This document shows, piece after piece, positions 1 to 64,000 of a DNA stretch of 64,000 bases; within the stretch, counting starts at the first letter, position 1, and each line of letters starts with the position of its first letter. The DNA is taken from positions 3,581,786-3,645,785 of the forward strand of contig NZ_JAGIOO010000001.1 in NCBI RefSeq assembly GCF_017876755.1. The letters run 5' to 3'. A model generated the notes under the pieces. The model was not told the origin of the DNA. It saw nothing but the letters and a program-made list of their open reading frames with translations, and did not search any database. The position numbers were made by a program, and so were the translations under genes. This DNA is from Crossiella equi. GTDB lineage: Bacteria; Actinomycetota; Actinomycetes; Mycobacteriales; Pseudonocardiaceae.

Positions 1-399
1 GTGCTGGCCCGGCTGGCCGACCCCGGCCGGTGGTTCCTGCCGGTGGCCGAGCTCACCGACCGGTTCGGCACCTACGGGCTGATCGGCTCGGCCCTGGTCG
101 AACGGCTGCCGGACCTGTGGCACGTGCGCTTGCTCGCGCTGTCCTGCCGGGTGGCCGGACGCGGGGTGGCCCCGGCGTTCCTGCGCTGGGTGATGGACCG
201 GGCGCTGACCGCCGGTGCGCCGGAGCTGCGCGTCCCGGTGCGGCCGACCGGCGCGAACATCGAGCTGCGGGTGCTGTTCCGCCAGTGCGGGCTGCGCGTG
301 ACCGGGCCGCAGCCCGAGGGCCTGGCGGTGCTGGGCCGCCGCCTGGACGACGGTGCGCTGCCCGCCTACCCCGAGTACCTGACCGTGGAGAAGACATGA
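1..399 (+). CDS. FkbH-like protein, C-terminal part (5' end outside window)
   Basis: The reading frame is open at the left edge, so only the last ~132 residues are seen. They match the acetyltransferase-like C-terminal half of FkbH-type HAD proteins: a DRFGTYGLIG stretch followed by LSCRVAGRGV. In that family the missing N-terminal half is a HAD domain that loads a glyceryl unit from 1,3-bisphosphoglycerate onto an acyl carrier protein. The stop overlaps the next start (ATGA), and the next gene encodes a carrier protein, which fits that role. The family assignment is from recall of the motif; the first codon seen (GTG) is not claimed as the start. Confidence 0.7.
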   Translation: MLARLADPGRWFLPVAELTDRFGTYGLIGSALVERLPDLWHVRLLALSCRVAGRGVAPAFLRWVMDRALTAGAPELRVPVRPTGANIELRVLFRQCGLRVTGPQPEGLAVLGRRLDDGALPAYPEYLTVEKT

Positions 400-659
400 G
401 CGTCGAGGCCGAGATCCGGGGCCTGCTGGCCGAGGCGGTGGGACAGGACCGCGCGGCGGTCGACGCCCTGCCCGCGAGCACCGAGCTGTTCTCGCCGCAG
501 GTCGCGCTGAGCTCGCTGGCCGGGCTGAAGCTGCTCAGCGCGATCAAGGACCGGTTCGGCGTGGACGTGGCCGACGAGGACATGAACCTCGACTCGCTGG
601 AGTCGATCGCCACCCTGGTGGCCTTCGTCCGGGCGCGCGTGTCAGCGGACCGCGCGTAG
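396..659 (+). CDS. acyl carrier protein
   Basis: An 87-residue acidic protein with the size and helix pattern of a free-standing acyl carrier protein. The phosphopantetheine site lies in ALSSLAGLKLL; Ser40 is the likely attachment residue, and the usual preceding Asp is replaced by Ser. A second DSL at residues 66-68 lies in the final helix and is not the attachment site. It is translationally coupled to the FkbH-like gene by a 4-base overlap, so it probably carries the unit that protein loads. The last 18 bases overlap the end of the convergent speD-like gene. Confidence 0.75.
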   Translation: MSVEAEIRGLLAEAVGQDRAAVDALPASTELFSPQVALSSLAGLKLLSAIKDRFGVDVADEDMNLDSLESIATLVAFVRARVSADRA

Positions 660-1007
660 CAGCCTGGACACGTTGATCCGGGCCGTCGGCAGCGCGGTCT
701 CGATGCGCTCGAGCATGGTCTCGGCGTTGATCCGGCCATAGGCGAGCAGGTCGATGTTGGCCAGGCTGAACTCCGGCCAGGTGTGAATGCTCAGGTGCGA
801 TTGCGAGAGCACCAGGACAGCCGTCACCGCGCCATTGGGGAAGACGTGCTTGGTCTCACCCAGGACATTCGCGTTTCCGGCCTTCGCCGCGGTACGCAGA
901 ATGTCCAGCAAGGCGTGCTCATCGGTGAGAATCGCGGGGTCGGTGACCCACACGTCCACCGCATAAGAGCACAGTTCGTCCACCTGGACCTCTGACGGTT
1001 CGGTCAT
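642..1007 (-). CDS. SpeD/SpeH-family pyruvoyl-dependent decarboxylase proenzyme
   Basis: A 121-residue homologue of prokaryotic S-adenosylmethionine decarboxylase. Members self-cleave at an internal Ser that becomes the pyruvoyl cofactor. Here the site is LSQSHLSIHTWPE, with Ser70 as the expected pyruvoyl residue and His75 as the processing His. Two positions differ from textbook SpeD: the Glu before the cleavage Ser is Gln69, and the catalytic Cys 20 residues after it is Tyr90 (IDLLAYG). SpeD relatives that have changed substrate to ornithine or arginine are known, so the substrate is left open. No spermidine synthase is nearby. The start is the ATG six bases after a TAGCCT hexamer, suggesting a leaderless message. 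Confidence 0.8.
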   Translation of the reverse strand: MTEPSEVQVDELCSYAVDVWVTDPAILTDEHALLDILRTAAKAGNANVLGETKHVFPNGAVTAVLVLSQSHLSIHTWPEFSLANIDLLAYGRINAETMLERIETALPTARINVSRLLRAVR

Positions 1008-1013
1008 CGGCCC

Positions 1014-1019
1014 AGGCTA
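1014..1019 (-). promoter_or_regulatory. -10 hexamer, leaderless start of the speD-like gene
   Basis: TAGCCT on the minus strand, part of TATAGCCT, lies six bases before the ATG at 1007. There is no Shine-Dalgarno between them. This is the classic actinobacterial leaderless layout. Confidence 0.5.
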
Positions 1020-1028
1020 TAGCTGGGT

Positions 1029-1068
1029 GGACCCACCGGCAGCACGGCGAAGCGCGACCGGTGGGTCC
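1029..1068. terminator. inverted repeat, probable terminator of DUF3073
   Basis: GGACCCACCGG (1029-1039) is matched exactly by its reverse complement at 1058-1068, with an 18-base loop. It lies just past the DUF3073 stop codon in that gene's direction and upstream of the speD-like promoter. No T-tract follows. Confidence 0.45.
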
Positions 1069-1123
1069 CGTACAGCTGCAAGGCTCACCGCCACCCAACG
1101 GGCGTCGGTGAGGGAGGACGGTC

Positions 1124-1303
1124 TCAGTACCTGTCTTGGTAACGATCGTCGCTGTCGTCGAACCTGTCGTCGGTGGCCTGACGGCCTCCGGTCGACGCTC
1201 CGGACAGCTCCCGCTGCAAGGCCTCAAGGTCCGCCGTCGGCGAGCTGTACTTCAGCTCCCGAGCGACTTTCGCCTGCTTGGCCTTAGCTCGGCCGCGCCC
1301 CAT
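1124..1303 (-). CDS. DUF3073 family protein
   Basis: A 59-residue protein beginning MGRGRAKAKQAKVARELKYS and continuing into an LEALQREL helix and an Asp/Arg/Tyr-rich tail. This is the conserved small actinobacterial DUF3073 family of unknown function. The start is the ATG at 1303 with a GAGGGGG ribosome site about nine bases upstream; a longer open frame upstream has no family similarity. It is a very basic then acidic soluble protein with no membrane segment. It is monocistronic here. Confidence 0.9.
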   Translation of the reverse strand: MGRGRAKAKQAKVARELKYSSPTADLEALQRELSGASTGGRQATDDRFDDSDDRYQDRY

Positions 1304-1470
1304 GGCTCGACCCCCTCGTACCGGGGCAGGGCGGTCGGTGTCCCGACAGACCCCGCTCGACTCGTATTTGTCCTGGCCGCAGCATACCTGGTGCGCAGAG
1401 CGGAGCAAGCACGCATACCCCACGATCATGGCGCGGGCCGGGCTGGTACAACGGTCGGCTTCAACCTTCC

Positions 1471-2184
1471 TCAGGCAGGTTGCGCCGACCGGGCGGTGTG
1501 GCGTACCCACGGCCAGGTCATCAGCGACCACGCTCCGGCAAGCAGCGCATAGCCGACAAACAGGTACCAGGGCCAGCCGCCCATCAGGTCAAGAAGTGAC
1601 CCGACCGGGGGCTTTTCGCTGAGGAATCCGTAGTTGGTCCCGGCGAGGGCGTTGAACCCGGACACGACAAGGGCCCACACGGCCGTGACCAGCAGCGTGA
1701 ATCGGTAACTCCGCCAGTCCGGCCGCAGCTTGAGCCCCCAGGTCAGGAATATCGCGGCCCACACCATGAAAATGTGCTGGCCCCAGAACATGAGGAATCC
1801 GAAGCTCGGGAAGTCCTCCCCGCTGAGGGCGGGTGTGAGCAGGGCCTGGGGCGTCAGGACGAGGTTCCAGTAGTAGGTCAGGGCCAGGGCCCACCACCGG
1901 TGCGTCCAGAGGGCCACGACGGCCGAGATCCAGGCCAGGTCGGAGAGCTGGAAGGGCAGCGAGTGCCCGATGCCGAACTCCGAGGGCAGCAGCGTCCACA
2001 GCTGCAACGGCAGGTGGCAGGCCAGCAGCACGACGGCCAGCCCGCGGCTGAACCGCTTCCCCGCCGCCGCGTCGGGCAGCCCGCGGCCCAGGAGGACCAG
2101 GGCCGCGGCGCCCAGGGCGAAGACCGCGACCGCGCCCCAGTGGGAAGGGCCGTAGGGCTCGAACGGTGCCGCTAGGGGAGACAC
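1471..2184 (-). CDS. TIGR02206-type (YwaF-like) integral membrane protein
   Basis: 237 residues with about six to seven hydrophobic segments and the family's typical pattern: SLPFQLSDLAWI, TYYWNLVLTPQALLTP and the FWGQHIFMVW block. The function of this family is unknown. The start is the GTG at 2184; no Shine-Dalgarno precedes it, but TAACCT sits seven bases upstream, so a leaderless message is likely. It stands alone between DUF3073 and the divergent TRADD-N-type gene. Confidence 0.75.
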   Translation of the reverse strand: MSPLAAPFEPYGPSHWGAVAVFALGAAALVLLGRGLPDAAAGKRFSRGLAVVLLACHLPLQLWTLLPSEFGIGHSLPFQLSDLAWISAVVALWTHRWWALALTYYWNLVLTPQALLTPALSGEDFPSFGFLMFWGQHIFMVWAAIFLTWGLKLRPDWRSYRFTLLVTAVWALVVSGFNALAGTNYGFLSEKPPVGSLLDLMGGWPWYLFVGYALLAGAWSLMTWPWVRHTARSAQPA

Positions 2185-2191
2185 GGGGAGG

Positions 2192-2197
2192 AGGTTA
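2192..2197 (-). promoter_or_regulatory. -10 hexamer, leaderless start of the TIGR02206 gene
   Basis: TAACCT on the minus strand with a seven-base gap to the GTG at 2184 and no ribosome site. Confidence 0.4.
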
Positions 2198-2304
2198 GCG
2201 GGCGGGAGAAGCGGTGGCCGGGCGACGGCGGGCCGGGGACGGCGGAGCCCACCGGCAGACCTGCCGGATCGTTACCCAGAGCCGTTGCCCGGACGCGTAG
2301 CGTG

Positions 2305-2925
2305 ATGTTCGTGGAGAGCTGGGTCGTGTGGATCGGGCTGCTGTTCTTCGTCGTGGGCGTCGCGGGCGCCGTGCTCCCCACCGTCTCCGTGTTGCGCCAC
2401 CAGCTGCTCCGGCGCCGTCGCGGCACCGAGCCGAGCCCGGTGCGGGAGCTGGCCCGGGATGTGGTGGCCGGGGCGCCGGAGAGTGACTTCAGCGCGCGGC
2501 AGGTTCGGCTCTACGCCGACTACCACGAGCGGGCGCTGGCCGAGAGCTCGTTGAGCTTCCGGATGGCCGCCGCGGCGGCCGGGGTGGGGTTCCTGGTCAT
2601 CTTGGCCTCGATCGCCGTGCTCGTGTTCCGGGGTGGGGACACCGCGTGGCTCGGGGCGGTGAGCGGGGTGGTGTTCGAGGCGGTGGCCGCGTTGTTCCTC
2701 GGTGAGGCGCGGTCCACCCGGGAGCGGGCCGCCCGGATGTTCGACCTGCTCAACGCCGAGGTGGTGCGGACCGCGCACACCGTGCGAGCGGTGGAGATGG
2801 CCAACGGCCTCGCCGATTCCGGGGAACGGGAGAGGCTGCTCGCGTCCATCGCGCTCAAGCTCATGGACCCCGCGCCGCCACCCCCGGCGGAGCCCGTACC
2901 GGGGGAACCCGCGCCGGGGGCGTAA
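2305..2925 (+). CDS. membrane protein, TRADD-N-associated 2TM type
   Basis: 206 residues. A short N-terminal membrane anchor (about residues 5-27) and a basic stretch precede a conserved block YADYHERALAESSLSF, two hydrophobic helices, and a helix-rich tail ending SIALKLM plus a Pro-rich end. This arrangement resembles the two-helix membrane domain found next to TRADD-N domains in bacterial conflict proteins; no recognisable effector domain is attached. The start is ATG at 2305 or the GTG codon just before it; no clear ribosome site separates them. It lies 57 bases upstream of a solute-binding/VWA gene and may be co-transcribed with it. The family call is from recall only. Confidence 0.55.
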   Translation: MFVESWVVWIGLLFFVVGVAGAVLPTVSVLRHQLLRRRRGTEPSPVRELARDVVAGAPESDFSARQVRLYADYHERALAESSLSFRMAAAAAGVGFLVILASIAVLVFRGGDTAWLGAVSGVVFEAVAALFLGEARSTRERAARMFDLLNAEVVRTAHTVRAVEMANGLADSGERERLLASIALKLMDPAPPPPAEPVPGEPAPGA

Positions 2926-2982
2926 CCACCGGGGCGGTCCGCGCGACGTTGGGGTGTCCGGCACGTGCTGAGGGGGACCTTG

Positions 2983-4818
2983 ATGGCAGACGGCTTGCTC
3001 CGGCGGTTGCGGTGGTGGTTCGTCGGACTCGCGATCTTCGGTGTGGTCCTGCTGGTGGCCGTGCGGCCCGGCGGGCCGTTCGAACCCGGGCCACCGCCGC
3101 CGGCGCCGTGCACCGGGGACGTGGTCGACGTGTCCGTGGTGGTCTCCCCGGAGAAGCTCGACCTGATGGGCGCGCTGGCCAGGGAGTACGGGCAGGCCAA
3201 GCGGTCCGTGCGGGGGCGGTGCGCGGCCGCGCACGTGGTCAAGTCCTCCGAGCTGGCCGGGGGCGGCGCGGTGGAGGCCATGGCCTGCGGCTGGGATCCC
3301 GCCTACCTCGGCAGACCCCGGCCGGACGCGTGGAGCCCGGCCGCGGTGACCTGGCTCAAGGTCGCCCAGCAGCGGCACCTCAAGTGCCCGGACAAGCCGA
3401 CCGGGGTCTCCCCCACCGCCGACCGGGACGCGGTCAGCCTGGCCAAGACGCCGCTGGTGGTGGGCATGCCGGAGCCGATGGCCAAGGCCCTGGGCTGGCC
3501 GGAGAAGAGCATCGGCTGGCGCACGCTGCTGGAGCTGTCACTGGACCCGGCCGGCTGGGCGCGCTACGGGCACCCCGAGTGGGGTGCGTTCCGGCTCGGC
3601 AAGACCAACCCAGGCCTGTCCACCTCGGGCCTGCACGCCACGATCGCCACGTTCTTCGCGGGCACCGGCCACTCCGACGACCTGTCCGAGTCCGACCTCG
3701 GCGACCAGGCCGCCGCGGGCTACGTGCGGGGAGTGGAGCAGAGCGTCGTGCACTACGGCGACACCACGCTGACCTTCCTGCAGAACCTGTACGAGGCGGG
3801 CGCGCGGCCGGGCGCGAGCGGGCTGGACTACATCAGCGCGGTCACCGTCGAGGAGAAGTCCGTGCTGGACTTCAACCGCGGCCAGCCCGAGGGCCGCACC
3901 GAGGGCAGCCCGGCACCGCCGAAGGTGCCGCTGGCCGCGGTGTACCCGCACGAGGGCACGCTGATGTCGGACAACCCGTACCTGGTGCTGGAGTGGCCGG
4001 ACGCCGACCCGCTGCGCAAGGCGGTGGCCAAGGACTTCCAGGGCTTCCTGACCGAGCGCGCGCACCGCTTCACCGAGGCCGGGTTCCGGGGCCCGGACGG
4101 CAAGCCCGGACAGGCCCTGCGCGAGGCCAAGGGTGTGCTGGCCGACCGCGACGTGAAGCTGATGAACTCGCCGTCCGGACCGGTGATCGCGCGCATGCCC
4201 GAGCTGTGGCAGCAGCTGCGCAAGCGCGCCAACGTGCTGATGGTGCTGGACACCTCGGGCTCGATGAACGACCCGACCGTGCCCGGCGGCCCGACCCGGC
4301 TGGACACCGCGAAGCAGGCCGCGGTCGGCGCGGCGCTGGACGGCCTGGCCCCGGACGACCGGCTCGGCCTGTGGACGTTCAGCTCGCCGCTGGGCTCCGA
4401 GCGCACACCGTGGCGGGCGCTGGTGGAGCAGGGGCCGGTGGCACAGGTGTTGCCGCGCTACCGCGAGGAGATCGGCAAGCTCAAGCAGGGCAACGGCGGG
4501 ACCGCGCTGTACGCGACGATCCGGCAGGTGCAGCGCGAGCTGCGCGCGAGCCTGGACCCCAGCCGCATCAACGCGGTGGTGCTGCTCAGCGACGGCGCCA
4601 ACCAATACCCGGAGGATGAGAACCTGGACAGCCTGGTCGAGGACCTGAAGGCGAACAGCCCGGAGAAGTCGGTGCGCGTGTTCCCCATCGCCTACGGCGA
4701 GGACGGGCACCTGCGCGTGCTGGAGCGGATCGCGCAGGCCTCACGGGCCAAGGCCTACGACTCCAGCGACCCGACCTCGCTGGACAAGGTGCTCACGCAG
4801 GTGCTGTCGAACTTCTGA
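2983..4818 (+). CDS. membrane-anchored solute-binding plus VWA domain protein
   Basis: 611 residues. One transmembrane segment (about residues 12-31) is followed by an extracytoplasmic solute-binding-like region and then a C-terminal von Willebrand A domain. The VWA domain carries the metal-binding DTSGSM motif at residues 423-428 and a later LLSDG strand. Such proteins are thought to sit outside the membrane and bind a ligand or a protein partner in a metal-dependent way. A Cys after the membrane helix lies in PAPCTG, but the context is a poor lipobox. The ATG at 2983 is preferred over the GTG at 2965 because AGGGGG lies just upstream of it. Confidence 0.75.
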   Translation: MADGLLRRLRWWFVGLAIFGVVLLVAVRPGGPFEPGPPPPAPCTGDVVDVSVVVSPEKLDLMGALAREYGQAKRSVRGRCAAAHVVKSSELAGGGAVEAMACGWDPAYLGRPRPDAWSPAAVTWLKVAQQRHLKCPDKPTGVSPTADRDAVSLAKTPLVVGMPEPMAKALGWPEKSIGWRTLLELSLDPAGWARYGHPEWGAFRLGKTNPGLSTSGLHATIATFFAGTGHSDDLSESDLGDQAAAGYVRGVEQSVVHYGDTTLTFLQNLYEAGARPGASGLDYISAVTVEEKSVLDFNRGQPEGRTEGSPAPPKVPLAAVYPHEGTLMSDNPYLVLEWPDADPLRKAVAKDFQGFLTERAHRFTEAGFRGPDGKPGQALREAKGVLADRDVKLMNSPSGPVIARMPELWQQLRKRANVLMVLDTSGSMNDPTVPGGPTRLDTAKQAAVGAALDGLAPDDRLGLWTFSSPLGSERTPWRALVEQGPVAQVLPRYREEIGKLKQGNGGTALYATIRQVQRELRASLDPSRINAVVLLSDGANQYPEDENLDSLVEDLKANSPEKSVRVFPIAYGEDGHLRVLERIAQASRAKAYDSSDPTSLDKVLTQVLSNF

Positions 4819-4825
4819 ACCGGAC

Positions 4826-4840
4826 AGTCCACAGTGGACT
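4826..4840. repeat. 15-base palindrome AGTCCACAGTGGACT
   Basis: A perfect palindrome around a central base, just after the VWA stop and upstream of the small peptide gene. The 11-base core TCCACAGTGGA recurs at 32833-32843 and 44478-44488, and a centre variant TCCACTGTGGA at 22227-22237 and 52528-52538. Confidence 0.6.
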
Positions 4841-4958
4841 GGTTTGCTCAGGGCATTCTCAGGTGGACGAAAGGTCGTGGAAACGCCGTGCCGCGTAGGT
4901 TCGTTGGTGTCAGAGGGAAAACCCGCTGGCACCACCGCACCGACGAGAGGTGATCACC

Positions 4959-5090
4959 ATGTCCGACCGGTTCGTCCCCGCCATCCCCGCCCTTCCCACC
5001 ATCCCGGCCGTGCCCGCGCTGCCGCGCGTGGAGGTCCGACCGCGCTGCGGCTGGATCCGCCGTGGCGTCGTCGTCAAGCCGCGCGGCTGA
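4959..5090 (+). CDS. 43-residue proline-periodic basic peptide
   Basis: A short gene with a strong ribosome site (GAGAGG, eight bases before the ATG). Residues 7-24 are six perfect triplets of Pro, a small residue and an aliphatic one: PAI, PAL, PTI, PAV, PAL, PRV. The triplets use varied codons, so the period is kept at protein level. The tail RPRCGWIRRGVVVKPRG is strongly basic with a single Cys30 and Trp32. No signal peptide or membrane segment is seen. It lies 64 bases upstream of an ABC exporter, with a hairpin between. I do not recognise the family. A secreted or modified peptide exported by the neighbour is an inference; it could also be a small regulator. Confidence 0.7.
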   Translation: MSDRFVPAIPALPTIPAVPALPRVEVRPRCGWIRRGVVVKPRG

Positions 5091-5104
5091 GCACGCGGTG
5101 ACCT

Positions 5105-5134
5105 GGGGGCCGGATCCGGGCGGGTCCGGCCCCC
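5105..5134 (+). terminator. intercistronic hairpin between peptide and ABC genes
   Basis: GGGGGCCGGA (5105-5114) pairs perfectly with 5125-5134 across a ten-base loop. It lies 14 bases after the peptide stop and just ahead of the ABC gene's ribosome site. It could terminate or attenuate, leaving more peptide message than transporter message. Confidence 0.6.
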
Positions 5135-5154
5135 ACCGCTTGAGGTGAGGAGCC

Positions 5155-6876
5155 GTGGTGGCGGAATCTGTTGGGGTGGAGGCGGTCCTGGCGCCAGTGC
5201 GGTCGGCGCGTCAGGTCGTGCGACGGTTCTGGCCGGTGGCCAGGGCCAACCGGTGGCTGCTCGCCGCCGGGGTGCTGACCTCGGTGCTGGCGGCGGCCTC
5301 GGCCACGGCGGTGGTGCTGTTGTTCGCGAGCATCACCGACAACGCCCTGCGCACCGGGGACCTGGGCGCGTTCTGGGCCCCCGCGCTGTGGTGGGGCGGA
5401 CTCGCGGTGGCCACCGGGTTCCTCACCTTCCTCGGGCACTACTGCACGGCGGTCGCGGCCGAGCGGTTCCTGCTCGCGTTGCGCGGCAAGGTGTTCGCGC
5501 ACCTGCAACGCCTGTCGCCCGGGTACTTCGAGACTCGGCGGCGCGGTGACCTGCTGTCCCGCCTCACCAGCGACGTGGAGTCGGTGGAGGAGCTGGTCGG
5601 GTCCGGGCTGGTGGAGATCGTCACCGCCGTGCTCAGCGTGGTCTTCTTCGCCACCGGCGCGGTGTTCCTCAGCTGGCAGCTCGCGGTGGCCACATTCGTG
5701 GTGGTACCGGTGTTCCTGCTCATCGCCCGCGTTTTCTCCCGGCGGATCAACCGGATCGGGCGGGTGGAGCGGGCCCGGCACGGGGAACTGACCGCGGTGC
5801 TGGAGGAGAACCTGGCCAACGTCGCGCTCGTGCAGGCCTACCGGCGGGAGCGCACCGAGCAGGACCGCCTGGCCGAGCAGGGGCGCGGGTGGATGCGGAG
5901 CAAGCTGCGGCTGGCCCGGCTGGGCGCGCTGTACGCGCCGCTGGTGCACGTGGCCGAGACGGCGTCCATGCTGCTTGTGCTCGGGCTCGGGGCCTGGCAG
6001 ATCGCGGCGGGCACGCTGACCATCGGCGGGCTGTTCGCCTTCGCCGCGTTCATCGGCTACCTGTACCCGCCGCTGCGCGGGCTCGGGCAGCTCACGCTCA
6101 CCGTCAGCGCGGCCACCACCGGATCGGCCCGGTTGATCGAGGTGCTGGACGCCGAGCCCGAGGTGGCCGACCCGACCGGGGCGGTGGACCCCGGGCGGTC
6201 GAGCGGGCGGGTGGAGCTGTGCGGGGTCACCTTCGGGTACGCGGGCACGCGCACCGCGGCGCTGCACGAGGTGTCCTTGCACGTGGCGCCCGGGGAGCTG
6301 GTCGCGGTGACCGGGGCCAGCGGGGCCGGGAAGTCGACCGTGGCCAAGCTGCTGCTGCGCTTCCACGACCCGGTGGCGGGGTCGGTGCGCCTGGACGGCG
6401 TGGACCTGCGGGAGCTGCCACTGGCCGCGGTGCGGCGGGAGATCGCCCTGCTGCACCAGGAAACGCTGTTGTGGCAGGCCAGCATCGCGGACAACATCGC
6501 CTACGGGCGACCCGGCGCGACGCGCGAGCAGGTGGTCGCGGCGGCCCGGGCGGCGGACGCGCACGAGTTCGTTCGGCGGCTGCCCGAGGGCTACGACACG
6601 CTGGTCGGCGACCGGGGGCACCGGCTGTCGGGCGGGCAGCGGCAGCGGATCGCCATCGCGCGGGCGATGATCGCGGACGCGTCCGTGCTGGTGCTGGACG
6701 AGCCGACGGCCGGGCTGGACGCGGAGTCGGCGCTCCGGGTGGTGGAACCGCTGCGGCGGTTGGCACACGGGCGGACCGCGGTGCTCATCACGCACGACCC
6801 CGCGCTGGCGGCCCTGGCGGACCGGGTGGTCACCGTGGCGGACGGGCGGATTTCGCGGGAGATGTCGAACTTCTGA
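5155..6876 (+). CDS. ABC exporter, fused membrane and ATP-binding domains
   Basis: 573 residues: a six-helix exporter membrane domain (about residues 30-310) followed by an ATP-binding domain. Walker A is GASGAGKST (387-395), the signature is LSGGQ (491-495) and Walker B is VLVLDEP (511-517); all are intact. As a half-transporter it would act as a dimer. There is no N-terminal C39 peptidase domain, so any leader removal would need another enzyme. GTG at 5155 or 5158 follows GAGGTGAGG. The peptide gene directly upstream and the hairpin between them suggest the peptide is its cargo (inference); lipid or drug export is the alternative. Confidence 0.85.
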   Translation: MVAESVGVEAVLAPVRSARQVVRRFWPVARANRWLLAAGVLTSVLAAASATAVVLLFASITDNALRTGDLGAFWAPALWWGGLAVATGFLTFLGHYCTAVAAERFLLALRGKVFAHLQRLSPGYFETRRRGDLLSRLTSDVESVEELVGSGLVEIVTAVLSVVFFATGAVFLSWQLAVATFVVVPVFLLIARVFSRRINRIGRVERARHGELTAVLEENLANVALVQAYRRERTEQDRLAEQGRGWMRSKLRLARLGALYAPLVHVAETASMLLVLGLGAWQIAAGTLTIGGLFAFAAFIGYLYPPLRGLGQLTLTVSAATTGSARLIEVLDAEPEVADPTGAVDPGRSSGRVELCGVTFGYAGTRTAALHEVSLHVAPGELVAVTGASGAGKSTVAKLLLRFHDPVAGSVRLDGVDLRELPLAAVRREIALLHQETLLWQASIADNIAYGRPGATREQVVAAARAADAHEFVRRLPEGYDTLVGDRGHRLSGGQRQRIAIARAMIADASVLVLDEPTAGLDAESALRVVEPLRRLAHGRTAVLITHDPALAALADRVVTVADGRISREMSNF

Positions 6877-7002
6877 CGCTCAGGTTGAGCGGTGATAACG
6901 GAATCTCACCCTACCGGTGGAAAAGGGCTGGGCGGCCCAGCGATCAACCTTCTCCGGTGTCACGCTGCCTCACGGACAGCAGCCGATACCGGGGAGGCTC
7001 GC

Positions 7003-8214
7003 ATGCCGCTCAGTTCCCTGTCCGCGCACTCGGTTCGCGCCGTGGTGGTCCTCTTAGGACTGAGTGGAGTGTCCACTCCGGACGAATCGTCACAGGTGGT
7101 GGAGTATCGCGGCTACGCGGTCGAGGTGCCCGCCGACTGGCAGGTGGTGGACCTGGACGCCGAGCCCAGCCGGTGCGTCCGGTTTGATCAGAATGTGGTT
7201 TACCTGGGCAAACAGGGGGAACAGCCCCGGTGCCCCACCGATGTTCGCGGTCGTACCGAGGCCCTGCTGGTGGAACCGCTGGAGCACGGGACCGTTCGCC
7301 CGGACACCCTCGTGGCCGAGCCGGGATCGCCCCGGGTGGCGGGTCTGCCGTCCCCGGTCGCGCATGAGGTTTCGATTCAGATCCCCGCCGCCGGTCTCCT
7401 GGTGACCGCCAGCTGGGGGGACTCGTCCGAATCGATCCGGCGGGTGCTGGGCAGTGCCCGGCTCACCGGGGCGGCGGTGGCCTCCGCTCCGCGTTCGCTC
7501 CCCTCGGCGCGGACCGCGGCCGCGGTGAACGTGCCCGGGGACTTCACCGGCCTCGGGTTCGACACCTGCACCGCGCCTTCACAGGAGGGCATGGACACCT
7601 GGCTCCGGTACTCGCCCTACCGGGCGGTCGGGATCTACATCGGCGGGATCAGCAAGGCGTGCGGCCAGCGGCACCTGACACCCGCCTGGGTGGACTGGCA
7701 GACGCGGCTGGGGTGGCAGCTGCTGCCCGTCTACGTCGGGTTGCAGGCGCCGTGCACCGGGTTCCGCAACAAGATCGATCCGGGCAACGCCGGGCACCAG
7801 GGGTGGGCCGACGGGGAGGACGCCGCCAACCAGGCGGCGTGGCTGGGGATCGGGGGCGGGAGCGTCATCTACAACGACATGGAGAGCTTCGACCCCGGGA
7901 ACGGCGAGTGCCGGGACGCGGTGCTGAACTACCTGCGGTCCTGGATCATCCGCGTGCACCAGCGCGGGTACCGGACCGGCGTGTACAGCAGTGCCGCCAC
8001 CGGGATCCAGACCATCGCCAACACGGGCGGGTTCCCGCACCCGGACCACGTCTGGTTCGCGCACTGGGACAACGCGCCCAACGCGGAGAGCCGGTTCGTG
8101 CGAGGCGACTGGTGGCGGGGGCGGCGGGTGAAGCAGTACACCGGCGGCCACGAGGAGTCGCACTACGGGTGGTCCATGTGGGTGGACTCGAACTTCGTGG
8201 ACGTGCGGCGCTAG
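7003..8214 (+). CDS. DUF1906 (Rv2525c-like glycoside hydrolase-fold) secreted protein
   Basis: 403 residues. The C-terminal half (about residues 185-403) begins GLGFDTCTAPS and continues with YIGGISKACGQ, LLPVYVGLQ, VIYNDMES and GVYSS. This is the DUF1906 TIM-barrel family typified by mycobacterial Rv2525c, a peptidoglycan-related fold of unknown activity. The N-terminal ~160 residues form a separate, unassigned domain. A weak signal-like hydrophobic stretch lies at residues 10-20. The start is the ATG at 7003 with GGGGAGG five bases upstream; an in-frame upstream extension lacks a ribosome site. It follows the ABC exporter by 126 bases, probably with its own promoter. Confidence 0.8.
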   Translation: MPLSSLSAHSVRAVVVLLGLSGVSTPDESSQVVEYRGYAVEVPADWQVVDLDAEPSRCVRFDQNVVYLGKQGEQPRCPTDVRGRTEALLVEPLEHGTVRPDTLVAEPGSPRVAGLPSPVAHEVSIQIPAAGLLVTASWGDSSESIRRVLGSARLTGAAVASAPRSLPSARTAAAVNVPGDFTGLGFDTCTAPSQEGMDTWLRYSPYRAVGIYIGGISKACGQRHLTPAWVDWQTRLGWQLLPVYVGLQAPCTGFRNKIDPGNAGHQGWADGEDAANQAAWLGIGGGSVIYNDMESFDPGNGECRDAVLNYLRSWIIRVHQRGYRTGVYSSAATGIQTIANTGGFPHPDHVWFAHWDNAPNAESRFVRGDWWRGRRVKQYTGGHEESHYGWSMWVDSNFVDVRR

Positions 8215-8224
8215 GCGACACGAC

Positions 8225-9202
8225 CTAACCCGTCAACAGCCTGTCCCCCAACGGGGTCAGGGTGTGCAGGACCACCGGGCCGTTGCGGCGGCTGGTGATC
8301 AGGCCCGCGTTGCGCAGGACCGTGGTGTGCTGGCTGGCCGAGGCCGGCGAGATGCACAGGCGCCTGGCCAGCTCGCCCGTGGTGCAGCCCGCGCCCACCG
8401 CGGCCAGCACCGCCGCCCGCGTCCCGCCCAGCAGGGCCGCGATGGCCGGGGCCGCCGTCCTCGGGGTCCGCCCGAACCAGGAGGGGTCCTTCTCCACCGG
8501 GTAGACCAGGACCGGGGGCTGGGTGGGGTCCAGCAGGCTGATCGGGTACTGCCAGCAGAAGAAGGAGGGCACCAGGAGCAGGCCCCGGCCCTCCAGGTGG
8601 AGCTCCTGGCTGGTCGGGTAGTCGACCTCCAGGACCGGGTTCTGCCAGCGCATCAGGGGGCGCAGGCTGGCCAGGAGGCCTTCGCTGCCGCCGTCCAGGA
8701 CCGAGCGGGCGCGCAGGGCCCGGTCGGAGTCCAGCTGGGCCTGGAGGGCCGCGGTGAAGGGGGCTATCGCCAGGTCGTAGTAGGTGGTCAGGGCGGTGGC
8801 CAGGCGGTGCAGCAGGGCTTGGTCGCCGTTGGCCAGGTCCGCGGCCCAGGTCGGGAGGTCCTGGCGGCCCGCCAGGAGCTCCAGCTCCGCCCGGAGGCGG
8901 GTGGTCGGGGTGTGCAGCAGGGCGTCGATGCCCGCCTGCCAGCCCGCGCGGGCGTCCGCCGGGGTCAGGAAGTCCGGGAAGTAGCCGGTCTGGGGGACCA
9001 GGGGCAGCAGCATGCGCAGGTTCGGCAGGGCGTCCGCCGCGGCCAGGTTCGCCCGGACCTGGGTGCGCCAGGGGCCGAAGACCACGGTGCCGTCCCGGGC
9101 CCGCAGGCGGTGCAGGCTCAGCATGGACTCCCAGAGCGGGTCCGGGGTGGTGGCCACCCTGGTCCGGCCCAGGTCTTCAGGTGTGAAATGTATTCGCAAC
9201 AC
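8225..9202 (-). CDS. ArsR-like winged-helix transcriptional regulator
   Basis: 325 residues. A long N-terminal ligand-type domain opens LRIHFTPEDLGRTRVA, typical of a large actinobacterial ArsR-like family. The last ~80 residues are a winged helix (GCTTGELARRLCISPASASQHTTVLRNAGLI). The start is taken as GTG at 9202 because GGTGAGG lies six bases upstream and the family usually begins at this point; GTG at 9232 has no ribosome site. It is divergent from the C39-like protease across a relatively AT-rich gap. The inducer is unknown and no metal-binding Cys pair is seen. Confidence 0.8.
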   Translation of the reverse strand: MLRIHFTPEDLGRTRVATTPDPLWESMLSLHRLRARDGTVVFGPWRTQVRANLAAADALPNLRMLLPLVPQTGYFPDFLTPADARAGWQAGIDALLHTPTTRLRAELELLAGRQDLPTWAADLANGDQALLHRLATALTTYYDLAIAPFTAALQAQLDSDRALRARSVLDGGSEGLLASLRPLMRWQNPVLEVDYPTSQELHLEGRGLLLVPSFFCWQYPISLLDPTQPPVLVYPVEKDPSWFGRTPRTAAPAIAALLGGTRAAVLAAVGAGCTTGELARRLCISPASASQHTTVLRNAGLITSRRNGPVVLHTLTPLGDRLLTG

Positions 9203-9364
9203 GGGCGGCCTCACCGGGGGCGTGCCGAACACCGGGAAAACTAACGGTACCTGCGCTTTTCGGATATACGTGAATCAGAAAGCCAAAAGAGCCTTGATGT
9301 GGTGAAACTCTAACCGGCTGGATTATCCCGCCGAGGGAGAACACAGGCGAGGACGGAGCGAGGC
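9203..9364. promoter_or_regulatory. divergent control region between ArsR-like and C39-like genes
   Basis: A noticeably AT-richer stretch in a very GC-rich window. It must hold promoters for both flanking genes. I could not pick out a convincing -10/-35 pair or operator. Confidence 0.35.
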
Positions 9365-10027
9365 ATGACTCGACGACTCATCACGATGGCGCTGGTAGGC
9401 GCCGTCGCCCTGCTGATGGGCAGCGCCGGGGCGAGCGCGACGGAGCCGGTGGCACCGGAGAAGGCGGCGGCCGTCGCCGCGCACGAGCTGGGCGTGCAGG
9501 CCCAGAGCAGAACCCTCAACTACACCTGGGCCCGGCAGCAGACCGGGTACTGGTGCGGGCCCGGGTCCGCGTGGATCGCGCTGAGCACGCGGGTCAGCCC
9601 GCCCAGCCAGCAGACCCTGGCGAACTACATGGGCACCACGACCAACGGGACCAACCACATCGGCCTGGTGCGCGACGCGCTCAACCGGTACGCGAACACC
9701 TCGTGGTTCGCGGCCAAGAACATGTACGACCCGCCCACCCAGGCGCAGCGCGACCTGCTCAAGCGGGACGTGCTGCTCAACATCGACAACGGGTACCCGC
9801 TGGTGGCCAACGTGGTCAGCGGCTGGCGTCCGCCGGGCTACCCGGGCGGCACGATCTACCACTACGTCGCCATCGTGGGCTACGGCGACTACGGCAACAC
9901 CGTGCTGGTGGCCGACCCCGCCGGTGAGGGCGCGGGCGGCGGTGGCTGGGCCAACGTGCCGCGTGCCTACTGGGTGAGCACGCACGACATGGGCACCTGG
10001 ATCGGCGGCAAGGGCTACGCGGCCTGA
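9365..10027 (+). CDS. secreted C39-like cysteine protease
   Basis: 220 residues with a Tat/Sec-like signal peptide (basic start, hydrophobic residues 6-19, ASA near 23-25). The papain-like C39 core follows. QQTGYWCGPGSAW contains the nucleophile Cys64, IYHYVAIVGY contains His166, and VADPAG supplies Asp184. It is a free-standing secreted protease, unlike the cytosolic C39 domains fused to bacteriocin exporters. A ribosome site (GGAGCGAGG) precedes the ATG. Its substrate cannot be read from the sequence. Confidence 0.8.
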   Translation: MTRRLITMALVGAVALLMGSAGASATEPVAPEKAAAVAAHELGVQAQSRTLNYTWARQQTGYWCGPGSAWIALSTRVSPPSQQTLANYMGTTTNGTNHIGLVRDALNRYANTSWFAAKNMYDPPTQAQRDLLKRDVLLNIDNGYPLVANVVSGWRPPGYPGGTIYHYVAIVGYGDYGNTVLVADPAGEGAGGGGWANVPRAYWVSTHDMGTWIGGKGYAA

Positions 10028-10044
10028 CCTGCGGGAACGTCGAT

Positions 10045-10115
10045 GCTTCCGCGCCGGACCCACCCGGGTGCTCCCCTGAAAAGCACCCTGGGGCGGATGG
10101 GTCCGGCGCGGAAGC
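10045..10115. terminator. large bidirectional terminator
   Basis: An 18-base arm (10045-10062) is repeated exactly as its reverse complement at 10098-10115, with a smaller nested stem inside (around 10066-10087). It lies between the convergent ends of the C39-like protease and the MacB-type permease. Confidence 0.8.
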
Positions 10116-10121
10116 GGGTGG

Positions 10122-11351
10122 TCAGGCTGTCGCGAGTGCGGTGGTCGGCGACAACCTGGCCGCGCGCCCGGCGGGGAACCACCCCGCCAGGGTGCCGATG
10201 AGCACCGAGGCCCCGACGCCGCCGGCGATCGCCTCCGCGGGAAGCGCCACCGGCCAGTCGTTGCTCATCGCCCAGACGATGCTCGCGCCCAGGCCGAGGA
10301 GTACCCCGAACACCCCTCCCAGCCCGGACAGCAGCACCGCCTCGGTGAGGAACTGCGCCCTGATCTGCCCCTTGCCCGCCCCGAGCGAGCGCCGCAGGCC
10401 GATCTCGGACCGCCGTTCCAGCACTGAGATGACCATCGTGTTCGCCACGCCCACGCCGCCGACCAGCAGCGCGACCGCGCCCAGGCCGAGGAAGAGCGTG
10501 GTGAACGTGGCCTTGCTCTGGATCTGGGCGGCCAGCGCGTCCGAGGGGCGGCTGACCTTGACCTCCTCCGGGTGCTGCGGGTTGACCGTGGCGGCCAGCA
10601 CCTCGCGCACCCCCTCCACGGTGGCCTCGTCGGAGCGCTCGTAGACGGTGGTCGGGTTGCCCTGGAAGCCCAGGTACTCCTTGGCCGCGGCCCAGCCGAC
10701 CATGGCGGTGCGGTCCAGCTCCGGGGCCAGCGGCAGCTCGTCCAGGATGCCGATCACCGTGAACCACTTGCCGTCCAGGTAGACCTGCTCGCCGGCCTTG
10801 CCCACCGCGAGGCGTTCGGCGGCGATCTTGCCCAGCACCACGGTCGGGTACTTGGCGGTGGCCGCGTTGAACCAGCTGCCCAGCTTGACCGAGCCGCCCA
10901 GGGTCCTCAGCAGCTCCATCTCCACGGCCTTGACGTCGAGCGCGCCGTTGGAACCGGGATCGGCCTTGTCGCTGCGCAGGACGTTCTTGCCCGGCAAGGC
11001 GGCCACCGAGGCGGCGTTGAGCACGGATCGGATGCGGCGCACCATGGCCGAGGCGTCCTCCGGCAGCTTCGCCTTGTCCCCGCTGAACATCTGCTCACCT
11101 GGACCGACGGTGAGCAGGTTGGTGCCGAGGGCGGCCAGCTTGGCCTCCAGCTCTGCTTTGCTGGACGCCGAGATGCCCATCACGGCCACCATGGCGGCCA
11201 CCCCGATCGCGATGCCCAGCGCGGACAGCACCGCCCGCGCGGGTCGGCCGAACACCCCGGTGAGCCCGGCGCGCGCCAGGTCGAGCATGCCGATCCGCGC
11301 CGACTTCGGCAGCGGCACGTGACCGTCCTTCGGCGGCTTCAGGCGGATCAT
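10122..11351 (-). CDS. MacB/FtsX-type ABC transporter permease
   Basis: 409 residues. One membrane helix near residues 38-60, a ~210-residue extracytoplasmic domain, then three helices at the C-terminal end ([30 protein letters not shown], and the final pair). That topology and the [17 protein letters not shown] motif define the MacB-type permease family, which uses ATP to move an outside adaptor rather than pump through a channel. It is the last gene of a four-gene operon on this strand, overlapping its ATPase by four bases. The whole operon is divergent from an OmpR-type two-component system. Confidence 0.88.
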
Positions 11352-12034
11352 GCGGCCACCAGCCCGGTGTCGTGGCGCACGCGCCCGTCCAGCAGCTCCA
11401 CCCGGCGCGGCAGCGACTGGGCGATGCCCATGTCGTGCGTGATCACCGCGATCGTGGTGCCGTCCTCGTTGAGCTCGTGCAGCAGGTCCAGCACGCCCCG
11501 CCCGGAGTTGGAGTCCAGCGCGCCGGTGGGCTCGTCGGCCAGCACGATCGCCGGGCGGCCGACCAGGGCCCTGGCGATGGCCACGCGCTGGCGCTCACCG
11601 CCGGAGAGCTCGGTGGGCCGGTGGCCCACGCGGTGACCGAGGCCGACCCGCTCCAGGGCGTGCACCGCCCGCCGGTGCCGCTCCGCCCTGGGCACCCCGT
11701 GGTAGAGCAGGCCGGTGGCCACGTTCTGCGCCGCCGACAGGTACGGGGTGAGGAAGAACTGCTGGAAGACGAAGCCGATCCAGTGCGCGCGCACCGCGGA
11801 GAGCTGCCGGTCGGACAGCTTCGCGACCTCGTGCCCGAGCAGCCGGACCGTGCCCGAGCTCGGGTGGTCCAGGGTGCCCATGAGCTGGAGCATCGTGGAC
11901 TTGCCCGAGCCGGACGGCCCGACCACCGCGACCAGCTCGCCGGAGTCGATGCGCAGGCTCGCCTCGCGCAGCGCGTGCACGTCCCCGGCGTAGGTCTTGG
12001 AGACCTCGGTCAGCTCGATCACCGGGGTGGTCAT
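11348..12034 (-). CDS. MacB-type ABC transporter ATP-binding protein
   Basis: 228 residues with a full ATPase core: Walker [10 protein letters not shown] (39-47), signature LSGGE (143-147), Walker B IVLADEP (163-169) and switch His (VITHD). It belongs to the LolD/MacB class that pairs with FtsX-type permeases. The ATG at 12034 overlaps the adaptor's stop (ATGA), and its own stop overlaps the permease start, so the three proteins are translated as a unit. Confidence 0.92.
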
Positions 12035-13146
12035 ATGCCCGCCACCTTGACCTTCGCGCCCTCGGCCAGGCCGTTGCCGGTGACCTCGACCTGGCCCTTG
12101 GCGAACATGCCCAGCTCCACGCCGACCAGCTTGGTGCTTCCGTCGGCCTGCACGACCTCGACCGCGTAGCCGCCCTCGACCAGCGCGATGAGCGCGTTGA
12201 CCGGCACGGTGAGCACGTTCTCCTTGCGGCGGCTGGTGAACTGCACGTCCACCGGCGCGGCGTCCAGCTTGCCCGCGGCGGCCGGGTCGTCCAGGGACAC
12301 CTCGACCTTGATGGTGGACTTGCCGCCACCGCCGAAGCCGCCGCCCTGGTCCTTCTGCTCCTCGGCGACCGTGCCGACGCTGGTGACCTTGCCGGTGGTG
12401 GTCCTGCCGCCCGGCAGGTCCACCTCGACCGCCGCGCCCTCCTGCACCAGGTTCTGCTTGTCCACCGGCACGTCCACGGTGACCGTGCGGGTGGTGCCGG
12501 TGCCGGAGAACACCTTGCCCTGCGCGGGGCCACCGAGCAGCGCGTCCACCGCGGCCACCCGGAACGCGCCCGGCTGCACCACGACCGCGCCCGGGTCCAG
12601 CGCGCCGCTCTGCTCCACGCCGAGCTTCTTCTGCCACTTCTTCAGCGCGGCCGCGGTCTTGGCGTCGAACTTGTCGTCCACGGTGAACCCGGTGTAGCCG
12701 AGGGCGCGCAGGTTCTGCTCCAGCTGCCGCACGTCCGGTCCCTTGTCCATGCCGCTCTCGAACTTGCGCCAGAACGGCTTGTCGCCGTAGAGCAGCGGCA
12801 CCGGCTTGCCGTTGACCTCGAAGGCGGTGTCCCCGCGCTTGAGCTCGTCGCCGACCTTCGGCAGCCCGGTGAGCACCCCGCCCGGCCCGTTGGCCGCGAC
12901 GTCGTACCTGCCCCCGAAGCCGAGCTTGCCCTTGATCGAGGCGTGCTCTACCAGGGTGGTGCGGGAGACAGGCGCGGTCTTGGTCGTGGTGGGCTGGTTC
13001 CCCTTGTCCGCCTTGGCGTCGTCGCCGGTGCCGAGCACCAGCACCCCGGTGACGCCGACTGCGGTGACGGTGGCCGCGGTGAGGATGATGAATGGCCACT
13101 TGCGACGGTGCGGACGGGCCGCCGCGGGTTCGGGCGCATGCGTCAC
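12031..13146 (-). CDS. efflux adaptor (HlyD-like) with peptidoglycan-binding domain
   Basis: 371 residues. A membrane anchor lies at about residues 17-40, followed by the first half of a barrel-sandwich domain, a peptidoglycan-binding type-1 domain (about 136-182: [16 protein letters not shown] and [10 protein letters not shown]), then the remaining adaptor beta domains. It should link the MacB-type permease to the cell wall. The start is GTG at 13146, which overlaps the lipoprotein stop as GTGA; the long open frame upstream of it is antisense noise. A Gly-rich loop near the middle is low complexity. Confidence 0.85.
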
Positions 13147-13679
13147 TGCCCACCCCGAGGTGCGACCTGGCCCATGTCCTTGCCCGTGCAGTCCTTGTAG
13201 GCCTTCATGAGCTTCTCGTCGCCGAAGTCGAAGGTCATGGCCTTGCCGCTGCCCTCGTCCGGGACGTCGACACCCTTCTCCCGCAGACACTGGTTGATCT
13301 TGGCGCGTTTGTCCTTCTCCGCCGGGTCGTCCGGGTTGTACTCGCTCTTGGGCATGTACTTCTTGCAGGCGGCGTTGGCCTTCTCGTGCTTGTCCATCGC
13401 CTCCTTGTCGTCGGCGCGGATACCGGGCAGCGCGATCATGCCGTCACCGGACTGCTCCGGCATGTCGATGCCGTTGTCCCGCATGCACTTGGCCCACTTC
13501 TGGATGGCCTCCTTCGGGTCCTTCGGCACGTCGTCGCCCGCCGCCTGCTGTTCGCCCGCCTTGTTGCCTCCGTTGAGGCTGGCCGGGCCGTCCCCTTTGT
13601 TCTCCCCACCGCAGGCGGCGAGGCTGAACACGGTCATCAGGGCGGTCACGCCCAGTCCCACTCGGGTCAACGTCCTCAT
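13143..13679 (-). CDS. lipoprotein with four spaced cysteines, first gene of exporter operon
   Basis: 178 residues with a clear lipoprotein signal (lipobox SLAAC, Cys23). The mature part has two similar halves, each with a Cys followed by a Met/Leu-Arg-x-x-Gly-(I/V)-D-(M/V)-P motif ([10 protein letters not shown] and [10 protein letters not shown]) and a second Cys (65, 105, 131, 164). The repeat suggests a duplicated, disulfide-held small domain. Similar proteins commonly accompany actinobacterial MacAB-type exporters, but their role is unknown. It is the promoter-proximal gene and is divergent from the response regulator. Confidence 0.85.
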
Positions 13680-13769
13680 GGGCCGGATGTCTACGCGTCC
13701 GGGTGTTTCCGGGGGCTCTCCGCGACCGGAAACCTTCTGGAAACCCCTCCCCCGCGCATACTCGGTGGC
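13680..13769. promoter_or_regulatory. divergent promoter region, exporter operon and two-component system
   Basis: Ninety bases separate the lipoprotein start from the response regulator start, so both promoters and probably the regulator's own sites are here. A CGGAAACC/GGAAACC pair (around 13727 and 13738) spaced about 11 bases is compatible with an OmpR-type site, but this is weak. Confidence 0.35.
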
Positions 13770-14423
13770 ATGCGGGTTCTGGTGGCCGAGGACGAGGCCG
13801 TGCTCGCCGACCTGGTGGCTGCCGGGTTGCGCGCGGAGGCGATGGCGGTGGACGTGGTGTACGACGGGCTCGCCGCCCAGGAACGCCTGGGCGTGCACGA
13901 CTACGACGTGCTGGTGCTCGACCGCGACCTGCCCGGACGGCACGGCGACCAGGTGTGCGCCGAGCTGGCCGCCACCGGCAGCCGCACGAAGGTGCTGATG
14001 CTCACCGCGGCCGGGGCGCTGGAGGACAAGGTGGACGGTCTGCGGCTGGGCGCCGACGACTACCTGACCAAGCCGTTCGAGTACCCGGAGCTGGTGGCCC
14101 GCGTGCAGGCACTGGGGCGGCGCAGCCAGCCCGCGCTGCCGCCGGTGCTGACCCGCAAGGGCGTGCGCCTGGACGTGGCCAACCGCCTGGTCAGCCGGGA
14201 CGGGCGGCGGGTGGACCTCTCGCCCAAGGAGTTCGCGGTGCTGTCGGTGCTGATGCGCGCCCAGGGCGCGGTGGTCAGCTCGGAGCGGCTGCTGGAGCTG
14301 GCCTGGGACGAGCACGCGGACCCGTTCACCAACGCGGTGCGGGTGGCCATGTCGAAACTGCGGGCCAAGCTCGGCGAGCCCCCGGTCATTGAGACGGTGC
14401 CCGGTGCCGGATACCGCATCTGA
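13770..14423 (+). CDS. OmpR-type response regulator
   Basis: 217 residues: a receiver domain with acidic pocket (AEDE, residues 6-9), phospho-acceptor Asp51 (VLVLDRDLPG) and Lys in LTKPF, followed by an OmpR winged helix (LSPKEFAVLSVLM to VETVPGAGYRI). It is coupled to the sensor kinase that starts inside its end. Its divergent position suggests it controls the MacAB-type operon. Confidence 0.9.
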   Translation: MRVLVAEDEAVLADLVAAGLRAEAMAVDVVYDGLAAQERLGVHDYDVLVLDRDLPGRHGDQVCAELAATGSRTKVLMLTAAGALEDKVDGLRLGADDYLTKPFEYPELVARVQALGRRSQPALPPVLTRKGVRLDVANRLVSRDGRRVDLSPKEFAVLSVLMRAQGAVVSSERLLELAWDEHADPFTNAVRVAMSKLRAKLGEPPVIETVPGAGYRI

Positions 14424-15603
14424 ACGCCCGCGGTCCCGGCTGACCGTCCGGGCCAAGCTGACCGCCCTCTACGGCACGTTGTTCCTGGTCAGCGGCGCGG
14501 TACTGCTGGTGGCGATCTACTTCCTGGTGCAGGACCAGCTCACCGGCAGGCTCGCGGTCGCCGCCCGGACCCTGCCGAGCTATGTCTACAACGGCGAGAG
14601 CTTCGTACCGCTCTCGGTCGACCCGGCGCCCTCGATGCCCGTCCAGGGGACGACGGTCCGGCTGGGCCAGCCGGTGCAGGACCTGGTGCGGGCGGCCGAG
14701 GACACCACCATGCAGACCCTGCTGCTGATCTCCGCGCTGTCCCTGGTCGGGGTGGCCGCGTTGTCGGTGGCCGCGGGCTGGTACCTGTCCGGCCGGGTGC
14801 TGCGGCCGCTGCACACCATCACCGCCACCGCGCAGCGGCTGTCCTCGACGAACCTGCACGAGCGCATCGACCTCTCCGGCCCGGACGACGAGCTGACCGA
14901 GCTGGCCGAGACCTTCGACGGCATGCTGGACCGCCTGGAGTCGGCGTTCGAGAGTCAGCGGCGGTTCGTGGCCAACGCCTCGCACGAGCTGCGCACACCG
15001 CTGGCCGTGCAGCGCGCCGCGGTGCAGATCGGGCTGGCGGGCAACCCCTCGCCCGAGCAGACCGCGGAGATCAAGGAGCAGCTGCTCACCGCGAACCGGC
15101 GCATCGAACGGCTCATCGACGGCCTGCTGGTGCTGGCCCGCAGTGACCAGGGCCTGGCCAAGCGCGGCCGGGTGGAGCTGCACGCGGTGGCCGCCGAGGC
15201 GGTCGAGCAGTACCGGGCCGAGGCCGACCGGCGGCACGTCGACGTGCAGACCCGGCTCGGCGAGACCGAGGTGCTCGGGGACAAGGTGCTGCTCACGCAG
15301 CTGGTCACCAACCTGGTGTCCAACGCGATCCGGCACAACACCGAGGGCGGCACGGTGTGGGTGCGCACCGACCCGTTCGGCGGGCTGGTGGTGTCCAACA
15401 CCGGCGCGACCGTGCCCCGCGACCAGGTGCCCCAGCTGTTCGAGCCGTTCCGGCGCGGTGAGGGCCGCACGGACAAGGGCGAAGGCGCTGGTCTGGGGCT
15501 GTCCATCGTGGACTCGATCACGCGGGCGCACGACGGCGCGGTGCACGCCGAGCCCCGGCCGGGCGGCGGGCTCCGGGTGAAGGTGTCGCTGCCGAGGCCT
15601 TGA
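14404..15603 (+). CDS. sensor histidine kinase
   Basis: 399 residues. Two membrane helices (about 22-44 and 105-127) flank a short ~60-residue outside loop. A HAMP linker, the H-box FVANASHELRTPL with His194, an N-box (NLVSNAIRHN) and a GLGLSIV G-box follow. GTG at 14404, inside the end of the response regulator gene, gives the usual family start; TTG at 14389 is an alternative. The small sensor loop suggests membrane or envelope stress sensing. TTGACA of a possible downstream promoter overlaps its stop. Confidence 0.9.
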   Translation: MPDTASERPRSRLTVRAKLTALYGTLFLVSGAVLLVAIYFLVQDQLTGRLAVAARTLPSYVYNGESFVPLSVDPAPSMPVQGTTVRLGQPVQDLVRAAEDTTMQTLLLISALSLVGVAALSVAAGWYLSGRVLRPLHTITATAQRLSSTNLHERIDLSGPDDELTELAETFDGMLDRLESAFESQRRFVANASHELRTPLAVQRAAVQIGLAGNPSPEQTAEIKEQLLTANRRIERLIDGLLVLARSDQGLAKRGRVELHAVAAEAVEQYRAEADRRHVDVQTRLGETEVLGDKVLLTQLVTNLVSNAIRHNTEGGTVWVRTDPFGGLVVSNTGATVPRDQVPQLFEPFRRGEGRTDKGEGAGLGLSIVDSITRAHDGAVHAEPRPGGGLRVKVSLPRP

Positions 15604-15629
15604 CAACACGGGTGAGCGCCCTGGATGGT
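15600..15629 (+). promoter_or_regulatory. possible promoter of the glycine riboswitch operon
   Basis: TTGACA (15600-15605) is followed after 18 bases by GATGGT (15624-15629). It lies ahead of the riboswitch. The -10 element is imperfect. Confidence 0.35.
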
Positions 15630-15911
15630 TCGGCCGACAACCGAATACCGGCCGTTCGAGCCTGTGCGGGAGAGATCCCGGCAGCACCGACGTGCGGGAC
15701 GCCGAAGGAGCAACCACTCCCCGGAAACTCTCAGGCGCCGTTACCGTGCAGGCGAGGCGACTCTGGAAAGCAGGCGGTGACAGCCGCCTCACCCACGGTG
15801 CAAACCGCGTCACCACGCGGTGAAGCTCTCAGGTCCCATGACAGAGCGGGGAGGCTTCAGCTCACGACGCGGGCAGGACTCTGCCCCGCGCCCGGACCCC
15901 AGGAGCCTCCC
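15604..15911 (+). other. gene-free leader of the gcvT operon
   Basis: This 308-base stretch holds a possible promoter at its left end, the tandem glycine riboswitch, and a C-rich expression platform just before the AGGAG ribosome site. An open frame through it is a by-product of the RNA sequence. Confidence 0.8.
15660..15856 (+). ncRNA. tandem glycine riboswitch
   Basis: Two consecutive aptamers can be read. The first has GGGAGAG, GCCGAAGGAGCAA and AAACTCTCAGGC. The second has GCAGGCGG, GGTGCAAACCGCG, GAAGCTCTCAGG and a GACAGAG-GGGAGG end. These are the conserved core elements of the gcvT-type glycine riboswitch. It precedes gcvT by about 55 bases; glycine binding is expected to turn on the cleavage-system genes. 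Exact borders need a covariance model. Confidence 0.9.
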
Positions 15912-17021
15912 GTGACCGCAGCTGGCGGTGCGTCCCGCCGCAGCCCCCTGCACGCCGAGCACGTCCGCCTCGGCGCCCAGTTCACCGACTTCGCGGGCTG
16001 GTCCATGCCCCTGCGCTACGGCAGCGAGCTGGCCGAGCACAAGGTCGTGCGCGAGGCGGCCGGGCTGTTCGACCTCAGCCACATGGGTGAGATCCAGGTC
16101 AGCGGGCCCGAGGCCGGGCGGGTGCTGGACTACGCGCTGGTCGGCTCGATCGGCGCGCTCGCGGTGGGCCGGGCCCGGTACACCATGCTCGTGCACACCA
16201 ACGGCGGCGTGCTGGACGACCTGGTCGTCTACCGCCGGGCCGAGCGGGAGTTCCTGGTCGTCGCGAACGCCTCCAACGCCGCCGTGGTGCGCGCCCTGCT
16301 CAGCGAGCGCGCGCACGGCCTGGACGCGCTGGTGCTGGACCTGTCCGCGAGCACCGCGCTGATCGCGGTGCAGGGCCCGGTGTCGGCGGAGATCGTCACC
16401 ACCGTGACCGGCCAGGACCTCACCGACCTCAAGTACTACGCGGGCCGCCCCGCGGCGATCGCCGGGCACGAGGTGTTCCTGGCCCGCACCGGCTACACCG
16501 GCGAGGACGGCTTCGAGGTCTACGTGGCCGCCGAGCACGCGGGCACCGTGTGGCAGCGCATCGAGGAGGCCGGCACGCCGCTGGGCCTCAAGCCCGCCGG
16601 GCTGGCCTGCCGCGACACGCTGCGCCTGGAGGCGGGCATGCCGCTGTACGGCAACGAGCTGCACGTGGGCGTGACCCCGTTCGACGCCGGTCTGGGCCGG
16701 GTCGTGCGCTTCGACAAACTCGGCGACTTCGTCGGCCGCAAGGCCCTGGAGTCGCGCACCGAGACCACCCGCGCCCTGGTCGGCCTGGTCACCGACGGCC
16801 GCCGCAGCCCGCGCGCCGGGCACAAGGTGCACGGCGCGGACGGCGCGGTGATCGGCGAGGTGACCAGCGGCGCGCTCTCGCCGACCCTGGGGCACCCGGT
16901 GGCCATCGCCTACCTCGACCACGCGCACACCGCGGCCGGCACCGAGGTGCTCGTGGACGTGCGCGGTACCAGCGAGCCCGCCCGCGTGGTCGCCCTGCCG
17001 TTCTACAAGCGCTCCCGCTGA
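15912..17021 (+). CDS. gcvT: aminomethyltransferase, glycine cleavage T protein
   Basis: 369 residues, full length. It transfers the methylene group from the lipoyl arm of the H protein to tetrahydrofolate, releasing ammonia. Family blocks are plain: FTDFAGWSMPLRYG, GLFDLSHMGEI, the GEDGFEVY strand and LACRDTLRLEAGMPLYGNEL. The start is GTG at 15912 with AGGAG six bases upstream. It heads a gcvT-gcvH-glyA operon under the glycine riboswitch; gcvP is not in the window. Confidence 0.95.
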   Translation: MTAAGGASRRSPLHAEHVRLGAQFTDFAGWSMPLRYGSELAEHKVVREAAGLFDLSHMGEIQVSGPEAGRVLDYALVGSIGALAVGRARYTMLVHTNGGVLDDLVVYRRAEREFLVVANASNAAVVRALLSERAHGLDALVLDLSASTALIAVQGPVSAEIVTTVTGQDLTDLKYYAGRPAAIAGHEVFLARTGYTGEDGFEVYVAAEHAGTVWQRIEEAGTPLGLKPAGLACRDTLRLEAGMPLYGNELHVGVTPFDAGLGRVVRFDKLGDFVGRKALESRTETTRALVGLVTDGRRSPRAGHKVHGADGAVIGEVTSGALSPTLGHPVAIAYLDHAHTAAGTEVLVDVRGTSEPARVVALPFYKRSR

Positions 17022-17054
17022 CCTGCGAAGACTTCCCCGAAAGGCGGCCTGGCC

Positions 17055-17426
17055 GTGTCCGTGCCCCGTGAACTGAACTACACCGGCGACCACGAGTGGA
17101 TCACCCAGGGGGAGGTGGCCACGGTCGGTGTCACCGCCTACGCCGCCGAGGCCCTCGGTGACGTGGTGTTCGTCCAGCTGCCTGAGGTGGGGGCGGTGGT
17201 GAGCGCCGGAGAGGCGTGCGGTGAGATCGAGTCCACCAAGTCGGTCAGCGACCTGCTGGCCCCGGTCTCCGGAACCGTGACCGAGGTCAACCAGGCGGTG
17301 GCCGACGATCCGGCGTTGGTGAACTCCGACCCGTTCGGAGCCGGGTGGCTGATCAAGATCAACCGCGCGGGTTCGGACGGGGAGCTGCTCACGCCGGAGC
17401 AGTACGACGAGCTGACCGCAGGCTGA
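17055..17426 (+). CDS. gcvH: glycine cleavage system H protein
   Basis: 123 residues. The lipoyl-carrying protein of the glycine cleavage system. The attachment Lys62 lies in [18 protein letters not shown]; residues around GDHEW and FGAGWLIKI are typical. It lies 33 bases after gcvT with its own AAGGCGG-like ribosome site. Confidence 0.96.
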
Positions 17427-17439
17427 AAGGGATCGTGCC

Positions 17440-18690
17440 ATGTCCTCGCTGGACACCCCGCTCGCCCAGATCGACCCGGAGATCGCCGAGGTCCTGGGCG
17501 CCGAGCTCCGCCGCCAGCAGTCGACCCTGGAGATGATCGCCTCCGAGAACTTCGCCCCGGTGGGCGTGCTGGAGGCCCAGGGCTCGGTGCTGACCAACAA
17601 GTACGCCGAGGGCTACCCGGGCAAGCGCTACTACGGCGGCTGCGAGCACGTCGACGTCTCGGAGCGCCTGGCCATCGAGCGAGTGAAGACCCTCTTCGGC
17701 GCCGAGCACGCCAACGTGCAGCCCCACTCGGGCGCGCAGGCCAACGCGGCGGTCATGCACGCGCTGCTCACCCCGGGCGACAAGATCCTGGGCCTGGAGC
17801 TGGCGCACGGCGGCCACCTCACCCACGGCATGCGCATCAACTTCTCCGGCAAGCTCTACGACGTGGCCGCCTACCAGGTCCGCGAGGACACCGGCCTCAT
17901 CGACATGGCCGAGGTCGAGCGCCTGGCCAAGGAGCACCGCCCGAAGCTGATCCTGGCCGGTTGGTCGGCCTACCCGCGTCAGCTGGACTTCGCCGAGTTC
18001 CGCCGCATCGCCGACGAGGTCGGCGCCTACCTGATGGTGGACATGGCCCACTTCGCGGGCCTGGTGGCCGCGGGCCTGCACCCCAGCCCGGTCCCGCACG
18101 CGCACGTGGTCACCACGACCACCCACAAGACGCTGGGCGGCCCGCGCGGCGGCACCATCCTGACCACCGCCGAGTTCCAGAAGAAGATCGACAGCGCGGT
18201 CTTCCCGGGCCAGCAGGGCGGTCCCCTGGAGCACGTGATCGCGGCCAAGGCGGTGGCCTTCAAGATCGCCGCCACCGAGGAGTTCGCGGAGCGCCAGCGC
18301 CGCACCCTCTCCGGCGCCAAGATCCTGGCGCAGACCCTGGTCGAGGCCGGGGGCGGCGTGAACGTGCTGACCGGCGGCACCGACGTGCACCTGGTGCTGG
18401 CCGACCTGCGCGACCACGAGCTGGACGGCAAGCAGGCCGAGGCCCGCCTGCACGAGGTCGGCATCACGGTCAACCGCAACGCGGTCCCGTTCGACCCGCG
18501 TCCCCCGATGGTCACCTCGGGCCTGCGCATCGGCACCCCGGCGCTGGCCACCCGCGGTTTCCAGGACGAGGACTTCACCGAGGTCTCCGACGTGATCGCC
18601 CAGGCCCTGGCGTCGAGCTTCGACGCGGACGCCCTGCGCAAGCGCGTCACCACGCTGGCGGAGAAGTTCCCGCTGTACCCGAACCTGTGA
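17440..18690 (+). CDS. glyA: serine hydroxymethyltransferase
   Basis: 416 residues, full length. It interconverts serine and glycine with tetrahydrofolate using pyridoxal phosphate. The cofactor Lys230 sits in [14 protein letters not shown]; the N-terminal block [12 protein letters not shown] and [15 protein letters not shown] are unmistakable. It starts 13 bases after gcvH with a GAAAGG site. Placed with gcvT and gcvH behind a glycine riboswitch, it lets the cell turn excess glycine into serine and one-carbon units. Confidence 0.97.
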
Positions 18691-18711
18691 GCTGAGCCAG
18701 AGCACAAAAGC

Positions 18712-18746
18712 GGCGGCCATCGCGAGTCACTCTCGCGATGGCCGCC
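18712..18746. terminator. bidirectional terminator after glyA
   Basis: A perfect 15-base stem (18712-18726 with 18732-18746) and a five-base loop. It lies just after the glyA stop and just past the convergent small membrane gene. Confidence 0.8.
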
Positions 18747-18766
18747 GTGGTGTTGGTCGGTGGTGG

Positions 18767-18991
18767 TCAGGCGGCGACGGCCCCGGCCCGCGAGCGGGCG
18801 GTCTCCCGGGCGGCCGTGGCACCGGCGCGCACTTTCTGGCGGGTGACCCGGGCGGCCCGCGTGGCCCGCACCCGGGCCCGGTTCGCGCCGGTCACGTTCC
18901 CCTGCCCGTCGACCACGGCGGGGAGGACCATCAGCGCCAGCATCACCAGGGCGAGCACCGCGCCGGTCCAGGTCAACGCCATCTCCAACAT
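18767..18991 (-). CDS. small single-pass membrane protein with basic tail
   Basis: 74 residues: one hydrophobic helix (about 5-26) followed by a ~45-residue Arg/Ala-rich, strongly basic tail. The ATG at 18991 is chosen because GAAGGAGACCACG precedes it; the open frame upstream lacks a ribosome site. I do not recognise a family. The basic tail would lie in the cytoplasm by the positive-inside rule and could touch nucleic acid or anionic lipid; that is speculation. Confidence 0.65.
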   Translation of the reverse strand: MLEMALTWTGAVLALVMLALMVLPAVVDGQGNVTGANRARVRATRAARVTRQKVRAGATAARETARSRAGAVAA

Positions 18992-19083
18992 CGTGGTCTC
19001 CTTCGGTTCGCTCTCTGTCCTGGAACCAGAATGCCTCGTTGACCAGGGCTTTCGGATCGACCGAACGACCACTGTGGACTCCC

Positions 19084-19115
19084 CCGATCGGCCAGGAAAC
19101 GACCTGGCCGATCGG
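19084..19115. terminator. inverted repeat after the FtsX-type permease
   Basis: CCGATCGGCCAGG (19084-19096) is matched by its reverse complement at 19103-19115 with a six-base AAACGA loop. The right arm overlaps a 12-base palindrome GGCCGATCGGCC (19106-19117). It lies past the permease stop in that gene's direction. Confidence 0.6.
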
Positions 19116-19132
19116 CCGAGGGGGAAAAACCC

Positions 19133-21373
19133 CTACTCGTCGGCGTAGGCCTGGGGGGAGATCCGGCGCAGCAGGGGCCCGCAGGCCGAGGCCGCGAGCA
19201 GCGCGACCCCGAAGCCGACGATGAGCGGGGCAGCCAGCCAGATGTTCAGCGTCAGGGGTGCCCCGGCCAGCGGCATCAGGGATGCCCCCACCAGGGTCCC
19301 GGCCAGGCCCGCCCCGATCGTGGCCACCAGGGACGGCAGGGCCGCCTCGGTGCGCAGCGCCCGGGCCAGCACCCGCACGGGAGTGCCCGCCGCGATGAGG
19401 GCCGCCAGCGTGCGCCGCCGGTCGACCACCGCGCCCGCCGCCGTGATGGCCGCGCTGATGCCGCCCAGCAGCCCGGCGATGAGCAGCCCGATCACCGCGA
19501 TCCGCCGCATGTCGGTGACCTGCATGTCGTCGTGGGACTGGAAGGTGTCCAGCGACAGCACCTGGCCGCCCGGGGTCTGGCGGATCAGCAGCGTCCGGAT
19601 GAGCTCCTGGTTGGCCGGGGTGGCACCCGCGGTCAGCGTGAACCGGCCCAGCTGCGCGCCCCGGGGCAGCAGCGCCGGGTCGACGATGATGACCCCGTTG
19701 GCCTTGGCGGTGTCCCCGGCCATCCGGTGCACCGGCACGTCCGCGAGCGGGGTGGTGTACTCGTCCTGGTTGCCGTAGGTGGCGAGGGAGAGCGCGCCGG
19801 TGGGCTGGCGCTGGTCGCGGCCGACCCAGATCCCGGGCGCCTTGCCCTCGCACGGGCCGAGGTCGACCCACAGCAGGTCCTTGGCCTCCGCGCAGGTCAT
19901 CAGCAGCACGGACTCCCGCTCCTGCCGCCCGGCCTCGATCAGCGAGCCCTGGGCGGACAGCCCGACCGGGGTGTTGACCCCGCGCACCGCGAGCTCGCGC
20001 CGCAGCCCCTCGGCCGCCTTGGCCGCGTTCTCCGCCGTCGTGGTCGAGTACAGCAGCCCCTCCTTCCACGGCGACCAGGTCCGCGCCTGCACCTTGCTCT
20101 CCAGCGAGGGCAGCACGGTCAGCGCCAGGCACCCGGCGAACACCGCGAGCACCACACCGGAGGCCGCCCGGTAGGCCGCCTTCGGGTCATCGCGCAGCCG
20201 CCGTCCGGCCAGCAGCGTGGACGGCCGCCGCCACACCTTGGTGAACACCCGGCCGACCACCGCGGTCATCCACGGCCCGACCACCGCCGAGGCCAGCGCG
20301 ATCGCGGCCAGCGCACCCACCAGCACGCTGATCGCCCCGGTCTGCGTGGCCATGGACAGCCCGCCCACGAACGCGAGCGCCGCACCGACCAGCACCAGCA
20401 GCCGCCACGCGCTGGGTGCCTTCGTGCTCTGCTGCTGCGCGGCGCCCAGCGGCTGGGTCAGCACCCGGCGCAGCCCGAACACGGCCGCCCCGACCACGAG
20501 CAGCGGGGCGCCGACCGCGATGCCGAGCGTGAGCGCCCAGCCGGGCTCCAGGTCGGCCGGGAACCAGGTCCCGCCGTCCCAGGGCAGCTGGCTGCTGGCC
20601 TGCCGGGCCAGCGGTCCGAGCAGCAGGCCGAGCGCGGTGCCGAGCACGGCGGCCAGCGCGATCTCCACCACTGTCACCCCGACCACCTGCCCGGGGGTGG
20701 CCCCGGCCAGGCGCAGCGCGGCCAGGCGCCGTTCCCGGCGGGCCGCGGTCAGCCGGGCCGAGGAGGCGATCAGCACCAGGCTGGGCACCACCAGTACGAC
20801 CAGGCCGACCTGCGACAACAGCAGCAGGAGGAAGTCCGGTCGCACGTCGGCGCGCGCGACCAGCCCGGCGGCGGGCCGCCCGAACTGGGCCAGCGCGGCC
20901 TGGCCGTGCCCGACCACGGCGACCAGCTCGTCCGGGTAGACCAGCGCGTTGTCGCCGAGCTCGCCGATCACGGTGCCGGGGAAGCGCAGTGCCAGGTGGT
21001 CGGCGGGCAGCTGCTTGGCCAGCGCGGCCAGCGCGGGCGAGAGCAGCACCTCGCCCTCCTTGGGCACACGCACCAGGCCGGGCGCCACCGGCGGATTCGC
21101 CACCAGCGCCGCGACGTCCACGCGGGTGATGGTGCGGTCCCGCACGCGGTCCTCGCCCTTGCTGAGCAGGATCCCGGCGCGGTCCGGGTCCTCCACGCGC
21201 GCGGGCGTGCGCCAGGCCTCGTGCTGGGCGCGCGCGTCCAGCGCCCCCGGCACCGCGGCCAGCCAGGACACCAGCGTGACCGCGATGGCCACGCCCAGCA
21301 GGACGAACACCGCCGACAGCACGCTGCGGCGGTCCCCCCGGATGACCCGGAGGCCGAGCTGGAACGAGTTCAC
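19133..21373 (-). CDS. FtsX-type ABC transporter permease, large two-module form
   Basis: 746 residues. An N-terminal membrane helix (about 17-39), an outside domain, a three-helix FtsX module, then a second module with another outside domain (two Cys in TCAEAKDLLWVDLGPCEG) and three C-terminal helices. This is the large bacitracin/lantibiotic-type or lipoprotein-release-type permease architecture. GTG at 21373 overlaps the ATPase stop (GTGA). With its ATPase it is divergent from a NarL-type two-component system, an arrangement common for peptide-antibiotic sensing and resistance. The substrate is not known. Confidence 0.85.
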   Translation of the reverse strand: MNSFQLGLRVIRGDRRSVLSAVFVLLGVAIAVTLVSWLAAVPGALDARAQHEAWRTPARVEDPDRAGILLSKGEDRVRDRTITRVDVAALVANPPVAPGLVRVPKEGEVLLSPALAALAKQLPADHLALRFPGTVIGELGDNALVYPDELVAVVGHGQAALAQFGRPAAGLVARADVRPDFLLLLLSQVGLVVLVVPSLVLIASSARLTAARRERRLAALRLAGATPGQVVGVTVVEIALAAVLGTALGLLLGPLARQASSQLPWDGGTWFPADLEPGWALTLGIAVGAPLLVVGAAVFGLRRVLTQPLGAAQQQSTKAPSAWRLLVLVGAALAFVGGLSMATQTGAISVLVGALAAIALASAVVGPWMTAVVGRVFTKVWRRPSTLLAGRRLRDDPKAAYRAASGVVLAVFAGCLALTVLPSLESKVQARTWSPWKEGLLYSTTTAENAAKAAEGLRRELAVRGVNTPVGLSAQGSLIEAGRQERESVLLMTCAEAKDLLWVDLGPCEGKAPGIWVGRDQRQPTGALSLATYGNQDEYTTPLADVPVHRMAGDTAKANGVIIVDPALLPRGAQLGRFTLTAGATPANQELIRTLLIRQTPGGQVLSLDTFQSHDDMQVTDMRRIAVIGLLIAGLLGGISAAITAAGAVVDRRRTLAALIAAGTPVRVLARALRTEAALPSLVATIGAGLAGTLVGASLMPLAGAPLTLNIWLAAPLIVGFGVALLAASACGPLLRRISPQAYADE

Positions 21374-22065
21374 GCCGCGACCCGCCTCGCGATCAGCCCG
21401 TCCCGGATCTCCACCACGCGCTCGGCGCGGGCGGCCACGGTCGGGTCGTGCGTCACGATCACCACGGCCGCGCCGGAGTCCTTGGCGGAGCTCAGCAGGG
21501 CGGTGATGGTCTCGTCGGAGGTGCGCGAGTCCAGGGCGCCGGTCGGCTCGTCGGCGAAGATCACCCGGGGCCGGTGCGCGAGCGCGCGGGCGATGGCCAC
21601 CCGCTGGGCCTGGCCGCCGGAGAGCTCGCCGGGCCGCCTGCCCTCCATGCCGGTCAGCCCGAGCCGGCCCAGCCACTCCCGCCCGGAGCGCAGGGCCTCC
21701 TCCTTGGGCGTGCCGGCCAGCAGCATGGGCAGCGCGGCGTTCTCCTCCGCGGTCAGCTCGCCGACCAGCATGCCCGCCTGGAAGACGAAGCCGAAGGAGG
21801 AGCGGCGGAGCTTGCTGCGCTCGGTCTCGTTGAACTGGTCGATGCGCTGGCCGTCCAGCATCACCACGCCGTCGTCGGCGGGCAGGATCCCGGCCAGCAC
21901 GTGTAGGAGCGTCGACTTGCCCGACCCGGACGGACCGATGATCGCGACCACCTCGCCGGGCGCGATCGAGATGTCCACACCGGCCAGCGCGTGCGTCTGG
22001 CCGTACCGCTTGATCAGGTGGTGGCCGGTGAGCACCGGCTGCGCGCCGTATCCCGGAACCGTCAA
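21370..22065 (-). CDS. ABC transporter ATP-binding protein (FtsX partner)
   Basis: 231 residues from the proposed start. Walker A is GPSGSGKST, the signature LSGGQ, Walker B VIFADEP and the switch His VTHDP; all intact. The start is a TTG at 22065: GAGGAGG lies five bases upstream, while the longer frame back to 22122 has no good site. It is coupled to the permease by GTGA. It belongs to the LolD/MacB-like class. Confidence 0.88.
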   Translation of the reverse strand: MTVPGYGAQPVLTGHHLIKRYGQTHALAGVDISIAPGEVVAIIGPSGSGKSTLLHVLAGILPADDGVVMLDGQRIDQFNETERSKLRRSSFGFVFQAGMLVGELTAEENAALPMLLAGTPKEEALRSGREWLGRLGLTGMEGRRPGELSGGQAQRVAIARALAHRPRVIFADEPTGALDSRTSDETITALLSSAKDSGAAVVIVTHDPTVAARAERVVEIRDGLIARRVAA

Positions 22066-22140
22066 CGTGTCCTCCTCGGTGGAACTGACACGCACACAGT
22101 CGTGGAATCCGGCGCGGGTCACTTCGGCCAGCGGGCCGCC

Positions 22141-22197
22141 GCTGAGGCGTCTTCCTCAGCCGATCGGCCGACACGCGCCCTGGCCACCCGGCTGAGG
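22141..22197. promoter_or_regulatory. inverted and direct GCTGAGG half-sites in divergent promoter
   Basis: GCTGAGG (22141-22147) faces its reverse complement at 22154-22160 across six bases, and a third copy lies at 22191-22197. A GCCGATCGGC palindrome (22159-22168) abuts them. The site lies between the ABC operon and its two-component system and is a candidate response-regulator binding region. Confidence 0.45.
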
Positions 22198-22218
22198 TGC
22201 GGACGCGGCGCGACCACG

Positions 22219-22224
22219 TACGGT
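22219..22224 (+). promoter_or_regulatory. -10 hexamer, probable leaderless start of the NarL-type kinase
   Basis: TACGGT lies eight bases before the GTG at 22233 with no ribosome site between; the gap spans the palindrome TCCACTGTGGA. Confidence 0.35.
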
Positions 22225-22232
22225 GTTCCACT

Positions 22233-23429
22233 GTGGACACGACGTTGACCGCCTGGCGTCCCCTCCTGCGGCGCCAGTGGCCGATCGCGGCCGCGCTCGG
22301 GTTCATGCTGCTCGTCGAGGTGGGCAGTATCGGCGGGTCCGGGGACAGCCGTGTGCTCGCCCTGGCCTGGCTGGCCGACGCGATGCTCGCGCTGATCGCC
22401 GTGGTGGCGCCGAGGCGACCGGTGGAGGCCTCGGTGCTGGCCGCCTTCACCATGTGCTTCCTGACCGTGGGCCTGGGCATCACCCGCACCAACCACTGGG
22501 ACGTCGTCTCCGGCATGGGTCCGGTGGAGACCGCGGCGGGCATGGCGCTCATCGCCACCGCCGTGCGCCAGGCCGCGCCACCGCGTTCGACTCTCGCGGT
22601 CAGCGCGATCCTGTTCGCGGGCATCTTCTCCGGGGTGGCCCGGCCCGGCGGCGGGCTCTTCGACAGCCTGTCCACCGTCGCGCTGCCCGGCATGCTGCTG
22701 CTGCTCTCCATCGGCACCGGCATCTACTTCCGCGCCCGGGACGGCGACCGGGCGCGTTCGGTGACCGCCGCGGTGTCCTCGGCGCAGCAGGACGAACGGC
22801 TCGCGCTGGCCCGCGAGCTGCACGACGTGGTGGCCCACCACGTGACCGGCATCGTGGTGCAGGCGCAGGCCGCGCAGGTGGTGGCCGAACAGGACCCGGC
22901 CGCCGCGCAGCGCGTGCTGCCCTACATCGAGAAGGCGGGCTCGGAGGCGCTGGCCGCGATGCGCTCGCTGGTCAGCAGCCTGCGCGACACGCACGCGGTG
23001 GGCGAGGTGGGCGCCAGCGACGCGGCCACCACCGACCCGGTCGCGGACATCCACAAGGTGGTCGAGGACGCGCGGGCGGCCGGGCTGCCGGTGCAGCTGA
23101 CCCTGGACCTGCCCCGGACGCTGTCGGTGGGCCTGGCCCGCTCGGTGCTGCGGGTGGTGCAGGAGTCGTTGACCAACACGCAGAAGCACGCGGTCGGGCT
23201 GCGCGCCGTGCGGGTGTCGGTGAGCACCGCCGACGACATGGTGCACGTCCGGGTCACCGACGACGGCAAGGGGTCCTCCGCCGCACCCGCCGGTGGTTCG
23301 GGGGGCTACGGTCTGGTCGGAATGCGGGAACGGGTTGAGCTGCTGGGCGGCCGTTTCAACGCCGGGCCGAAGCTGTCCGGCGGTTGGGAGGTCCACGCCT
23401 GGCTGCCGGTGCAGGAGGCAACGCGGTGA
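22233..23429 (+). CDS. NarL-type sensor histidine kinase
   Basis: 398 residues. Five to six membrane helices fill the N-terminal ~165 residues with almost no outside loop. A HisKA_3 dimerisation region follows, ARELHDVVAHHVTGIVVQ with His197, then a HATPase domain (VVQESLTNTQKHA and GYGLVGMRERV). A membrane-embedded sensor of this type often monitors the membrane or an adjacent transporter. It is coupled to the response regulator by GTGA and is divergent from the FtsX-type ABC operon. Confidence 0.9.
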   Translation: MDTTLTAWRPLLRRQWPIAAALGFMLLVEVGSIGGSGDSRVLALAWLADAMLALIAVVAPRRPVEASVLAAFTMCFLTVGLGITRTNHWDVVSGMGPVETAAGMALIATAVRQAAPPRSTLAVSAILFAGIFSGVARPGGGLFDSLSTVALPGMLLLLSIGTGIYFRARDGDRARSVTAAVSSAQQDERLALARELHDVVAHHVTGIVVQAQAAQVVAEQDPAAAQRVLPYIEKAGSEALAAMRSLVSSLRDTHAVGEVGASDAATTDPVADIHKVVEDARAAGLPVQLTLDLPRTLSVGLARSVLRVVQESLTNTQKHAVGLRAVRVSVSTADDMVHVRVTDDGKGSSAAPAGGSGGYGLVGMRERVELLGGRFNAGPKLSGGWEVHAWLPVQEATR

Positions 23430-24085
23430 CGATTCGGGTCTTGATCGCCGACGACCAGGAGATGGTGCGCGTCGGGTTCCGGATGATCCTGGAGGCCCAG
23501 CCGGACATCGAGGTCGTCGCCGACGTGCCGGACGGCATCAGCGCGGTGCAGCAGGCCAGGGCGCTGCGCCCGGACGTGTGCCTGATGGACATCCGCATGC
23601 CCGGCATCGACGGGCTCGAGGTCACCAAGCAGCTGTGCGGCCCGGGCGTGACCGACCCGATCAAGGTGGTCGTGGTGACCACGTTCGACCTCGACGAGTA
23701 CGTGCACACCGCGCTCGGCTACGGCGCCAGCGGCTTCCTGCTCAAGGACGCGGGCCCGGCGCTGCTGGTGGAGGCGGTGCGGGCGGCGGTGCGCGGGGAC
23801 GCGCTGATCTCCCCGCAGATCACCGTGCGCATGCTGGAGCACTTCAACAAGCCCGCCGGGGCCAAGCCGAAGTCGGAGGAGCCCTCCGAACCGCTGACCG
23901 AGCGCGAGATGGACGTGGTGCGCGCGGCCGCGCGCGGGCTGACCAACACCGAGATCGGCGCGGAGCTGTTCCTGTCGCTGTCCACGGTGAAGACGCACCT
24001 GGCCTCGGTGCAGGCCAAGCTCGGCGCCCGCAACCGCGTGGAGATCGCGGCCTGGGCCTGGCGCTCGGGCCTGCTCATCGAGTGA
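23426..24085 (+). CDS. NarL/LuxR-type response regulator
   Basis: 219 residues. Receiver domain with IADDQ (7-11), phospho-acceptor Asp55 (LMDIRMPG) and Lys in LLKDA, then a LuxR-type helix-turn-helix (LTEREMDVVRAAARGLTNTE to STVKTHLASVQAKLG). Starts at GTG 23426 within the kinase stop. Its last 11 bases overlap the end of the convergent TetR-family gene. Confidence 0.92.
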   Translation: MTIRVLIADDQEMVRVGFRMILEAQPDIEVVADVPDGISAVQQARALRPDVCLMDIRMPGIDGLEVTKQLCGPGVTDPIKVVVVTTFDLDEYVHTALGYGASGFLLKDAGPALLVEAVRAAVRGDALISPQITVRMLEHFNKPAGAKPKSEEPSEPLTEREMDVVRAAARGLTNTEIGAELFLSLSTVKTHLASVQAKLGARNRVEIAAWAWRSGLLIE

Positions 24086-25040
24086 GCGCGTAACCCGCAC
24101 CCGCCCCGTCCGCGCGGGCGGTCACCCGCCCGCCGGACACCCGCACCGCGGTCTCCTCGGCGTGCACGCCCAGCCGGTCGGCCAGGGCCGCGCCGCCCGC
24201 GTCGCACAGCACGCTCACCCGCGAGCCCCGGGCCCCGGCCGCGCGCAGGTCGTGCCCGAACCCGGCCAGGACGAGCCCGGCGAGCAGCCGCAGCTCGGGT
24301 GAGGCCAGCCCGCCCAGCACCACGGTGACCGGCTCGCCGGTGCCGCGCACCAGGTCGGCCACCGCGCCCAGCCGCCGAGGGCCGGGGAAGACCAGCAGCG
24401 CGCGCTGGTTCAGCTCGACCAGCCCGGCGTGCACCGCGCAGCTGGCGAGGGTGTCCGGCCAGGGCTGGTCCACGGGCGTGACCGGGGGCAGCCCGGCCGG
24501 TGGCCGCCACGGGTCCTCGACGTCCAGGTCGGCCAGCTGCCCGCAGGCCCGCACCACCGCGTCCCGGGGCAGGAAGTCCGGGGCGAGCCCGGCCAGCTGG
24601 CCCGCACCGTGCAGCGCGGTGAGCGCGAGCCGCGCCCGCACCTCGCCGACCAGCTCGCCGAGCAGCACCGACTGGACCTCCAGCAGCTGCGCGTAGACGC
24701 CGCGGGTGTCCTCTTCGGCCAGCACCTCGCCCACCAGCTCGGGGTTGGTGCTGTGCGCCAGCCAGGACCGGGCGAACGCGGCCAGCACACCGCGCGGGGT
24801 GCCGTCGCCCGGTTCGACCGGGGCCCTCGGGCTGAAGGCGGCGTCGGCCAGCACCGCGAAGTACAGCGCCCGCTTGCCGGGGAAGTTGGAGTAGACCGCG
24901 CCCCTGGTGAGCCCGGCGCGCTCGGCGATCTCGTCGATCTTGGCGTCCCGGTACCCGCGCTCGGCGAACTCCGCGCGGGCCGCGTGGAGGACCCTCGCGC
25001 GGTTCTGCTCCTGGAGCTCGGCCCTGGTCAGTCTGGCCAC
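24075..25040 (-). CDS. TetR-family transcriptional regulator with long C-terminal domain
   Basis: 321 residues. The N-terminal ~60 residues are a TetR helix-turn-helix (RVLHAARAEFAERGYRDAKIDEI and LTRGAVYSNFPGKRAL). The remaining ~250 residues are longer than usual for the family and include a low-hydrophobicity half with no match I recognise. The start at GTG 25040 is supported by TAGGGT seven bases upstream (leaderless layout). It is divergent from the prolyl oligopeptidase gene, and palindromes between the two are candidate operators. Confidence 0.85.
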   Translation of the reverse strand: MARLTRAELQEQNRARVLHAARAEFAERGYRDAKIDEIAERAGLTRGAVYSNFPGKRALYFAVLADAAFSPRAPVEPGDGTPRGVLAAFARSWLAHSTNPELVGEVLAEEDTRGVYAQLLEVQSVLLGELVGEVRARLALTALHGAGQLAGLAPDFLPRDAVVRACGQLADLDVEDPWRPPAGLPPVTPVDQPWPDTLASCAVHAGLVELNQRALLVFPGPRRLGAVADLVRGTGEPVTVVLGGLASPELRLLAGLVLAGFGHDLRAAGARGSRVSVLCDAGGAALADRLGVHAEETAVRVSGGRVTARADGAGAGYALTR

Positions 25041-25047
25041 TTGACAG

Positions 25048-25053
25048 ACCCTA
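25048..25053 (-). promoter_or_regulatory. -10 hexamer, leaderless start of the TetR-family gene
   Basis: TAGGGT on the minus strand, seven bases before the GTG at 25040. Confidence 0.45.
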
Positions 25054-25076
25054 TCCACTCAACGAAATACTCTCAC

Positions 25077-25096
25077 CATCCGGATGATGCCATCAT
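25077..25096. promoter_or_regulatory. overlapping palindromes, candidate TetR operator
   Basis: CATCCGGATG (25077-25086) and ATGATG-C-CATCAT (25084-25096) are perfect palindromes overlapping by three bases, in the gap between the TetR-family gene and the peptidase. Confidence 0.45.
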
Positions 25097-25124
25097 TCGA
25101 AATATTCCGGAAGCGGGGAGAGAC

Positions 25125-27122
25125 ATGACCACCGACGCGCAGACCTGGCTGGGCGAGGACAGCGAGGCCGCTCTGACCTGGGAGAAGGAGCAGGCCGGGG
25201 CGGCCAGCGAGTACGCGCGGGCACTGCCCGGCTTCGAGGACCTGGTCGCCGAGCTGACCCCGGTGTGGGCGAACCAGCTGGCCGGGGCGGTGGCCGAGCG
25301 GACCCTGGTCGCCGGGCGCTGGTTCTGGCTCGGCACCGGCGCCGACGGCACCGGCCAGGCCGTCCGGGTGGCCGAGGACCGGGACTCCCCCGGCGCGGTG
25401 CTGCTGGACGCGGCCGCGCTCACCGCCGAACGCGGTGACGGCCGCCCGACCGCGCTGCTGTACCCGGTGCCCTCCCCGGACGGCGCCCTGGTCGCGGTGA
25501 GCGCGGCGGCGGGCGGTGCGCCCTTCGGCGAGGTCCGCGTGGTCGAGGTGGCCACCGGGCGGCTGCTGCCGCTGGCCGTGCCCGCGATGCTGGGCAACAT
25601 GGTCCGCCCGGTCTGGGCCCCGGACGGCTCCGGCTTCCACCTGGCCGGGCGCACCGCCGAGGGCGCGCACGAGCTGCGCTTCCACCGGCTCTCCGGCGAG
25701 ACGGCCGCGAGCCCGCTGCCCGGGGTGCCGCCGACCGCGCTGACCGTGCTGCCGCAGGTCTCCCCCGGCGGTACCCGGGTGCTCACGGTGACCGGTCCGC
25801 ACGAGCACCTCGCGGTGCTGGTCGGCGACACCGCGACCGGGGAGTTCCGGCCGTTCGCGCCGGAGGGCTTCGCCGGGGAGCTGTACGGCGACTGGCTGGA
25901 CGAGGACACCTACGTGGCGATCAGCACGGACACCCCGCGCGGCCGCGTGGTGCGCATCCCGGTGGCCACCTCCACCGACACCTCGACCTGGCAGGAGCTC
26001 CTCGCGCCGGGCGAGCTGGTGCTGCGCGGCCTGTACCGGTTCGGCGACCGCCTGGTGCTGACCGCGCTGCGCGACGTGGGCCTGGAGGTGCGCGTGCACG
26101 GCCTGGACGGCGCCCCGCTGGCCATCGCCGCCCTGCCCCCGGCCAGCGGGTCCTCGCAGCTGACCGTGTTCGGGCGGCTGCCCGGCCCGTCCTCGGCGTT
26201 CACCTTCACCGCGGGCGGGTTCACCCGGGAGGACTCGACCTACCAGCTGCACCCGGCCACCGGTGGGCTGGAGGTGCTGCACGCGGGCGCGGAGCTCCCC
26301 GGCCTGGCCGTGGACCAGCACTTCGCGGTCTCCGCCGACGGCACCCGCGTGCCCTACTACGTCATCGCGCGTGCCGACCTGGACCGGTCCCGGCCGCTGC
26401 CCACCCTGGTCAGCGCGTACGGCGGGTTCAACATCCCCAAGCTGCCCGGCCACCTCGGGGCGGCACTGCCGTTCGTGCGGTCCGGGGGCGTGTACGTGCA
26501 CGCGAACCCGCGCGGCGGCAGCGAGTACGGCCGCGACTGGTACCTGGCCGCGCGCAGGGCCACCAAGCAGCGCACGTTCGACGACCTGCGCGCGGTGGCC
26601 GAGGACCTGGTCCGCCGGGGCATCGCCACCCCGGGCACGCTGGCCTTCCAGGGCTCCTCCAACGGTGGGCTGCTGGCGGGCGTGGCGATCACCCAGCAGC
26701 CGGACCTGTGGCGGGTGTGCGTGCCGACCATGCCGGTGCTGGACCTGCTGGCACCGCTGGCCGACGGCCCGGCGGCGGCGATGATCCGCTCGGTGTACGA
26801 CCAGGACTACGGCGACCCGGCCGACCCCGCCGACGCGCCCGTGCTGGCCGCGTACTCGCCGTACCAGAACATCCGGCCCGGCACGGCCTACCCGGCGGTG
26901 TTCGTGGTGGTCGGCGCCGGGGACGTGAGCTGCCCGCCGCCGCAGGCCCGCCGGTTCGCCGCCGCCCTGCGCGCGGCCAGCACCAGCGGGCACCCGGTGC
27001 TGCTGCGGGTGTGGGACGAGGTCGGCCACGGCAGCCTGGACCCCGCGGTCGCGGCCCGGATGACCGCGGAGTGGCTGGCGTTCGTGCTGCGCGAGCTGGA
27101 CCTGCCGCTGGTCCCGGCCTGA
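25125..27122 (+). CDS. prolyl oligopeptidase family serine peptidase (S9)
   Basis: 665 residues with no signal peptide, so probably cytosolic. A seven-bladed beta-propeller occupies about residues 60-390 and the alpha/beta hydrolase domain the rest. The catalytic triad reads as Ser512 (FQGSSNGGLLAG), Asp600 (VVGAGDVSCPP) and His635 (EVGHGSLD). The family cleaves short peptides after Pro or other residues. The ATG at 25125 has GGGGAGAG upstream. Divergent from the TetR-family gene, which probably controls it. Confidence 0.9.
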   Translation: MTTDAQTWLGEDSEAALTWEKEQAGAASEYARALPGFEDLVAELTPVWANQLAGAVAERTLVAGRWFWLGTGADGTGQAVRVAEDRDSPGAVLLDAAALTAERGDGRPTALLYPVPSPDGALVAVSAAAGGAPFGEVRVVEVATGRLLPLAVPAMLGNMVRPVWAPDGSGFHLAGRTAEGAHELRFHRLSGETAASPLPGVPPTALTVLPQVSPGGTRVLTVTGPHEHLAVLVGDTATGEFRPFAPEGFAGELYGDWLDEDTYVAISTDTPRGRVVRIPVATSTDTSTWQELLAPGELVLRGLYRFGDRLVLTALRDVGLEVRVHGLDGAPLAIAALPPASGSSQLTVFGRLPGPSSAFTFTAGGFTREDSTYQLHPATGGLEVLHAGAELPGLAVDQHFAVSADGTRVPYYVIARADLDRSRPLPTLVSAYGGFNIPKLPGHLGAALPFVRSGGVYVHANPRGGSEYGRDWYLAARRATKQRTFDDLRAVAEDLVRRGIATPGTLAFQGSSNGGLLAGVAITQQPDLWRVCVPTMPVLDLLAPLADGPAAAMIRSVYDQDYGDPADPADAPVLAAYSPYQNIRPGTAYPAVFVVVGAGDVSCPPPQARRFAAALRAASTSGHPVLLRVWDEVGHGSLDPAVAARMTAEWLAFVLRELDLPLVPA

Positions 27123-27197
27123 CGTTCCCCCTCGGGAGGGAGACCGGTCCCCCGGCGTCGGGAGGCCGGTCCGCCCCCGGCGGGCGAACCTGTGGGC

Positions 27198-27677
27198 ATG
27201 ACTGGGGATCGACGATGGGCCACCGGTGTCGCGCTGGCCTGCGTGGGCGCGTACGGGCTGCTGAAGCTGGCCTGGGCGTGCGGTTCGACCGTGCTCATGG
27301 CGCAGACCCCGCTCGGCCCGGAGGATCGCGAGCTGTTGTTGGGGGACAACGCGTTCGCTCTGCTCGTGCACGTGGTCTCGGTGGGCGTGGCGGCCGGGGG
27401 CGCGCTGGTCGTGCTCGGGCTGGCCACGTCCTGGCGGCACCGGGTTCCGCGCTGGCTGCTGTTCGGCCCCGCCTGGCTGGGCGTGGTGTTCCTGTCCGGA
27501 CGGGTGCTGGCCGGGCTCAGCGCGGACGTGGTCACGCTGATCGGGGTGGCCGGGCCGGAGCAGCGGTACCTGGCCCTGTGGGACCTCGCGCTGTGGACGC
27601 CGTTCTGGTTCGTGCTCGGGGCGGCCTTGCTCGTGCTCATTCGGCCCAGTTCGAACGGAGTAGTTCACCCGGCGTAG
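27198..27677 (+). CDS. hypothetical four-helix membrane protein
   Basis: 159 residues with four predicted membrane helices (about 9-27, 52-75, 85-104, 128-152). The start could be ATG at 27198 or GTG two codons earlier. I do not recognise the family. It follows the peptidase by 75 bases. Confidence 0.6.
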   Translation: MTGDRRWATGVALACVGAYGLLKLAWACGSTVLMAQTPLGPEDRELLLGDNAFALLVHVVSVGVAAGGALVVLGLATSWRHRVPRWLLFGPAWLGVVFLSGRVLAGLSADVVTLIGVAGPEQRYLALWDLALWTPFWFVLGAALLVLIRPSSNGVVHPA

Positions 27678-27824
27678 CCCTGCCAAGGTTGTCGGCCGAA
27701 ACCAGACAGGATCCGGTTCGTCCCCTTCACCTGCCTCTCACCTGCACGTACGTTCTGACCCGCCGCCAGGCACACCCAGTTGTCAACGTTGTCTGCACAC
27801 ATCTTGTGAATTGGGGTCGGACAG

Positions 27825-30800
27825 GTGAGATCAAGAGGCGCTCTGGCCTGCGCGGTGACCGCCGCGCTGGTGCTGGGGACGGTCACGGGGACGGCCGCGG
27901 CCGATCCCGCCGAGGACGCCGCGCAGCGGCTGGTGACCGACCCGACGGCGTACGTGGACCCGCTGATCGGGACCAAGAACCTGGGCAACGTCTTCCCCGG
28001 TGCGGTCGTGCCGTTCGGCATGCTGTCCTGGAGCCCGGAGAACACCCGGGGCAACGCCACCCGCACGGCCGCGCCCGGCGGCTACCACTACGACGCCACC
28101 CGGATCCGGGGCTTCAGCCTCACGCACATGTCCGGCACCGGCTGCGCGGGCGGGTCCGGTGACATCCCGTTCTTCCCGCACGTGGGCGCGGTGACCTCCT
28201 CGCCCGCCGCGGACGGCAAGGACGAGGTCTACGCCAGCGACTTCAGCCACACCAACGAGTCCGCGAAGGCCGGGCGCTACTCGGTCACGCTGAACAACGG
28301 TGCGAAGGCCGACCTGGCCGCGACGCTGCGCTCCGGCGCGGGCCGGTTCACCTTCCCCGAGGGCAAGCCCGCCTCGCTGCTGATCCGCACCGCGAACTCC
28401 CAGGTCGGCTCGACCGGTGCCACGGTGAGCGTGGACCCGGCCAGCCGGACCGTGACCGGGTCGGTGACCAGCGGCAACTTCTGCGGCTACATCGACAAGG
28501 AAGGCCGCCGCAGCTACTACACGCTGCACTTCGTGGCCGAGTTCGACCAGCCCTTCAGCGAGACCGGCACCTGGCAGGACGAGAAGGTCACGCCGGGCGG
28601 CACCACCGCGAGCGGCGGCACCACCTACGGCACCAACGGCTGGCCGGTGGTGGGCAAGGGCTCGGGCGCGTGGGTCGGCTTCGACACCGCGAAGAGCACC
28701 TCGACCAACGTGCGCGTGGGCATCTCCTACGTGAGCCTGGACAACGCCAAGGCCAACCTGCGCGCGGAGAACCCTCGGCGCGCGGCCGTGGAGGAGATCG
28801 CGGCCAAGGCCAAGCGGGACTGGGCCGACCAGCTGCGCAAGATCCAGATCGGCGGCGGCAGCGAGGCCGACCGCACCAAGTTCTACACCGCGCTCTACCA
28901 CTCCCTGTTGCACCCCAACGTGTTCAACGACGTCAACGGCGAGTACGCGGGCTTCGACGGCAAGGTGCACAAGCCGGTGCGCGGCCAGGACGCGCAGTAC
29001 GGCACGTACTCCGGCTGGGACGTCTACCGCTCCCAGCTCCAGCTGCTCACCCTGCTGGAGCCCAAGATCGGCTCGGACATCGCGCAGTCGCTGCTGAACC
29101 AGGCGCGCCAGAACGGCGGCGTGTGGGACCGCTGGACGCACAACAACGGCGGCACGCACGTGATGAACGGCGACCCGGCGGCCCCGTCCATCGCGGGCAT
29201 CCACGCCTTCGGCGGCACCGACTTCGACGTCAAGTCCTCGTTGCGGTCCCTGGTGAAGGCGGCCACCGTGCCGACCGCGCTGGACCTCAAGCGCGACGGC
29301 TGGAACGTGATGTCGGTGGGCCAGCGGCCCTCGCTGGACAAGTACCTCAAGCACAACTACATGCCCTCGGTGTCCAACGCCTGGGGCGGCGCGGCGGAGA
29401 CGCTGGAGATCTCCACCGCCGACTTCGCGCTGGCCCAGCTCGCGGACCGGTTGGGCGAGAAGGCCACCGCGAAGACCTTCGCCGAGCGCGCGCAGTGGTG
29501 GCAGAACAACTTCGACCCGGCCGCGCACGCCACCGGCGGCTACATCCGCAACCGGCACGCCGACGGCAGCTGGACGCCGAACTTCACCCCGGGCACCGGC
29601 GACGGCTTCGTCGAGGGCTCCAGCGCGCAGTACACGTGGATGGTGCAGCACAACGTCGCGGGCCTGACCCAGGCGATGGGCGGTCCGGCGAAGGTGAACA
29701 AGCGCCTGGACGACTTCTTCCACAACGCCGACGGCAGCTGGGCGCTGAGCAAGTCCGGCGATGAGAAGTCCGAGATGGACAACGAGCCCTCGGTGAACGT
29801 GCCCTACCTCTACAACTACACCGGGGCGCCGCACAAGGCGCAGCAGACCATCCGCGAGGTGGTCAACACGCTGTGGAGCACGCAGCCGGGCGGCATCCCG
29901 GGCAACGACGACCTGGGCGCGATGTCCTCCTGGTTCGTCTTCTCCGCCCTGGGCATGTACCCGCAGGTGCCCTCGCGCGCCGAGCTGGTGCTGGCCAGCC
30001 CGCTGTTCCCGTTCGCGCGCGTCAACCGCGACCACGGCAAGAGCATCACCGTGCTGGCGCCGAAGGCCGCGCCGGACGCGCCGTACGTCCAGCGGCTGAA
30101 GGTCAACGGCCGCGAGTCCACCAAGCCGTGGCTGCCGGAGTCCTTCGTGCAGCGCGGTGGCCTGGTGGAGTTCTCGCTGGGCACCACGCCGAACACCTCG
30201 TGGGGCACGGCCGCGGCGGACGCCCCGCCGTCCTGGCGCGAGGGCGAGCAGCCGTACCAGGTGGGCGCGGGCCCGGACCAGCTGGTGACCACCCCGGGCG
30301 GCAGCGTCAAGGGCGAGGTGAGCGTCTACCACCTCTCGGGCGCGCAGCCGGCGGTCACGTACTCGATCGCGCCAACCGAGGGCCTGACCATCACCCCGAC
30401 CTCGGGCACGGTCCCGGTCAAGGACGGGGCGGGCAAGGCGGAGTTCACCGTGACCGCGACCAGCGCGGGCCAGGGCTACCACCCGGTGAACGTCACCGTG
30501 CAGGTCACCGGCGGCAAGACCACCACCCGCAAGCTGACCCTGAAGGTCGCGGCCGAGGGCACCTGGTTCGCCGCCCTGGACAACACCGGGATCTCGGACG
30601 ACCCGGGCACCCACGAGGAAGCCAACTTCGACGGCGGCGGCTACAGCTACTCCAAGCAGGCCCTGGCCGCGGCCGGGCTGGAGCCGGGCAAGCCGGGCAC
30701 GGTGTCGGGCCTGGGCTTCGTCTGGCCGCAGGAGCCGTTCGGCCGTCCGGACAACCTCGCCGCGAACGGCCAGCAGGTCGTGCTGCCCACCCCGGTGAGC

Positions 30801-31115
30801 ACGCTGTCCTTCGTGGGCAGCGCGATCAACGGCAGCCGCACGGCCCAGGGCACACTCACCTACACCGACGGCAGCACCGCGCCGTTCGACCTGGGCTTCA
30901 GCGACTGGACCCTGGGCGGCGGCGGTGGCCAGCTCCAGTACGGCAACGTGGTGGTGGCGAAAACCCCGTACCGCAACGGCATCGGCGGCTCGCAGGAGGT
31001 GGCCACCTTCATCCTGGCGACCAAGCCGGTCGCCGCGCCGGAGGGCAAGCGGATCGCCAAGATCACCTTCCCGAAGAACAGCGGCCTGCACGTCTTCGCG
31101 CTGGCCACCGGCTGA
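27825..31115 (+). CDS. secreted GH92 alpha-1,2-mannosidase with C-terminal accessory domains
   Basis: 1096 residues with a signal peptide (hydrophobic 7-22, cleavage near AAA-DP). The GH92 catalytic part covers about residues 40-800: VDPLIGTKNLGNVFPGA at the start, an acidic DNEPSVNVPYLYN (Glu654 is the likely acid) and the signature GNDDLGAMSSW beginning at 693. An NEW3-like beta domain (about 825-900) and a final ~170-residue carbohydrate-binding-like domain follow. GH92 enzymes are calcium-dependent exo-mannosidases. The GTG at 27825 has only a weak ribosome site. Confidence 0.9.
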   Translation: MRSRGALACAVTAALVLGTVTGTAAADPAEDAAQRLVTDPTAYVDPLIGTKNLGNVFPGAVVPFGMLSWSPENTRGNATRTAAPGGYHYDATRIRGFSLTHMSGTGCAGGSGDIPFFPHVGAVTSSPAADGKDEVYASDFSHTNESAKAGRYSVTLNNGAKADLAATLRSGAGRFTFPEGKPASLLIRTANSQVGSTGATVSVDPASRTVTGSVTSGNFCGYIDKEGRRSYYTLHFVAEFDQPFSETGTWQDEKVTPGGTTASGGTTYGTNGWPVVGKGSGAWVGFDTAKSTSTNVRVGISYVSLDNAKANLRAENPRRAAVEEIAAKAKRDWADQLRKIQIGGGSEADRTKFYTALYHSLLHPNVFNDVNGEYAGFDGKVHKPVRGQDAQYGTYSGWDVYRSQLQLLTLLEPKIGSDIAQSLLNQARQNGGVWDRWTHNNGGTHVMNGDPAAPSIAGIHAFGGTDFDVKSSLRSLVKAATVPTALDLKRDGWNVMSVGQRPSLDKYLKHNYMPSVSNAWGGAAETLEISTADFALAQLADRLGEKATAKTFAERAQWWQNNFDPAAHATGGYIRNRHADGSWTPNFTPGTGDGFVEGSSAQYTWMVQHNVAGLTQAMGGPAKVNKRLDDFFHNADGSWALSKSGDEKSEMDNEPSVNVPYLYNYTGAPHKAQQTIREVVNTLWSTQPGGIPGNDDLGAMSSWFVFSALGMYPQVPSRAELVLASPLFPFARVNRDHGKSITVLAPKAAPDAPYVQRLKVNGRESTKPWLPESFVQRGGLVEFSLGTTPNTSWGTAAADAPPSWREGEQPYQVGAGPDQLVTTPGGSVKGEVSVYHLSGAQPAVTYSIAPTEGLTITPTSGTVPVKDGAGKAEFTVTATSAGQGYHPVNVTVQVTGGKTTTRKLTLKVAAEGTWFAALDNTGISDDPGTHEEANFDGGGYSYSKQALAAAGLEPGKPGTVSGLGFVWPQEPFGRPDNLAANGQQVVLPTPVSTLSFVGSAINGSRTAQGTLTYTDGSTAPFDLGFSDWTLGGGGGQLQYGNVVVAKTPYRNGIGGSQEVATFILATKPVAAPEGKRIAKITFPKNSGLHVFALATG

Positions 31116-31129
31116 CAGGCAGCCCAAAC

Positions 31130-31240
31130 CGGCCAACACGACGTACCGAACCGGCCAACACGCCAAGGGCCCCAACCCCCATCGGCGTGTTGGCCGTTTT
31201 CGTACCCCGTGTTGGCCGATTGCGCACCCCGTGTTGGCCG
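31130..31240. repeat. five CGTGTTGGCCG elements at 22-base steps
   Basis: The 11-mer CGGCCAACACG occurs at 31130 and 31152; its reverse complement occurs at 31186, 31208 and 31230. Spacing within each group is exactly 22 bases, about two helical turns. The two groups face each other and can form a long imperfect hairpin after the GH92 gene. Confidence 0.85.
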
Positions 31241-31435
31241 GGCTGGCCGGTCGCGTTGACCGGCCTCCTGGGGCCTGTCGGCCGTTCTCGGCTTTCCGCC
31301 CGGTGTCGGGGGCGTTGCGCGCGGCCGTGACATTCCGTCGAAAGGCCCGGCAGCGGCAGAAGCACCGGGGTGGCTGGCTGCGGTGCCGACTGGATCCCGT
31401 GTCAGGCGAATCGTCCGGTTTCTCGCTCGCAAATT

Positions 31436-31454
31436 GTTAAGAAACCTCCCTAAT
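31436..31454. promoter_or_regulatory. GTTAAG-N7-CCTAAT palindrome upstream of the lectin gene
   Basis: An imperfect inverted repeat with the same half-site and 7-base gap as GTTAGG-N7-CCTAAC at 48370-48388, which lies upstream of the GH5 gene. A shared regulator is inferred. Confidence 0.5.
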
Positions 31455-31528
31455 GAGGATTGTCCCGACCGATCCCCCGAGGGGACCCTCCTTGGGCCGC
31501 CGCGCCACCGAACCCGCCCGGAGGAAAC

Positions 31529-32452
31529 ATGCGCTCTCGACTGCTGTCGGTGACCGCGCTCGCCCTGCTCCTGGTAAGCGCTTTCGGCTTCAGCGCCCCG
31601 CCCCGGGCCGAGGCCGCGCCCACACCGCAGAAGGTGTTCTTCACCTTCTACGGGTGGTGGGACAACACCCCGCCCGGCGGGGACATCGCCTACCCGCAGA
31701 TCCACGGCACCGCGGGTGGCAAGGGGACCTACGCCGACCCGATCACGCTGGCCTCCTCGTCGAAGGAGATCAAGCCCGGCACCAAGGTGTGGGTGCCCCG
31801 GGTGAAGAAGTACGCGATCATGGAGGACTCCTGCTCCTCGTGCGAGCAGGACTGGGACGGCCAGGGCCCCAACGGCGGCCCCAAGCTGTGGCACTTCGAC
31901 CTGTGGGTGGGCGGCAAGAACGGCAACGCCATGCACACCATCGACTGCGAGGACGCCCTCACCAACTACCACGACAACGGCAAGCCGGTCATGGAGGACG
32001 TGATCATCAACCCCGGCCCCAACGAGCAGGTCGACTCGACGCCGGTGTTCAACGAGAAGACCGGTGAGTGCTACGGCGGGGCCAAGCCGAAGACCACCTT
32101 CGGCGAGTACAAGAACGTGGCCACGGGGCAGTGCCTGGCGAACCCGGGCAACTCCACCCGGCCCGGCACCGCGCTGCGCACCGCGGCCTGCGACGGCGGG
32201 CCCAGCGAGCAGTTCAGCTTCCACGGCGCGTTCATGGAGCACAACAAGCTCTGCGCGGCCATGTCCGGCTCGAACATCCTGCTCAACAACTGCGACGGCG
32301 GACCCAAGTCGCAGTGGTCGATCAACCCCAACGGCACCATCTCGGACATGCAGTACAACACCAAGTGCTTCCGCGCCGCCGCCGACGGCAAGGTGAGCAC
32401 GGGCAAGTGTTCCGGCAACGAGGCGAAGTGGGTGTTCAAGGCGAAGCAGTGA
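31529..32452 (+). CDS. secreted protein, barwin/expansin-like domain plus ricin-type lectin
   Basis: 307 residues, signal peptide (hydrophobic 6-22, AEAA near 27-30). Residues ~33-180 (FTFYGWWDN, HGTAGGKGTYADPITLA, PGTKVWVPRVKKYAIMEDSC) resemble a double-psi beta-barrel fold found in expansin-like and fungal secreted proteins. Residues ~188-307 form one ricin-type trefoil with NVATGQCLA and paired Cys. No catalytic residues can be assigned; wall or polysaccharide binding is likely. The ATG has GGAGGAAAC upstream. The gene's end overlaps the convergent kinase by 17 bases. Confidence 0.65.
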   Translation: MRSRLLSVTALALLLVSAFGFSAPPRAEAAPTPQKVFFTFYGWWDNTPPGGDIAYPQIHGTAGGKGTYADPITLASSSKEIKPGTKVWVPRVKKYAIMEDSCSSCEQDWDGQGPNGGPKLWHFDLWVGGKNGNAMHTIDCEDALTNYHDNGKPVMEDVIINPGPNEQVDSTPVFNEKTGECYGGAKPKTTFGEYKNVATGQCLANPGNSTRPGTALRTAACDGGPSEQFSFHGAFMEHNKLCAAMSGSNILLNNCDGGPKSQWSINPNGTISDMQYNTKCFRAAADGKVSTGKCSGNEAKWVFKAKQ

Positions 32453-34103
32453 GCCCCGGCCGTCCGGCTGCCTGCCCGGTCACGGCGGGCAGCCGGACGG
32501 TGAACACCGCGCCACCGGGGCTGGCCACCGAGATCGTGCCGCCGTGCGCGGTGACGATCTCCCGGGCGATCGCCAGCCCCAGGCCGCTGCCGCCGGTGGC
32601 GCGGTCGCGGGACTCGTCCGCCCGCCAGAACCGCTCGAACACCAGCGGCAGGTCCTCCTCGCGGATGCCGGTGCCGGTGTCGGCCACCACGAGCACCGCC
32701 TGCTCGCCCTCGCACCGCGCGGACACCGTGATCCGCCCGTCCGGCGGGGTGGCGCGCACCGCGTTGCCGATCAGGTTGCCCAGCACCTGGCGCAGCCGCT
32801 TCTCATCGCCCAGCACCACCGGCGACGGGCTGTCCACAGTGGACTCCAGCGTGATGCCCGCCTCGGTGGCCACCGCGTGGTGCCGGGTGGTGGCCGCGGT
32901 GACCAGGTCGCCCAGGTCCACCGGGTCGGCGCGCTGGCGCAGCCCGCCCGAGTCGGCCAGGGCCAGCAGCTGGATGTCGTCGATGAGCTGCTGCTGGTGC
33001 AGCGCCTCCTCGTACAGCTCCTCGTACAGCGCCGGATCGCCCCGCACCACACCGTCCTTGAGCGCCTCCAGGTAGCCCCGGATGTTCACCAGCGGCGTGC
33101 GCAGCTCGTGCGCGATGTCGGCGATCATCCGCCGCTGCTGTTCCTCGCTGCGCCGCAGCGCCTGCGCCATGTGGTTGAACGAGGCGGTCAGCCCGGCGAT
33201 CTCGTCCCGCCCGCGCACCGGCACCGGGTCCGCGCGCTCCCCCGCCGCCAGCCGCCGGGACGCGGCGACCAGCGCGGTCACCGGCCGCAGCACCGGCCGC
33301 CCGACCAGCCACACCCCGAACACCGCGACCCCGGTGACGGTCAGCGCGGCCAGCAGCGCGGGCCCGACCGGGATGGTGGCCAGCACCGGGTTCGCCTCGC
33401 CCACGGTGAGCAGCAGCGCGGGCGGCAGGAGCGCGGACACGCGGTCGTGGAAGACCGTGCGGCGGCAGAACTCCAGGGTCCGCTCGGTCGGCGCGGCGCC
33501 CAGGCAGGCGGCGGTGGCGCGCTCGTCCCCGGCCAGCTCCTCGGGTTCGGCCGGGGCGCGGCAGCCGTCCCCGCCCGCGCCCAGCTCGAACCGCGGCGGC
33601 TCCGCGCCGGGCCGCTTGGTCACGCTGATCTCGTTGCGCCACGCGCACTGCGCGGCTTTGAGCTCGCGCCGGAAGTCGGCCAGCACGGTGTCCGGCGCGG
33701 GCTGCGGCACCGGGTCGACCAGCGTGGGCGCGGCCGGGTTGTCGCCGTAGCCGGGCGGCGGCGGACCGTCCGCGTACGACCCCCGGTCGGGCAGGCTGAT
33801 GCCGCCCCGGTAGGCCTGCGCGTCGCTGTCGGCGACCGGCGAGCCCGAGGGCGTGCTCAGCCGCAGCCGCTGCCCGGTGCTCGCGCGCAGCCGCCGCAGC
33901 AGCCCGTCCACGCCCTGCCAGGTGCCACTGACCTGCGCGTGCGTGACCAGCTCGGCCCGCACCTCCAGCCGGATCCGCTCCTGCTCGGCCGCGGTGTGCC
34001 GGACCTCGCGGGTGGCCTGGTAGACGGTCAGCCACGCGGTGAGCACCGTGGCCACCAGCGCGACCAGGCCCACCATCAGCAGCAGGCGCCGCCGCAGGCT
34101 CAC
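32436..34103 (-). CDS. sensor histidine kinase B of tandem system
   Basis: 555 residues. Membrane helices at about 9-27 and 245-268 enclose a ~215-residue outside sensor with four Cys (153, 181, 200, 213). HAMP, H-box DIAHELRTPL with His332, N-box GNLIGNAVRA and GLGLAIA follow. It is a close paralogue of the kinase at 34788-36584, including sensor layout. GTG at 34103 overlaps the regulator stop. Confidence 0.92.
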   Translation of the reverse strand: MSLRRRLLLMVGLVALVATVLTAWLTVYQATREVRHTAAEQERIRLEVRAELVTHAQVSGTWQGVDGLLRRLRASTGQRLRLSTPSGSPVADSDAQAYRGGISLPDRGSYADGPPPPGYGDNPAAPTLVDPVPQPAPDTVLADFRRELKAAQCAWRNEISVTKRPGAEPPRFELGAGGDGCRAPAEPEELAGDERATAACLGAAPTERTLEFCRRTVFHDRVSALLPPALLLTVGEANPVLATIPVGPALLAALTVTGVAVFGVWLVGRPVLRPVTALVAASRRLAAGERADPVPVRGRDEIAGLTASFNHMAQALRRSEEQQRRMIADIAHELRTPLVNIRGYLEALKDGVVRGDPALYEELYEEALHQQQLIDDIQLLALADSGGLRQRADPVDLGDLVTAATTRHHAVATEAGITLESTVDSPSPVVLGDEKRLRQVLGNLIGNAVRATPPDGRITVSARCEGEQAVLVVADTGTGIREEDLPLVFERFWRADESRDRATGGSGLGLAIAREIVTAHGGTISVASPGGAVFTVRLPAVTGQAAGRPGLTASP

Positions 34104-34783
34104 GGCTGCGCCAGCTTGTAGCCCCGCCCGGTGACCGTGCGCACGTAGGTGGGCTTGGCCGGGTCGGGCTCGATCTTGCGGCGCAGGTTCTTCACGTGTG
34201 CGTCGACGGTGCGCTCCAGCACGTAGCTGTCCGCGCCGAAGGCCCGGTCCAGGATCTGCGTGCGGCTGAACGGCACCCCGGGGTCACCGGCCAGCAGGTG
34301 CAGGATGTCGAACTCCTTGGCGGTCAGCTCGACGGCCTCGCCCGCCACGCGCACCTCGTAGCGCACCGGGTCCAGCTCCAGCTCGCCCACGCGCACCACG
34401 GCGGCCTTGGCGGGCGCGGTGGCGGCCCGGCGCAGCAGCGCGCGCACCCGGGCGGTCAGCTCGGTCGGGCTGTACGGCTTGGTGAGGTAGTCGTCAGCGC
34501 CCACGTCCAGGCCGAGCACCAGGTCGGCATCGGCCGAGCGCGCGGTCAGCATCAGGATCGGCACGGTGGACTCCGCGCGCAGTACGCGGCACACGTCGAT
34601 GCCGCCGAGGCCGGGCATCATCACGTCCAGCACCACCAGGTCCGGGCGCCGCTCCCGGGCCAGCGCCAGCGCGGTGGGTCCGTCGCCGCAGACCAGCACG
34701 ACGTACCCGGCCCGCTCGAGGTAGGTGCGGATCAGCCGGGCCTGCCTCGGGTCGTCCTCGGCCAGCAGGATGCGTGCGCTCAC
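34100..34783 (-). CDS. OmpR-type response regulator B of tandem system
   Basis: 227 residues. Receiver with AEDD (8-11), Asp53 (VVLDVMMPG) and LTKPYSP; winged helix from VELTAKEFDIL to TVTGRGYKLAQP. GTG at 34783. It starts four bases after the upstream kinase stop, so all four genes of the tandem pair probably form one transcript. Very similar to the regulator at 36581-37270. Confidence 0.92.
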   Translation of the reverse strand: MSARILLAEDDPRQARLIRTYLERAGYVVLVCGDGPTALALARERRPDLVVLDVMMPGLGGIDVCRVLRAESTVPILMLTARSADADLVLGLDVGADDYLTKPYSPTELTARVRALLRRAATAPAKAAVVRVGELELDPVRYEVRVAGEAVELTAKEFDILHLLAGDPGVPFSRTQILDRAFGADSYVLERTVDAHVKNLRRKIEPDPAKPTYVRTVTGRGYKLAQP

Positions 34784-34787
34784 GCCC

Positions 34788-36584
34788 CTAATCTTGCACG
34801 GGCAGCCGCACCGTGAAGACCGCCCCGTCCGGGCTGTCCGCGGTGATCGTGCCGCCGTGCGCGAGGACGATCTCCCGCGCGATGGACAGACCGAGCCCGC
34901 TGCCGCCGGTGGTGCGCGCCCGCGCGTCGTCGGCCCGCCAGAACCGGTCGAAGACGAACGGCAGGTCCTCCTCGCGGATGCCGTGCCCGGTGTCGGAGAC
35001 GGTGACCACGGCCTGCCCGTCCCCGGCCCGCGCGGCGATGGTGACCACGCCGCCCTCGGGGGTGTGGCGGATCGCGTTGCCGACCAGGTTGCCCAGCACC
35101 TGACGGAGCCGCTTCTCATCGCCCACCACCACTGGCACCGGGTCGGCCACCGAGGTGACCACGGTGACCCCGGCGGCCGAGGCCACCGCCGCCTGCCCGG
35201 TGCGGGTGGCCTCGACGACCTCGGCCAGGTCGACCGGCAGGCGTTCGTAGGCAAGCGAGCCCGCGTCGGCCAGGGCCAGGGTCTGGATGTCCTCGATGAG
35301 CCGCTGCTGGAGCACCGCCTCCTCGTGCAGCGAGGCGAACAGCTCCGGGTCCGGCGGCAGCACGCCGTCGCGCAGGGCCTCCAGGTAGCCGCGGATGTTG
35401 GCCAGCGGGGTGCGCAGCTCGTGCGCGATGTCGGCGATCATCCGCCGCTGCCGCTCCTCGCTGCGCTGGAGCTTCTCGGCCATCCGGTTGAACGCCCCGG
35501 CCAGGTGCGCGATCTCGTCCCGGCCCCGTACCGGCACCCGTTCCCTCAGGTCACCGGCACCGAGCCGGGTGGAGGCAGCGGTCAGCGCCCCCACCGGGCG
35601 CAGCACCCGGCGGCTGACCAGCCACATGCCGAGCACCGCGACCAGGGCCACCCCGGCGGCGGCGAGCAGCGCGGGCAGCAGCGGCACCCCGCGCGGGGCG
35701 GGGGTGCTGCCGACGCCGAGGTGCAGCACCAGCGGCTCGGGCATGATCTCCTGCACCGACTCGCGGAACGCCTTGCGCACGCAGGTTTCCCGGTCCGCGT
35801 CGGGCTTGGGCAGGTCCAGGCACTTGAGCAGCGCGCCGATGCCCGCGCTGTCCAGCCTGTTGTAGGCGCGGCACTCCGCCAGCGCCTTGTTCCGGGGCCC
35901 GTCGGCCTGTTCGCCAGTCAGGTTGATCCACGGCACGCCGTCCGGCCGGGCCTGCTGCTCGACGAGGAAACCGCGCGAGTTGAGGCAGGACGCCGTCTGC
36001 GCGTCGAGGCGGTAGTTGAACAGCCGGGCGGTGAAGTTGTCGCCGTTGTGCCCCAGGATGGCGCCGGTCTTGAGCCGTTCGATGATCACCCCGGGGGGTA
36101 TGTTCGGCGGCGGGTTCGGGGTGGTCGAGACCGGCGGGACCGGGGCCGTGGTGGTCGGCGGGGCGGTGGTGCCATAGCCGAGCATGCGGAAGTCCCGCAC
36201 CGAGGCCGCCGGGGTGGGCACCGGGTCGATCAGCACCGGCGTCTCCCGCCCGACCGGCCGGGGGCTGCCGCCGTCCAGGGTGTCGCTGTCGGCGACCACC
36301 TTGCCGTACATGGTGCCCAGCTGGATGCGCTGCCCGGTGCGGTCCCGTAGCGCGCGCACCATGCCGGTGACGCCGTCCCAGCTGCCGCCGTGCAGCGCGC
36401 CGTAGGCGACCAGCTCCTCCTGGATCGTCCGGACCGTCTCGTCCCGGATCTTGGCCTCGGAGACGGCCTGCTGGTCGGCCTGGTACACGGTCAGCCACGC
36501 GGTCACCCCCGCGGCGGCCACCGCCACCACCGCGGTGAGCAGCAGCAGCCGCAGCCGCAGGCTGGTGTGCCAGCGAGCCCTCAC
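34788..36584 (-). CDS. sensor histidine kinase A of tandem system
   Basis: 598 residues. Membrane helices at about 12-33 and 302-323 enclose a ~265-residue outside domain with four Cys (200, 238, 255, 268) and a Pro/Thr-rich insert (about 140-165) absent from its paralogue. H-box DIAHELRTPL carries His388; N- and G-boxes are intact. GTG at 36584 overlaps the regulator stop. Confidence 0.92.
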   Translation of the reverse strand: MRARWHTSLRLRLLLLTAVVAVAAAGVTAWLTVYQADQQAVSEAKIRDETVRTIQEELVAYGALHGGSWDGVTGMVRALRDRTGQRIQLGTMYGKVVADSDTLDGGSPRPVGRETPVLIDPVPTPAASVRDFRMLGYGTTAPPTTTAPVPPVSTTPNPPPNIPPGVIIERLKTGAILGHNGDNFTARLFNYRLDAQTASCLNSRGFLVEQQARPDGVPWINLTGEQADGPRNKALAECRAYNRLDSAGIGALLKCLDLPKPDADRETCVRKAFRESVQEIMPEPLVLHLGVGSTPAPRGVPLLPALLAAAGVALVAVLGMWLVSRRVLRPVGALTAASTRLGAGDLRERVPVRGRDEIAHLAGAFNRMAEKLQRSEERQRRMIADIAHELRTPLANIRGYLEALRDGVLPPDPELFASLHEEAVLQQRLIEDIQTLALADAGSLAYERLPVDLAEVVEATRTGQAAVASAAGVTVVTSVADPVPVVVGDEKRLRQVLGNLVGNAIRHTPEGGVVTIAARAGDGQAVVTVSDTGHGIREEDLPFVFDRFWRADDARARTTGGSGLGLSIAREIVLAHGGTITADSPDGAVFTVRLPVQD

Positions 36585-37270
36585 CCCTGCTCCTCGGCGA
36601 ACTTGTACCCGCGCCCGCTCACGGTCAGCAGGTACCGGGGCCGGGCCGGGTCGTCCTCGATCTTGCGGCGCAGGTTCTTCACGTGCGCGTCGACCGTGCG
36701 CTCCAGCACGTGGTTGTCGAAGCCGAACGCGCGCTCCAGGATCTGCGGGCGACTCATCGGCACCCCGGGCTGGCGGGCCAGGGCGAGCAGGATGTCGAAC
36801 TCCTTGGCGGTCAGCTCGACCAGCGCGCCGCGCAGCCGGGTGGTGTAGCGGGCCGGGTCGATCTCCAGCTCGCCGGTGCGGATCAGCTCCGGCGCGGCGG
36901 CGGGCGCGGCGCCGCGGCGCAGCAGCGCGCGCACCCGGGCGGTCAGCTCGGCCGGGCTGAACGGCTTGACCATGTAGTCGTCGGCGCCCAGGTCCAGGCC
37001 GAGCAGCAGGTCGGACTCGGTGGAGCGCGCGGTGAGCATGAGAATGGGCACCTGGGACTCCGTGCGCAGGATGCGGCACACGTCCAGGCCGTCGACCTCG
37101 GGCATCATCACGTCCAGGACGATCAGGTCGGGCTTGCGGGTGCGGGCCAGCTCCAGCGCGGTGCGGCCGTCCGCGCAGGCCAGCACGCTGTGCCCGGCGC
37201 GTTCCAGGTACACGCGGATGAGGTGTGCCTGCTTGGCGTCGTCCTCGGCCAGGAGAATCCTCGCGCTCAC
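36581..37270 (-). CDS. OmpR-type response regulator A of tandem system
   Basis: 229 residues. AEDD (8-11), phospho-acceptor Asp53 (IVLDVMMPE), MVKPFSP, then a winged helix ending TVSGRGYKFAEEQG. GTG at 37270. It is the first gene of the regulator-kinase-regulator-kinase run and is divergent from a penicillin-binding-fold lipoprotein. Confidence 0.92.
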   Translation of the reverse strand: MSARILLAEDDAKQAHLIRVYLERAGHSVLACADGRTALELARTRKPDLIVLDVMMPEVDGLDVCRILRTESQVPILMLTARSTESDLLLGLDLGADDYMVKPFSPAELTARVRALLRRGAAPAAAPELIRTGELEIDPARYTTRLRGALVELTAKEFDILLALARQPGVPMSRPQILERAFGFDNHVLERTVDAHVKNLRRKIEDDPARPRYLLTVSGRGYKFAEEQG

Positions 37271-37304
37271 GCCACCCAGTGTCCCAAGTGGTCTGGCCGG
37301 GGCC

Positions 37305-37343
37305 GTGAAGAAACGGTGAAGGCCCGTGCGGGAAGCCGTGAAT
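37305..37343. promoter_or_regulatory. GTGAAG direct repeats at 11-base steps, candidate OmpR-type site
   Basis: GTGAAG at 37305 and 37316 (11 bases apart) and GTGAAT at 37338 (22 further) lie in the divergent region; an inverted copy TTCTTCAC lies at 37393-37400, near the -35 position of the lipoprotein gene. Eleven-base direct repeats are the usual footprint of OmpR-family dimers. Confidence 0.5.
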
Positions 37344-37411
37344 TCACCCGCCCGCACGTGATCGCACCGTCCCCGCACGGCTTCTTCGTCAGTTCTTCAC
37401 AAGGCCGTTCC

Positions 37412-37417
37412 TAGCGT
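37412..37417 (+). promoter_or_regulatory. -10 hexamer, leaderless start of the penicillin-binding-fold lipoprotein
   Basis: TAGCGT, seven bases before the ATG at 37425, with no ribosome site. Confidence 0.45.
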
Positions 37418-37424
37418 CGCGAAC

Positions 37425-38249
37425 ATGAGTCGCATGTGGACAGCAGGAGCGTTGTCGCTGGTCACGGCCCTGCTCGCGGCCTGTGGCAGCCCGGAAGTGG
37501 AAACCCTCGGACTCGGGGAGGAGCCCCCGCCCGTCGTCGTGGACGAGAGCCCGGCCCCGCAGGCCCGGGGCGAGCGCCCCGAGGTCCGGGTGAACGCCCA
37601 GGGGCAGTACTCCTGGGCGCTGCGCAACACGCGGACCGGCGAGGTGCGCGGCTCGGCGAACATGGACAGCTTCACCAGCACCACCGAGTCCATGATCAAG
37701 TCCTGGATCGCGGCGGACTTCCTGTCCGGCGCCTCACCCTCGCTGGCGCAGCAGAAGCTGGACGTGGTGCACCGGATGATCCACGTCTCCGACGACAGGG
37801 CCGCGCAGCAGCTCTACCTGAACCGGGGCGGTGACGCCGTGGTGCGGCGGCTCATCAGCACCTGCGGGCTGACCAGCACCAAGGTCCATCCGAACTGGTG
37901 GTCCAAGACCCGGATGAGCGCCAACGACGCGACCCGCATGGGCGAGTGCCTCTTCGACGGCCGGGCACTGAACCAGCGGTGGACCCAGCTGCTGCGCGAG
38001 GAGATGCGGTCCGTGGCCCCGGACAACAACTTCGGCATCGCCGAGGCACCGGGCCTGCGCGGCAAGGCGCTCGCGGTCAAGAACGGCTGGACCCGGCACA
38101 GCGCGACGGACAACTGGGCGGTCAACTGCCTGGCGGTGTGGGAGGACCAGGTGCTGGCGGTGGTCACGAGCTACCCGGCGCGGCTGGGCCAGAAGTACGG
38201 CGCGGCGATCTGCCGCCAGGTGGCGGAGCAGCTGTTCCCGGCCAGGTGA
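37425..38249 (+). CDS. lipoprotein with class A beta-lactamase/penicillin-binding fold
   Basis: 274 residues. Lipobox LAAC with Cys20. The three active-site motifs of the serine beta-lactamase/PBP superfamily can be placed: SMIK (Ser89-Lys92), SDD (122-124, in place of SDN) and KNG (219-221, in place of KTG). Two extra Cys pairs may form disulfides. The degenerate motifs argue against a potent beta-lactamase; a cell-wall binding or sensor-linked role is as likely. It is divergent from the tandem two-component systems and probably under their control. Confidence 0.75.
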   Translation: MSRMWTAGALSLVTALLAACGSPEVETLGLGEEPPPVVVDESPAPQARGERPEVRVNAQGQYSWALRNTRTGEVRGSANMDSFTSTTESMIKSWIAADFLSGASPSLAQQKLDVVHRMIHVSDDRAAQQLYLNRGGDAVVRRLISTCGLTSTKVHPNWWSKTRMSANDATRMGECLFDGRALNQRWTQLLREEMRSVAPDNNFGIAEAPGLRGKALAVKNGWTRHSATDNWAVNCLAVWEDQVLAVVTSYPARLGQKYGAAICRQVAEQLFPAR

Positions 38250-38250
38250 C

Positions 38251-38275
38251 GGGGGCCCGCCACGGGCGGGCCCCC
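38251..38275. terminator. terminator hairpin between convergent genes
   Basis: GGGGGCCCGCC (38251-38261) pairs exactly with 38265-38275; the loop is three bases. It separates the lipoprotein from the convergent PRPP synthetase gene. Confidence 0.75.
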
Positions 38276-38281
38276 GGCGGC

Positions 38282-39223
38282 TCACGCGTCGAAGAGCGCG
38301 CTGACCGACTCACCGTTGTGGATGCGCCGGATGGCCTCGGCCATGGCGGGCGCGATGGACAGCACCCGGAGCTTGGGCACGCGCTCCCCGGCCGGGATGG
38401 GCACCGTGTTGGTGCAGACGATCTCCAGCACGTCGGCCTGGTCCCCGATGCGCTTGAGCGCCCCGGCGGCGAACAGCCCGTGCGTGCAGGCCACCCGGAT
38501 CGAGCGGGCCCCGAGCTCGCGCAGCCGGTCGAGCAGCTCCAGGACGGTGCTGCCCTTGGCGATCTCGTCGTCCAGCACGATGACGTCCCGCCCGGCCACC
38601 TCACCGATGACGGAGCTGATCTGCACGCGGTCGTCCTCGAACCGCTGCTTGGCCCCGGCCGCCACCTTGACCCCGAGCAGCCGCGCGAAGTGCGAGGCCT
38701 CCTTGGCGTTGCCGAGGTCGGGCGAGACCACGGTGGTGTTGGACAGGTCGTACTGCCGGAAGTGCCCGGCCAGCTCGCGCAACGCGTGCAGGTGGTCAAC
38801 GGGCACGCTGAAGAACCCGTGCACCTGCGGCGAGTGCAGGGTCATGGCCAGCACCCGGCTGGCCCCGGCGGCCACGAGCAGGTCGGCGACCAGACGCCCC
38901 CCGATCGAGATGCGCGGCGCGTCCTTCTTGTCCGACCGGGCATACGCGTAGTGCGGCATGACCACGGTCGTCCGGGCGGCGGAGGCGCCACGCGCGGCGT
39001 CCAACATGAGCAGCAGCTCGACCAGGTTCTCCTGCACCGGCGTCACCAGGGGCTGGATGAGGAACACATCCCGCTCCCGGCAGTTCGCCTGCAGCTGCAC
39101 TTCGAGGCAGTCGTTGGCGAAGCGCTGCGTCCGCACCGGCCGCAGCGGCACGTCGAGCTGCGCACAGATCTCCGCCGCGAGTTCCGGGTGCGCACTGCCA
39201 CTGAAGACCGCGATGTCCCGCAC
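38282..39223 (-). CDS. ribose-phosphate pyrophosphokinase
   Basis: 313 residues. It makes phosphoribosyl pyrophosphate from ribose 5-phosphate and ATP. The start MRDIAVFSGSAHPELA, RSDKKDAPRISIGGRL, TLHSPQVHGFF and the PRPP loop VIVLDDEIAKGST (214-226) mark the family. GTG at 39223 with GAAGGG upstream is chosen over a longer frame without similarity. Length is typical of prs. Whether it is the cell's main copy or a second one cannot be told here, so no symbol is given. Confidence 0.9.
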   Translation of the reverse strand: MRDIAVFSGSAHPELAAEICAQLDVPLRPVRTQRFANDCLEVQLQANCRERDVFLIQPLVTPVQENLVELLLMLDAARGASAARTTVVMPHYAYARSDKKDAPRISIGGRLVADLLVAAGASRVLAMTLHSPQVHGFFSVPVDHLHALRELAGHFRQYDLSNTTVVSPDLGNAKEASHFARLLGVKVAAGAKQRFEDDRVQISSVIGEVAGRDVIVLDDEIAKGSTVLELLDRLRELGARSIRVACTHGLFAAGALKRIGDQADVLEIVCTNTVPIPAGERVPKLRVLSIAPAMAEAIRRIHNGESVSALFDA

Positions 39224-39403
39224 GAACTGGTTCCCTTCCCAGGTGACACGTCCGTTCCCGGATGGTAGGTGCCCCGGCGCCGGGCTGGGCGGGGAAGGTG
39301 TTGGGGGACACGCGGGCGAGCGGGCAGGCCGGGTGCCGGCCCGTGGTGGTCCGCCCGCGACGGGGACCACCACGAGCTCACCGCCGCACCCCACCGCCCT
39401 CAC

Positions 39404-40699
<1,296 letters not shown>

Positions 40700-40709
40700 C
40701 GGGTTCCTC

Positions 40710-41987
40710 TCATCGGGGGAGCACCGCCCCCGGTCCGCCGGAGCGAACGGCGGCCGGGGGTTCGATGTGACGCAGCCCCGGGGTCAGGGCCGCGTACCCG
40801 GTCGCCAACAGGCAGCCCACGCCGATGATGGCGAAAGCCGTTGCGGGACCGGAGAATTCGACGATCGGACCGGCCACCACCGCGCCCAGCGGGCTGGCCG
40901 CCAGCGACAGCGAGGTGATGCTCCCGATCACCCGGCCGCGCATCGCGTCCGGGGTGCGCTCCTGCATGACCACCGCGGTCACCGGGTTGATCGGCCCGGA
41001 CACCACGCCCACCACCAGGGCCAGCGCCAGCACCCAACCGAAGTGCGCGCTGAAGGCGAAACCGCCCAGCCCCAACGAGGTCAGCAGCAGCGAGACCAGC
41101 AGCACCGCCCGGCGGCTGGCCCTTCGCGCGAGGAGGCCGTACCCGATGGCCCCGAGCACCCCGCCCACCGCGAACACGGCGAGCACAAAACCGGTCTGCT
41201 CAGGCTTGCCCGCCTCGAACAGGAAGGCGGGCATGATCACCGAGGACAGCGGTGAGATGAACAGCACGACGAACATGCCGGTCAGCGCGGTGGCCCGCAG
41301 CGCCCGCTCGGTCCACACGAACCGCAGGCCCTGCCACACCGACCGCCAGTACGGCTCGCGCTCGACGGGGGCGGCGACCGGGGCGGCGCTGTCCGGGACC
41401 ACGGTGAAGGTCAGCAGCGAGGCCAGGGCGAACATGACCACGGTGGCCCACAACGTGTTCATCGGCCCGACCACCGCGATCAGCACGCCAGCCAGGCCCG
41501 GCCCGGCGATGCCGCCGATCCCGTCCACCGCCTCGCCCCAGGAGTTGACCTTCTCCAGGGGCAGCCCGGTGCGCCGGGCCACGTCCGGGCGCAGCGACTC
41601 GCGCGCGGCCATGCCCGGACCGTCGAAGACCGCGCCGAGTGCCACCAGCGCCAGGATCAGCCCGATGCCCAGGCCCACGGCCAGGTCCAGCAGCGGCAGC
41701 GCGGCCACCGCGGCGCCGCTGAGCAGGTCGGCCGCCACGCTCGACCGGCGCCGCCCGAACCGGTCCACCAGGGCCCCGCCGAACAGGGCGGACAGCACCG
41801 GCGGCCCGGCGGCGGCCGCGGCCACCACCCCGGCCAGCACGGCGCTGCCGGTGCGCTGCAGCACCAGGATCGGCATGGCCACACCGACGATGGCATTGCC
41901 CGTGACGGACAGCGCGGTCGAGCCGAGCAGGCCCCACACCGGCACACGGGATGGCCGCGCGGCCTCCCCGCTCGATTGGACGTTCAC
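40710..41987 (-). CDS. MFS transporter (drug-efflux type)
   Basis: 425 residues, about 11-12 membrane helices. It carries the MFS loop GALVDRFGRRR after helix 2 and resembles enterobactin/macrolide-type exporters (YVQRTGSA-like LQRTGSAVLAG, PVTAVVMQERTPDAMRGRV). GTG at 41987 is preferred: TATCGT lies seven bases upstream, a leaderless layout. ATG at 42014 is an alternative. Paired with the P450, it may export that enzyme's product or a toxic substrate. Confidence 0.85.
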   Translation of the reverse strand: MNVQSSGEAARPSRVPVWGLLGSTALSVTGNAIVGVAMPILVLQRTGSAVLAGVVAAAAAGPPVLSALFGGALVDRFGRRRSSVAADLLSGAAVAALPLLDLAVGLGIGLILALVALGAVFDGPGMAARESLRPDVARRTGLPLEKVNSWGEAVDGIGGIAGPGLAGVLIAVVGPMNTLWATVVMFALASLLTFTVVPDSAAPVAAPVEREPYWRSVWQGLRFVWTERALRATALTGMFVVLFISPLSSVIMPAFLFEAGKPEQTGFVLAVFAVGGVLGAIGYGLLARRASRRAVLLVSLLLTSLGLGGFAFSAHFGWVLALALVVGVVSGPINPVTAVVMQERTPDAMRGRVIGSITSLSLAASPLGAVVAGPIVEFSGPATAFAIIGVGCLLATGYAALTPGLRHIEPPAAVRSGGPGAVLPR

Positions 41988-41994
41988 GCCCCAA

Positions 41995-42000
41995 ACGATA
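41995..42000 (-). promoter_or_regulatory. -10 hexamer, leaderless start of the MFS-P450 operon
   Basis: TATCGT on the minus strand, seven bases before the GTG at 41987. Confidence 0.4.
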
Positions 42001-42075
42001 CACAAGTGTCTCATCCTTGGCCGCCGCGTTAACCCGTCCGGTGGCCGCGCCGAGCCGCCCCGCGGCGGGGGTGGA

Positions 42076-42081
42076 TAGCCT
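42076..42081 (+). promoter_or_regulatory. -10 hexamer, leaderless start of the membrane protein at 42088
   Basis: TAGCCT with a six-base gap to GTG and no ribosome site. Confidence 0.5.
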
Positions 42082-42087
42082 CGCCGC

Positions 42088-43371
42088 GTGGGGAGCGAGA
42101 AACAGCGGACCAGCCTGCCGATCAAGGACGTCGAGCGCTGGTTCCTCCGTGAGGGCATGCCGTTCGTGGTGCGGAACATGCGCAAGCACCCAGTGCTCGC
42201 GCGCTCGCTCCCAGCGCTGATGTTCTTCCTCGGCGCGATCACCGGCAACGCCGCGGTGAGCGCGGCCTGGCGCTACAGCGGCGCGCACCGGGGCCTGCCC
42301 GCGGTCGAGGCGGGCGACCGGATGTTCGACGACGACGCCTACCTGTTCACCGCCCTGGGTGTGTCCACCGTCACAGCGATCGGCGCCGCGGTGCTGTTCC
42401 TGTGGCTGCGGGAGAGCCGCCGGTACCTGCGCACCCGCACGGCGGGCATCGTCGGCGCCGCGGTCACCCTCGCGGCCGCCCCGCTCGCGCAGGGCCTGGC
42501 CTACTGGAGCTGGGGCGACGTGCAGGCCAACCTGGTCACCGCGTCCGGCATGCTGCTCATCGTCTACGTGTTCACCCGCGCGGGCATCGGCTCGCTCGTG
42601 CACTGGGCGGCCTGGCACCTGGTGCCGCACCTGGGCAACCTCGGCCGCCTGGTCACCCGGGCGGTGCCGCTGCTGCTGCTCCTGGTCACGTTCCTGTTCA
42701 TCAACACCGAGAACTGGCAGATGTCGGGCAACCTGGACCGCCCGCGACTGTGGGGCATCGCCTGGTTCTTCATCGCGATCATCGCGCTGTTCCTGTGCGT
42801 GCGGCTGCCCGAGGAGCTGCGCAAGCTGCGCGTGGAGATCACCCCGGAGTCGGTGCGGGAGGCATGCGCGGGCACCGAGCTGGGCCGCCTGGCCGACCAG
42901 CTCTCCGACGCCGAACTGCGCTTCGACCGGCACCCGATGAAGCTCGGCGAGCGGCTGAACGTGCTGCTCATCGCGTTCGTCAGCCAGGGCATGCAGATCG
43001 CGCTGCTCGGCCTGCTGGTGTTCCTGTTCTTCGTCACCTTCGGCGCGATCGCGATCAAGGACTCGGTGGCCGAGGCTTGGGTCGGCCACCCGCTCACCGA
43101 GGGCACCTTCTTCACCATCCCGATCCCGATCGAGGGCGTCAGCAACGAGCTGATCCAGGTCTCGATCGTGATGGCCGCCTTCTCCGCGCTGTACTTCGCC
43201 GTCTACGCGATCAACGACGCGGGCTACCGCGAGCAGTTCTTCGACGAGATCCTCACCGAGCTGCAGAAGACGCTGCTGGCCCGCGAGTGCTACCTGCGCC
43301 TGCTGGAGGTCGACGGACCGCAGTCGCCCGAGGGATGGACCCAGCTGGCGAAGGTCACCCGGCGGAGCTAG
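42088..43371 (+). CDS. hypothetical multi-pass membrane protein
   Basis: 427 residues with about eight hydrophobic segments and a charged cytoplasmic C-terminal tail. The N-terminal ~40 residues are basic and amphipathic. A hydrophilic stretch of about 60 residues (RLPEELRKLRVEITPESVRE and onward) splits the helices into two groups. No family is recognised. It is transcribed in the same direction as the CtpE-like ATPase 83 bases downstream, though each seems to have its own leaderless promoter. Confidence 0.75.
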   Translation: MGSEKQRTSLPIKDVERWFLREGMPFVVRNMRKHPVLARSLPALMFFLGAITGNAAVSAAWRYSGAHRGLPAVEAGDRMFDDDAYLFTALGVSTVTAIGAAVLFLWLRESRRYLRTRTAGIVGAAVTLAAAPLAQGLAYWSWGDVQANLVTASGMLLIVYVFTRAGIGSLVHWAAWHLVPHLGNLGRLVTRAVPLLLLLVTFLFINTENWQMSGNLDRPRLWGIAWFFIAIIALFLCVRLPEELRKLRVEITPESVREACAGTELGRLADQLSDAELRFDRHPMKLGERLNVLLIAFVSQGMQIALLGLLVFLFFVTFGAIAIKDSVAEAWVGHPLTEGTFFTIPIPIEGVSNELIQVSIVMAAFSALYFAVYAINDAGYREQFFDEILTELQKTLLARECYLRLLEVDGPQSPEGWTQLAKVTRRS

Positions 43372-43442
43372 CCGGTCCCCACTTCCGGTAGCCCGCCGGA
43401 GTGGACTCGCCCGCGCGCCACCTCCCGTCCACCCGCGGCGCG

Positions 43443-43448
43443 TAGAGT
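43443..43448 (+). promoter_or_regulatory. -10 hexamer, leaderless start of the CtpE-like ATPase
   Basis: TAGAGT with a six-base gap to the GTG at 43455 and no ribosome site. Confidence 0.5.
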
Positions 43449-43454
43449 CGCGCA

Positions 43455-45836
43455 GTGTCGACGACGGAAGAACCGGTCGCCGTCGCCGGGGTTGATCCCG
43501 CGCGGGGCCTGACCGAAGACCAGGTGCGCCAGCGCGTCGCCGCGGGCCACACCAACGACGTACCGGCCCGGGCCAGCCGCAGCATCGGCGAGATCGTCCG
43601 GGCGAACGTGTTCACCCGGTTCAACGCCATCATCGGGGTGCTGTTCGCGATCATCCTGGTGATCGGGCCGATCCAGGACGGCCTGTTCGGCATCATCATC
43701 GTGATCAACACGTTGATCGGCATCGTCCAGGAGGTGCGCGCCAAGCGCACGCTGGAGCGGCTGGCCATCGTGGGCGAGGCCAAGCCGAGCGTGCGCCGCG
43801 ACGGCCGCGCGGTCGAACTGGTGCCCAACCAGGTCGTGCTGGACGACGTGATCGAGCTCGGCCCGGGCGACAAGGTCGTGGTGGACGGCAGGGTGCTGGC
43901 GGCCGAGGCCCTGGAGGTCGACGAGTCGCTGCTCACCGGCGAGTCCGACCCGGTGGTCAAGCAGCCTGGCGACGAGGTCATGTCCGGCAGCTTCGTGGTC
44001 GCGGGCACCGGCGCCTACCAGGCCACCAAGGTCGGACGGCAGGCCTACGCGGCCCGGCTGGCCGAGGAGGCCAGCAAGTTCACCCTGGTCTCCTCCGAGC
44101 TGCGCTCGGGCATCGACCGCATCCTGACCATCATCACCTGGATGATCGTGCCGATCGGCGCGCTCACCGTCTACAGCCAGCTCGCCGGTACCGCGAACGT
44201 GCCGGACGCCATCCGCCGCATGGTCGCCGCGCTGGTGCCCATGGTGCCCGAGGGCCTGGTGCTGCTGACCAGCATCGCCTTCGCGGTCGGCGTGGTGCGG
44301 CTGGGCCGCCGCCAGTGCCTGGTGCAGGAGCTGCCCGCGATCGAGGGCCTGGCCCGCGTGAACGTGGTGTGCGCGGACAAGACCGGCACGCTCACCGAGA
44401 ACGGCATGCGCCTGGCCGAGGTGCGGGTGCTCGGCGAGCACACGGGCGAGGACGTGGCCAGGGTGCTCGCCGCGCTGTCCACAGTGGACCCGCGCCCGAA
44501 CGCGAGCCTCCAGGCCATCGCCGAGGCGCACCCGGACGCCCCGGGCTGGACCCCGACCGCGGTCGCCCCGTTCTCCTCGGCCCGCAAGTGGAGCGGCGCG
44601 GGCTTCGCCGGGTTCGGCGACTGGGTGCTCGGCGCCGCGGACGTGCTGCTGCCGAAGGACTCCCCGGTGCGCGAGCAGGCCGAGCGCGCCGGGTCGCGGG
44701 GCCTGCGCGTGCTGCTGCTCGGCCGTGCGGGCTGCGCGGTGGACGACGCCGCCGCGCCCGGTGCGGTCGACCCGGCCGCGCTCGTGCTGCTGGAGCAGAA
44801 GGTCCGCCCGGACGCCAAGGAGACCCTGGACTTCTTCGCCGCGCAGAACGTCGCGGTCAAGGTGATCTCCGGGGACAACGCGGTCTCGGTGGGCGCGGTG
44901 GCCGCCTCCCTCCAGCTGCCCGGCGCGGAGAGCCCGGTGGACGCGCGCACGCTGCCCGAGGGCAAGAAGGCCCTGGCCATGCCCGTCGACGGCGGCAGCG
45001 TGTTCGGCCGTGTCACCCCGGCGCAGAAGCGGGACATGGTCGGCGCGCTCCAGTCGCGCGGGCACACCGTGGCGATGACCGGTGACGGCGTGAACGACGT
45101 GCTGGCGCTCAAGGACGCCGACATCGGCGTGGCCATGGGCGCGGGCAGCCCGGCCACCCGCGCGGTGGCGCAGATCGTGTTGCTGGACAACAAGTTCGCC
45201 ACGCTGCCGTACGTGGTGGCCGAGGGCCGCCGAGTGATCGGCAACATCGAGCGGGTCGCCAACCTGTTCCTCACCAAGACCGTCTACTCGGTGCTGCTCG
45301 CGGTGCTGGTGATCGTCGCGCAGGTGCCGTACCCCTTCTACCCCAGGCACTCCACGCTGCTCAACGCCTTCACCATCGGCATCCCGGCGTTCTTCCTGGC
45401 CCTGGCGCCCAACACCGAGCGGGCGCGCAGCGGGTTCGTGCAACGGGTGATGCGGCTGGCGATCCCGGCCGGCGCGATCGCCGCGGTGGCCACCTTCACC
45501 GCCTACCTGATCGCACGTGCCGACCCGAGCGCCTCCCCGCAGCAGCAGAGCACCGCGGCCGTGGTGGCGCTGTTCCTGGTGGCCTTCTGGGTGCTCGCGG
45601 TGATCGCCCGGCCGTACGTGTGGTGGAAGGTCGTGCTGCTGCTGGTCATGGCCGCCGGGTTCGCCTTCGCCATTCTCATCCCGTTCGGGCAGCGCTTCTT
45701 CGACCTCGACCCCGAGCACGTGCCCACGCTGCTGATGTCGTTCCTGGTCGCCGGGATCGGCATGCTGCTCATCGAGCTCGCGTGGTGGCTGGACGGCTGG
45801 CTGCGGCAGGAGAAGGAGCGCGTGGCGCAGCCCTGA
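43455..45836 (+). CDS. P-type cation ATPase, CtpE-like
   Basis: 793 residues, close to mycobacterial CtpE (about 800), which has been linked to calcium uptake. It has the TGES actuator motif (LLTGESDPV), PEGL in membrane helix 4, the phosphorylation site Asp308 ([12 protein letters not shown]), and the hinge [17 protein letters not shown]. No N-terminal heavy-metal domain or CPx motif is present, so heavy metals are unlikely. Membrane-helix count and length fit a P2/P3-like pump. The ion is inferred from the homologue only. Confidence 0.87.
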
Positions 45837-45856
45837 CAAACCCACAAAAGAGAACA

Positions 45857-45894
45857 GGGTGGATGCACCGAGCCGCCACTCGGTGCATCCACCC
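45857..45894 (+). terminator. terminator after the P-type ATPase
   Basis: GGGTGGATGCACCGAG (45857-45872) pairs perfectly with 45879-45894; six-base loop. Confidence 0.8.
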
Positions 45895-46133
45895 CTCGCC
45901 CTGGACCGAGCGTCTCGACCAGGGAGCCGGTGTTCCTGACTGACCAAACAGTAAGCGTTCTACCTGCGGTCCGTCAAGTGAACCTCGGATGAATACGTTG
46001 TCATTGATGGATGATGCCAGGTCATCGGCCGTACTTTCGGCCATCTTGACCCACCTGTTCTTCCTCGTTGAACTGTGTCTGATTCAGTTCGTTTGGACTG
46101 GGTTCCTGGTGGATCCCCCAGCGAGGAGATCAG

Positions 46134-48155
46134 ATGTCCCCTCTGTCGAGGCTTGGGCTGGCCCTGTCCGCGGCCCTGCTCGCGGCGGCCGCGGGCACAC
46201 CCGCGCTCGCCGTGCCACCCCCGCCGTCCCCCGCTCCCACGCCCCGCGCCGACGACGGCCTGGCGCTGACCCCGCCCATGGGCTTCAACAACTGGAACAC
46301 CACGCACTGCCGGGCCGAGTTCAACGAGAAGATGATCACCGACATGGCGGACATCTTCGTCAGCAAGGGCCTGAAGGCGGCCGGGTACTCCTACGTCAAC
46401 ATCGACGACTGCTGGGCGCTGCCGCGGCGCGACGCGGCCGGTGACCTGGTCCCGGACCCGGTGCGCTTCCCGCGCGGCATCAGGTGGCTGGCCGACTACG
46501 TGCACGCCAAGGGCCTGAAGTTCGGCATCTACACCAGCGCGGGCACCAAGACCTGCAACAAGGCCGGCGGCTTCCCGGGCGCTCTCGGCTTCGAGGACCG
46601 GGACGCGCGGCTGTTCGCCTCCTGGGGCGTGGACTACCTCAAGTACGACAACTGCAACAACCAGGGCGTGGACGCGAAGCTGCGGTACACGAGGATGCGG
46701 GACGCGCTGAAGCGGACCGGCCGCCCGATCGTGTTCTCCATCTGCGAGTGGGGCCAGAACAAGCCGTGGGAGTGGGCCGGGGACCTCGGCCACCTGTGGC
46801 GCACCACCGGGGACATCAACGACACCTGGGCCAAGACCGTCGACCTGCTCAAGCGCAACATGGTGCTGGCCGACTACGCGGGGCCGGGGCGCTGGAACGA
46901 CCCGGACATGCTGGAGGTCGGCAACGGGAAGCAGACCACCACCGAGTACCGCTCGCAGTTCGCGCTGTGGTCGACCATGGCGGCCCCGCTGCTGATCGGC
47001 GCCGACCTGCGCCAGGTCTCCCCCGAGCACCTCGCGATCCTGACGAACAAGGACATCATCGCCGTCAACCAGGACAAGCTCGGCAAGCAGGGCAGGCCGG
47101 TGCGCGTCGAGAACGGCCGGTACGTCTTCGTGAAGCCGCTGGCGGGCGGGGACCGGGCGGTCGCGCTGTTCAACGAGACCGACCTGCCGCAGCGCATCAC
47201 CACCACGGTGGCCGAGGCGGGCCTGCCCAAGGCGCCGGGCTACACCGTGCGCGACCTGTGGACCGGCAAGAGCACCCACACCGCCGGTGGCCTCGCGGCC
47301 GTGGTCCCCCCGCACGGCACCGCGATCTTCCGGGTGGCCGCGGACCGGACCTGGCCGCAGCACCCACCGGCCGTGGACAGCAGCACCGAGCTGGCACTCC
47401 CCTACCCGGACGCGACCCCGGTCCTGGCCCCGGGCAAGGCGGCGGAGCTGACCACCTCGGTGCACAACGCGGGCCGCCTGCCCGCCCCGTCCGCGCAGGC
47501 CAGCCTGACGGCACCCCCGGGCTGGACCGTCCGCGCACACGGCCCCGACCGCACCCCGGTCCTGCCGGGCGAGTCGACCTGGCGCCGCTCGTACACGCTC
47601 ACCCCACCCGCCGGAACCACCCCGGGCACGTACACGCTGACCAGCACGGTCACCTTCGACCGCCCCGCCCGCACCCAGACCCAGACCCTGGAGCTGCTGG
47701 TCCCGGAGCCCCCGCCCGCCGGCACGGTGCAGCTGTCGGCGGTGAGGTGGCTGCGCGCGACCAACGGCCACGGCCCGGTCGAACGCGACACCAGCAACGG
47801 CGAGAGCAAGCCGGGCGACGGCCGCCCGCTCACCATCGGCGGCACGGTCTTCCCCCGGGGCCTGGGCGTGCACGCCCCGAGCACGGTCGAGTACCACCTG
47901 GGCGGCCGCTGCACGACGGTGTCCGCACAGGTCGGCGTGGACGACGAGAAGAACGCCGGCTCGGTGGTCTTCCAGGTCTTCGCGGACGCGGCGAAGGTGG
48001 CCGACAGCGGGGTGCTGACCGCGGCGGACGCGGCGAAGCCGTTGCGGGTCAACGTGTCCGGGGCATCCGCGCTGCGCCTGGTGGTCACCGACGGCGGGGA
48101 CGGGCAGTCCAACGACCACGCGGACTGGGCGGACGTGCGGCTGAGCTGCCACTGA
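46134..48155 (+). CDS. secreted GH27 alpha-galactosidase with NEW3 and NPCBM domains
   Basis: 673 residues with a signal peptide (hydrophobic 5-26). The GH27 domain (about 42-405) opens [13 protein letters not shown]; the nucleophile is Asp172 (YLKYDNC) and the acid/base Asp258 ([12 protein letters not shown]). A NEW3-like beta domain (about 420-520) and a C-terminal NPCBM carbohydrate-binding module (about 530-673) follow. It releases alpha-galactosyl groups from plant or microbial glycans outside the cell. GAGGAG lies upstream of the ATG. An AT-richer leader of ~230 bases precedes it. Confidence 0.92.
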
Positions 48156-48369
48156 CGGGCCGACGCCGGGGCGGGAGAGCAACCGCGACCCGCCTCGGCC
48201 GGACCGCCAGGCGCACGTCCCGGGGCCGTGTTCGCGGACGCCACCGCCCGCGACGGCCGGGCACCCAGCGCGACAGCTGGACCCGCTGTTTCCGGAACGA
48301 AACAGACATCACCGCCCGCCCTTCTGCCCTTGACGGCCCGTGATCGGGGTCACTAACATCCGTTCCACT

Positions 48370-48388
48370 GTTAGGAAAGTAACCTAAC
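48370..48388. promoter_or_regulatory. GTTAGG-N7-CCTAAC palindrome upstream of GH5
   Basis: A perfect six-base inverted repeat with a seven-base gap in an AT-rich patch. The same layout is found at 31436-31454 upstream of the other lectin-type secreted gene. Confidence 0.55.
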
Positions 48389-48458
48389 AATACGCCCGGT
48401 CACCCGCTCGACCCAACTGCCGCCAGCAGAGATTCGCCGCCGCCTTGTACGTGCAGCT

Positions 48459-48486
48459 CGGCACCCCTCCCCTGCCCGGGGTGCCG
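48459..48486 (+). promoter_or_regulatory. leader hairpin before GH5
   Basis: CGGCACCCC (48459-48467) pairs with 48478-48486 across a ten-base loop, ending just before the GAGAGGAG ribosome site. It could mask or present that site. Confidence 0.4.
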
Positions 48487-48506
48487 ATCCGAGAGGAGCG
48501 CAATCG

Positions 48507-49589
48507 ATGGGACGGCTCAAGGTATTCGGCCGCGCACTGGCGACGATCGCCGCCGCCGCGCTGAGTACGACCGCTGTGCTCGCCACCACCGCACAAGGCT
48601 CACCCGCCGAGATCAACAGCGCAAACGTTTCCACCCAGGCCGCCGCCGCGCTGCCGCCCGGTTCGCCCGCCGCGGTGAACGGGCAGCTCCGGGTCTGCGG
48701 TCTGCAGCTGTGCAACAAGAACGGCAAGGCCATCCAGCTGCGCGGCATGAGCACGCACGGCATCCAGTGGTACAGCCAGTGCGTGAAGTCGGCCTCGCTG
48801 GACGCGCTCGCCGGCGACTGGGGCGGTGACGTCCTGCGCATCGCCATGTACATCCAGGAGGGCGGGTACGAGACCAACCCCCGCAAGTTCACCGACATGG
48901 TGCACGGCTACATCGAGGAAGCCACCAAGCGCGGCCTGTACGCGCTGATCGACTGGCACCAGCTCACGCCGGGCGACCCGAACCACAACACCACGCGGGC
49001 CAAGACCTTCTTCAAGGAGATCGCCCAGCGGCACAAGGACAAGACCAACATCATCTACGACATCGCGAACGAGCCGAACGGTGTCGCCTGGTCCCGGATC
49101 AAGACCTACGCCGAGGCCGTCATGCCGACCATCCGCGCGGAGGACCCGGACAGCCTGATCCTGGTCGGCACGCACGGCTGGGGCTCGCTCGGGATCTCCG
49201 ACGGCCGCAACGAGCAGGACATCATCAACAACCCGATCAACATCCCGAACATCATGTACACGTTCCACTTCTACGCGGCCTCGCACAAGCAGGAGTACCT
49301 GGACGCCTTCACCCGGGCGGCCGCGAAGCTGCCGCTGTTCGTGACCGAGTTCGGGACGCAGGCCGCGACCGGTGACGGCGGCAACGACTTCACCTGGGCC
49401 CAGCGCTACCTCGACTTCATGAAGTCGAAGAAGATCAGCTGGACCAACTGGAACTTCTCCGACGACAGCCGTTCCGGCGCGGTGTTCAAGCCCGGCACCT
49501 GCTCCGGCAACAGCTTCACCGGCACCGGCGTGCTCAAGCCCGCGGGTTCCTGGGTCCGGGAGCGCATGCGCACCCCGGACGAGTTCTAG
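48507..49589 (+). CDS. secreted GH5 endoglucanase-type hydrolase
   Basis: 360 residues with a signal peptide (hydrophobic 10-27). The GH5 fold is shown by LRGMSTHGIQWYS, WGGDVLRIAMYI and two catalytic Glu: acid/base Glu189 (IYDIANEPNG) and nucleophile Glu281 (LFVTEFGTQ). It is a single-domain enzyme with no binding module. Cellulose or related beta-glucan is the likely substrate. GAGAGGAG precedes the ATG. Its promoter region shares a palindrome with the gene at 31529. Confidence 0.93.
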   Translation: MGRLKVFGRALATIAAAALSTTAVLATTAQGSPAEINSANVSTQAAAALPPGSPAAVNGQLRVCGLQLCNKNGKAIQLRGMSTHGIQWYSQCVKSASLDALAGDWGGDVLRIAMYIQEGGYETNPRKFTDMVHGYIEEATKRGLYALIDWHQLTPGDPNHNTTRAKTFFKEIAQRHKDKTNIIYDIANEPNGVAWSRIKTYAEAVMPTIRAEDPDSLILVGTHGWGSLGISDGRNEQDIINNPINIPNIMYTFHFYAASHKQEYLDAFTRAAAKLPLFVTEFGTQAATGDGGNDFTWAQRYLDFMKSKKISWTNWNFSDDSRSGAVFKPGTCSGNSFTGTGVLKPAGSWVRERMRTPDEF

Positions 49590-49604
49590 ACCTCCACAGG
49601 GGCC

Positions 49605-49640
49605 GGGCCGTCGCGGTGGGTGCAGCCACCGCGACGGCCC
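49605..49640 (+). terminator. terminator after GH5
   Basis: A perfect 15-base stem (49605-49619 with 49626-49640), six-base loop, followed by GTTTCCCTTT. It lies between convergent genes. Confidence 0.85.
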
Positions 49641-49649
49641 GTTTCCCTT

Positions 49650-50570
49650 TCACTGCCCGCACAGCGCGAAGGTCATGACCTCCGCCCTCGGCGGGTGCTC
49701 GTAGTGGTAGTAGATCCGCCAGGCCTCGCCCTGCGGGTGCGAGTCGGTGATCCGGCCCCCGAACCCGCCGCCGCTGACGATCCCGAGGCCGTTCGGGCAG
49801 ACCGCCTGGCGCTCGCCGTAGTAGGACCACGGCGGCTCGATGTAGCGCTGGGACTTGGCCAGCGCCAGGTGCTGGACCCCGTTGGCGCAGATCGCCTGTG
49901 CCTGCACGGTTTTCGGTGCGCTGTCGTTGTTGACGATGCCGAAGCGCCAGGCCCGCAGGTCATCACCCGGGTTGGAGTCCACCCGGGTCCAGTAGGTGTC
50001 GGCCAGGCCGCCGCCACCGACCGCCTGCAGGCCGGGCGGGCAGACCGCCCAGGCGTCGCCGAAGCTGCCCTGCTGGACCAGCCGCTTGGCGTAGACGTGC
50101 TGGTAGCCGGACAGGCCGCTGAAGCAGACCGCGTACACGCGCACGGTGATGTCGGTGGTGCCCAGGTTGGTGATCTGCACCTTCCAGCCCCGGCCGCCGG
50201 GCAGGGCGTAGCTCTGGTGCAGGGTGACCGCGCCCGCGTTGGAGTTGTACTCACCGCCGCCGGTGGCCACCATGCCCGCCGGGCAGTAGACCTCTGGCTC
50301 CTGCCAGCGGTTCGGGCCGACCGTGACGGGGCCGTACTCGGCGACGTGCTTGCGGGCCGCGACCACCGGGGCCGAGGGTGCCCGTTTCGCCGCGGTGTCG
50401 GCGGGCAGCAGGACCGGCGCCCCGCCCGGCTCGACCGCGACCGGTCCGCCGGGGCCGATGGTGCCGCCCACGGCGGGGATCGGGGTGGGTGAGGCCTGCG
50501 CGACGGACGTGGCCGTCAGGACGAGCAGGGCGGCCAGCACGGCCGTGCCCAGGTTCTTCCGAACTCGCAT
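49650..50570 (-). CDS. secreted protein with three CPxG repeats
   Basis: 306 residues with a signal peptide (MRVRKN, hydrophobic 9-24). The mature part has three repeats of about 60-70 residues, each opening CP-x-G-4x-GGG (CPAGMVATGGG, CPPGLQAVGGG, CPNGLGIVSGGG) and ending near a second Cys (YAVC, QAIC, FALC). Each repeat could close one disulfide and form a blade or beta-sandwich. I do not recognise the family. ATG at 50570 is chosen because the signal peptide begins there. Confidence 0.7.
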   Translation of the reverse strand: MRVRKNLGTAVLAALLVLTATSVAQASPTPIPAVGGTIGPGGPVAVEPGGAPVLLPADTAAKRAPSAPVVAARKHVAEYGPVTVGPNRWQEPEVYCPAGMVATGGGEYNSNAGAVTLHQSYALPGGRGWKVQITNLGTTDITVRVYAVCFSGLSGYQHVYAKRLVQQGSFGDAWAVCPPGLQAVGGGGLADTYWTRVDSNPGDDLRAWRFGIVNNDSAPKTVQAQAICANGVQHLALAKSQRYIEPPWSYYGERQAVCPNGLGIVSGGGFGGRITDSHPQGEAWRIYYHYEHPPRAEVMTFALCGQ

Positions 50571-50643
50571 GGCGCCACTCTCGCGCCGCGCCGCCGGGAA
50601 GTCGCCGTCCCCGGGGCCGGACCAATGGGCGGCTCCCGCTGCC

Positions 50644-51543
50644 CTACTCGGCGGGCGGCAGGGTCTCGCTGCCAAGAACCAGCCGCAGGAACGCCTGGGC
50701 GGACGGGCTGACGTGCTCGCCGGAGCGCAGCGCGATGCTGGCCTCCCAGTTCGGCGCGGCCGGAGAGGCGAGCTCGGCGACCGCGACCTGGAAGCCCTTC
50801 TTGTAGGCCATCGGCCGGGGCACCACGGCGATGCCGAGGCCGTGCCCGACCAGTTCCAGCAGGCTGTGCACGTCGTTGAGCTCCAGGGCCACCCGGCGGG
50901 CCATGCCCTGGGCGGCGAAGACCCGGTCGGTGAGCTGGCGCGCGCCCCAGTCGCCCTGGAAGTCGACGAAGACCTCGTCGGCCAGCTCGTTCCACTCCAC
51001 CCGTTCGCGCCGGGCGAAGCGGTGCTCCCGGCCGCACACCAGCATCAGCGGCTCGGTGGCCAGGTGGGCCAGGCTCACGCCGTCCGGGGCGGGTTTGGGC
51101 TGGTCGACCAGGGCCAGGTCCAGGCGGCCCGCCTTCACGCCCTCGATCAGCCGGGCGCCGCCGGACTGCACCAGGCGCACCTCAACCCCCGGGTGGGCGG
51201 CGTGGAAACGCGCCAGCAGCGCCGGGGCGTCGATGACGCCGAGGCACTGGACCATGCCCAGCGACAGCGTGCCGCGCAGCACGCCCTGGACGGCCGCCAC
51301 CGCGTCCTTGGCCGCGGCCACGCTGACCAGCGTGCGCCGGGCCTCGACCAGCAGCGCACGCCCGGCCTCGGTGAGCTCCACCCGCCGGGTGCTGCGCACG
51401 AACAGGGGGGCGCCGAGTTCGCGTTCCAGTGCCTTGATCGAAGCGGAGAGTCCGGACTGGGCGACTCGCACCCGTTCCGCGGCCCTCGTGAAATGCCGTT
51501 CCTCCGCTACCGCGACGAAGTACTCCAGGTGCCGAAGCTCCAC
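50644..51543 (-). CDS. LysR-family transcriptional regulator
   Basis: 299 residues. The helix-turn-helix is ELRHLEYFVAVAEERHFTRA and VAQSGLSASIKALEREL; a periplasmic-binding-like effector domain follows. GTG at 51543; TAACGT lies eight bases upstream, possibly leaderless. Divergent from an aldo/keto reductase across 107 bases, the classic layout for a LysR regulator and its target. Confidence 0.92.
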   Translation of the reverse strand: MELRHLEYFVAVAEERHFTRAAERVRVAQSGLSASIKALERELGAPLFVRSTRRVELTEAGRALLVEARRTLVSVAAAKDAVAAVQGVLRGTLSLGMVQCLGVIDAPALLARFHAAHPGVEVRLVQSGGARLIEGVKAGRLDLALVDQPKPAPDGVSLAHLATEPLMLVCGREHRFARRERVEWNELADEVFVDFQGDWGARQLTDRVFAAQGMARRVALELNDVHSLLELVGHGLGIAVVPRPMAYKKGFQVAVAELASPAAPNWEASIALRSGEHVSPSAQAFLRLVLGSETLPPAE

Positions 51544-51650
51544 GACTGTGCACGTTAGCCGATGAGTGCAAGCAGCTTCTGCTGTTGGACAGAACCGAGA
51601 CCACACCGCAAGCTGGGGAAATCGCTTACCAGTACCCGAATGGGGGATGC

Positions 51651-52511
51651 ATGAGGACCCGCCGCATCGGCGACGCCGAGGTCAGCGCGATCGGTCTGGG
51701 CGCGATGCCCATGTCGTCGGAGTTCGGCCGGGACCGGCGCACGTCGCTGGCCACCGTGCACGCCGCCCTGGACGCGGGCGTCACGCTCATCGACACCGCC
51801 GACGCCTACTGCACGAACCTGGCGGACTTCGGCCACAACGAGCACTTCGTGGCCGAGGCGCTGGCGACCTTCTCGGGCGACCGCGACCGCGTGCTGGTGG
51901 CCACCAAGGGCGGCCACACCCGCGACGAGCAGGGCGTTTGGGGTACGAACGGCTCGCCGGAGTACCTGCGCCGGGCCTGCGAGGCCTCGCTGAAGCGCCT
52001 GGGTGTGGACCGCATCGACCTGTACCAGTTCCACCGCCCGGACCCCCAGGTGCCGGTCGCGGAGTCGGTGGGCACGGTGCGCGAGCTGCTGGACGAGGGC
52101 AAGATCCGGTTCGCGGGGGTGTCCAACTTCGACCCGGCCGAGATCCGCCTGGCCAACGACATCCTCGGCGGCAGGCTGGCGGCGGTGCAGAACCAGTTCT
52201 CCCCTGCTTTCCGCAGCAGCGAGCCGGAGCTCGAACTGTGCGCGGAGCTGGGCATCGCGTTCCTGCCCTGGAGCCCGCTCGGCGGCATGCGCAACGCGGC
52301 TGACCTGGGCGGTTGTTTCACCGCCTTCGCCGAGGTGGCGGCAGGGCGCGGGGTGAGCCCGCAGCGGGTGTGCCTGGCCTGGGAACTGGCCAAGGCGGAG
52401 GTGGTCATCCCGATCCCGGGCGCCAGCCGCACCGGGTCGGTGCTGGACTCGGTGGCCGCGGCCGACCTGGAGCTGTCCGCGGACGAGCTGGCCCATCTCG
52501 ACCAGGCCTGA
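51651..52511 (+). CDS. aldo/keto reductase
   Basis: 286 residues. NADPH-linked reductase barrel with tetrad Asp48, Tyr53, Lys86 and His128 (LIDTADAY, VATKGG, YQFHRP). The start is ATG at 51651 after GGGGG; a longer frame from 51585 has no similarity. Probably controlled by the divergent LysR gene. Substrate unknown. Confidence 0.9.
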   Translation: MRTRRIGDAEVSAIGLGAMPMSSEFGRDRRTSLATVHAALDAGVTLIDTADAYCTNLADFGHNEHFVAEALATFSGDRDRVLVATKGGHTRDEQGVWGTNGSPEYLRRACEASLKRLGVDRIDLYQFHRPDPQVPVAESVGTVRELLDEGKIRFAGVSNFDPAEIRLANDILGGRLAAVQNQFSPAFRSSEPELELCAELGIAFLPWSPLGGMRNAADLGGCFTAFAEVAAGRGVSPQRVCLAWELAKAEVVIPIPGASRTGSVLDSVAAADLELSADELAHLDQA

Positions 52512-52577
52512 CCAACCGCTTCCCGCATCCACTGTGGATTGCCGTCCCGGTGGGCGCACGCCACGGGGAAGTGAGGT

Positions 52578-52608
52578 GCCCCCGCCGGGTTTCTCCCCCG
52601 GCGGGGGC
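52578..52608. terminator. bidirectional terminator
   Basis: GCCCCCGCCGGG (52578-52589) pairs exactly with 52597-52608 between the convergent reductase and lipoprotein genes. Confidence 0.8.
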
Positions 52609-52622
52609 GCTGCCGCACCCGC

Positions 52623-53513
52623 TCAGTAACCGCCCGCTGACGCGGCGGGGGTCCCGGCACCGGCGGCGGCCTTGGCCTTCTTGCCGTCCGGCGCCGCGGC
52701 GAACCACGTGCCCTGCACCCCCTGGCCCAAGGTGTCCCCGGGCTTGGAGTCCCGGTTGAAGCGGTACAGCGGCCAGCCCGCGAGCGTCACCTGCTCGGAG
52801 CCGTCCGGGCGCTTGACCGAGCCGACCAGCGACTCGTCCACGCCCTGCACCGTCACCGAGCCGGTGACCAGCACCGGCGGCCAGGCCTCCAGGCACTTGG
52901 CCGCGCAGTTGGTCTTGGGCGGCTTCGGCACGTCCTTGTCGAAGCGGTACAGGGTCAGGCCGTTGACGTCGGTGACGAAGCTGGTCAGCGCCTCGGTGCT
53001 GCTGACGTTGAGCGTGGCCGCGGCGGCCTTGGCCTTCTTGCCGTCCGGCGCCGCGGCGAACCACGTGCCCTGCACACCCTGACCCTTGGTCTCGCCCGCG
53101 GCGGCGTCCTTGGCGAAACGGTAGAGCGGCCAGCCCGCCAGGGTCAGCTGCTCGATGCCGTCCGGGCGTTTGAGCGACCCCACGAGGGCGGCGTTGACCC
53201 CGCGCACCGTAGGCTCCCCCTCGACCAGCGCCGGGGGCCAGGCCTCCAGGCACTTGTCCGCACAGTTGGACTTCGAGGGCTTGGCGGCATCCTTGTCGAA
53301 GCGGTACAGGGTCATCCCGTTCACATCGGTGACGATCTTGCCCAGCTGCGACGAGCTGGCCGTGTTCAGGGAGGCCGCCACCGGCTCCTGGCTGGTGGGC
53401 TGGGCGGCGGGCGGGCGGGCCGCCGGGGCGGAACCGTCCACACCGGACCCGCAGGCACCGGCGAACAGCACCACGGACACGGCGGCGACAGCGAGGATCG
53501 TACGAGTCTGCAC
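52623..53513 (-). CDS. lipoprotein with two COG4315-type repeats
   Basis: 296 residues, lipobox FAGAC (Cys21). Two ~119-residue repeats each contain VTDVNG-x-TLYRFDKD, a Cys-x3-Cys-LEAWPP motif, TLAGWPLYRF and QGVQGTWFAAAPDGKK. This is the secreted-repeat family (COG4315) of unknown function, often tied to redox stress. Each repeat has one CxxxC pair. The DNA repeats too (55 identical bases), so the duplication is fairly recent or homogenised. An ECF-type promoter lies upstream, pointing to control by the adjacent sigma factor. Confidence 0.88.
   Translation of the reverse strand: MQTRTILAVAAVSVVLFAGACGSGVDGSAPAARPPAAQPTSQEPVAASLNTASSSQLGKIVTDVNGMTLYRFDKDAAKPSKSNCADKCLEAWPPALVEGEPTVRGVNAALVGSLKRPDGIEQLTLAGWPLYRFAKDAAAGETKGQGVQGTWFAAAPDGKKAKAAAATLNVSSTEALTSFVTDVNGLTLYRFDKDVPKPPKTNCAAKCLEAWPPVLVTGSVTVQGVDESLVGSVKRPDGSEQVTLAGWPLYRFNRDSKPGDTLGQGVQGTWFAAAPDGKKAKAAAGAGTPAASAGGY
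52664..53075. repeat. 55-base identical direct repeat within the lipoprotein gene
   Basis: 52664-52718 equals 53021-53075; offset 357 bases, i.e. 119 codons, matching the protein repeat unit. Confidence 0.85.
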
Positions 53514-53569
53514 GGTCTCTTCCTCTCCACAAGGCTTCGGGCTCCGGGACGGGCTGCGAACGCCGAGGG

Positions 53570-53597
53570 ATACGCGGACCGGGACCGGCCGGGTTCA
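53570..53597 (-). promoter_or_regulatory. ECF-type promoter of the lipoprotein gene
   Basis: On the minus strand TGAACC (53597-53592), 17 bases, then CGTAT (53574-53570). It leaves a leader of about 50 bases. It matches the promoter facing the sigma gene. Confidence 0.6.
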
Positions 53598-53643
53598 CCC
53601 CTGGCCGAGAAATCCCCCGAAGTCCAGATTCCTCCCAGCACCG

Positions 53644-53670
53644 TGAACCGGTCTGGGGGCCTCCTCGTAT
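53644..53670 (+). promoter_or_regulatory. ECF-type promoter of the sigma/anti-sigma operon
   Basis: TGAACC (53644-53649), 16 bases, CGTAT (53666-53670). It resembles the known SigL-type consensus of mycobacteria and implies autoregulation. Confidence 0.6.
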
Positions 53671-53741
53671 GACACGGGAAGGATGCCCAGTGAGCAGCGC
53701 AAAGGAGCGGGGCAGATGATGCGGCGACGAAGGGCAGCGCG

Positions 53742-54293
53742 GTGAACGTACGGCGCTTCGGCCGGGAGAAGAAGAAGCCGGGTGACGAAGCGGAACGCCA
53801 GCTGATCACCCTGCTGCACCGCCAGTACGGCCAGGTGCTGATGCGCCACGCCATGCGACTGACCGGCAACGACAAGTACTGGTCCGAGGACGTGGTGCAG
53901 GAGACCCTGCTGCGGGCCTGGCGGCACGCGGAGAAGCTGGACCGCGACCCCGACCTGCTGCGCGCGTGGCTGTTCACGGTGGCCCGCCGCATCGTCATCG
54001 ACGCCCGCCGCAGCAAGGGCATCCGTCCGCAGGAGGTGGACCCGGCCCCGCTGGAGGTCATCCCGGAACCGGCGCGCACCGACGAGGCGCTGTCGCGGAT
54101 CGTGATCAAGGGCGCCCTGGACAGCCTGAGCGCCGAGCACCGCGAGGCCGTGGAGCAGACCTACCTCAAGGACCGCTCGGTGAGCGAGGCCGCGGCGCTG
54201 TTGGGCGTGCCCCCTGGCACGGTGAAGTCACGCGTCTTCTACGCACTGCGCGCCCTGCGCCGTACCTTGGAAGAACAGGGAGTCACGCCATGA
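53742..54293 (+). CDS. ECF RNA polymerase sigma factor, SigL-like
   Basis: 183 residues. Region 2 (LHRQYGQVLMRHAMRLTGN, EDVVQETLLRAWRH) and region 4 (LSAEHREAVEQTYLKDRSVSEAAALLGVPPGTVKSR) are complete; no extra C-terminal domain. GTG at 53742. It is coupled to an anti-sigma gene by ATGA. Likely targets visible here are itself and the divergent lipoprotein, each with the same promoter pattern. Confidence 0.92.
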   Translation: MNVRRFGREKKKPGDEAERQLITLLHRQYGQVLMRHAMRLTGNDKYWSEDVVQETLLRAWRHAEKLDRDPDLLRAWLFTVARRIVIDARRSKGIRPQEVDPAPLEVIPEPARTDEALSRIVIKGALDSLSAEHREAVEQTYLKDRSVSEAAALLGVPPGTVKSRVFYALRALRRTLEEQGVTP

Positions 54294-54976
54294 CGCCGCC
54301 GCCGATCGACCACACGGACGTGGGCGCCTACGTCCTGGGCGTCCTGGACGCCCAGGAGGCGGAAGCCTTCGAGGCGCACCTGCTGACCTGCCAGACCTGC
54401 CAGGCGGAGCTCAAGTCCCTGTCCCGCCTGCCCGACCTGCTCGACGAGCTGAAGGGCGGCTACCCGGCAGAGACACCGGCCGAGCCCACCCCGGGCGGCC
54501 AGCTGCCGCAGCTGCTGGACGAGCTGGCCGCCCGACGGCGCCGCCGCCGGATCGTGACCTGGGTCGCCGCCGCCGCGGCCACCATCGCGATCGTCGCGGG
54601 CCCGGTGGTGACGGCCATGCTGACCAGCTCGAACCCGGCCGCGGTGGCCTTCCCGGAGGAGGCGAAGCGGCTGACCGCCACCGACCCGGGCGGCACCTCC
54701 ATCGAGGCCACCCTGACCGAGCGCGGCTGGGGCAGCGACGTGGTGATGGCGCTCAAGGGCGTCAAGGGCCCGCAGAAGTGCGAGCTGGTCGCGGTCTCCA
54801 AGACGGGCCAGGAGTTCACGGTGAACAGCTGGATCGTCCCGGAGCGCGGCTACGGCGTCCCGGCCAACCCGAACGCCCTGATGATGCGGGGCGGCGCGGC
54901 GGTGAAGCCGGGTGAGATCAGCAAGCTGGTCGTGCGCACCCTGGACAAGCAGACCCTGGTGAGCATGGACGTGTGA
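54290..54976 (+). CDS. zinc-finger anti-sigma factor, membrane anchored
   Basis: 228 residues. The N-terminal anti-sigma zinc motif H-x3-C-x2-C is present in AHLLTCQTCQ; one membrane helix lies at about 88-110 after a poly-Arg stop; an outside RskA/RslA-like domain fills the rest. It should hold the sigma factor at the membrane until an outside or redox signal releases it. Confidence 0.9.
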   Translation: MTPPPIDHTDVGAYVLGVLDAQEAEAFEAHLLTCQTCQAELKSLSRLPDLLDELKGGYPAETPAEPTPGGQLPQLLDELAARRRRRRIVTWVAAAAATIAIVAGPVVTAMLTSSNPAAVAFPEEAKRLTATDPGGTSIEATLTERGWGSDVVMALKGVKGPQKCELVAVSKTGQEFTVNSWIVPERGYGVPANPNALMMRGGAAVKPGEISKLVVRTLDKQTLVSMDV

Positions 54977-54978
54977 CC

Positions 54979-55018
54979 GGCGGAGCGGCGGCGGGAGCTC
55001 TCCCGCCGCCGCTCCGCC
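54979..55018. terminator. strong bidirectional terminator
   Basis: A 19-base arm (54979-54997) is the exact reverse complement of 55000-55018. It separates the anti-sigma gene from the convergent subtilase. Confidence 0.85.
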
Positions 55019-55021
55019 CGG

Positions 55022-58000
55022 TCAGCGCAGCGCGTAGGCCCGGATGAGGGTCTGCTCGACCGAGTTCCCGTCCACGTCCTCGGCGTGCACCCGCAGCGAG
55101 ACGAACCCGCTGCTGTCCGCCTTGCGGGGGTGCTGAACCGCCCCGGCGTACCCCCCGTCCGCGCCCTGCACCCGCAGGTCCACGCGCTGCCAGGTGCCGC
55201 CGTCGTTGTAGGAGACCTCCGCCCGCACGCTCGCCGCCCGCACCGCCGGTGCCCCGGGCTGGGTGGCGGCGCGCAGCGCGAGCCCGAACACCGCGTCGGC
55301 CGGTGCCGCGTTGTCCAGGCCGAGGTCCAGCGACCAGCGGGCCTGGAACACCGGCAGCGGCACCGCCTTGCCGGGTTCGGCACGCCGGTTGCGGAAGGTC
55401 CAGGCGGAGAAGGACCCGTCAGCGACCGTCCACTCCGGACGTCCCTTGTGGACGTCCAGTTCCACGCGGTAGACGTCCCCGTCCCCGGCCGGGCCGACCG
55501 GCACCTCGCCGAGGGCGTGCGGCTGCTCGGCCACCAGCTCCCCGTTGCGGTACACGCGGGCCGCGGTCTCGGTGCCCAGGTCCCGCAGGTAGTGGTCGGG
55601 GTCGGAGTCCAGGAACTCGGCGAAGTTGAGCCGCAGCCTCTCGTCCAGCCGCGTCACCGGCACCAGGGCGGTGGACAGGCCGGGCTGGAACGGGCCCTGG
55701 TACCAGGACGTGGTGCGCCTGCTGCCCGGGACGAGGTCCTCATCCCGGCCGGTGACCACCGCGTCCTCGGCCCCGTTGGCCAGGAAGTACGGGCTGTAGG
55801 TGGTGCCGTTGGCGGAGAAGTACCGGGTGTGCTCGGTGCCCCAGCGCCGGTCGTGGCTGCCGGTCAGGCCGATGAAGTCGTAGGGCCGGTAGCTGAACAT
55901 GCCCATGGACCCGATCCGGTCCAGCACCCGGTGCAGCCGGGTCTGCTCGGCCGCGAGCGTGCCGGGCGAGGCGTCGAAGGACAGGTCCCCGGCCGGGATG
56001 CCGCCGGGCAGCGGGTGGACCAGGTGGTACTGCACCGGACTGTGCGTGCTGCCCTTGAGGTCCAGGCTGACCGGGCCCCGGGAGAGCAGGTCCAGCAGGC
56101 GCCGCCCCTCCGCGTTCGACAGCTCCAGCGCCGGGATCGCCGGGTTCCGGGTGGTGTGGTCGGCGAACCGCCCCGGCTTGGCGCCGAACACGACCGCCAC
56201 CCCGGCCTTGGCCGCGACCGCGTTCTTCACCTGGTCGTCCGGCTTGAGCGTCTCGGACTGCCGGATCAGCGCGATCTTGCCGCGGATGTCCCGCCCGGCG
56301 AACTCCTCCGGGGTGCCGCCGCCCACGTACACCACGGGCAGCCGGTGCTCGCCGTCCAGGCGTTTGCCGATGTCGGTGGACAAGCCCATGTAGTCGGGGT
56401 TCAGCACGGTGTCCGGGCTGACCACGCGCGCCCGGATCGCGGGCGTCTCCAGCCAGAACCGGTTGGCCAGCTCGAACTCACCGCGCGCGACCTTGGCCAT
56501 GGGCATCGCGTACAGGCGGTCCACGGTGCGGCCGTAGAAGAAGCCGGAGGTGAACCGCCGCGCGCCCGAGGCCCGGGTCCAGGTCTGGGACAGCGCGACC
56601 GGCTCGGTCTCCTCGGCCGTGCGTGCCCTCACCTCCCGCGCGCCGCGGGCGTCCAGGGTGAGCGTGGTGGCCCCGTCGACCACCAGCTCGTCCTTGGTCA
56701 CCACGGTGTACTCGGTGTCGTTGTCCAGGGGGTCGGCGGTGGCCAGGAAGGCGCCCGCGAAGTAGCTGCCGGGCGGGACCAGCGCCCCGCCGCCGCCCGA
56801 GGCGTCCACGGGCAGCCGGTGGTAGGTGCCGGTGTCCAGGTTCCACAGCCCGATGCCCGCGTACCCGGGTGCCTTGCCGTCCCGCGCGAGCGCCCGCACG
56901 GACAGCTTGTGCTGGAGGTCCTTGTGGAAGCCGAGCGCGGTGCGCACGGCCGTGCCGCCGCCGCGCGGGGTGGCGGTCAGCGCGCCCTGGTAGAGCCCGA
57001 CCTCGCCGAGGTTCAGGTCCAGCGTCACCGTGGCCTCGGCCGAGCCACCGGCGGGCACGACCAGCTCCGCCGGGCTCACCGACAGCTGTCCGGCGGGCGA
57101 GGCACCCGTGGTGGTCCGGGCCGTCGCCGCCAGGTCCACGGTGACCGGGGCGGTGCCGTCGTTGGTGTAGGTCACCTTCCGCGTCACCGGCTCCAGCGAC
57201 CCGTACGGGCCGAGGAAGCGCCCCAGGCTCAGCGAGCCCGCGTCCGCGCGCACCGCGGGCGTGCCGGTGACCGCGGCACCGGCGTCCAGCCGTCCGGCGC
57301 CCTGGTCGTACAGCGAGATCCCGTGCAGCTGCTTGGTGCCGCTCATCAGCGCGGCCTTCAGCTGGGGCCCGGTCCAGGCGGGGTACCGCTGCGCCAGCAG
57401 CGCGGCCGCGCCGGAGACGTGCGGCGTGGCCATCGAGGTCCCGTTCATCGTCTGGTACCGCTCGCCGCCCGCCGAGTTCGCGGCCGCGGCGCTGATCGCC
57501 ACCCCGGGCGCGCTCAGGTCCGGTTTCACCGCGTGGTCGCCGAACCTCGGGCCCCGGCTGGTGAACGGCGCGAGCTTGTCCTGCTTGTCCACCGCGGCCA
57601 CGGTCAGCGCGGCGTCCGCGGAGCCGGGCGAGGTCACCGTCTCCGGCATCATCGAGTTCCCGGCCGCGATCACGAACAGCGCGCCGGTCTCGCGGCTGAT
57701 CCGGTTGACCGCCTGCGCCATCGGATCGGTGCCGTCGGTGGGCCCGCCGCCGATGCTCATGCTCACGACCTTGGCCTTGCCCGCGGCCCACTCCATCCCG
57801 GCGATGATCCCGGACTCGGTGCCGAAGCCCTCGTCGTCGAGCACCTTGCCGTTGAGCAGCTTCGCGCCGGGGGCCACGCCCTTCTTCGCCCCGCCGGAGG
57901 CCGCGCCGGTGCCCGCGACCGTGGAGGCCACGTGCGTGCCGTGCCCGTCCTTGTCCTCGGTACCGAGTGCCTCGCTGAAGTTCTTGTGCTCCAACACTTT

Positions 58001-58687
58001 CCCGGCCAGGTCCGGGTGGGTGTCGTCGATGCCGGTGTCCAGCACCGCGACCACGCCGCCGGTGCCGTCGAACCCGGCCTGCCACGCGGCGGGCGCACCG
58101 ACCTGCGGCACGCTCGCCTCCAGCGAGGCCTTGACCCGGCCGTCCAGCCACACCTTGGCCACTCCCCCGGCCAGGCGGGTGCCCGGTTCGGTGAGCGCGG
58201 CCCAGAACTCGCGCAGCCTGCCCCGGTCGGCACGCACGGCCTGGGCCTGGGCGCTGGCCAGCACGGCCTTGCGCGTGCTGCCCGCCGGGGGCTCGGCGGC
58301 GCGGGCCGCGGCCTGGTCCGGGTAGGACAGGACCAGCGGCAGCTCGGCGCGGCGGTCGTAGCTTTCCGCCAGCAGCCTGCTGATGTTGAACAGCCTCGGG
58401 TCGAGCAGCCCGGCGTCCAGGTAGGGCTCGGCCGCCACCGGCACCACGTGCGCCTCGCGGTCGTGGACGTAGGAGCGGTAGGCGTCGCCACCGGTCAGCC
58501 GGGCGGCCTGACGGCCGTCGCGGAAGACGTCCAGGCGCACCTCGTCGCCGGTCACCAGGGTCAGCGAGGCCGTGCGCACCGGCACCTCCGGCCCGGGCTT
58601 CCGCCGCGGCTCCGCGACCGCGCCGACACTGCCGCTGAACAGCACCAACGCGGTCAGCGCAGCCAAGATCCCCGGTCTTCTCGACAC
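55022..58687 (-). CDS. large secreted subtilisin-family serine protease (S8)
   Basis: 1221 residues with a signal peptide (hydrophobic 7-24). The triad is Asp217 (VVAVLDTGID), His249 (DGHGTHVAS) and Ser418 (MNGTSMATPHVSG), with oxyanion Asn344 (AAGN). The pro-region occupies about 30-190. After the catalytic domain come Ig-like beta regions and a PA-type domain near residues 900-965. GTG at 58687 with GGGGAGGG five bases upstream. No sorting motif or C-terminal membrane helix is seen, so it is probably released. Confidence 0.92.
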   Translation of the reverse strand: MSRRPGILAALTALVLFSGSVGAVAEPRRKPGPEVPVRTASLTLVTGDEVRLDVFRDGRQAARLTGGDAYRSYVHDREAHVVPVAAEPYLDAGLLDPRLFNISRLLAESYDRRAELPLVLSYPDQAAARAAEPPAGSTRKAVLASAQAQAVRADRGRLREFWAALTEPGTRLAGGVAKVWLDGRVKASLEASVPQVGAPAAWQAGFDGTGGVVAVLDTGIDDTHPDLAGKVLEHKNFSEALGTEDKDGHGTHVASTVAGTGAASGGAKKGVAPGAKLLNGKVLDDEGFGTESGIIAGMEWAAGKAKVVSMSIGGGPTDGTDPMAQAVNRISRETGALFVIAAGNSMMPETVTSPGSADAALTVAAVDKQDKLAPFTSRGPRFGDHAVKPDLSAPGVAISAAAANSAGGERYQTMNGTSMATPHVSGAAALLAQRYPAWTGPQLKAALMSGTKQLHGISLYDQGAGRLDAGAAVTGTPAVRADAGSLSLGRFLGPYGSLEPVTRKVTYTNDGTAPVTVDLAATARTTTGASPAGQLSVSPAELVVPAGGSAEATVTLDLNLGEVGLYQGALTATPRGGGTAVRTALGFHKDLQHKLSVRALARDGKAPGYAGIGLWNLDTGTYHRLPVDASGGGGALVPPGSYFAGAFLATADPLDNDTEYTVVTKDELVVDGATTLTLDARGAREVRARTAEETEPVALSQTWTRASGARRFTSGFFYGRTVDRLYAMPMAKVARGEFELANRFWLETPAIRARVVSPDTVLNPDYMGLSTDIGKRLDGEHRLPVVYVGGGTPEEFAGRDIRGKIALIRQSETLKPDDQVKNAVAAKAGVAVVFGAKPGRFADHTTRNPAIPALELSNAEGRRLLDLLSRGPVSLDLKGSTHSPVQYHLVHPLPGGIPAGDLSFDASPGTLAAEQTRLHRVLDRIGSMGMFSYRPYDFIGLTGSHDRRWGTEHTRYFSANGTTYSPYFLANGAEDAVVTGRDEDLVPGSRRTTSWYQGPFQPGLSTALVPVTRLDERLRLNFAEFLDSDPDHYLRDLGTETAARVYRNGELVAEQPHALGEVPVGPAGDGDVYRVELDVHKGRPEWTVADGSFSAWTFRNRRAEPGKAVPLPVFQARWSLDLGLDNAAPADAVFGLALRAATQPGAPAVRAASVRAEVSYNDGGTWQRVDLRVQGADGGYAGAVQHPRKADSSGFVSLRVHAEDVDGNSVEQTLIRAYALR

Positions 58688-58871
58688 GGTGCCCTCCCCT
58701 TCACCAAGCCAGTACCGAGGCCCGAAAGTAGTGGCGTGCGCCACAGTGCGGGCACCTACGAACGCCGGGACCGTGCGCGGCATTCGAGTGGTCCGCGCGG
58801 TGCCCGCCAACCAGAACAAAGCTCCGATGTCTACCTTGACCTGATCACGCCATCGGGGGTACACCAGTGCA

Positions 58872-60593
58872 ATGAAAACGTTTCCGGCAGAGCGGTTGCG
58901 CAGCCACCGCTGGTACGGCGGGGACGGTCTGCGCTCGTTCAGCCACCGGGCCCGGACGCGGCAGCTGGGCATCGGCGCCGAGGAGCACCTGGGCAAGCCG
59001 GTGATCGCGGTCGTCAACACCTGGAGCGAGCTCAACCCCTGCCACAGCCACCTCCGGGAGCGGGCCGAGGCGGTCAAGCGCGGGGTGTGGCAGGGCGGCG
59101 GCTACCCGGTCGAGCTGCCCGCGGGCGCGCTGTGCGGGGAGACCTTCCAGAAGCCGACGGCCATGCTCTACCGCAACCTGCTGGCCATGGAGGTCGAGGA
59201 GCTGCTGCGCTCCTACCCGGTGGACGGCGCGGTGCTCATGGGCGGCTGCGACAAGACCACACCCGCGCTGCTGATGGGCGCCTTCAGCGTGGACCTGCCG
59301 GTGGTGTTCGTCCCGGCCGGGCCGATGCTGCGCGGGCACTGGCGCGGCGAGGTGCTGGGCAGCGGCAGCGACATGTGGCGGTACTGGGACGACCACCGCG
59401 CCGGGCTGCTCGGCGAGGAGGAGCTGGCGGGCCTGGAACAGGGCCTGGCCCGCTCACCCGGGCACTGCATGACCATGGGCACCGCATCCACGATGACCGC
59501 GGTGGCCGAGGTGCTCGGCCTGACCCTGCCGGGTGCGAGCTCGATCCCGGCGGTGGACTCCGCGCACACCCGGATGGCCGCGGCGAGCGGGCGGCGCGCG
59601 GTGGAGCTGGTGTGGCAGCAGACCGTCCCGTCCTCCATTGTGGACAGACGCGCGTTCGCGGACGCGGTGACCACCGTGCTGGCGCTGGGCGGGTCCACCA
59701 ACTCGGTCATCCACCTGGTCGCGATGGCCGGGCGGCTGGGCATCCCGCTCGGCCTGGACGAGTTCGACGCGGCCGCGCGGCGCACGCCGGTGCTGGCGGA
59801 CCTGCGCCCGGCGGGCCGGTTCCTGATGGAGGACTTCCACTACGCGGGCGGCCTGCCCGCGCTGCTCGCCCAGCTCGGCGACCTGCTGCACCGCGACCGC
59901 CCGACCGTCGGCGGCTGCACGCTGGACATCGCGCTGCGCGAGGCCCGCGTGCACAACCCCGAGGTGATCCGGTCACGTGGGAACCCCGTGTTCGCCGAGG
60001 GCGGGCTGGCCGTGCTGCGCGGCAACCTGGCCCCGGACGGCGCGGTGGTCAAGCACATCGCGGCGGACCCGGCGCTGCTGCGGCACACCGGCCCGGCCGT
60101 GGTGTTCGACGGCTACGCGGACCTGGTGGAGCGGATCGACGACGAGCGGATCACCGCGGACTCGGTGCTGGTGCTGCGCGGCGCGGGCCCGCAGGGCGGT
60201 CCGGGCATGCCCGAGCACGGCATGCTGCCCATCCCGGCGCACCTGCTGCGCCAGGGCGTGCGGGACATGGTGCGGGTCTCCGACGCCCGGATGAGCGGCA
60301 CCAGCTATGGCACCTGCGTGCTGCACGTGGCCCCGGAGAGCCACGTGGGCGGTCCGCTGGCACTGGTCCGCGACGGCGACCCGGTGCGCCTGGACGTGCC
60401 CGCGCGCACGCTGGACCTGCTGGTGGACGAGGCCGAGCTGGCGGCACGGCGGGCGGTCTGGACCCCGCCGCCCCCGGTGTTCGGCCGGGGTTACGGGCAG
60501 CTCTACGCCCAGCACATCGGCCAGGCCGACACCGGTTGCGACTTCGACTTCCTGGCCCGCGAGGGCGCGGTCCCCGAACCCGAGGCAGGCTGA
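58872..60593 (+). CDS. IlvD/Edd-family sugar-acid dehydratase
   Basis: 573 residues. An Fe-S dehydratase acting on aldonic acids (arabinonate/xylonate/galactonate type): it starts RWYGGDGLRSFSHRAR, typical of that branch rather than of dihydroxyacid dehydratase. Cluster Cys are 57 (NPCH), 126 (GGCDKTT) and 199 (GHCMTMGT); Lys128 follows the second. The product, a 2-keto-3-deoxy acid, would feed the next gene, two bases downstream. No good ribosome site precedes the ATG. Divergent from the subtilase. Confidence 0.87.
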   Translation: MKTFPAERLRSHRWYGGDGLRSFSHRARTRQLGIGAEEHLGKPVIAVVNTWSELNPCHSHLRERAEAVKRGVWQGGGYPVELPAGALCGETFQKPTAMLYRNLLAMEVEELLRSYPVDGAVLMGGCDKTTPALLMGAFSVDLPVVFVPAGPMLRGHWRGEVLGSGSDMWRYWDDHRAGLLGEEELAGLEQGLARSPGHCMTMGTASTMTAVAEVLGLTLPGASSIPAVDSAHTRMAAASGRRAVELVWQQTVPSSIVDRRAFADAVTTVLALGGSTNSVIHLVAMAGRLGIPLGLDEFDAAARRTPVLADLRPAGRFLMEDFHYAGGLPALLAQLGDLLHRDRPTVGGCTLDIALREARVHNPEVIRSRGNPVFAEGGLAVLRGNLAPDGAVVKHIAADPALLRHTGPAVVFDGYADLVERIDDERITADSVLVLRGAGPQGGPGMPEHGMLPIPAHLLRQGVRDMVRVSDARMSGTSYGTCVLHVAPESHVGGPLALVRDGDPVRLDVPARTLDLLVDEAELAARRAVWTPPPPVFGRGYGQLYAQHIGQADTGCDFDFLAREGAVPEPEAG

Positions 60594-60595
60594 GC

Positions 60596-61501
60596 GTGGA
60601 CGAGATCAAGCAGGCGCTGCGCGACGTCGTCGTCATCACGGTCACGCCGTTCACCGCCGAGGACACCGTGGACGAGCAGGCCTGCGGCGCGCTCGTGTCC
60701 CGCGTGGTGCGCGCGGGCGTCCGGGTGGTCACGCCGAACGGCAACACCAGCGAGTTCTACTCCCTCACCCCGGCCGAGCTGGACCGCACGCTGGCCATCA
60801 CCCAGGAGGCGGCCGGGGACGCCTTGGTGCTGCCGGGCATCGGCTTCGACACCGCGAGGGCGGCCCGGATGGCCCAGCAGGCCCAGCGCCGGGGCATGCG
60901 GGCGGTGATGGTGCACCAGCCCGTGCACCCGTTCCTGTCCGCGCGCGGCTGGGTGGACTACCACCTGCGCATCGCCGAGGCCGCCCCCGGCCTGGGCCTG
61001 GTGGCCTACGTGCGCTCCCCGCACGTGACCACGACCGCCTTGGCGCTGCTGGCCCGGGAGTGCCCGGAGTTCGTGGGCGTGAAGTACGCGGTGCCGGACC
61101 CGCTGGGCCTGGCCGAGGCGGTCGCCGTGCTCGGGGACCGCCTGACCTGGCTGTGCGGGCTCGCGGAGAGCTGGGCGCCGTTCTTCGCCACCGCGGGCGC
61201 GACCGGGTTCACCTCGGGGCTGGCCACGATCGCGCCCGAGCTGTCGCTGGGCCTGTTCGACGCGCTGCGCGCCGGGGACCACGACCGGGCGATGTCCCTG
61301 TGGCACAAGGTGAAACCACTGGAGGACGCCCGGGCGCGGAGCGGCAGCGCGAACAACGTGTCCGTGGTCAAGGAGGCGCTGGCCCAGCTGGGCCTGTGCC
61401 GGGCCGCCGTCCGGCCGCCGATCGCCGAGCTGACCGCGGGCGAGTGCGCCGAGGTGGCCGAGGTCCTGGCGACCTGGCCGGCCGCCTACCTGAGCGCGTA
61501 G
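60596..61501 (+). CDS. dihydrodipicolinate synthase/KdgD-like sugar-acid dehydratase or aldolase
   Basis: 301 residues, a TIM barrel of the DapA superfamily. The Schiff-base Lys163 lies in FVGVKYAVPDP; Tyr138 (VAYVRSP) and the GNTSEFYSL loop fit the keto-deoxy sugar-acid branch (5-dehydro-4-deoxyglucarate or 2-keto-3-deoxy-arabinonate dehydratase) better than lysine synthesis. GTG at 60596, two bases after the dehydratase stop. The semialdehyde dehydrogenase that would finish the pathway is not in the window. Confidence 0.82.
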   Translation: MDEIKQALRDVVVITVTPFTAEDTVDEQACGALVSRVVRAGVRVVTPNGNTSEFYSLTPAELDRTLAITQEAAGDALVLPGIGFDTARAARMAQQAQRRGMRAVMVHQPVHPFLSARGWVDYHLRIAEAAPGLGLVAYVRSPHVTTTALALLARECPEFVGVKYAVPDPLGLAEAVAVLGDRLTWLCGLAESWAPFFATAGATGFTSGLATIAPELSLGLFDALRAGDHDRAMSLWHKVKPLEDARARSGSANNVSVVKEALAQLGLCRAAVRPPIAELTAGECAEVAEVLATWPAAYLSA

Positions 61502-61844
61502 CGCCCGGACCACCGTCTGCCAGATCCGGTTCCCTCCTCGTCCTCGGCCCTGCCCCGCGGCGGGACGAGCCCGCCGCGGCCTTCTCCGGGGGCCGCACGC
61601 TGCCCGTGCACCCGCCGTCCGCGCCCTGGGCGGCGAGCCGGAGCGGCCCCGGGGCGGTGGTGATCAGTCCACGGTGGACGGGCCGGGCGGAACTCGGCAG
61701 GCCGGGCCCCACCCGTTCGGCGGCAGCGCGCCACCTGGCTGGCCGATGGACGTGCTTTTCGCGGCCCCTGGCCGAAATCCGACGAGAAGGGGCTCGTGCC
61801 CCCCACCCGCGACCGACGCGGGGGACACGAGCCCCGGAGGGATG
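61502..61844. other. gene-free region after the sugar-acid operon
   Basis: 343 bases. It ends in the terminator at 61789-61835 and includes one TCCACGGTGGA palindrome (61668-61678). Nothing else is recognised. Confidence 0.6.
61789..61835. terminator. bidirectional terminator
   Basis: GGGGCTCGTG (61789-61798) pairs with 61826-61835, extended inward by an imperfect C/G run. Confidence 0.65.
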
Positions 61845-62129
61845 TCATCTCGCTTCGATGCCGTGCTGGTGCGGCATCGGGATGCGTGCCACGCACAGCA
61901 CACACGGCATTCCCGAGCTCGTGGGTTCGATGACGGCCAGTGGAGCCACATGTCCGCACAACGCGGTGAGATCATCCGGCGGGGTCTCGGGTCGTAGCGT
62001 GGCGACCCGGAACCCGTGCACCTGCTTGTCCCGCCAGCTCCGCCACCAGGCCAGATCGTCAGTGGACACCGTCCGCACCACCGTCCCGTGGTGCGAGCAC
62101 TGGGCACACGCCTTGCTCCCCTCCGACAC
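61845..62129 (-). CDS. small Cys-rich protein, possible zinc ribbon
   Basis: About 94 residues from a proposed GTG at 62129; the start is uncertain, and starts near 62078 would drop the first motif. Cys pairs are CAQC near the start and ALCGH with a later CVLC (spaced like a zinc-binding knuckle), plus several His. The TALCGH...PCVLC pattern resembles short proteins common in Pseudonocardiales of unknown function. It is divergent from an XRE regulator. A hairpin (62118-62126 with 62140-62148) lies at its start. Confidence 0.45.
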   Translation of the reverse strand: MSEGSKACAQCSHHGTVVRTVSTDDLAWWRSWRDKQVHGFRVATLRPETPPDDLTALCGHVAPLAVIEPTSSGMPCVLCVARIPMPHQHGIEAR

Positions 62130-62302
62130 AACCGTCTGATCGGAGGGGTCCGACCACGCGGTTGTCCCCGGTAACCTGCTTACCCATGGCAGTGGATCAA
62201 CCACTGTCCGTTCCACGTTAGGCACAGCGGCACTGGAAGGGGACTGACCGGAAGTACGGGTTGGCTCTCCTGATGTCGTGGTCGAGCAAAGGGGCGGACA
62301 CC

Positions 62303-63433
62303 GTGGCGGGCAGGACGGGAAGACTGCGAACGGGTCAACGTTCACCGCGATGCGTGGGAATCGTCTCCGGCTACGTGCTCAAGCTGGCCAGGGAGTCCGT
62401 GCCGTTGAGCCAATCGGCGCTGGCCGAGCTGCTCGGGGTTGACCTGACCACCGTGCAGGGATGGGAGAGCGGCAGGCGCCCGCTCACCGCGATCCGCACC
62501 GCGGACCTGATCCGCCTGCGCGCCAAGCTGATCCGTTTGGGTGTACCGACGAAAGTGCTGGCCGCGCTGGACGACGCGCTGGAGGCGGACCTGCTGATCG
62601 GCCACGCGGTCGAGGCCGGGGACCACTCGGATGGCGGCGAGGACCACCCGCTGGCGCAGTCCGTGCACCGCCGCGACCTGACCAACATGATCACCTGGCC
62701 GTTCACCGGTCTGGCCCCGCCGAGCCTGCGCGCCCTGGACCGCCAGGCCCACCACCGCCGGGGACCGGTGCCGGACCGGCCGGTGCTCTCGGCCGAGGAG
62801 TCGGGCCGCTTCTTCGACCACCTGCTGGTCACCGCGGACGCCGAGGCCGGGGTCGAGGACAACGCGCTGCAACGGCGCCAGGCGGTGTACCTGCTGGGCT
62901 TCGACGAGCGCCCGGACACCGCCGAGTGGCTGGGCACCGAGCAGCGGCGGGCGTTGCGCCGCGCGGGCCGGACCGACCACGTGCCCTCGTGGGTGGAGGT
63001 GCGCTCCTCGGCGATCGCCCTGACCCGCTACGGCGACCGGGACCCGCTGCGGGCCTTCGTGCGCACCGCGCTGACCAACGAGGCCCAGGAGATCGCCAAC
63101 CTCAACTACTGGGCCTACTGGGTCGGCGAGGTCAGCGACGTGCAGACCGACGACGGCTTCATGACCGAGCTGGGCATGCGGGCCTGGGACGGCGAGGAGC
63201 TGCTCCGCCACCTGTTGCTGCGACTGCAGCCGGGCAGCGACCACGCGGAGCTGAACATCCACAGCCTCTGGTCCCTGGTCCTGGCCCGCCCGGCTCTCCT
63301 GGAGGGGAACCCGGCCCTGCGCGCACTGGCCCGCGAGCGGGTCGACCGGATGGCCGAGGACGCGGAGCTGGCCAAGCAGGCCCACCGCGAGCTGACCGGA
63401 CTGGACTACGCCATCCGGCTCGCCGCCCGCTAG
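62303..63433 (+). CDS. XRE-family regulator with long C-terminal domain
   Basis: 376 residues. An XRE helix-turn-helix lies at about residues 20-75 (VPLSQSALAELLGVDLTTVQ, WESGRRPL). The rest is a ~290-residue helical region with many Trp and acidic residues and no recognised family; it includes LNYWAYWVGEVSDVQ. GTG at 62303 with AAGGGG eight bases upstream; ATG at 62273 is possible. Followed 48 bases later by an HD-domain gene, likely the same operon. Confidence 0.78.
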   Translation: MAGRTGRLRTGQRSPRCVGIVSGYVLKLARESVPLSQSALAELLGVDLTTVQGWESGRRPLTAIRTADLIRLRAKLIRLGVPTKVLAALDDALEADLLIGHAVEAGDHSDGGEDHPLAQSVHRRDLTNMITWPFTGLAPPSLRALDRQAHHRRGPVPDRPVLSAEESGRFFDHLLVTADAEAGVEDNALQRRQAVYLLGFDERPDTAEWLGTEQRRALRRAGRTDHVPSWVEVRSSAIALTRYGDRDPLRAFVRTALTNEAQEIANLNYWAYWVGEVSDVQTDDGFMTELGMRAWDGEELLRHLLLRLQPGSDHAELNIHSLWSLVLARPALLEGNPALRALARERVDRMAEDAELAKQAHRELTGLDYAIRLAAR

Positions 63434-63481
63434 CGGCGAACACCGGCCCACGGTTCCCCAGCCGAGTAGAGAGGTCTGTCA

Positions 63482-64000
63482 GTGGTTGACGAGACGCACG
63501 ACCGGGACGCGGCCGCGGTCGCCGAGTTCGGCTTCGAGCTGGGGGTGCTCAAGCGCACCCGCCGGGCCGGGTGGTGGCACGTCGGCGTGCGCGACCCGGA
63601 GTCGGTTGCCGAACACAGCCTGCGGGTCGCGCAGCTGGCCACCCTGCTGGCGGCGATGGAGGGCGCGGACCCCGCCCGGGCGGCCCTGCTCGCGCTCTGG
63701 CACGACTCGCAGGAGACCCGGATCGGGGACCTCACCCACACCGCTCGGACCTACGTGCGGGCCGCGTCGAATGAGGAGATCACGGCGGACCAGACCGCCG
63801 GACTGCCGGACACCGCACGGAAGACCGTGCAGGAGGTGGTCCGGGAGTACGAGGCCGCCGCCACGGCTGAAGCGCGTTGCGCGAAGGACGCGGACAAGCT
63901 GGAGTGCCTGATGCAGGCCGTGGAGTACCGGGCCAGCGGGTACCAGGGCGTGGACGGGTGGATCGAGTCCTCACGGCGGTCGTTGCGCACCGACGCGGCT
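63482..64000 (+). CDS. HD-domain hydrolase, YfbR/HDDC2-like (3' end outside window)
   Basis: 173 residues seen, still open at the window edge. The HD metal motif is clear: His in VAEHSLRVAQ, the His-Asp pair in LWHDSQE, and a later Asp in KDADKLECLMQ. The family removes phosphate from deoxynucleoside monophosphates; the exact substrate is not known. GTG at 63482 has GAGAGG eight to nine bases upstream. Confidence 0.8.
   Translation, partial: MVDETHDRDAAAVAEFGFELGVLKRTRRAGWWHVGVRDPESVAEHSLRVAQLATLLAAMEGADPARAALLALWHDSQETRIGDLTHTARTYVRAASNEEITADQTAGLPDTARKTVQEVVREYEAAATAEARCAKDADKLECLMQAVEYRASGYQGVDGWIESSRRSLRTDAA

Follow-up and report, generated by a model that had tools for sequence, protein, structure and literature searches.

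The window analysed here, a stretch of 64,000 nucleotides from Crossiella equi, covers bases 3,581,786-3,645,785 of a 9.44-Mb single-contig genome. Near its start a short peptide gene, a hairpin and an ABC exporter follow one another (together called the cassette below), and a two-component system lies farther downstream:

4945..4956, + strand: Shine-Dalgarno sequence of the peptide gene (sequence reading; duplex energy)
4959..5090, + strand: short peptide gene, 43 aa, with Pro-x-aliphatic triplets and a basic tail (ORF read; positional conservation)
5092..5142, + strand: strong hairpin, core stem 5105-5134 (fold -41.5 kcal/mol)
5155..6876, + strand: ABC exporter, a TMD plus NBD half-transporter of 573 aa (Pfam)
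13770..14423, + strand: OmpR-type response regulator that probably controls the cassette (Pfam; identity to cassette regulators)
14389..15603, + strand: sensor histidine kinase paired with that regulator (ORF; identity to cassette kinase)

The peptide gene runs from ATG 4959 to a stop at 5088-5090, and its translation is MSDRFVPAIPALPTIPAVPALPRVEVRPRCGWIRRGVVVKPRG. An earlier note on this DNA had called it well initiated, and the numbers agree: the Shine-Dalgarno duplex reaches -16.4 kcal/mol, compared with -11.5 for the start of the exporter and -6.5 on average for randomly chosen upstream sites, all computed with the anti-Shine-Dalgarno letters of the 16S rRNA 3' end. An in-frame GTG at 4950 would give a 46-aa product; since it overlaps the Shine-Dalgarno sequence, the ATG is the likelier start. 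The peptide itself is also as that note described it, with six P-x-[VIL] triplets at residues 7-24, one Cys, one Trp and a basic character (net charge +6), and none of 200,000 shuffles of it contains a run of six triplets (maximum 5). It holds no Gly-Gly and, by eye, no double-glycine leader. With 43 aa, a charge of +6 and no Sec-like hydrophobic segment it fits the features of a leaderless short cationic peptide, and later cleavage would be possible. A known Rfam RNA leader or riboswitch was rejected for this locus, as covariance models gave no match up to E 1 over 4700-5300.

Directly downstream, beyond the hairpin, lies the complete exporter that the earlier note had reported, with ABC_membrane (2.8e-49, residues 37-304) and ABC_tran (6.8e-32, residues 370-519) domains. 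A Pfam domain scan of the full-length protein found no C39 peptidase domain. In PDB and NCBIfam it is matched best by transporters of the ABCB/P-glycoprotein and MsbA types; identity with the MsbA lipid A exporter (TIGR02203) was rejected, as the score of 404.8 bits falls below the curated cut-off of 602.

Short genes upstream of related exporters

The exporter is patchily distributed, unlike a core developmental gene. All four congeners lack it at E 1e-100. A threshold of 1e-150 finds it in 46 of the 390 family genomes, and one of 1e-140 in 7 of 298 order genomes and 10 of 394 class genomes, the window's own genome included each time. In the six genomes from which paralogues were taken, members of the subfamily score at least 476 bits and the paralogous exporters at most 310. 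In a quickly built tree of 81 exporters, which carries a long-branch warning and leaves out L196 (broken exporter frame) and L219, a branch with SH-aLRT support of 100 separates the 73 peptide-linked exporters from the 8 of the outgroup, and the nine exporters of group A, the window's among them, also form a group with support 100. At L177/L196 a single in-frame TGA interrupts the exporter frame and the upstream peptide ORF is open; this exporter is possibly a decayed gene or a sequencing error. One cassette lies on a Streptomyces nigrescens plasmid, and another in an 11.85-Mb Nonomuraea record titled plasmid.

Sequence search of 249 family genomes gave no credible homologue of the window peptide: the best match besides itself had E 4.5e-4 and covered 28 residues of a long frame at 54% identity, while 248 of the 249 genomes matched at E 1 or better, as expected because the peptide is biased in composition. 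Position was more informative. Of the 60 relative exporter loci with wide regions (41 of the 54 relative places in the family, 7/7 in the order and 12/12 in the class), 59 have a complete short upstream gene with an ATG start, 25-73 aa in length, and at the sixtieth, L146, the ORF runs into the contig end. The earlier note had staked its pairing beforehand on a short ORF upstream of exporter orthologues, and with 59 of 60 complete the pairing was not refuted. Six of the 13 family places outside the wide set were also viewed; five narrower loci (L126, L131, L134, L138, L139) have a short ATG ORF and L137 a GTG-start fragment only. Further loci found via the exporter (L223, L224, L273) carry a short ATG gene in 3/3 cases. 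Competing ORFs at a locus were chosen between by Shine-Dalgarno match and composition, and the ORF and the extrapolated exporter start are about 19-444 nt apart.

An automatic rule (ATG, 24-80 aa, Shine-Dalgarno match, GC3 - GC2 above 0.1, at least 150 bp intergenic) passes 46 of 56 eligible exporters compared with 29 of 283 control genes drawn from those regions (odds ratio 40, Fisher p 3.6e-27), a p-value that is overstated because the thresholds were set after the peptides had been seen and related loci are not independent. All ten exporters that fail it have a listed peptide, mostly Gly- or Arg-rich and below the GC3 or Shine-Dalgarno threshold. In the six genomes used for paralogues the rule passes 0 of 19 paralogous exporters, for which starts were extrapolated and no minimum gap was set, and several of which come second in an exporter pair; it also misses two of the four members there. 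Approached from the peptide, 10 of 101 genomes of one genus, presumably Streptomyces, hold an MSFHKIAPVKK-type peptide, and the exporter adjoins it in 10/10; the eight loci L265-L272 were found via the peptide and so are not independent evidence of pairing. By the sequences compared here, the short ORF keeps its place in front of the exporters of this subfamily, and the peptide-exporter pairing proposed in the earlier note is right and more general than the window alone could show.

The hairpin also recurs. It has a z-score of -5.3 in the window, and the one after the peptide gene scores below -2 at 47 of 62 loci (12 shuffles per locus throughout), including 7 of 8 in clade A, where the exception is the nearest sister, L144 (z 0.7). 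The hairpin at 5092-5142 is probably a partial terminator or attenuator, and its conservation would suit either.

Composition, tandem copies and selection in the peptides

The peptides upstream of the exporter are hypervariable and biased in composition. They were assigned by eye to composition classes:

Class A: Pro-aliphatic-Arg (window and sisters)
Class B: MGFPxPxPGK-like, Pro-rich
Class C: MSFxKxxPVKK-like, Lys-Pro
Class D: Arg-Trp-Cys
Class E: Gly-Trp
Class F: His-Arg-Asp and mixed
Class G: Gly-Tyr
Class H: Asp-rich

Many classes are strongly cationic and several neutral or acidic (charge -6 to 0), and 65 of 68 peptides, the window's included, are free of a hydrophobic 10-residue stretch, L144 being among the three exceptions. 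Composition tracks the exporter tree: the label changes 13 times as against 53.7 under shuffling, with 0 of 200 shuffles as low, a count that takes in all nine labels, outgroup included, and in which near-copies aid clustering. Nothing exceeded the cut-offs when ten peptides were run against Pfam and nine against NCBIfam; a single sub-threshold match, of a Gly-Trp peptide to KRTAP (E 0.2), was set aside.

Conserved Pro periodicity, which the earlier note had looked for in relatives, did not appear. Among the 68 peptides only L144 and L149 otherwise reach even a run of two triplets, so the periodicity is a feature of the window locus alone. Of the nine class-A ORFs, four (window, L145, L146 and L151) end in PRG and differ in their remaining sequence, and class A has no conserved N-terminus (identity 0.28 against 0.25 shuffled). 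For classes B, C and G, identity rises further above the shuffled level in the first ten residues than in the remainder. Over the whole set Phe is enriched at residues 3-7, and 14 of 48 non-redundant peptides contain the pattern F..[AVILPH][AVILKF]P, whereas shuffled sets average 0.6 and reach at most 5 in 2000. A universal N-terminal recognition motif was nevertheless set aside, and we do not claim this pattern as a recognition signal, because it was picked post hoc and fails in class A.

Tandem copies occur outside class A, where each locus has a single ORF. Two copies are present at nine loci (L152, L159, L183, L184, L198, L211, L266, L267, L268). At L265 five peptide genes that resemble one another at the N-terminus, with almost no difference among the last three, lie about 1 kb upstream of one exporter, and a strong hairpin (-53.5 kcal/mol) follows solely the last of them.

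Purifying selection on peptides of classes other than A is evident from their sequences. With pairs aligned as proteins, dN/dS pooled over 14 disjoint, hand-picked pairs, none of class A, is 0.46 (pS 0.268, pN 0.137); pairs at least 93% identical that differ range from 0.11 to 0.64, and some more distant non-A pairs exceed 1 (L203/L207 1.09, L161/L195 1.70). The seven alignable class-A pairs give 0.45-1.38 on poor alignments, those including the window peptide 0.78-1.01, likewise poorly aligned, and the window peptide itself lacks a close relative to align with. The expectation of dN/dS below 1 thus held for most close pairs of other classes and finds no clear support in class A. The earlier note had also argued from varied triplet codons to selection on the protein. 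The codons do vary, although Pro is encoded solely by CCC and CCG, but selection on the window peptide is unsupported, because the class-A values come from poor alignments and none was pooled.

Regulators, kinases and other neighbours

The response regulators of clade-A cassettes are 62-76% identical to the window's in all seven testable cases (L144, L145, L147-L151; L146 was left out for its contig edge), and regulator and related histidine kinase sit at most about 2 kb upstream of the exporter. In the window the pair at 13770-15603 is about 8 kb downstream of the cassette. No other protein of the genome matches the regulator of the nearest cassette as well as the one in this pair does (77%, the next 62%), and the pair's kinase shares 55% identity with that cassette's kinase across 385 aligned residues. 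From these identities the pair would be the cognate system of the cassette, separated from it by insertion or rearrangement. This two-component system and the family of peptides upstream of orthologous exporters both go beyond the earlier note.

That note had seen no peptide-modifying enzyme beside the short gene, and a Pfam scan of ten window proteins likewise found no RiPP-type enzyme. Elsewhere, in the part of the neighbours scanned, the only recurrent candidate modifying enzyme is a protein kinase, whose gene follows the exporter at 8 of 60 relative loci (L187, L188, L199, L200, L213, L216, L220, L221) and also at the plasmid locus L224; all three kinase proteins tested match Pfam Pkinase. 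The median Ser plus Thr content is 0.17 for the eight kinase-linked peptides and 0.06 for the remaining 60 (p 1.3e-4), and the eight are also richer than the 12 other class-F peptides (p 0.003), p-values that ignore the relatedness of the loci; Ser/Thr content can be equally high in the kinase-free peptides L211 and L189. The association suggests that kinase-linked cassettes may export phosphorylated cargo.

Among ORFs of at least 60 aa, no family except the exporter is common to more than 9 of 61 regions, and no immunity gene was identified among neighbour genes of that size. Classes B, C and E have recurrent neighbours of their own, at 4-7 loci each. Several other genes of the window were recorded. 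A MacAB-like module (10122-13290) lies beside the two-component system; its adaptor has a PG_binding_1 domain, its permease and ATPase were named by reading alone, and permease and adaptor have no relatives in the clade-A regions. A Peptidase_C39_2-family protein with a signal-peptide-like start is encoded at 9365-10024, 2.5 kb after the exporter; because it too has no relative in the clade-A regions, a role in trimming the peptide is a mere thought. Upstream of the peptide gene lie a CyanoTRADDas_TM protein (2302-2922) and then a VWA protein (2965-4815), and a gene for a bacterial TMEM164-family membrane protein (1471-2184, Pfam E 7e-51) stands near an S-adenosylmethionine decarboxylase gene (642-1007).

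Probable secretion of the peptide and competing explanations

We consider it probable that the cassette is a peptide-secretion unit, in which a peptidase-less exporter secretes a bacteriocin-like and probably unmodified peptide. What can be read directly from the DNA is the gene pair, its positional conservation, the hairpin, the links to an exporter clade and to a regulator, and the tandem copies outside class A; translation, export by this transporter, read-through and regulation we infer. In outline, the 43-aa gene would be strongly translated, and most of its transcripts would probably terminate at the hairpin while some run on into the exporter gene, an arrangement proposed to yield much peptide and little exporter. 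The adjacent ABC exporter, probably a homodimer, would carry the product out as a probably unmodified cationic peptide, and the OmpR-type two-component system would probably switch the cassette on. Once exported, the peptide would most likely serve in bacteriocin-like competition with other microbes, which fits the hypervariability and the mostly cationic, low-complexity composition. Antimicrobial activity is the weakest step, and we put it forward tentatively, at somewhat less than even chances. That the window peptide is cargo we also infer, helped by the tandem copies outside class A and by the way composition tracks the exporter tree; against secretion, MsbA-like exporters can carry other substrates. 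Also counting against this reading are the absence of an immunity gene among neighbour genes of at least 60 aa, the poorly aligned class-A pairs with dN/dS of 0.45-1.38 and the non-A pairs above 1, the lack of a conserved N-terminus and of tandem copies in class A, the nearest sister L144 with its hydrophobic stretch and no hairpin by the z test, and the neutral or acidic classes.

Small peptides with a dedicated exporter are well known, and the cassette is a variant of this theme. In class II bacteriocin and pheromone systems a small peptide with a double-glycine leader is exported by a peptidase-containing ABC exporter, often under a two-component system. The cassette likewise joins a small peptide to a dedicated ABC exporter; unlike class II and PCAT systems, the window exporter lacks the C39 peptidase domain and the peptide lacks Gly-Gly. 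Proline-rich antimicrobial peptides are rich in Pro and Arg and come mainly from animals, and a P-x-aliphatic repeat is unusual among them. The likeness to these is strongest in the MGFPxPxPGK peptides of class B; the window differs in its P-x-aliphatic repeat, and an antimicrobial role is here a putative one. A parallel in peptide and gene order is offered by leaderless bacteriocins (lactolisterin BU/aureocin A53-like and the LsbB group), which are likewise short (30-50 aa), apparently unmodified and without a leader, and whose operons place a terminator between the structural gene and the ABC transporter gene directly downstream, where the cassette has its hairpin (PMC6249370, PMC5413573); for lactolisterin BU the order given there is structural gene, terminator, ABC transporter (PMC6249370). 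In contrast to these operons, the cassette has no identified accessory or immunity gene (genes of at least 60 aa), its sub-branches carry a two-component system or a Ser/Thr kinase, and its peptides are hypervariable, actinomycete and of low complexity in Pro, Gly, His and Arg. The cassette is thus left as a candidate leaderless bacteriocin system, because no immunity gene was identified and activity is predicted only.

The same gene order could instead mark a regulatory leader peptide (uORF), with ribosomes slowing at runs of Pro, Arg, Lys, Asp/His or Gly/Trp, so that their stalling or release would set whether the hairpin halts transcription or translation of the exporter gene, as in the mgt and trp leaders. 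The strong hairpin between ORF and exporter would suit this, as would the biased composition of all the peptides, many of them plausibly hard to translate, the PRG end of class A, which could be a stalling end, and the single ORFs of that class. Short Pro- or acidic-codon ORFs that control transporter genes exist (PMC8092293, PMC11282234), and the mgt/trp leader attenuators likewise combine a short ORF, a hairpin and a transporter gene (PMC8092293). Unlike those leaders, the cassettes have tandem copies at ten loci of other classes, in one of which five copies precede a single strong hairpin, a variable spacing to the exporter, and peptides of up to 73 aa; the excess N-terminal identity in classes B, C and G and the empty Rfam search also speak against a leader. 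On this evidence, with the tandem copies, the variable gap and the N-terminal conservation favouring cargo, we regard a leader as rather unlikely. That the dN/dS pool excludes class A, and that class A has no tandem copies, slightly weakens the case for secretion and strengthens that for a leader and for a chance reading frame. A chance frame in GC-rich DNA would account for the 29 of 283 control genes that satisfy the same rule, for a window peptide that has no credible sequence homologue in 249 family genomes and for class-A dN/dS near 1; it is scarcely credible given the 46 of 56 exporters and 0 of 19 paralogues passing that rule, the dN/dS of 0.46 in other classes and the strong Shine-Dalgarno sequence and hairpin at the window locus.

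Export might also serve another end than killing, the peptide being structural or developmental (hyphal surface, spore coat, metal-binding, matrix) or a signal for the two-component system. Gly-Tyr, Gly-Trp, His-rich and Asp-rich classes do resemble matrix or metal-binding sequences, a two-component system stands beside clade A and no immunity gene was identified among genes of at least 60 aa, but the patchy exporter distribution (0/4 congeners, 46/390 family genomes) and the strong positive charge of many classes make this, in our judgement, unlikely. It is very improbable that the exporter is a drug or lipid pump with the peptide kept inside as a small accessory or regulatory subunit: its best matches are of the ABCB/P-glycoprotein and MsbA types and small transporter regulators are known, but 65 of 68 peptides have no hydrophobic stretch, and hypervariability and tandem copies would be odd beside a conserved pump.

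Returning to secretion, a bolder version, doubtful but conceivable, is that actinomycetes secrete a hitherto undescribed class of low-complexity, hypervariable peptides (Pro-aliphatic, Pro-Lys, Gly-Trp, Arg-Trp-Cys, His-Arg-Asp, Gly-Tyr), each type matched to its own branch of a single clade of peptidase-less ABC exporters. The exporter branch would dictate cargo composition, and in a sub-branch an operonic Ser/Thr kinase would phosphorylate Ser/Thr-rich cargo before export, giving a new kind of phosphorylated ribosomal peptide. No published description of exporter-paired peptides of this kind was found among openly accessible titles and abstracts. If the peptides are indeed secreted, current family libraries would miss a broad set of secreted actinomycete peptides, and the exporter would become a handle for mining peptides by their transporter instead of by precursor or modifying enzyme. 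It would then be testable how one exporter clade accepts Pro-rich, His/Arg-rich and Gly-Trp cargo, and whether peptides of such extreme low complexity serve bacterial competition.
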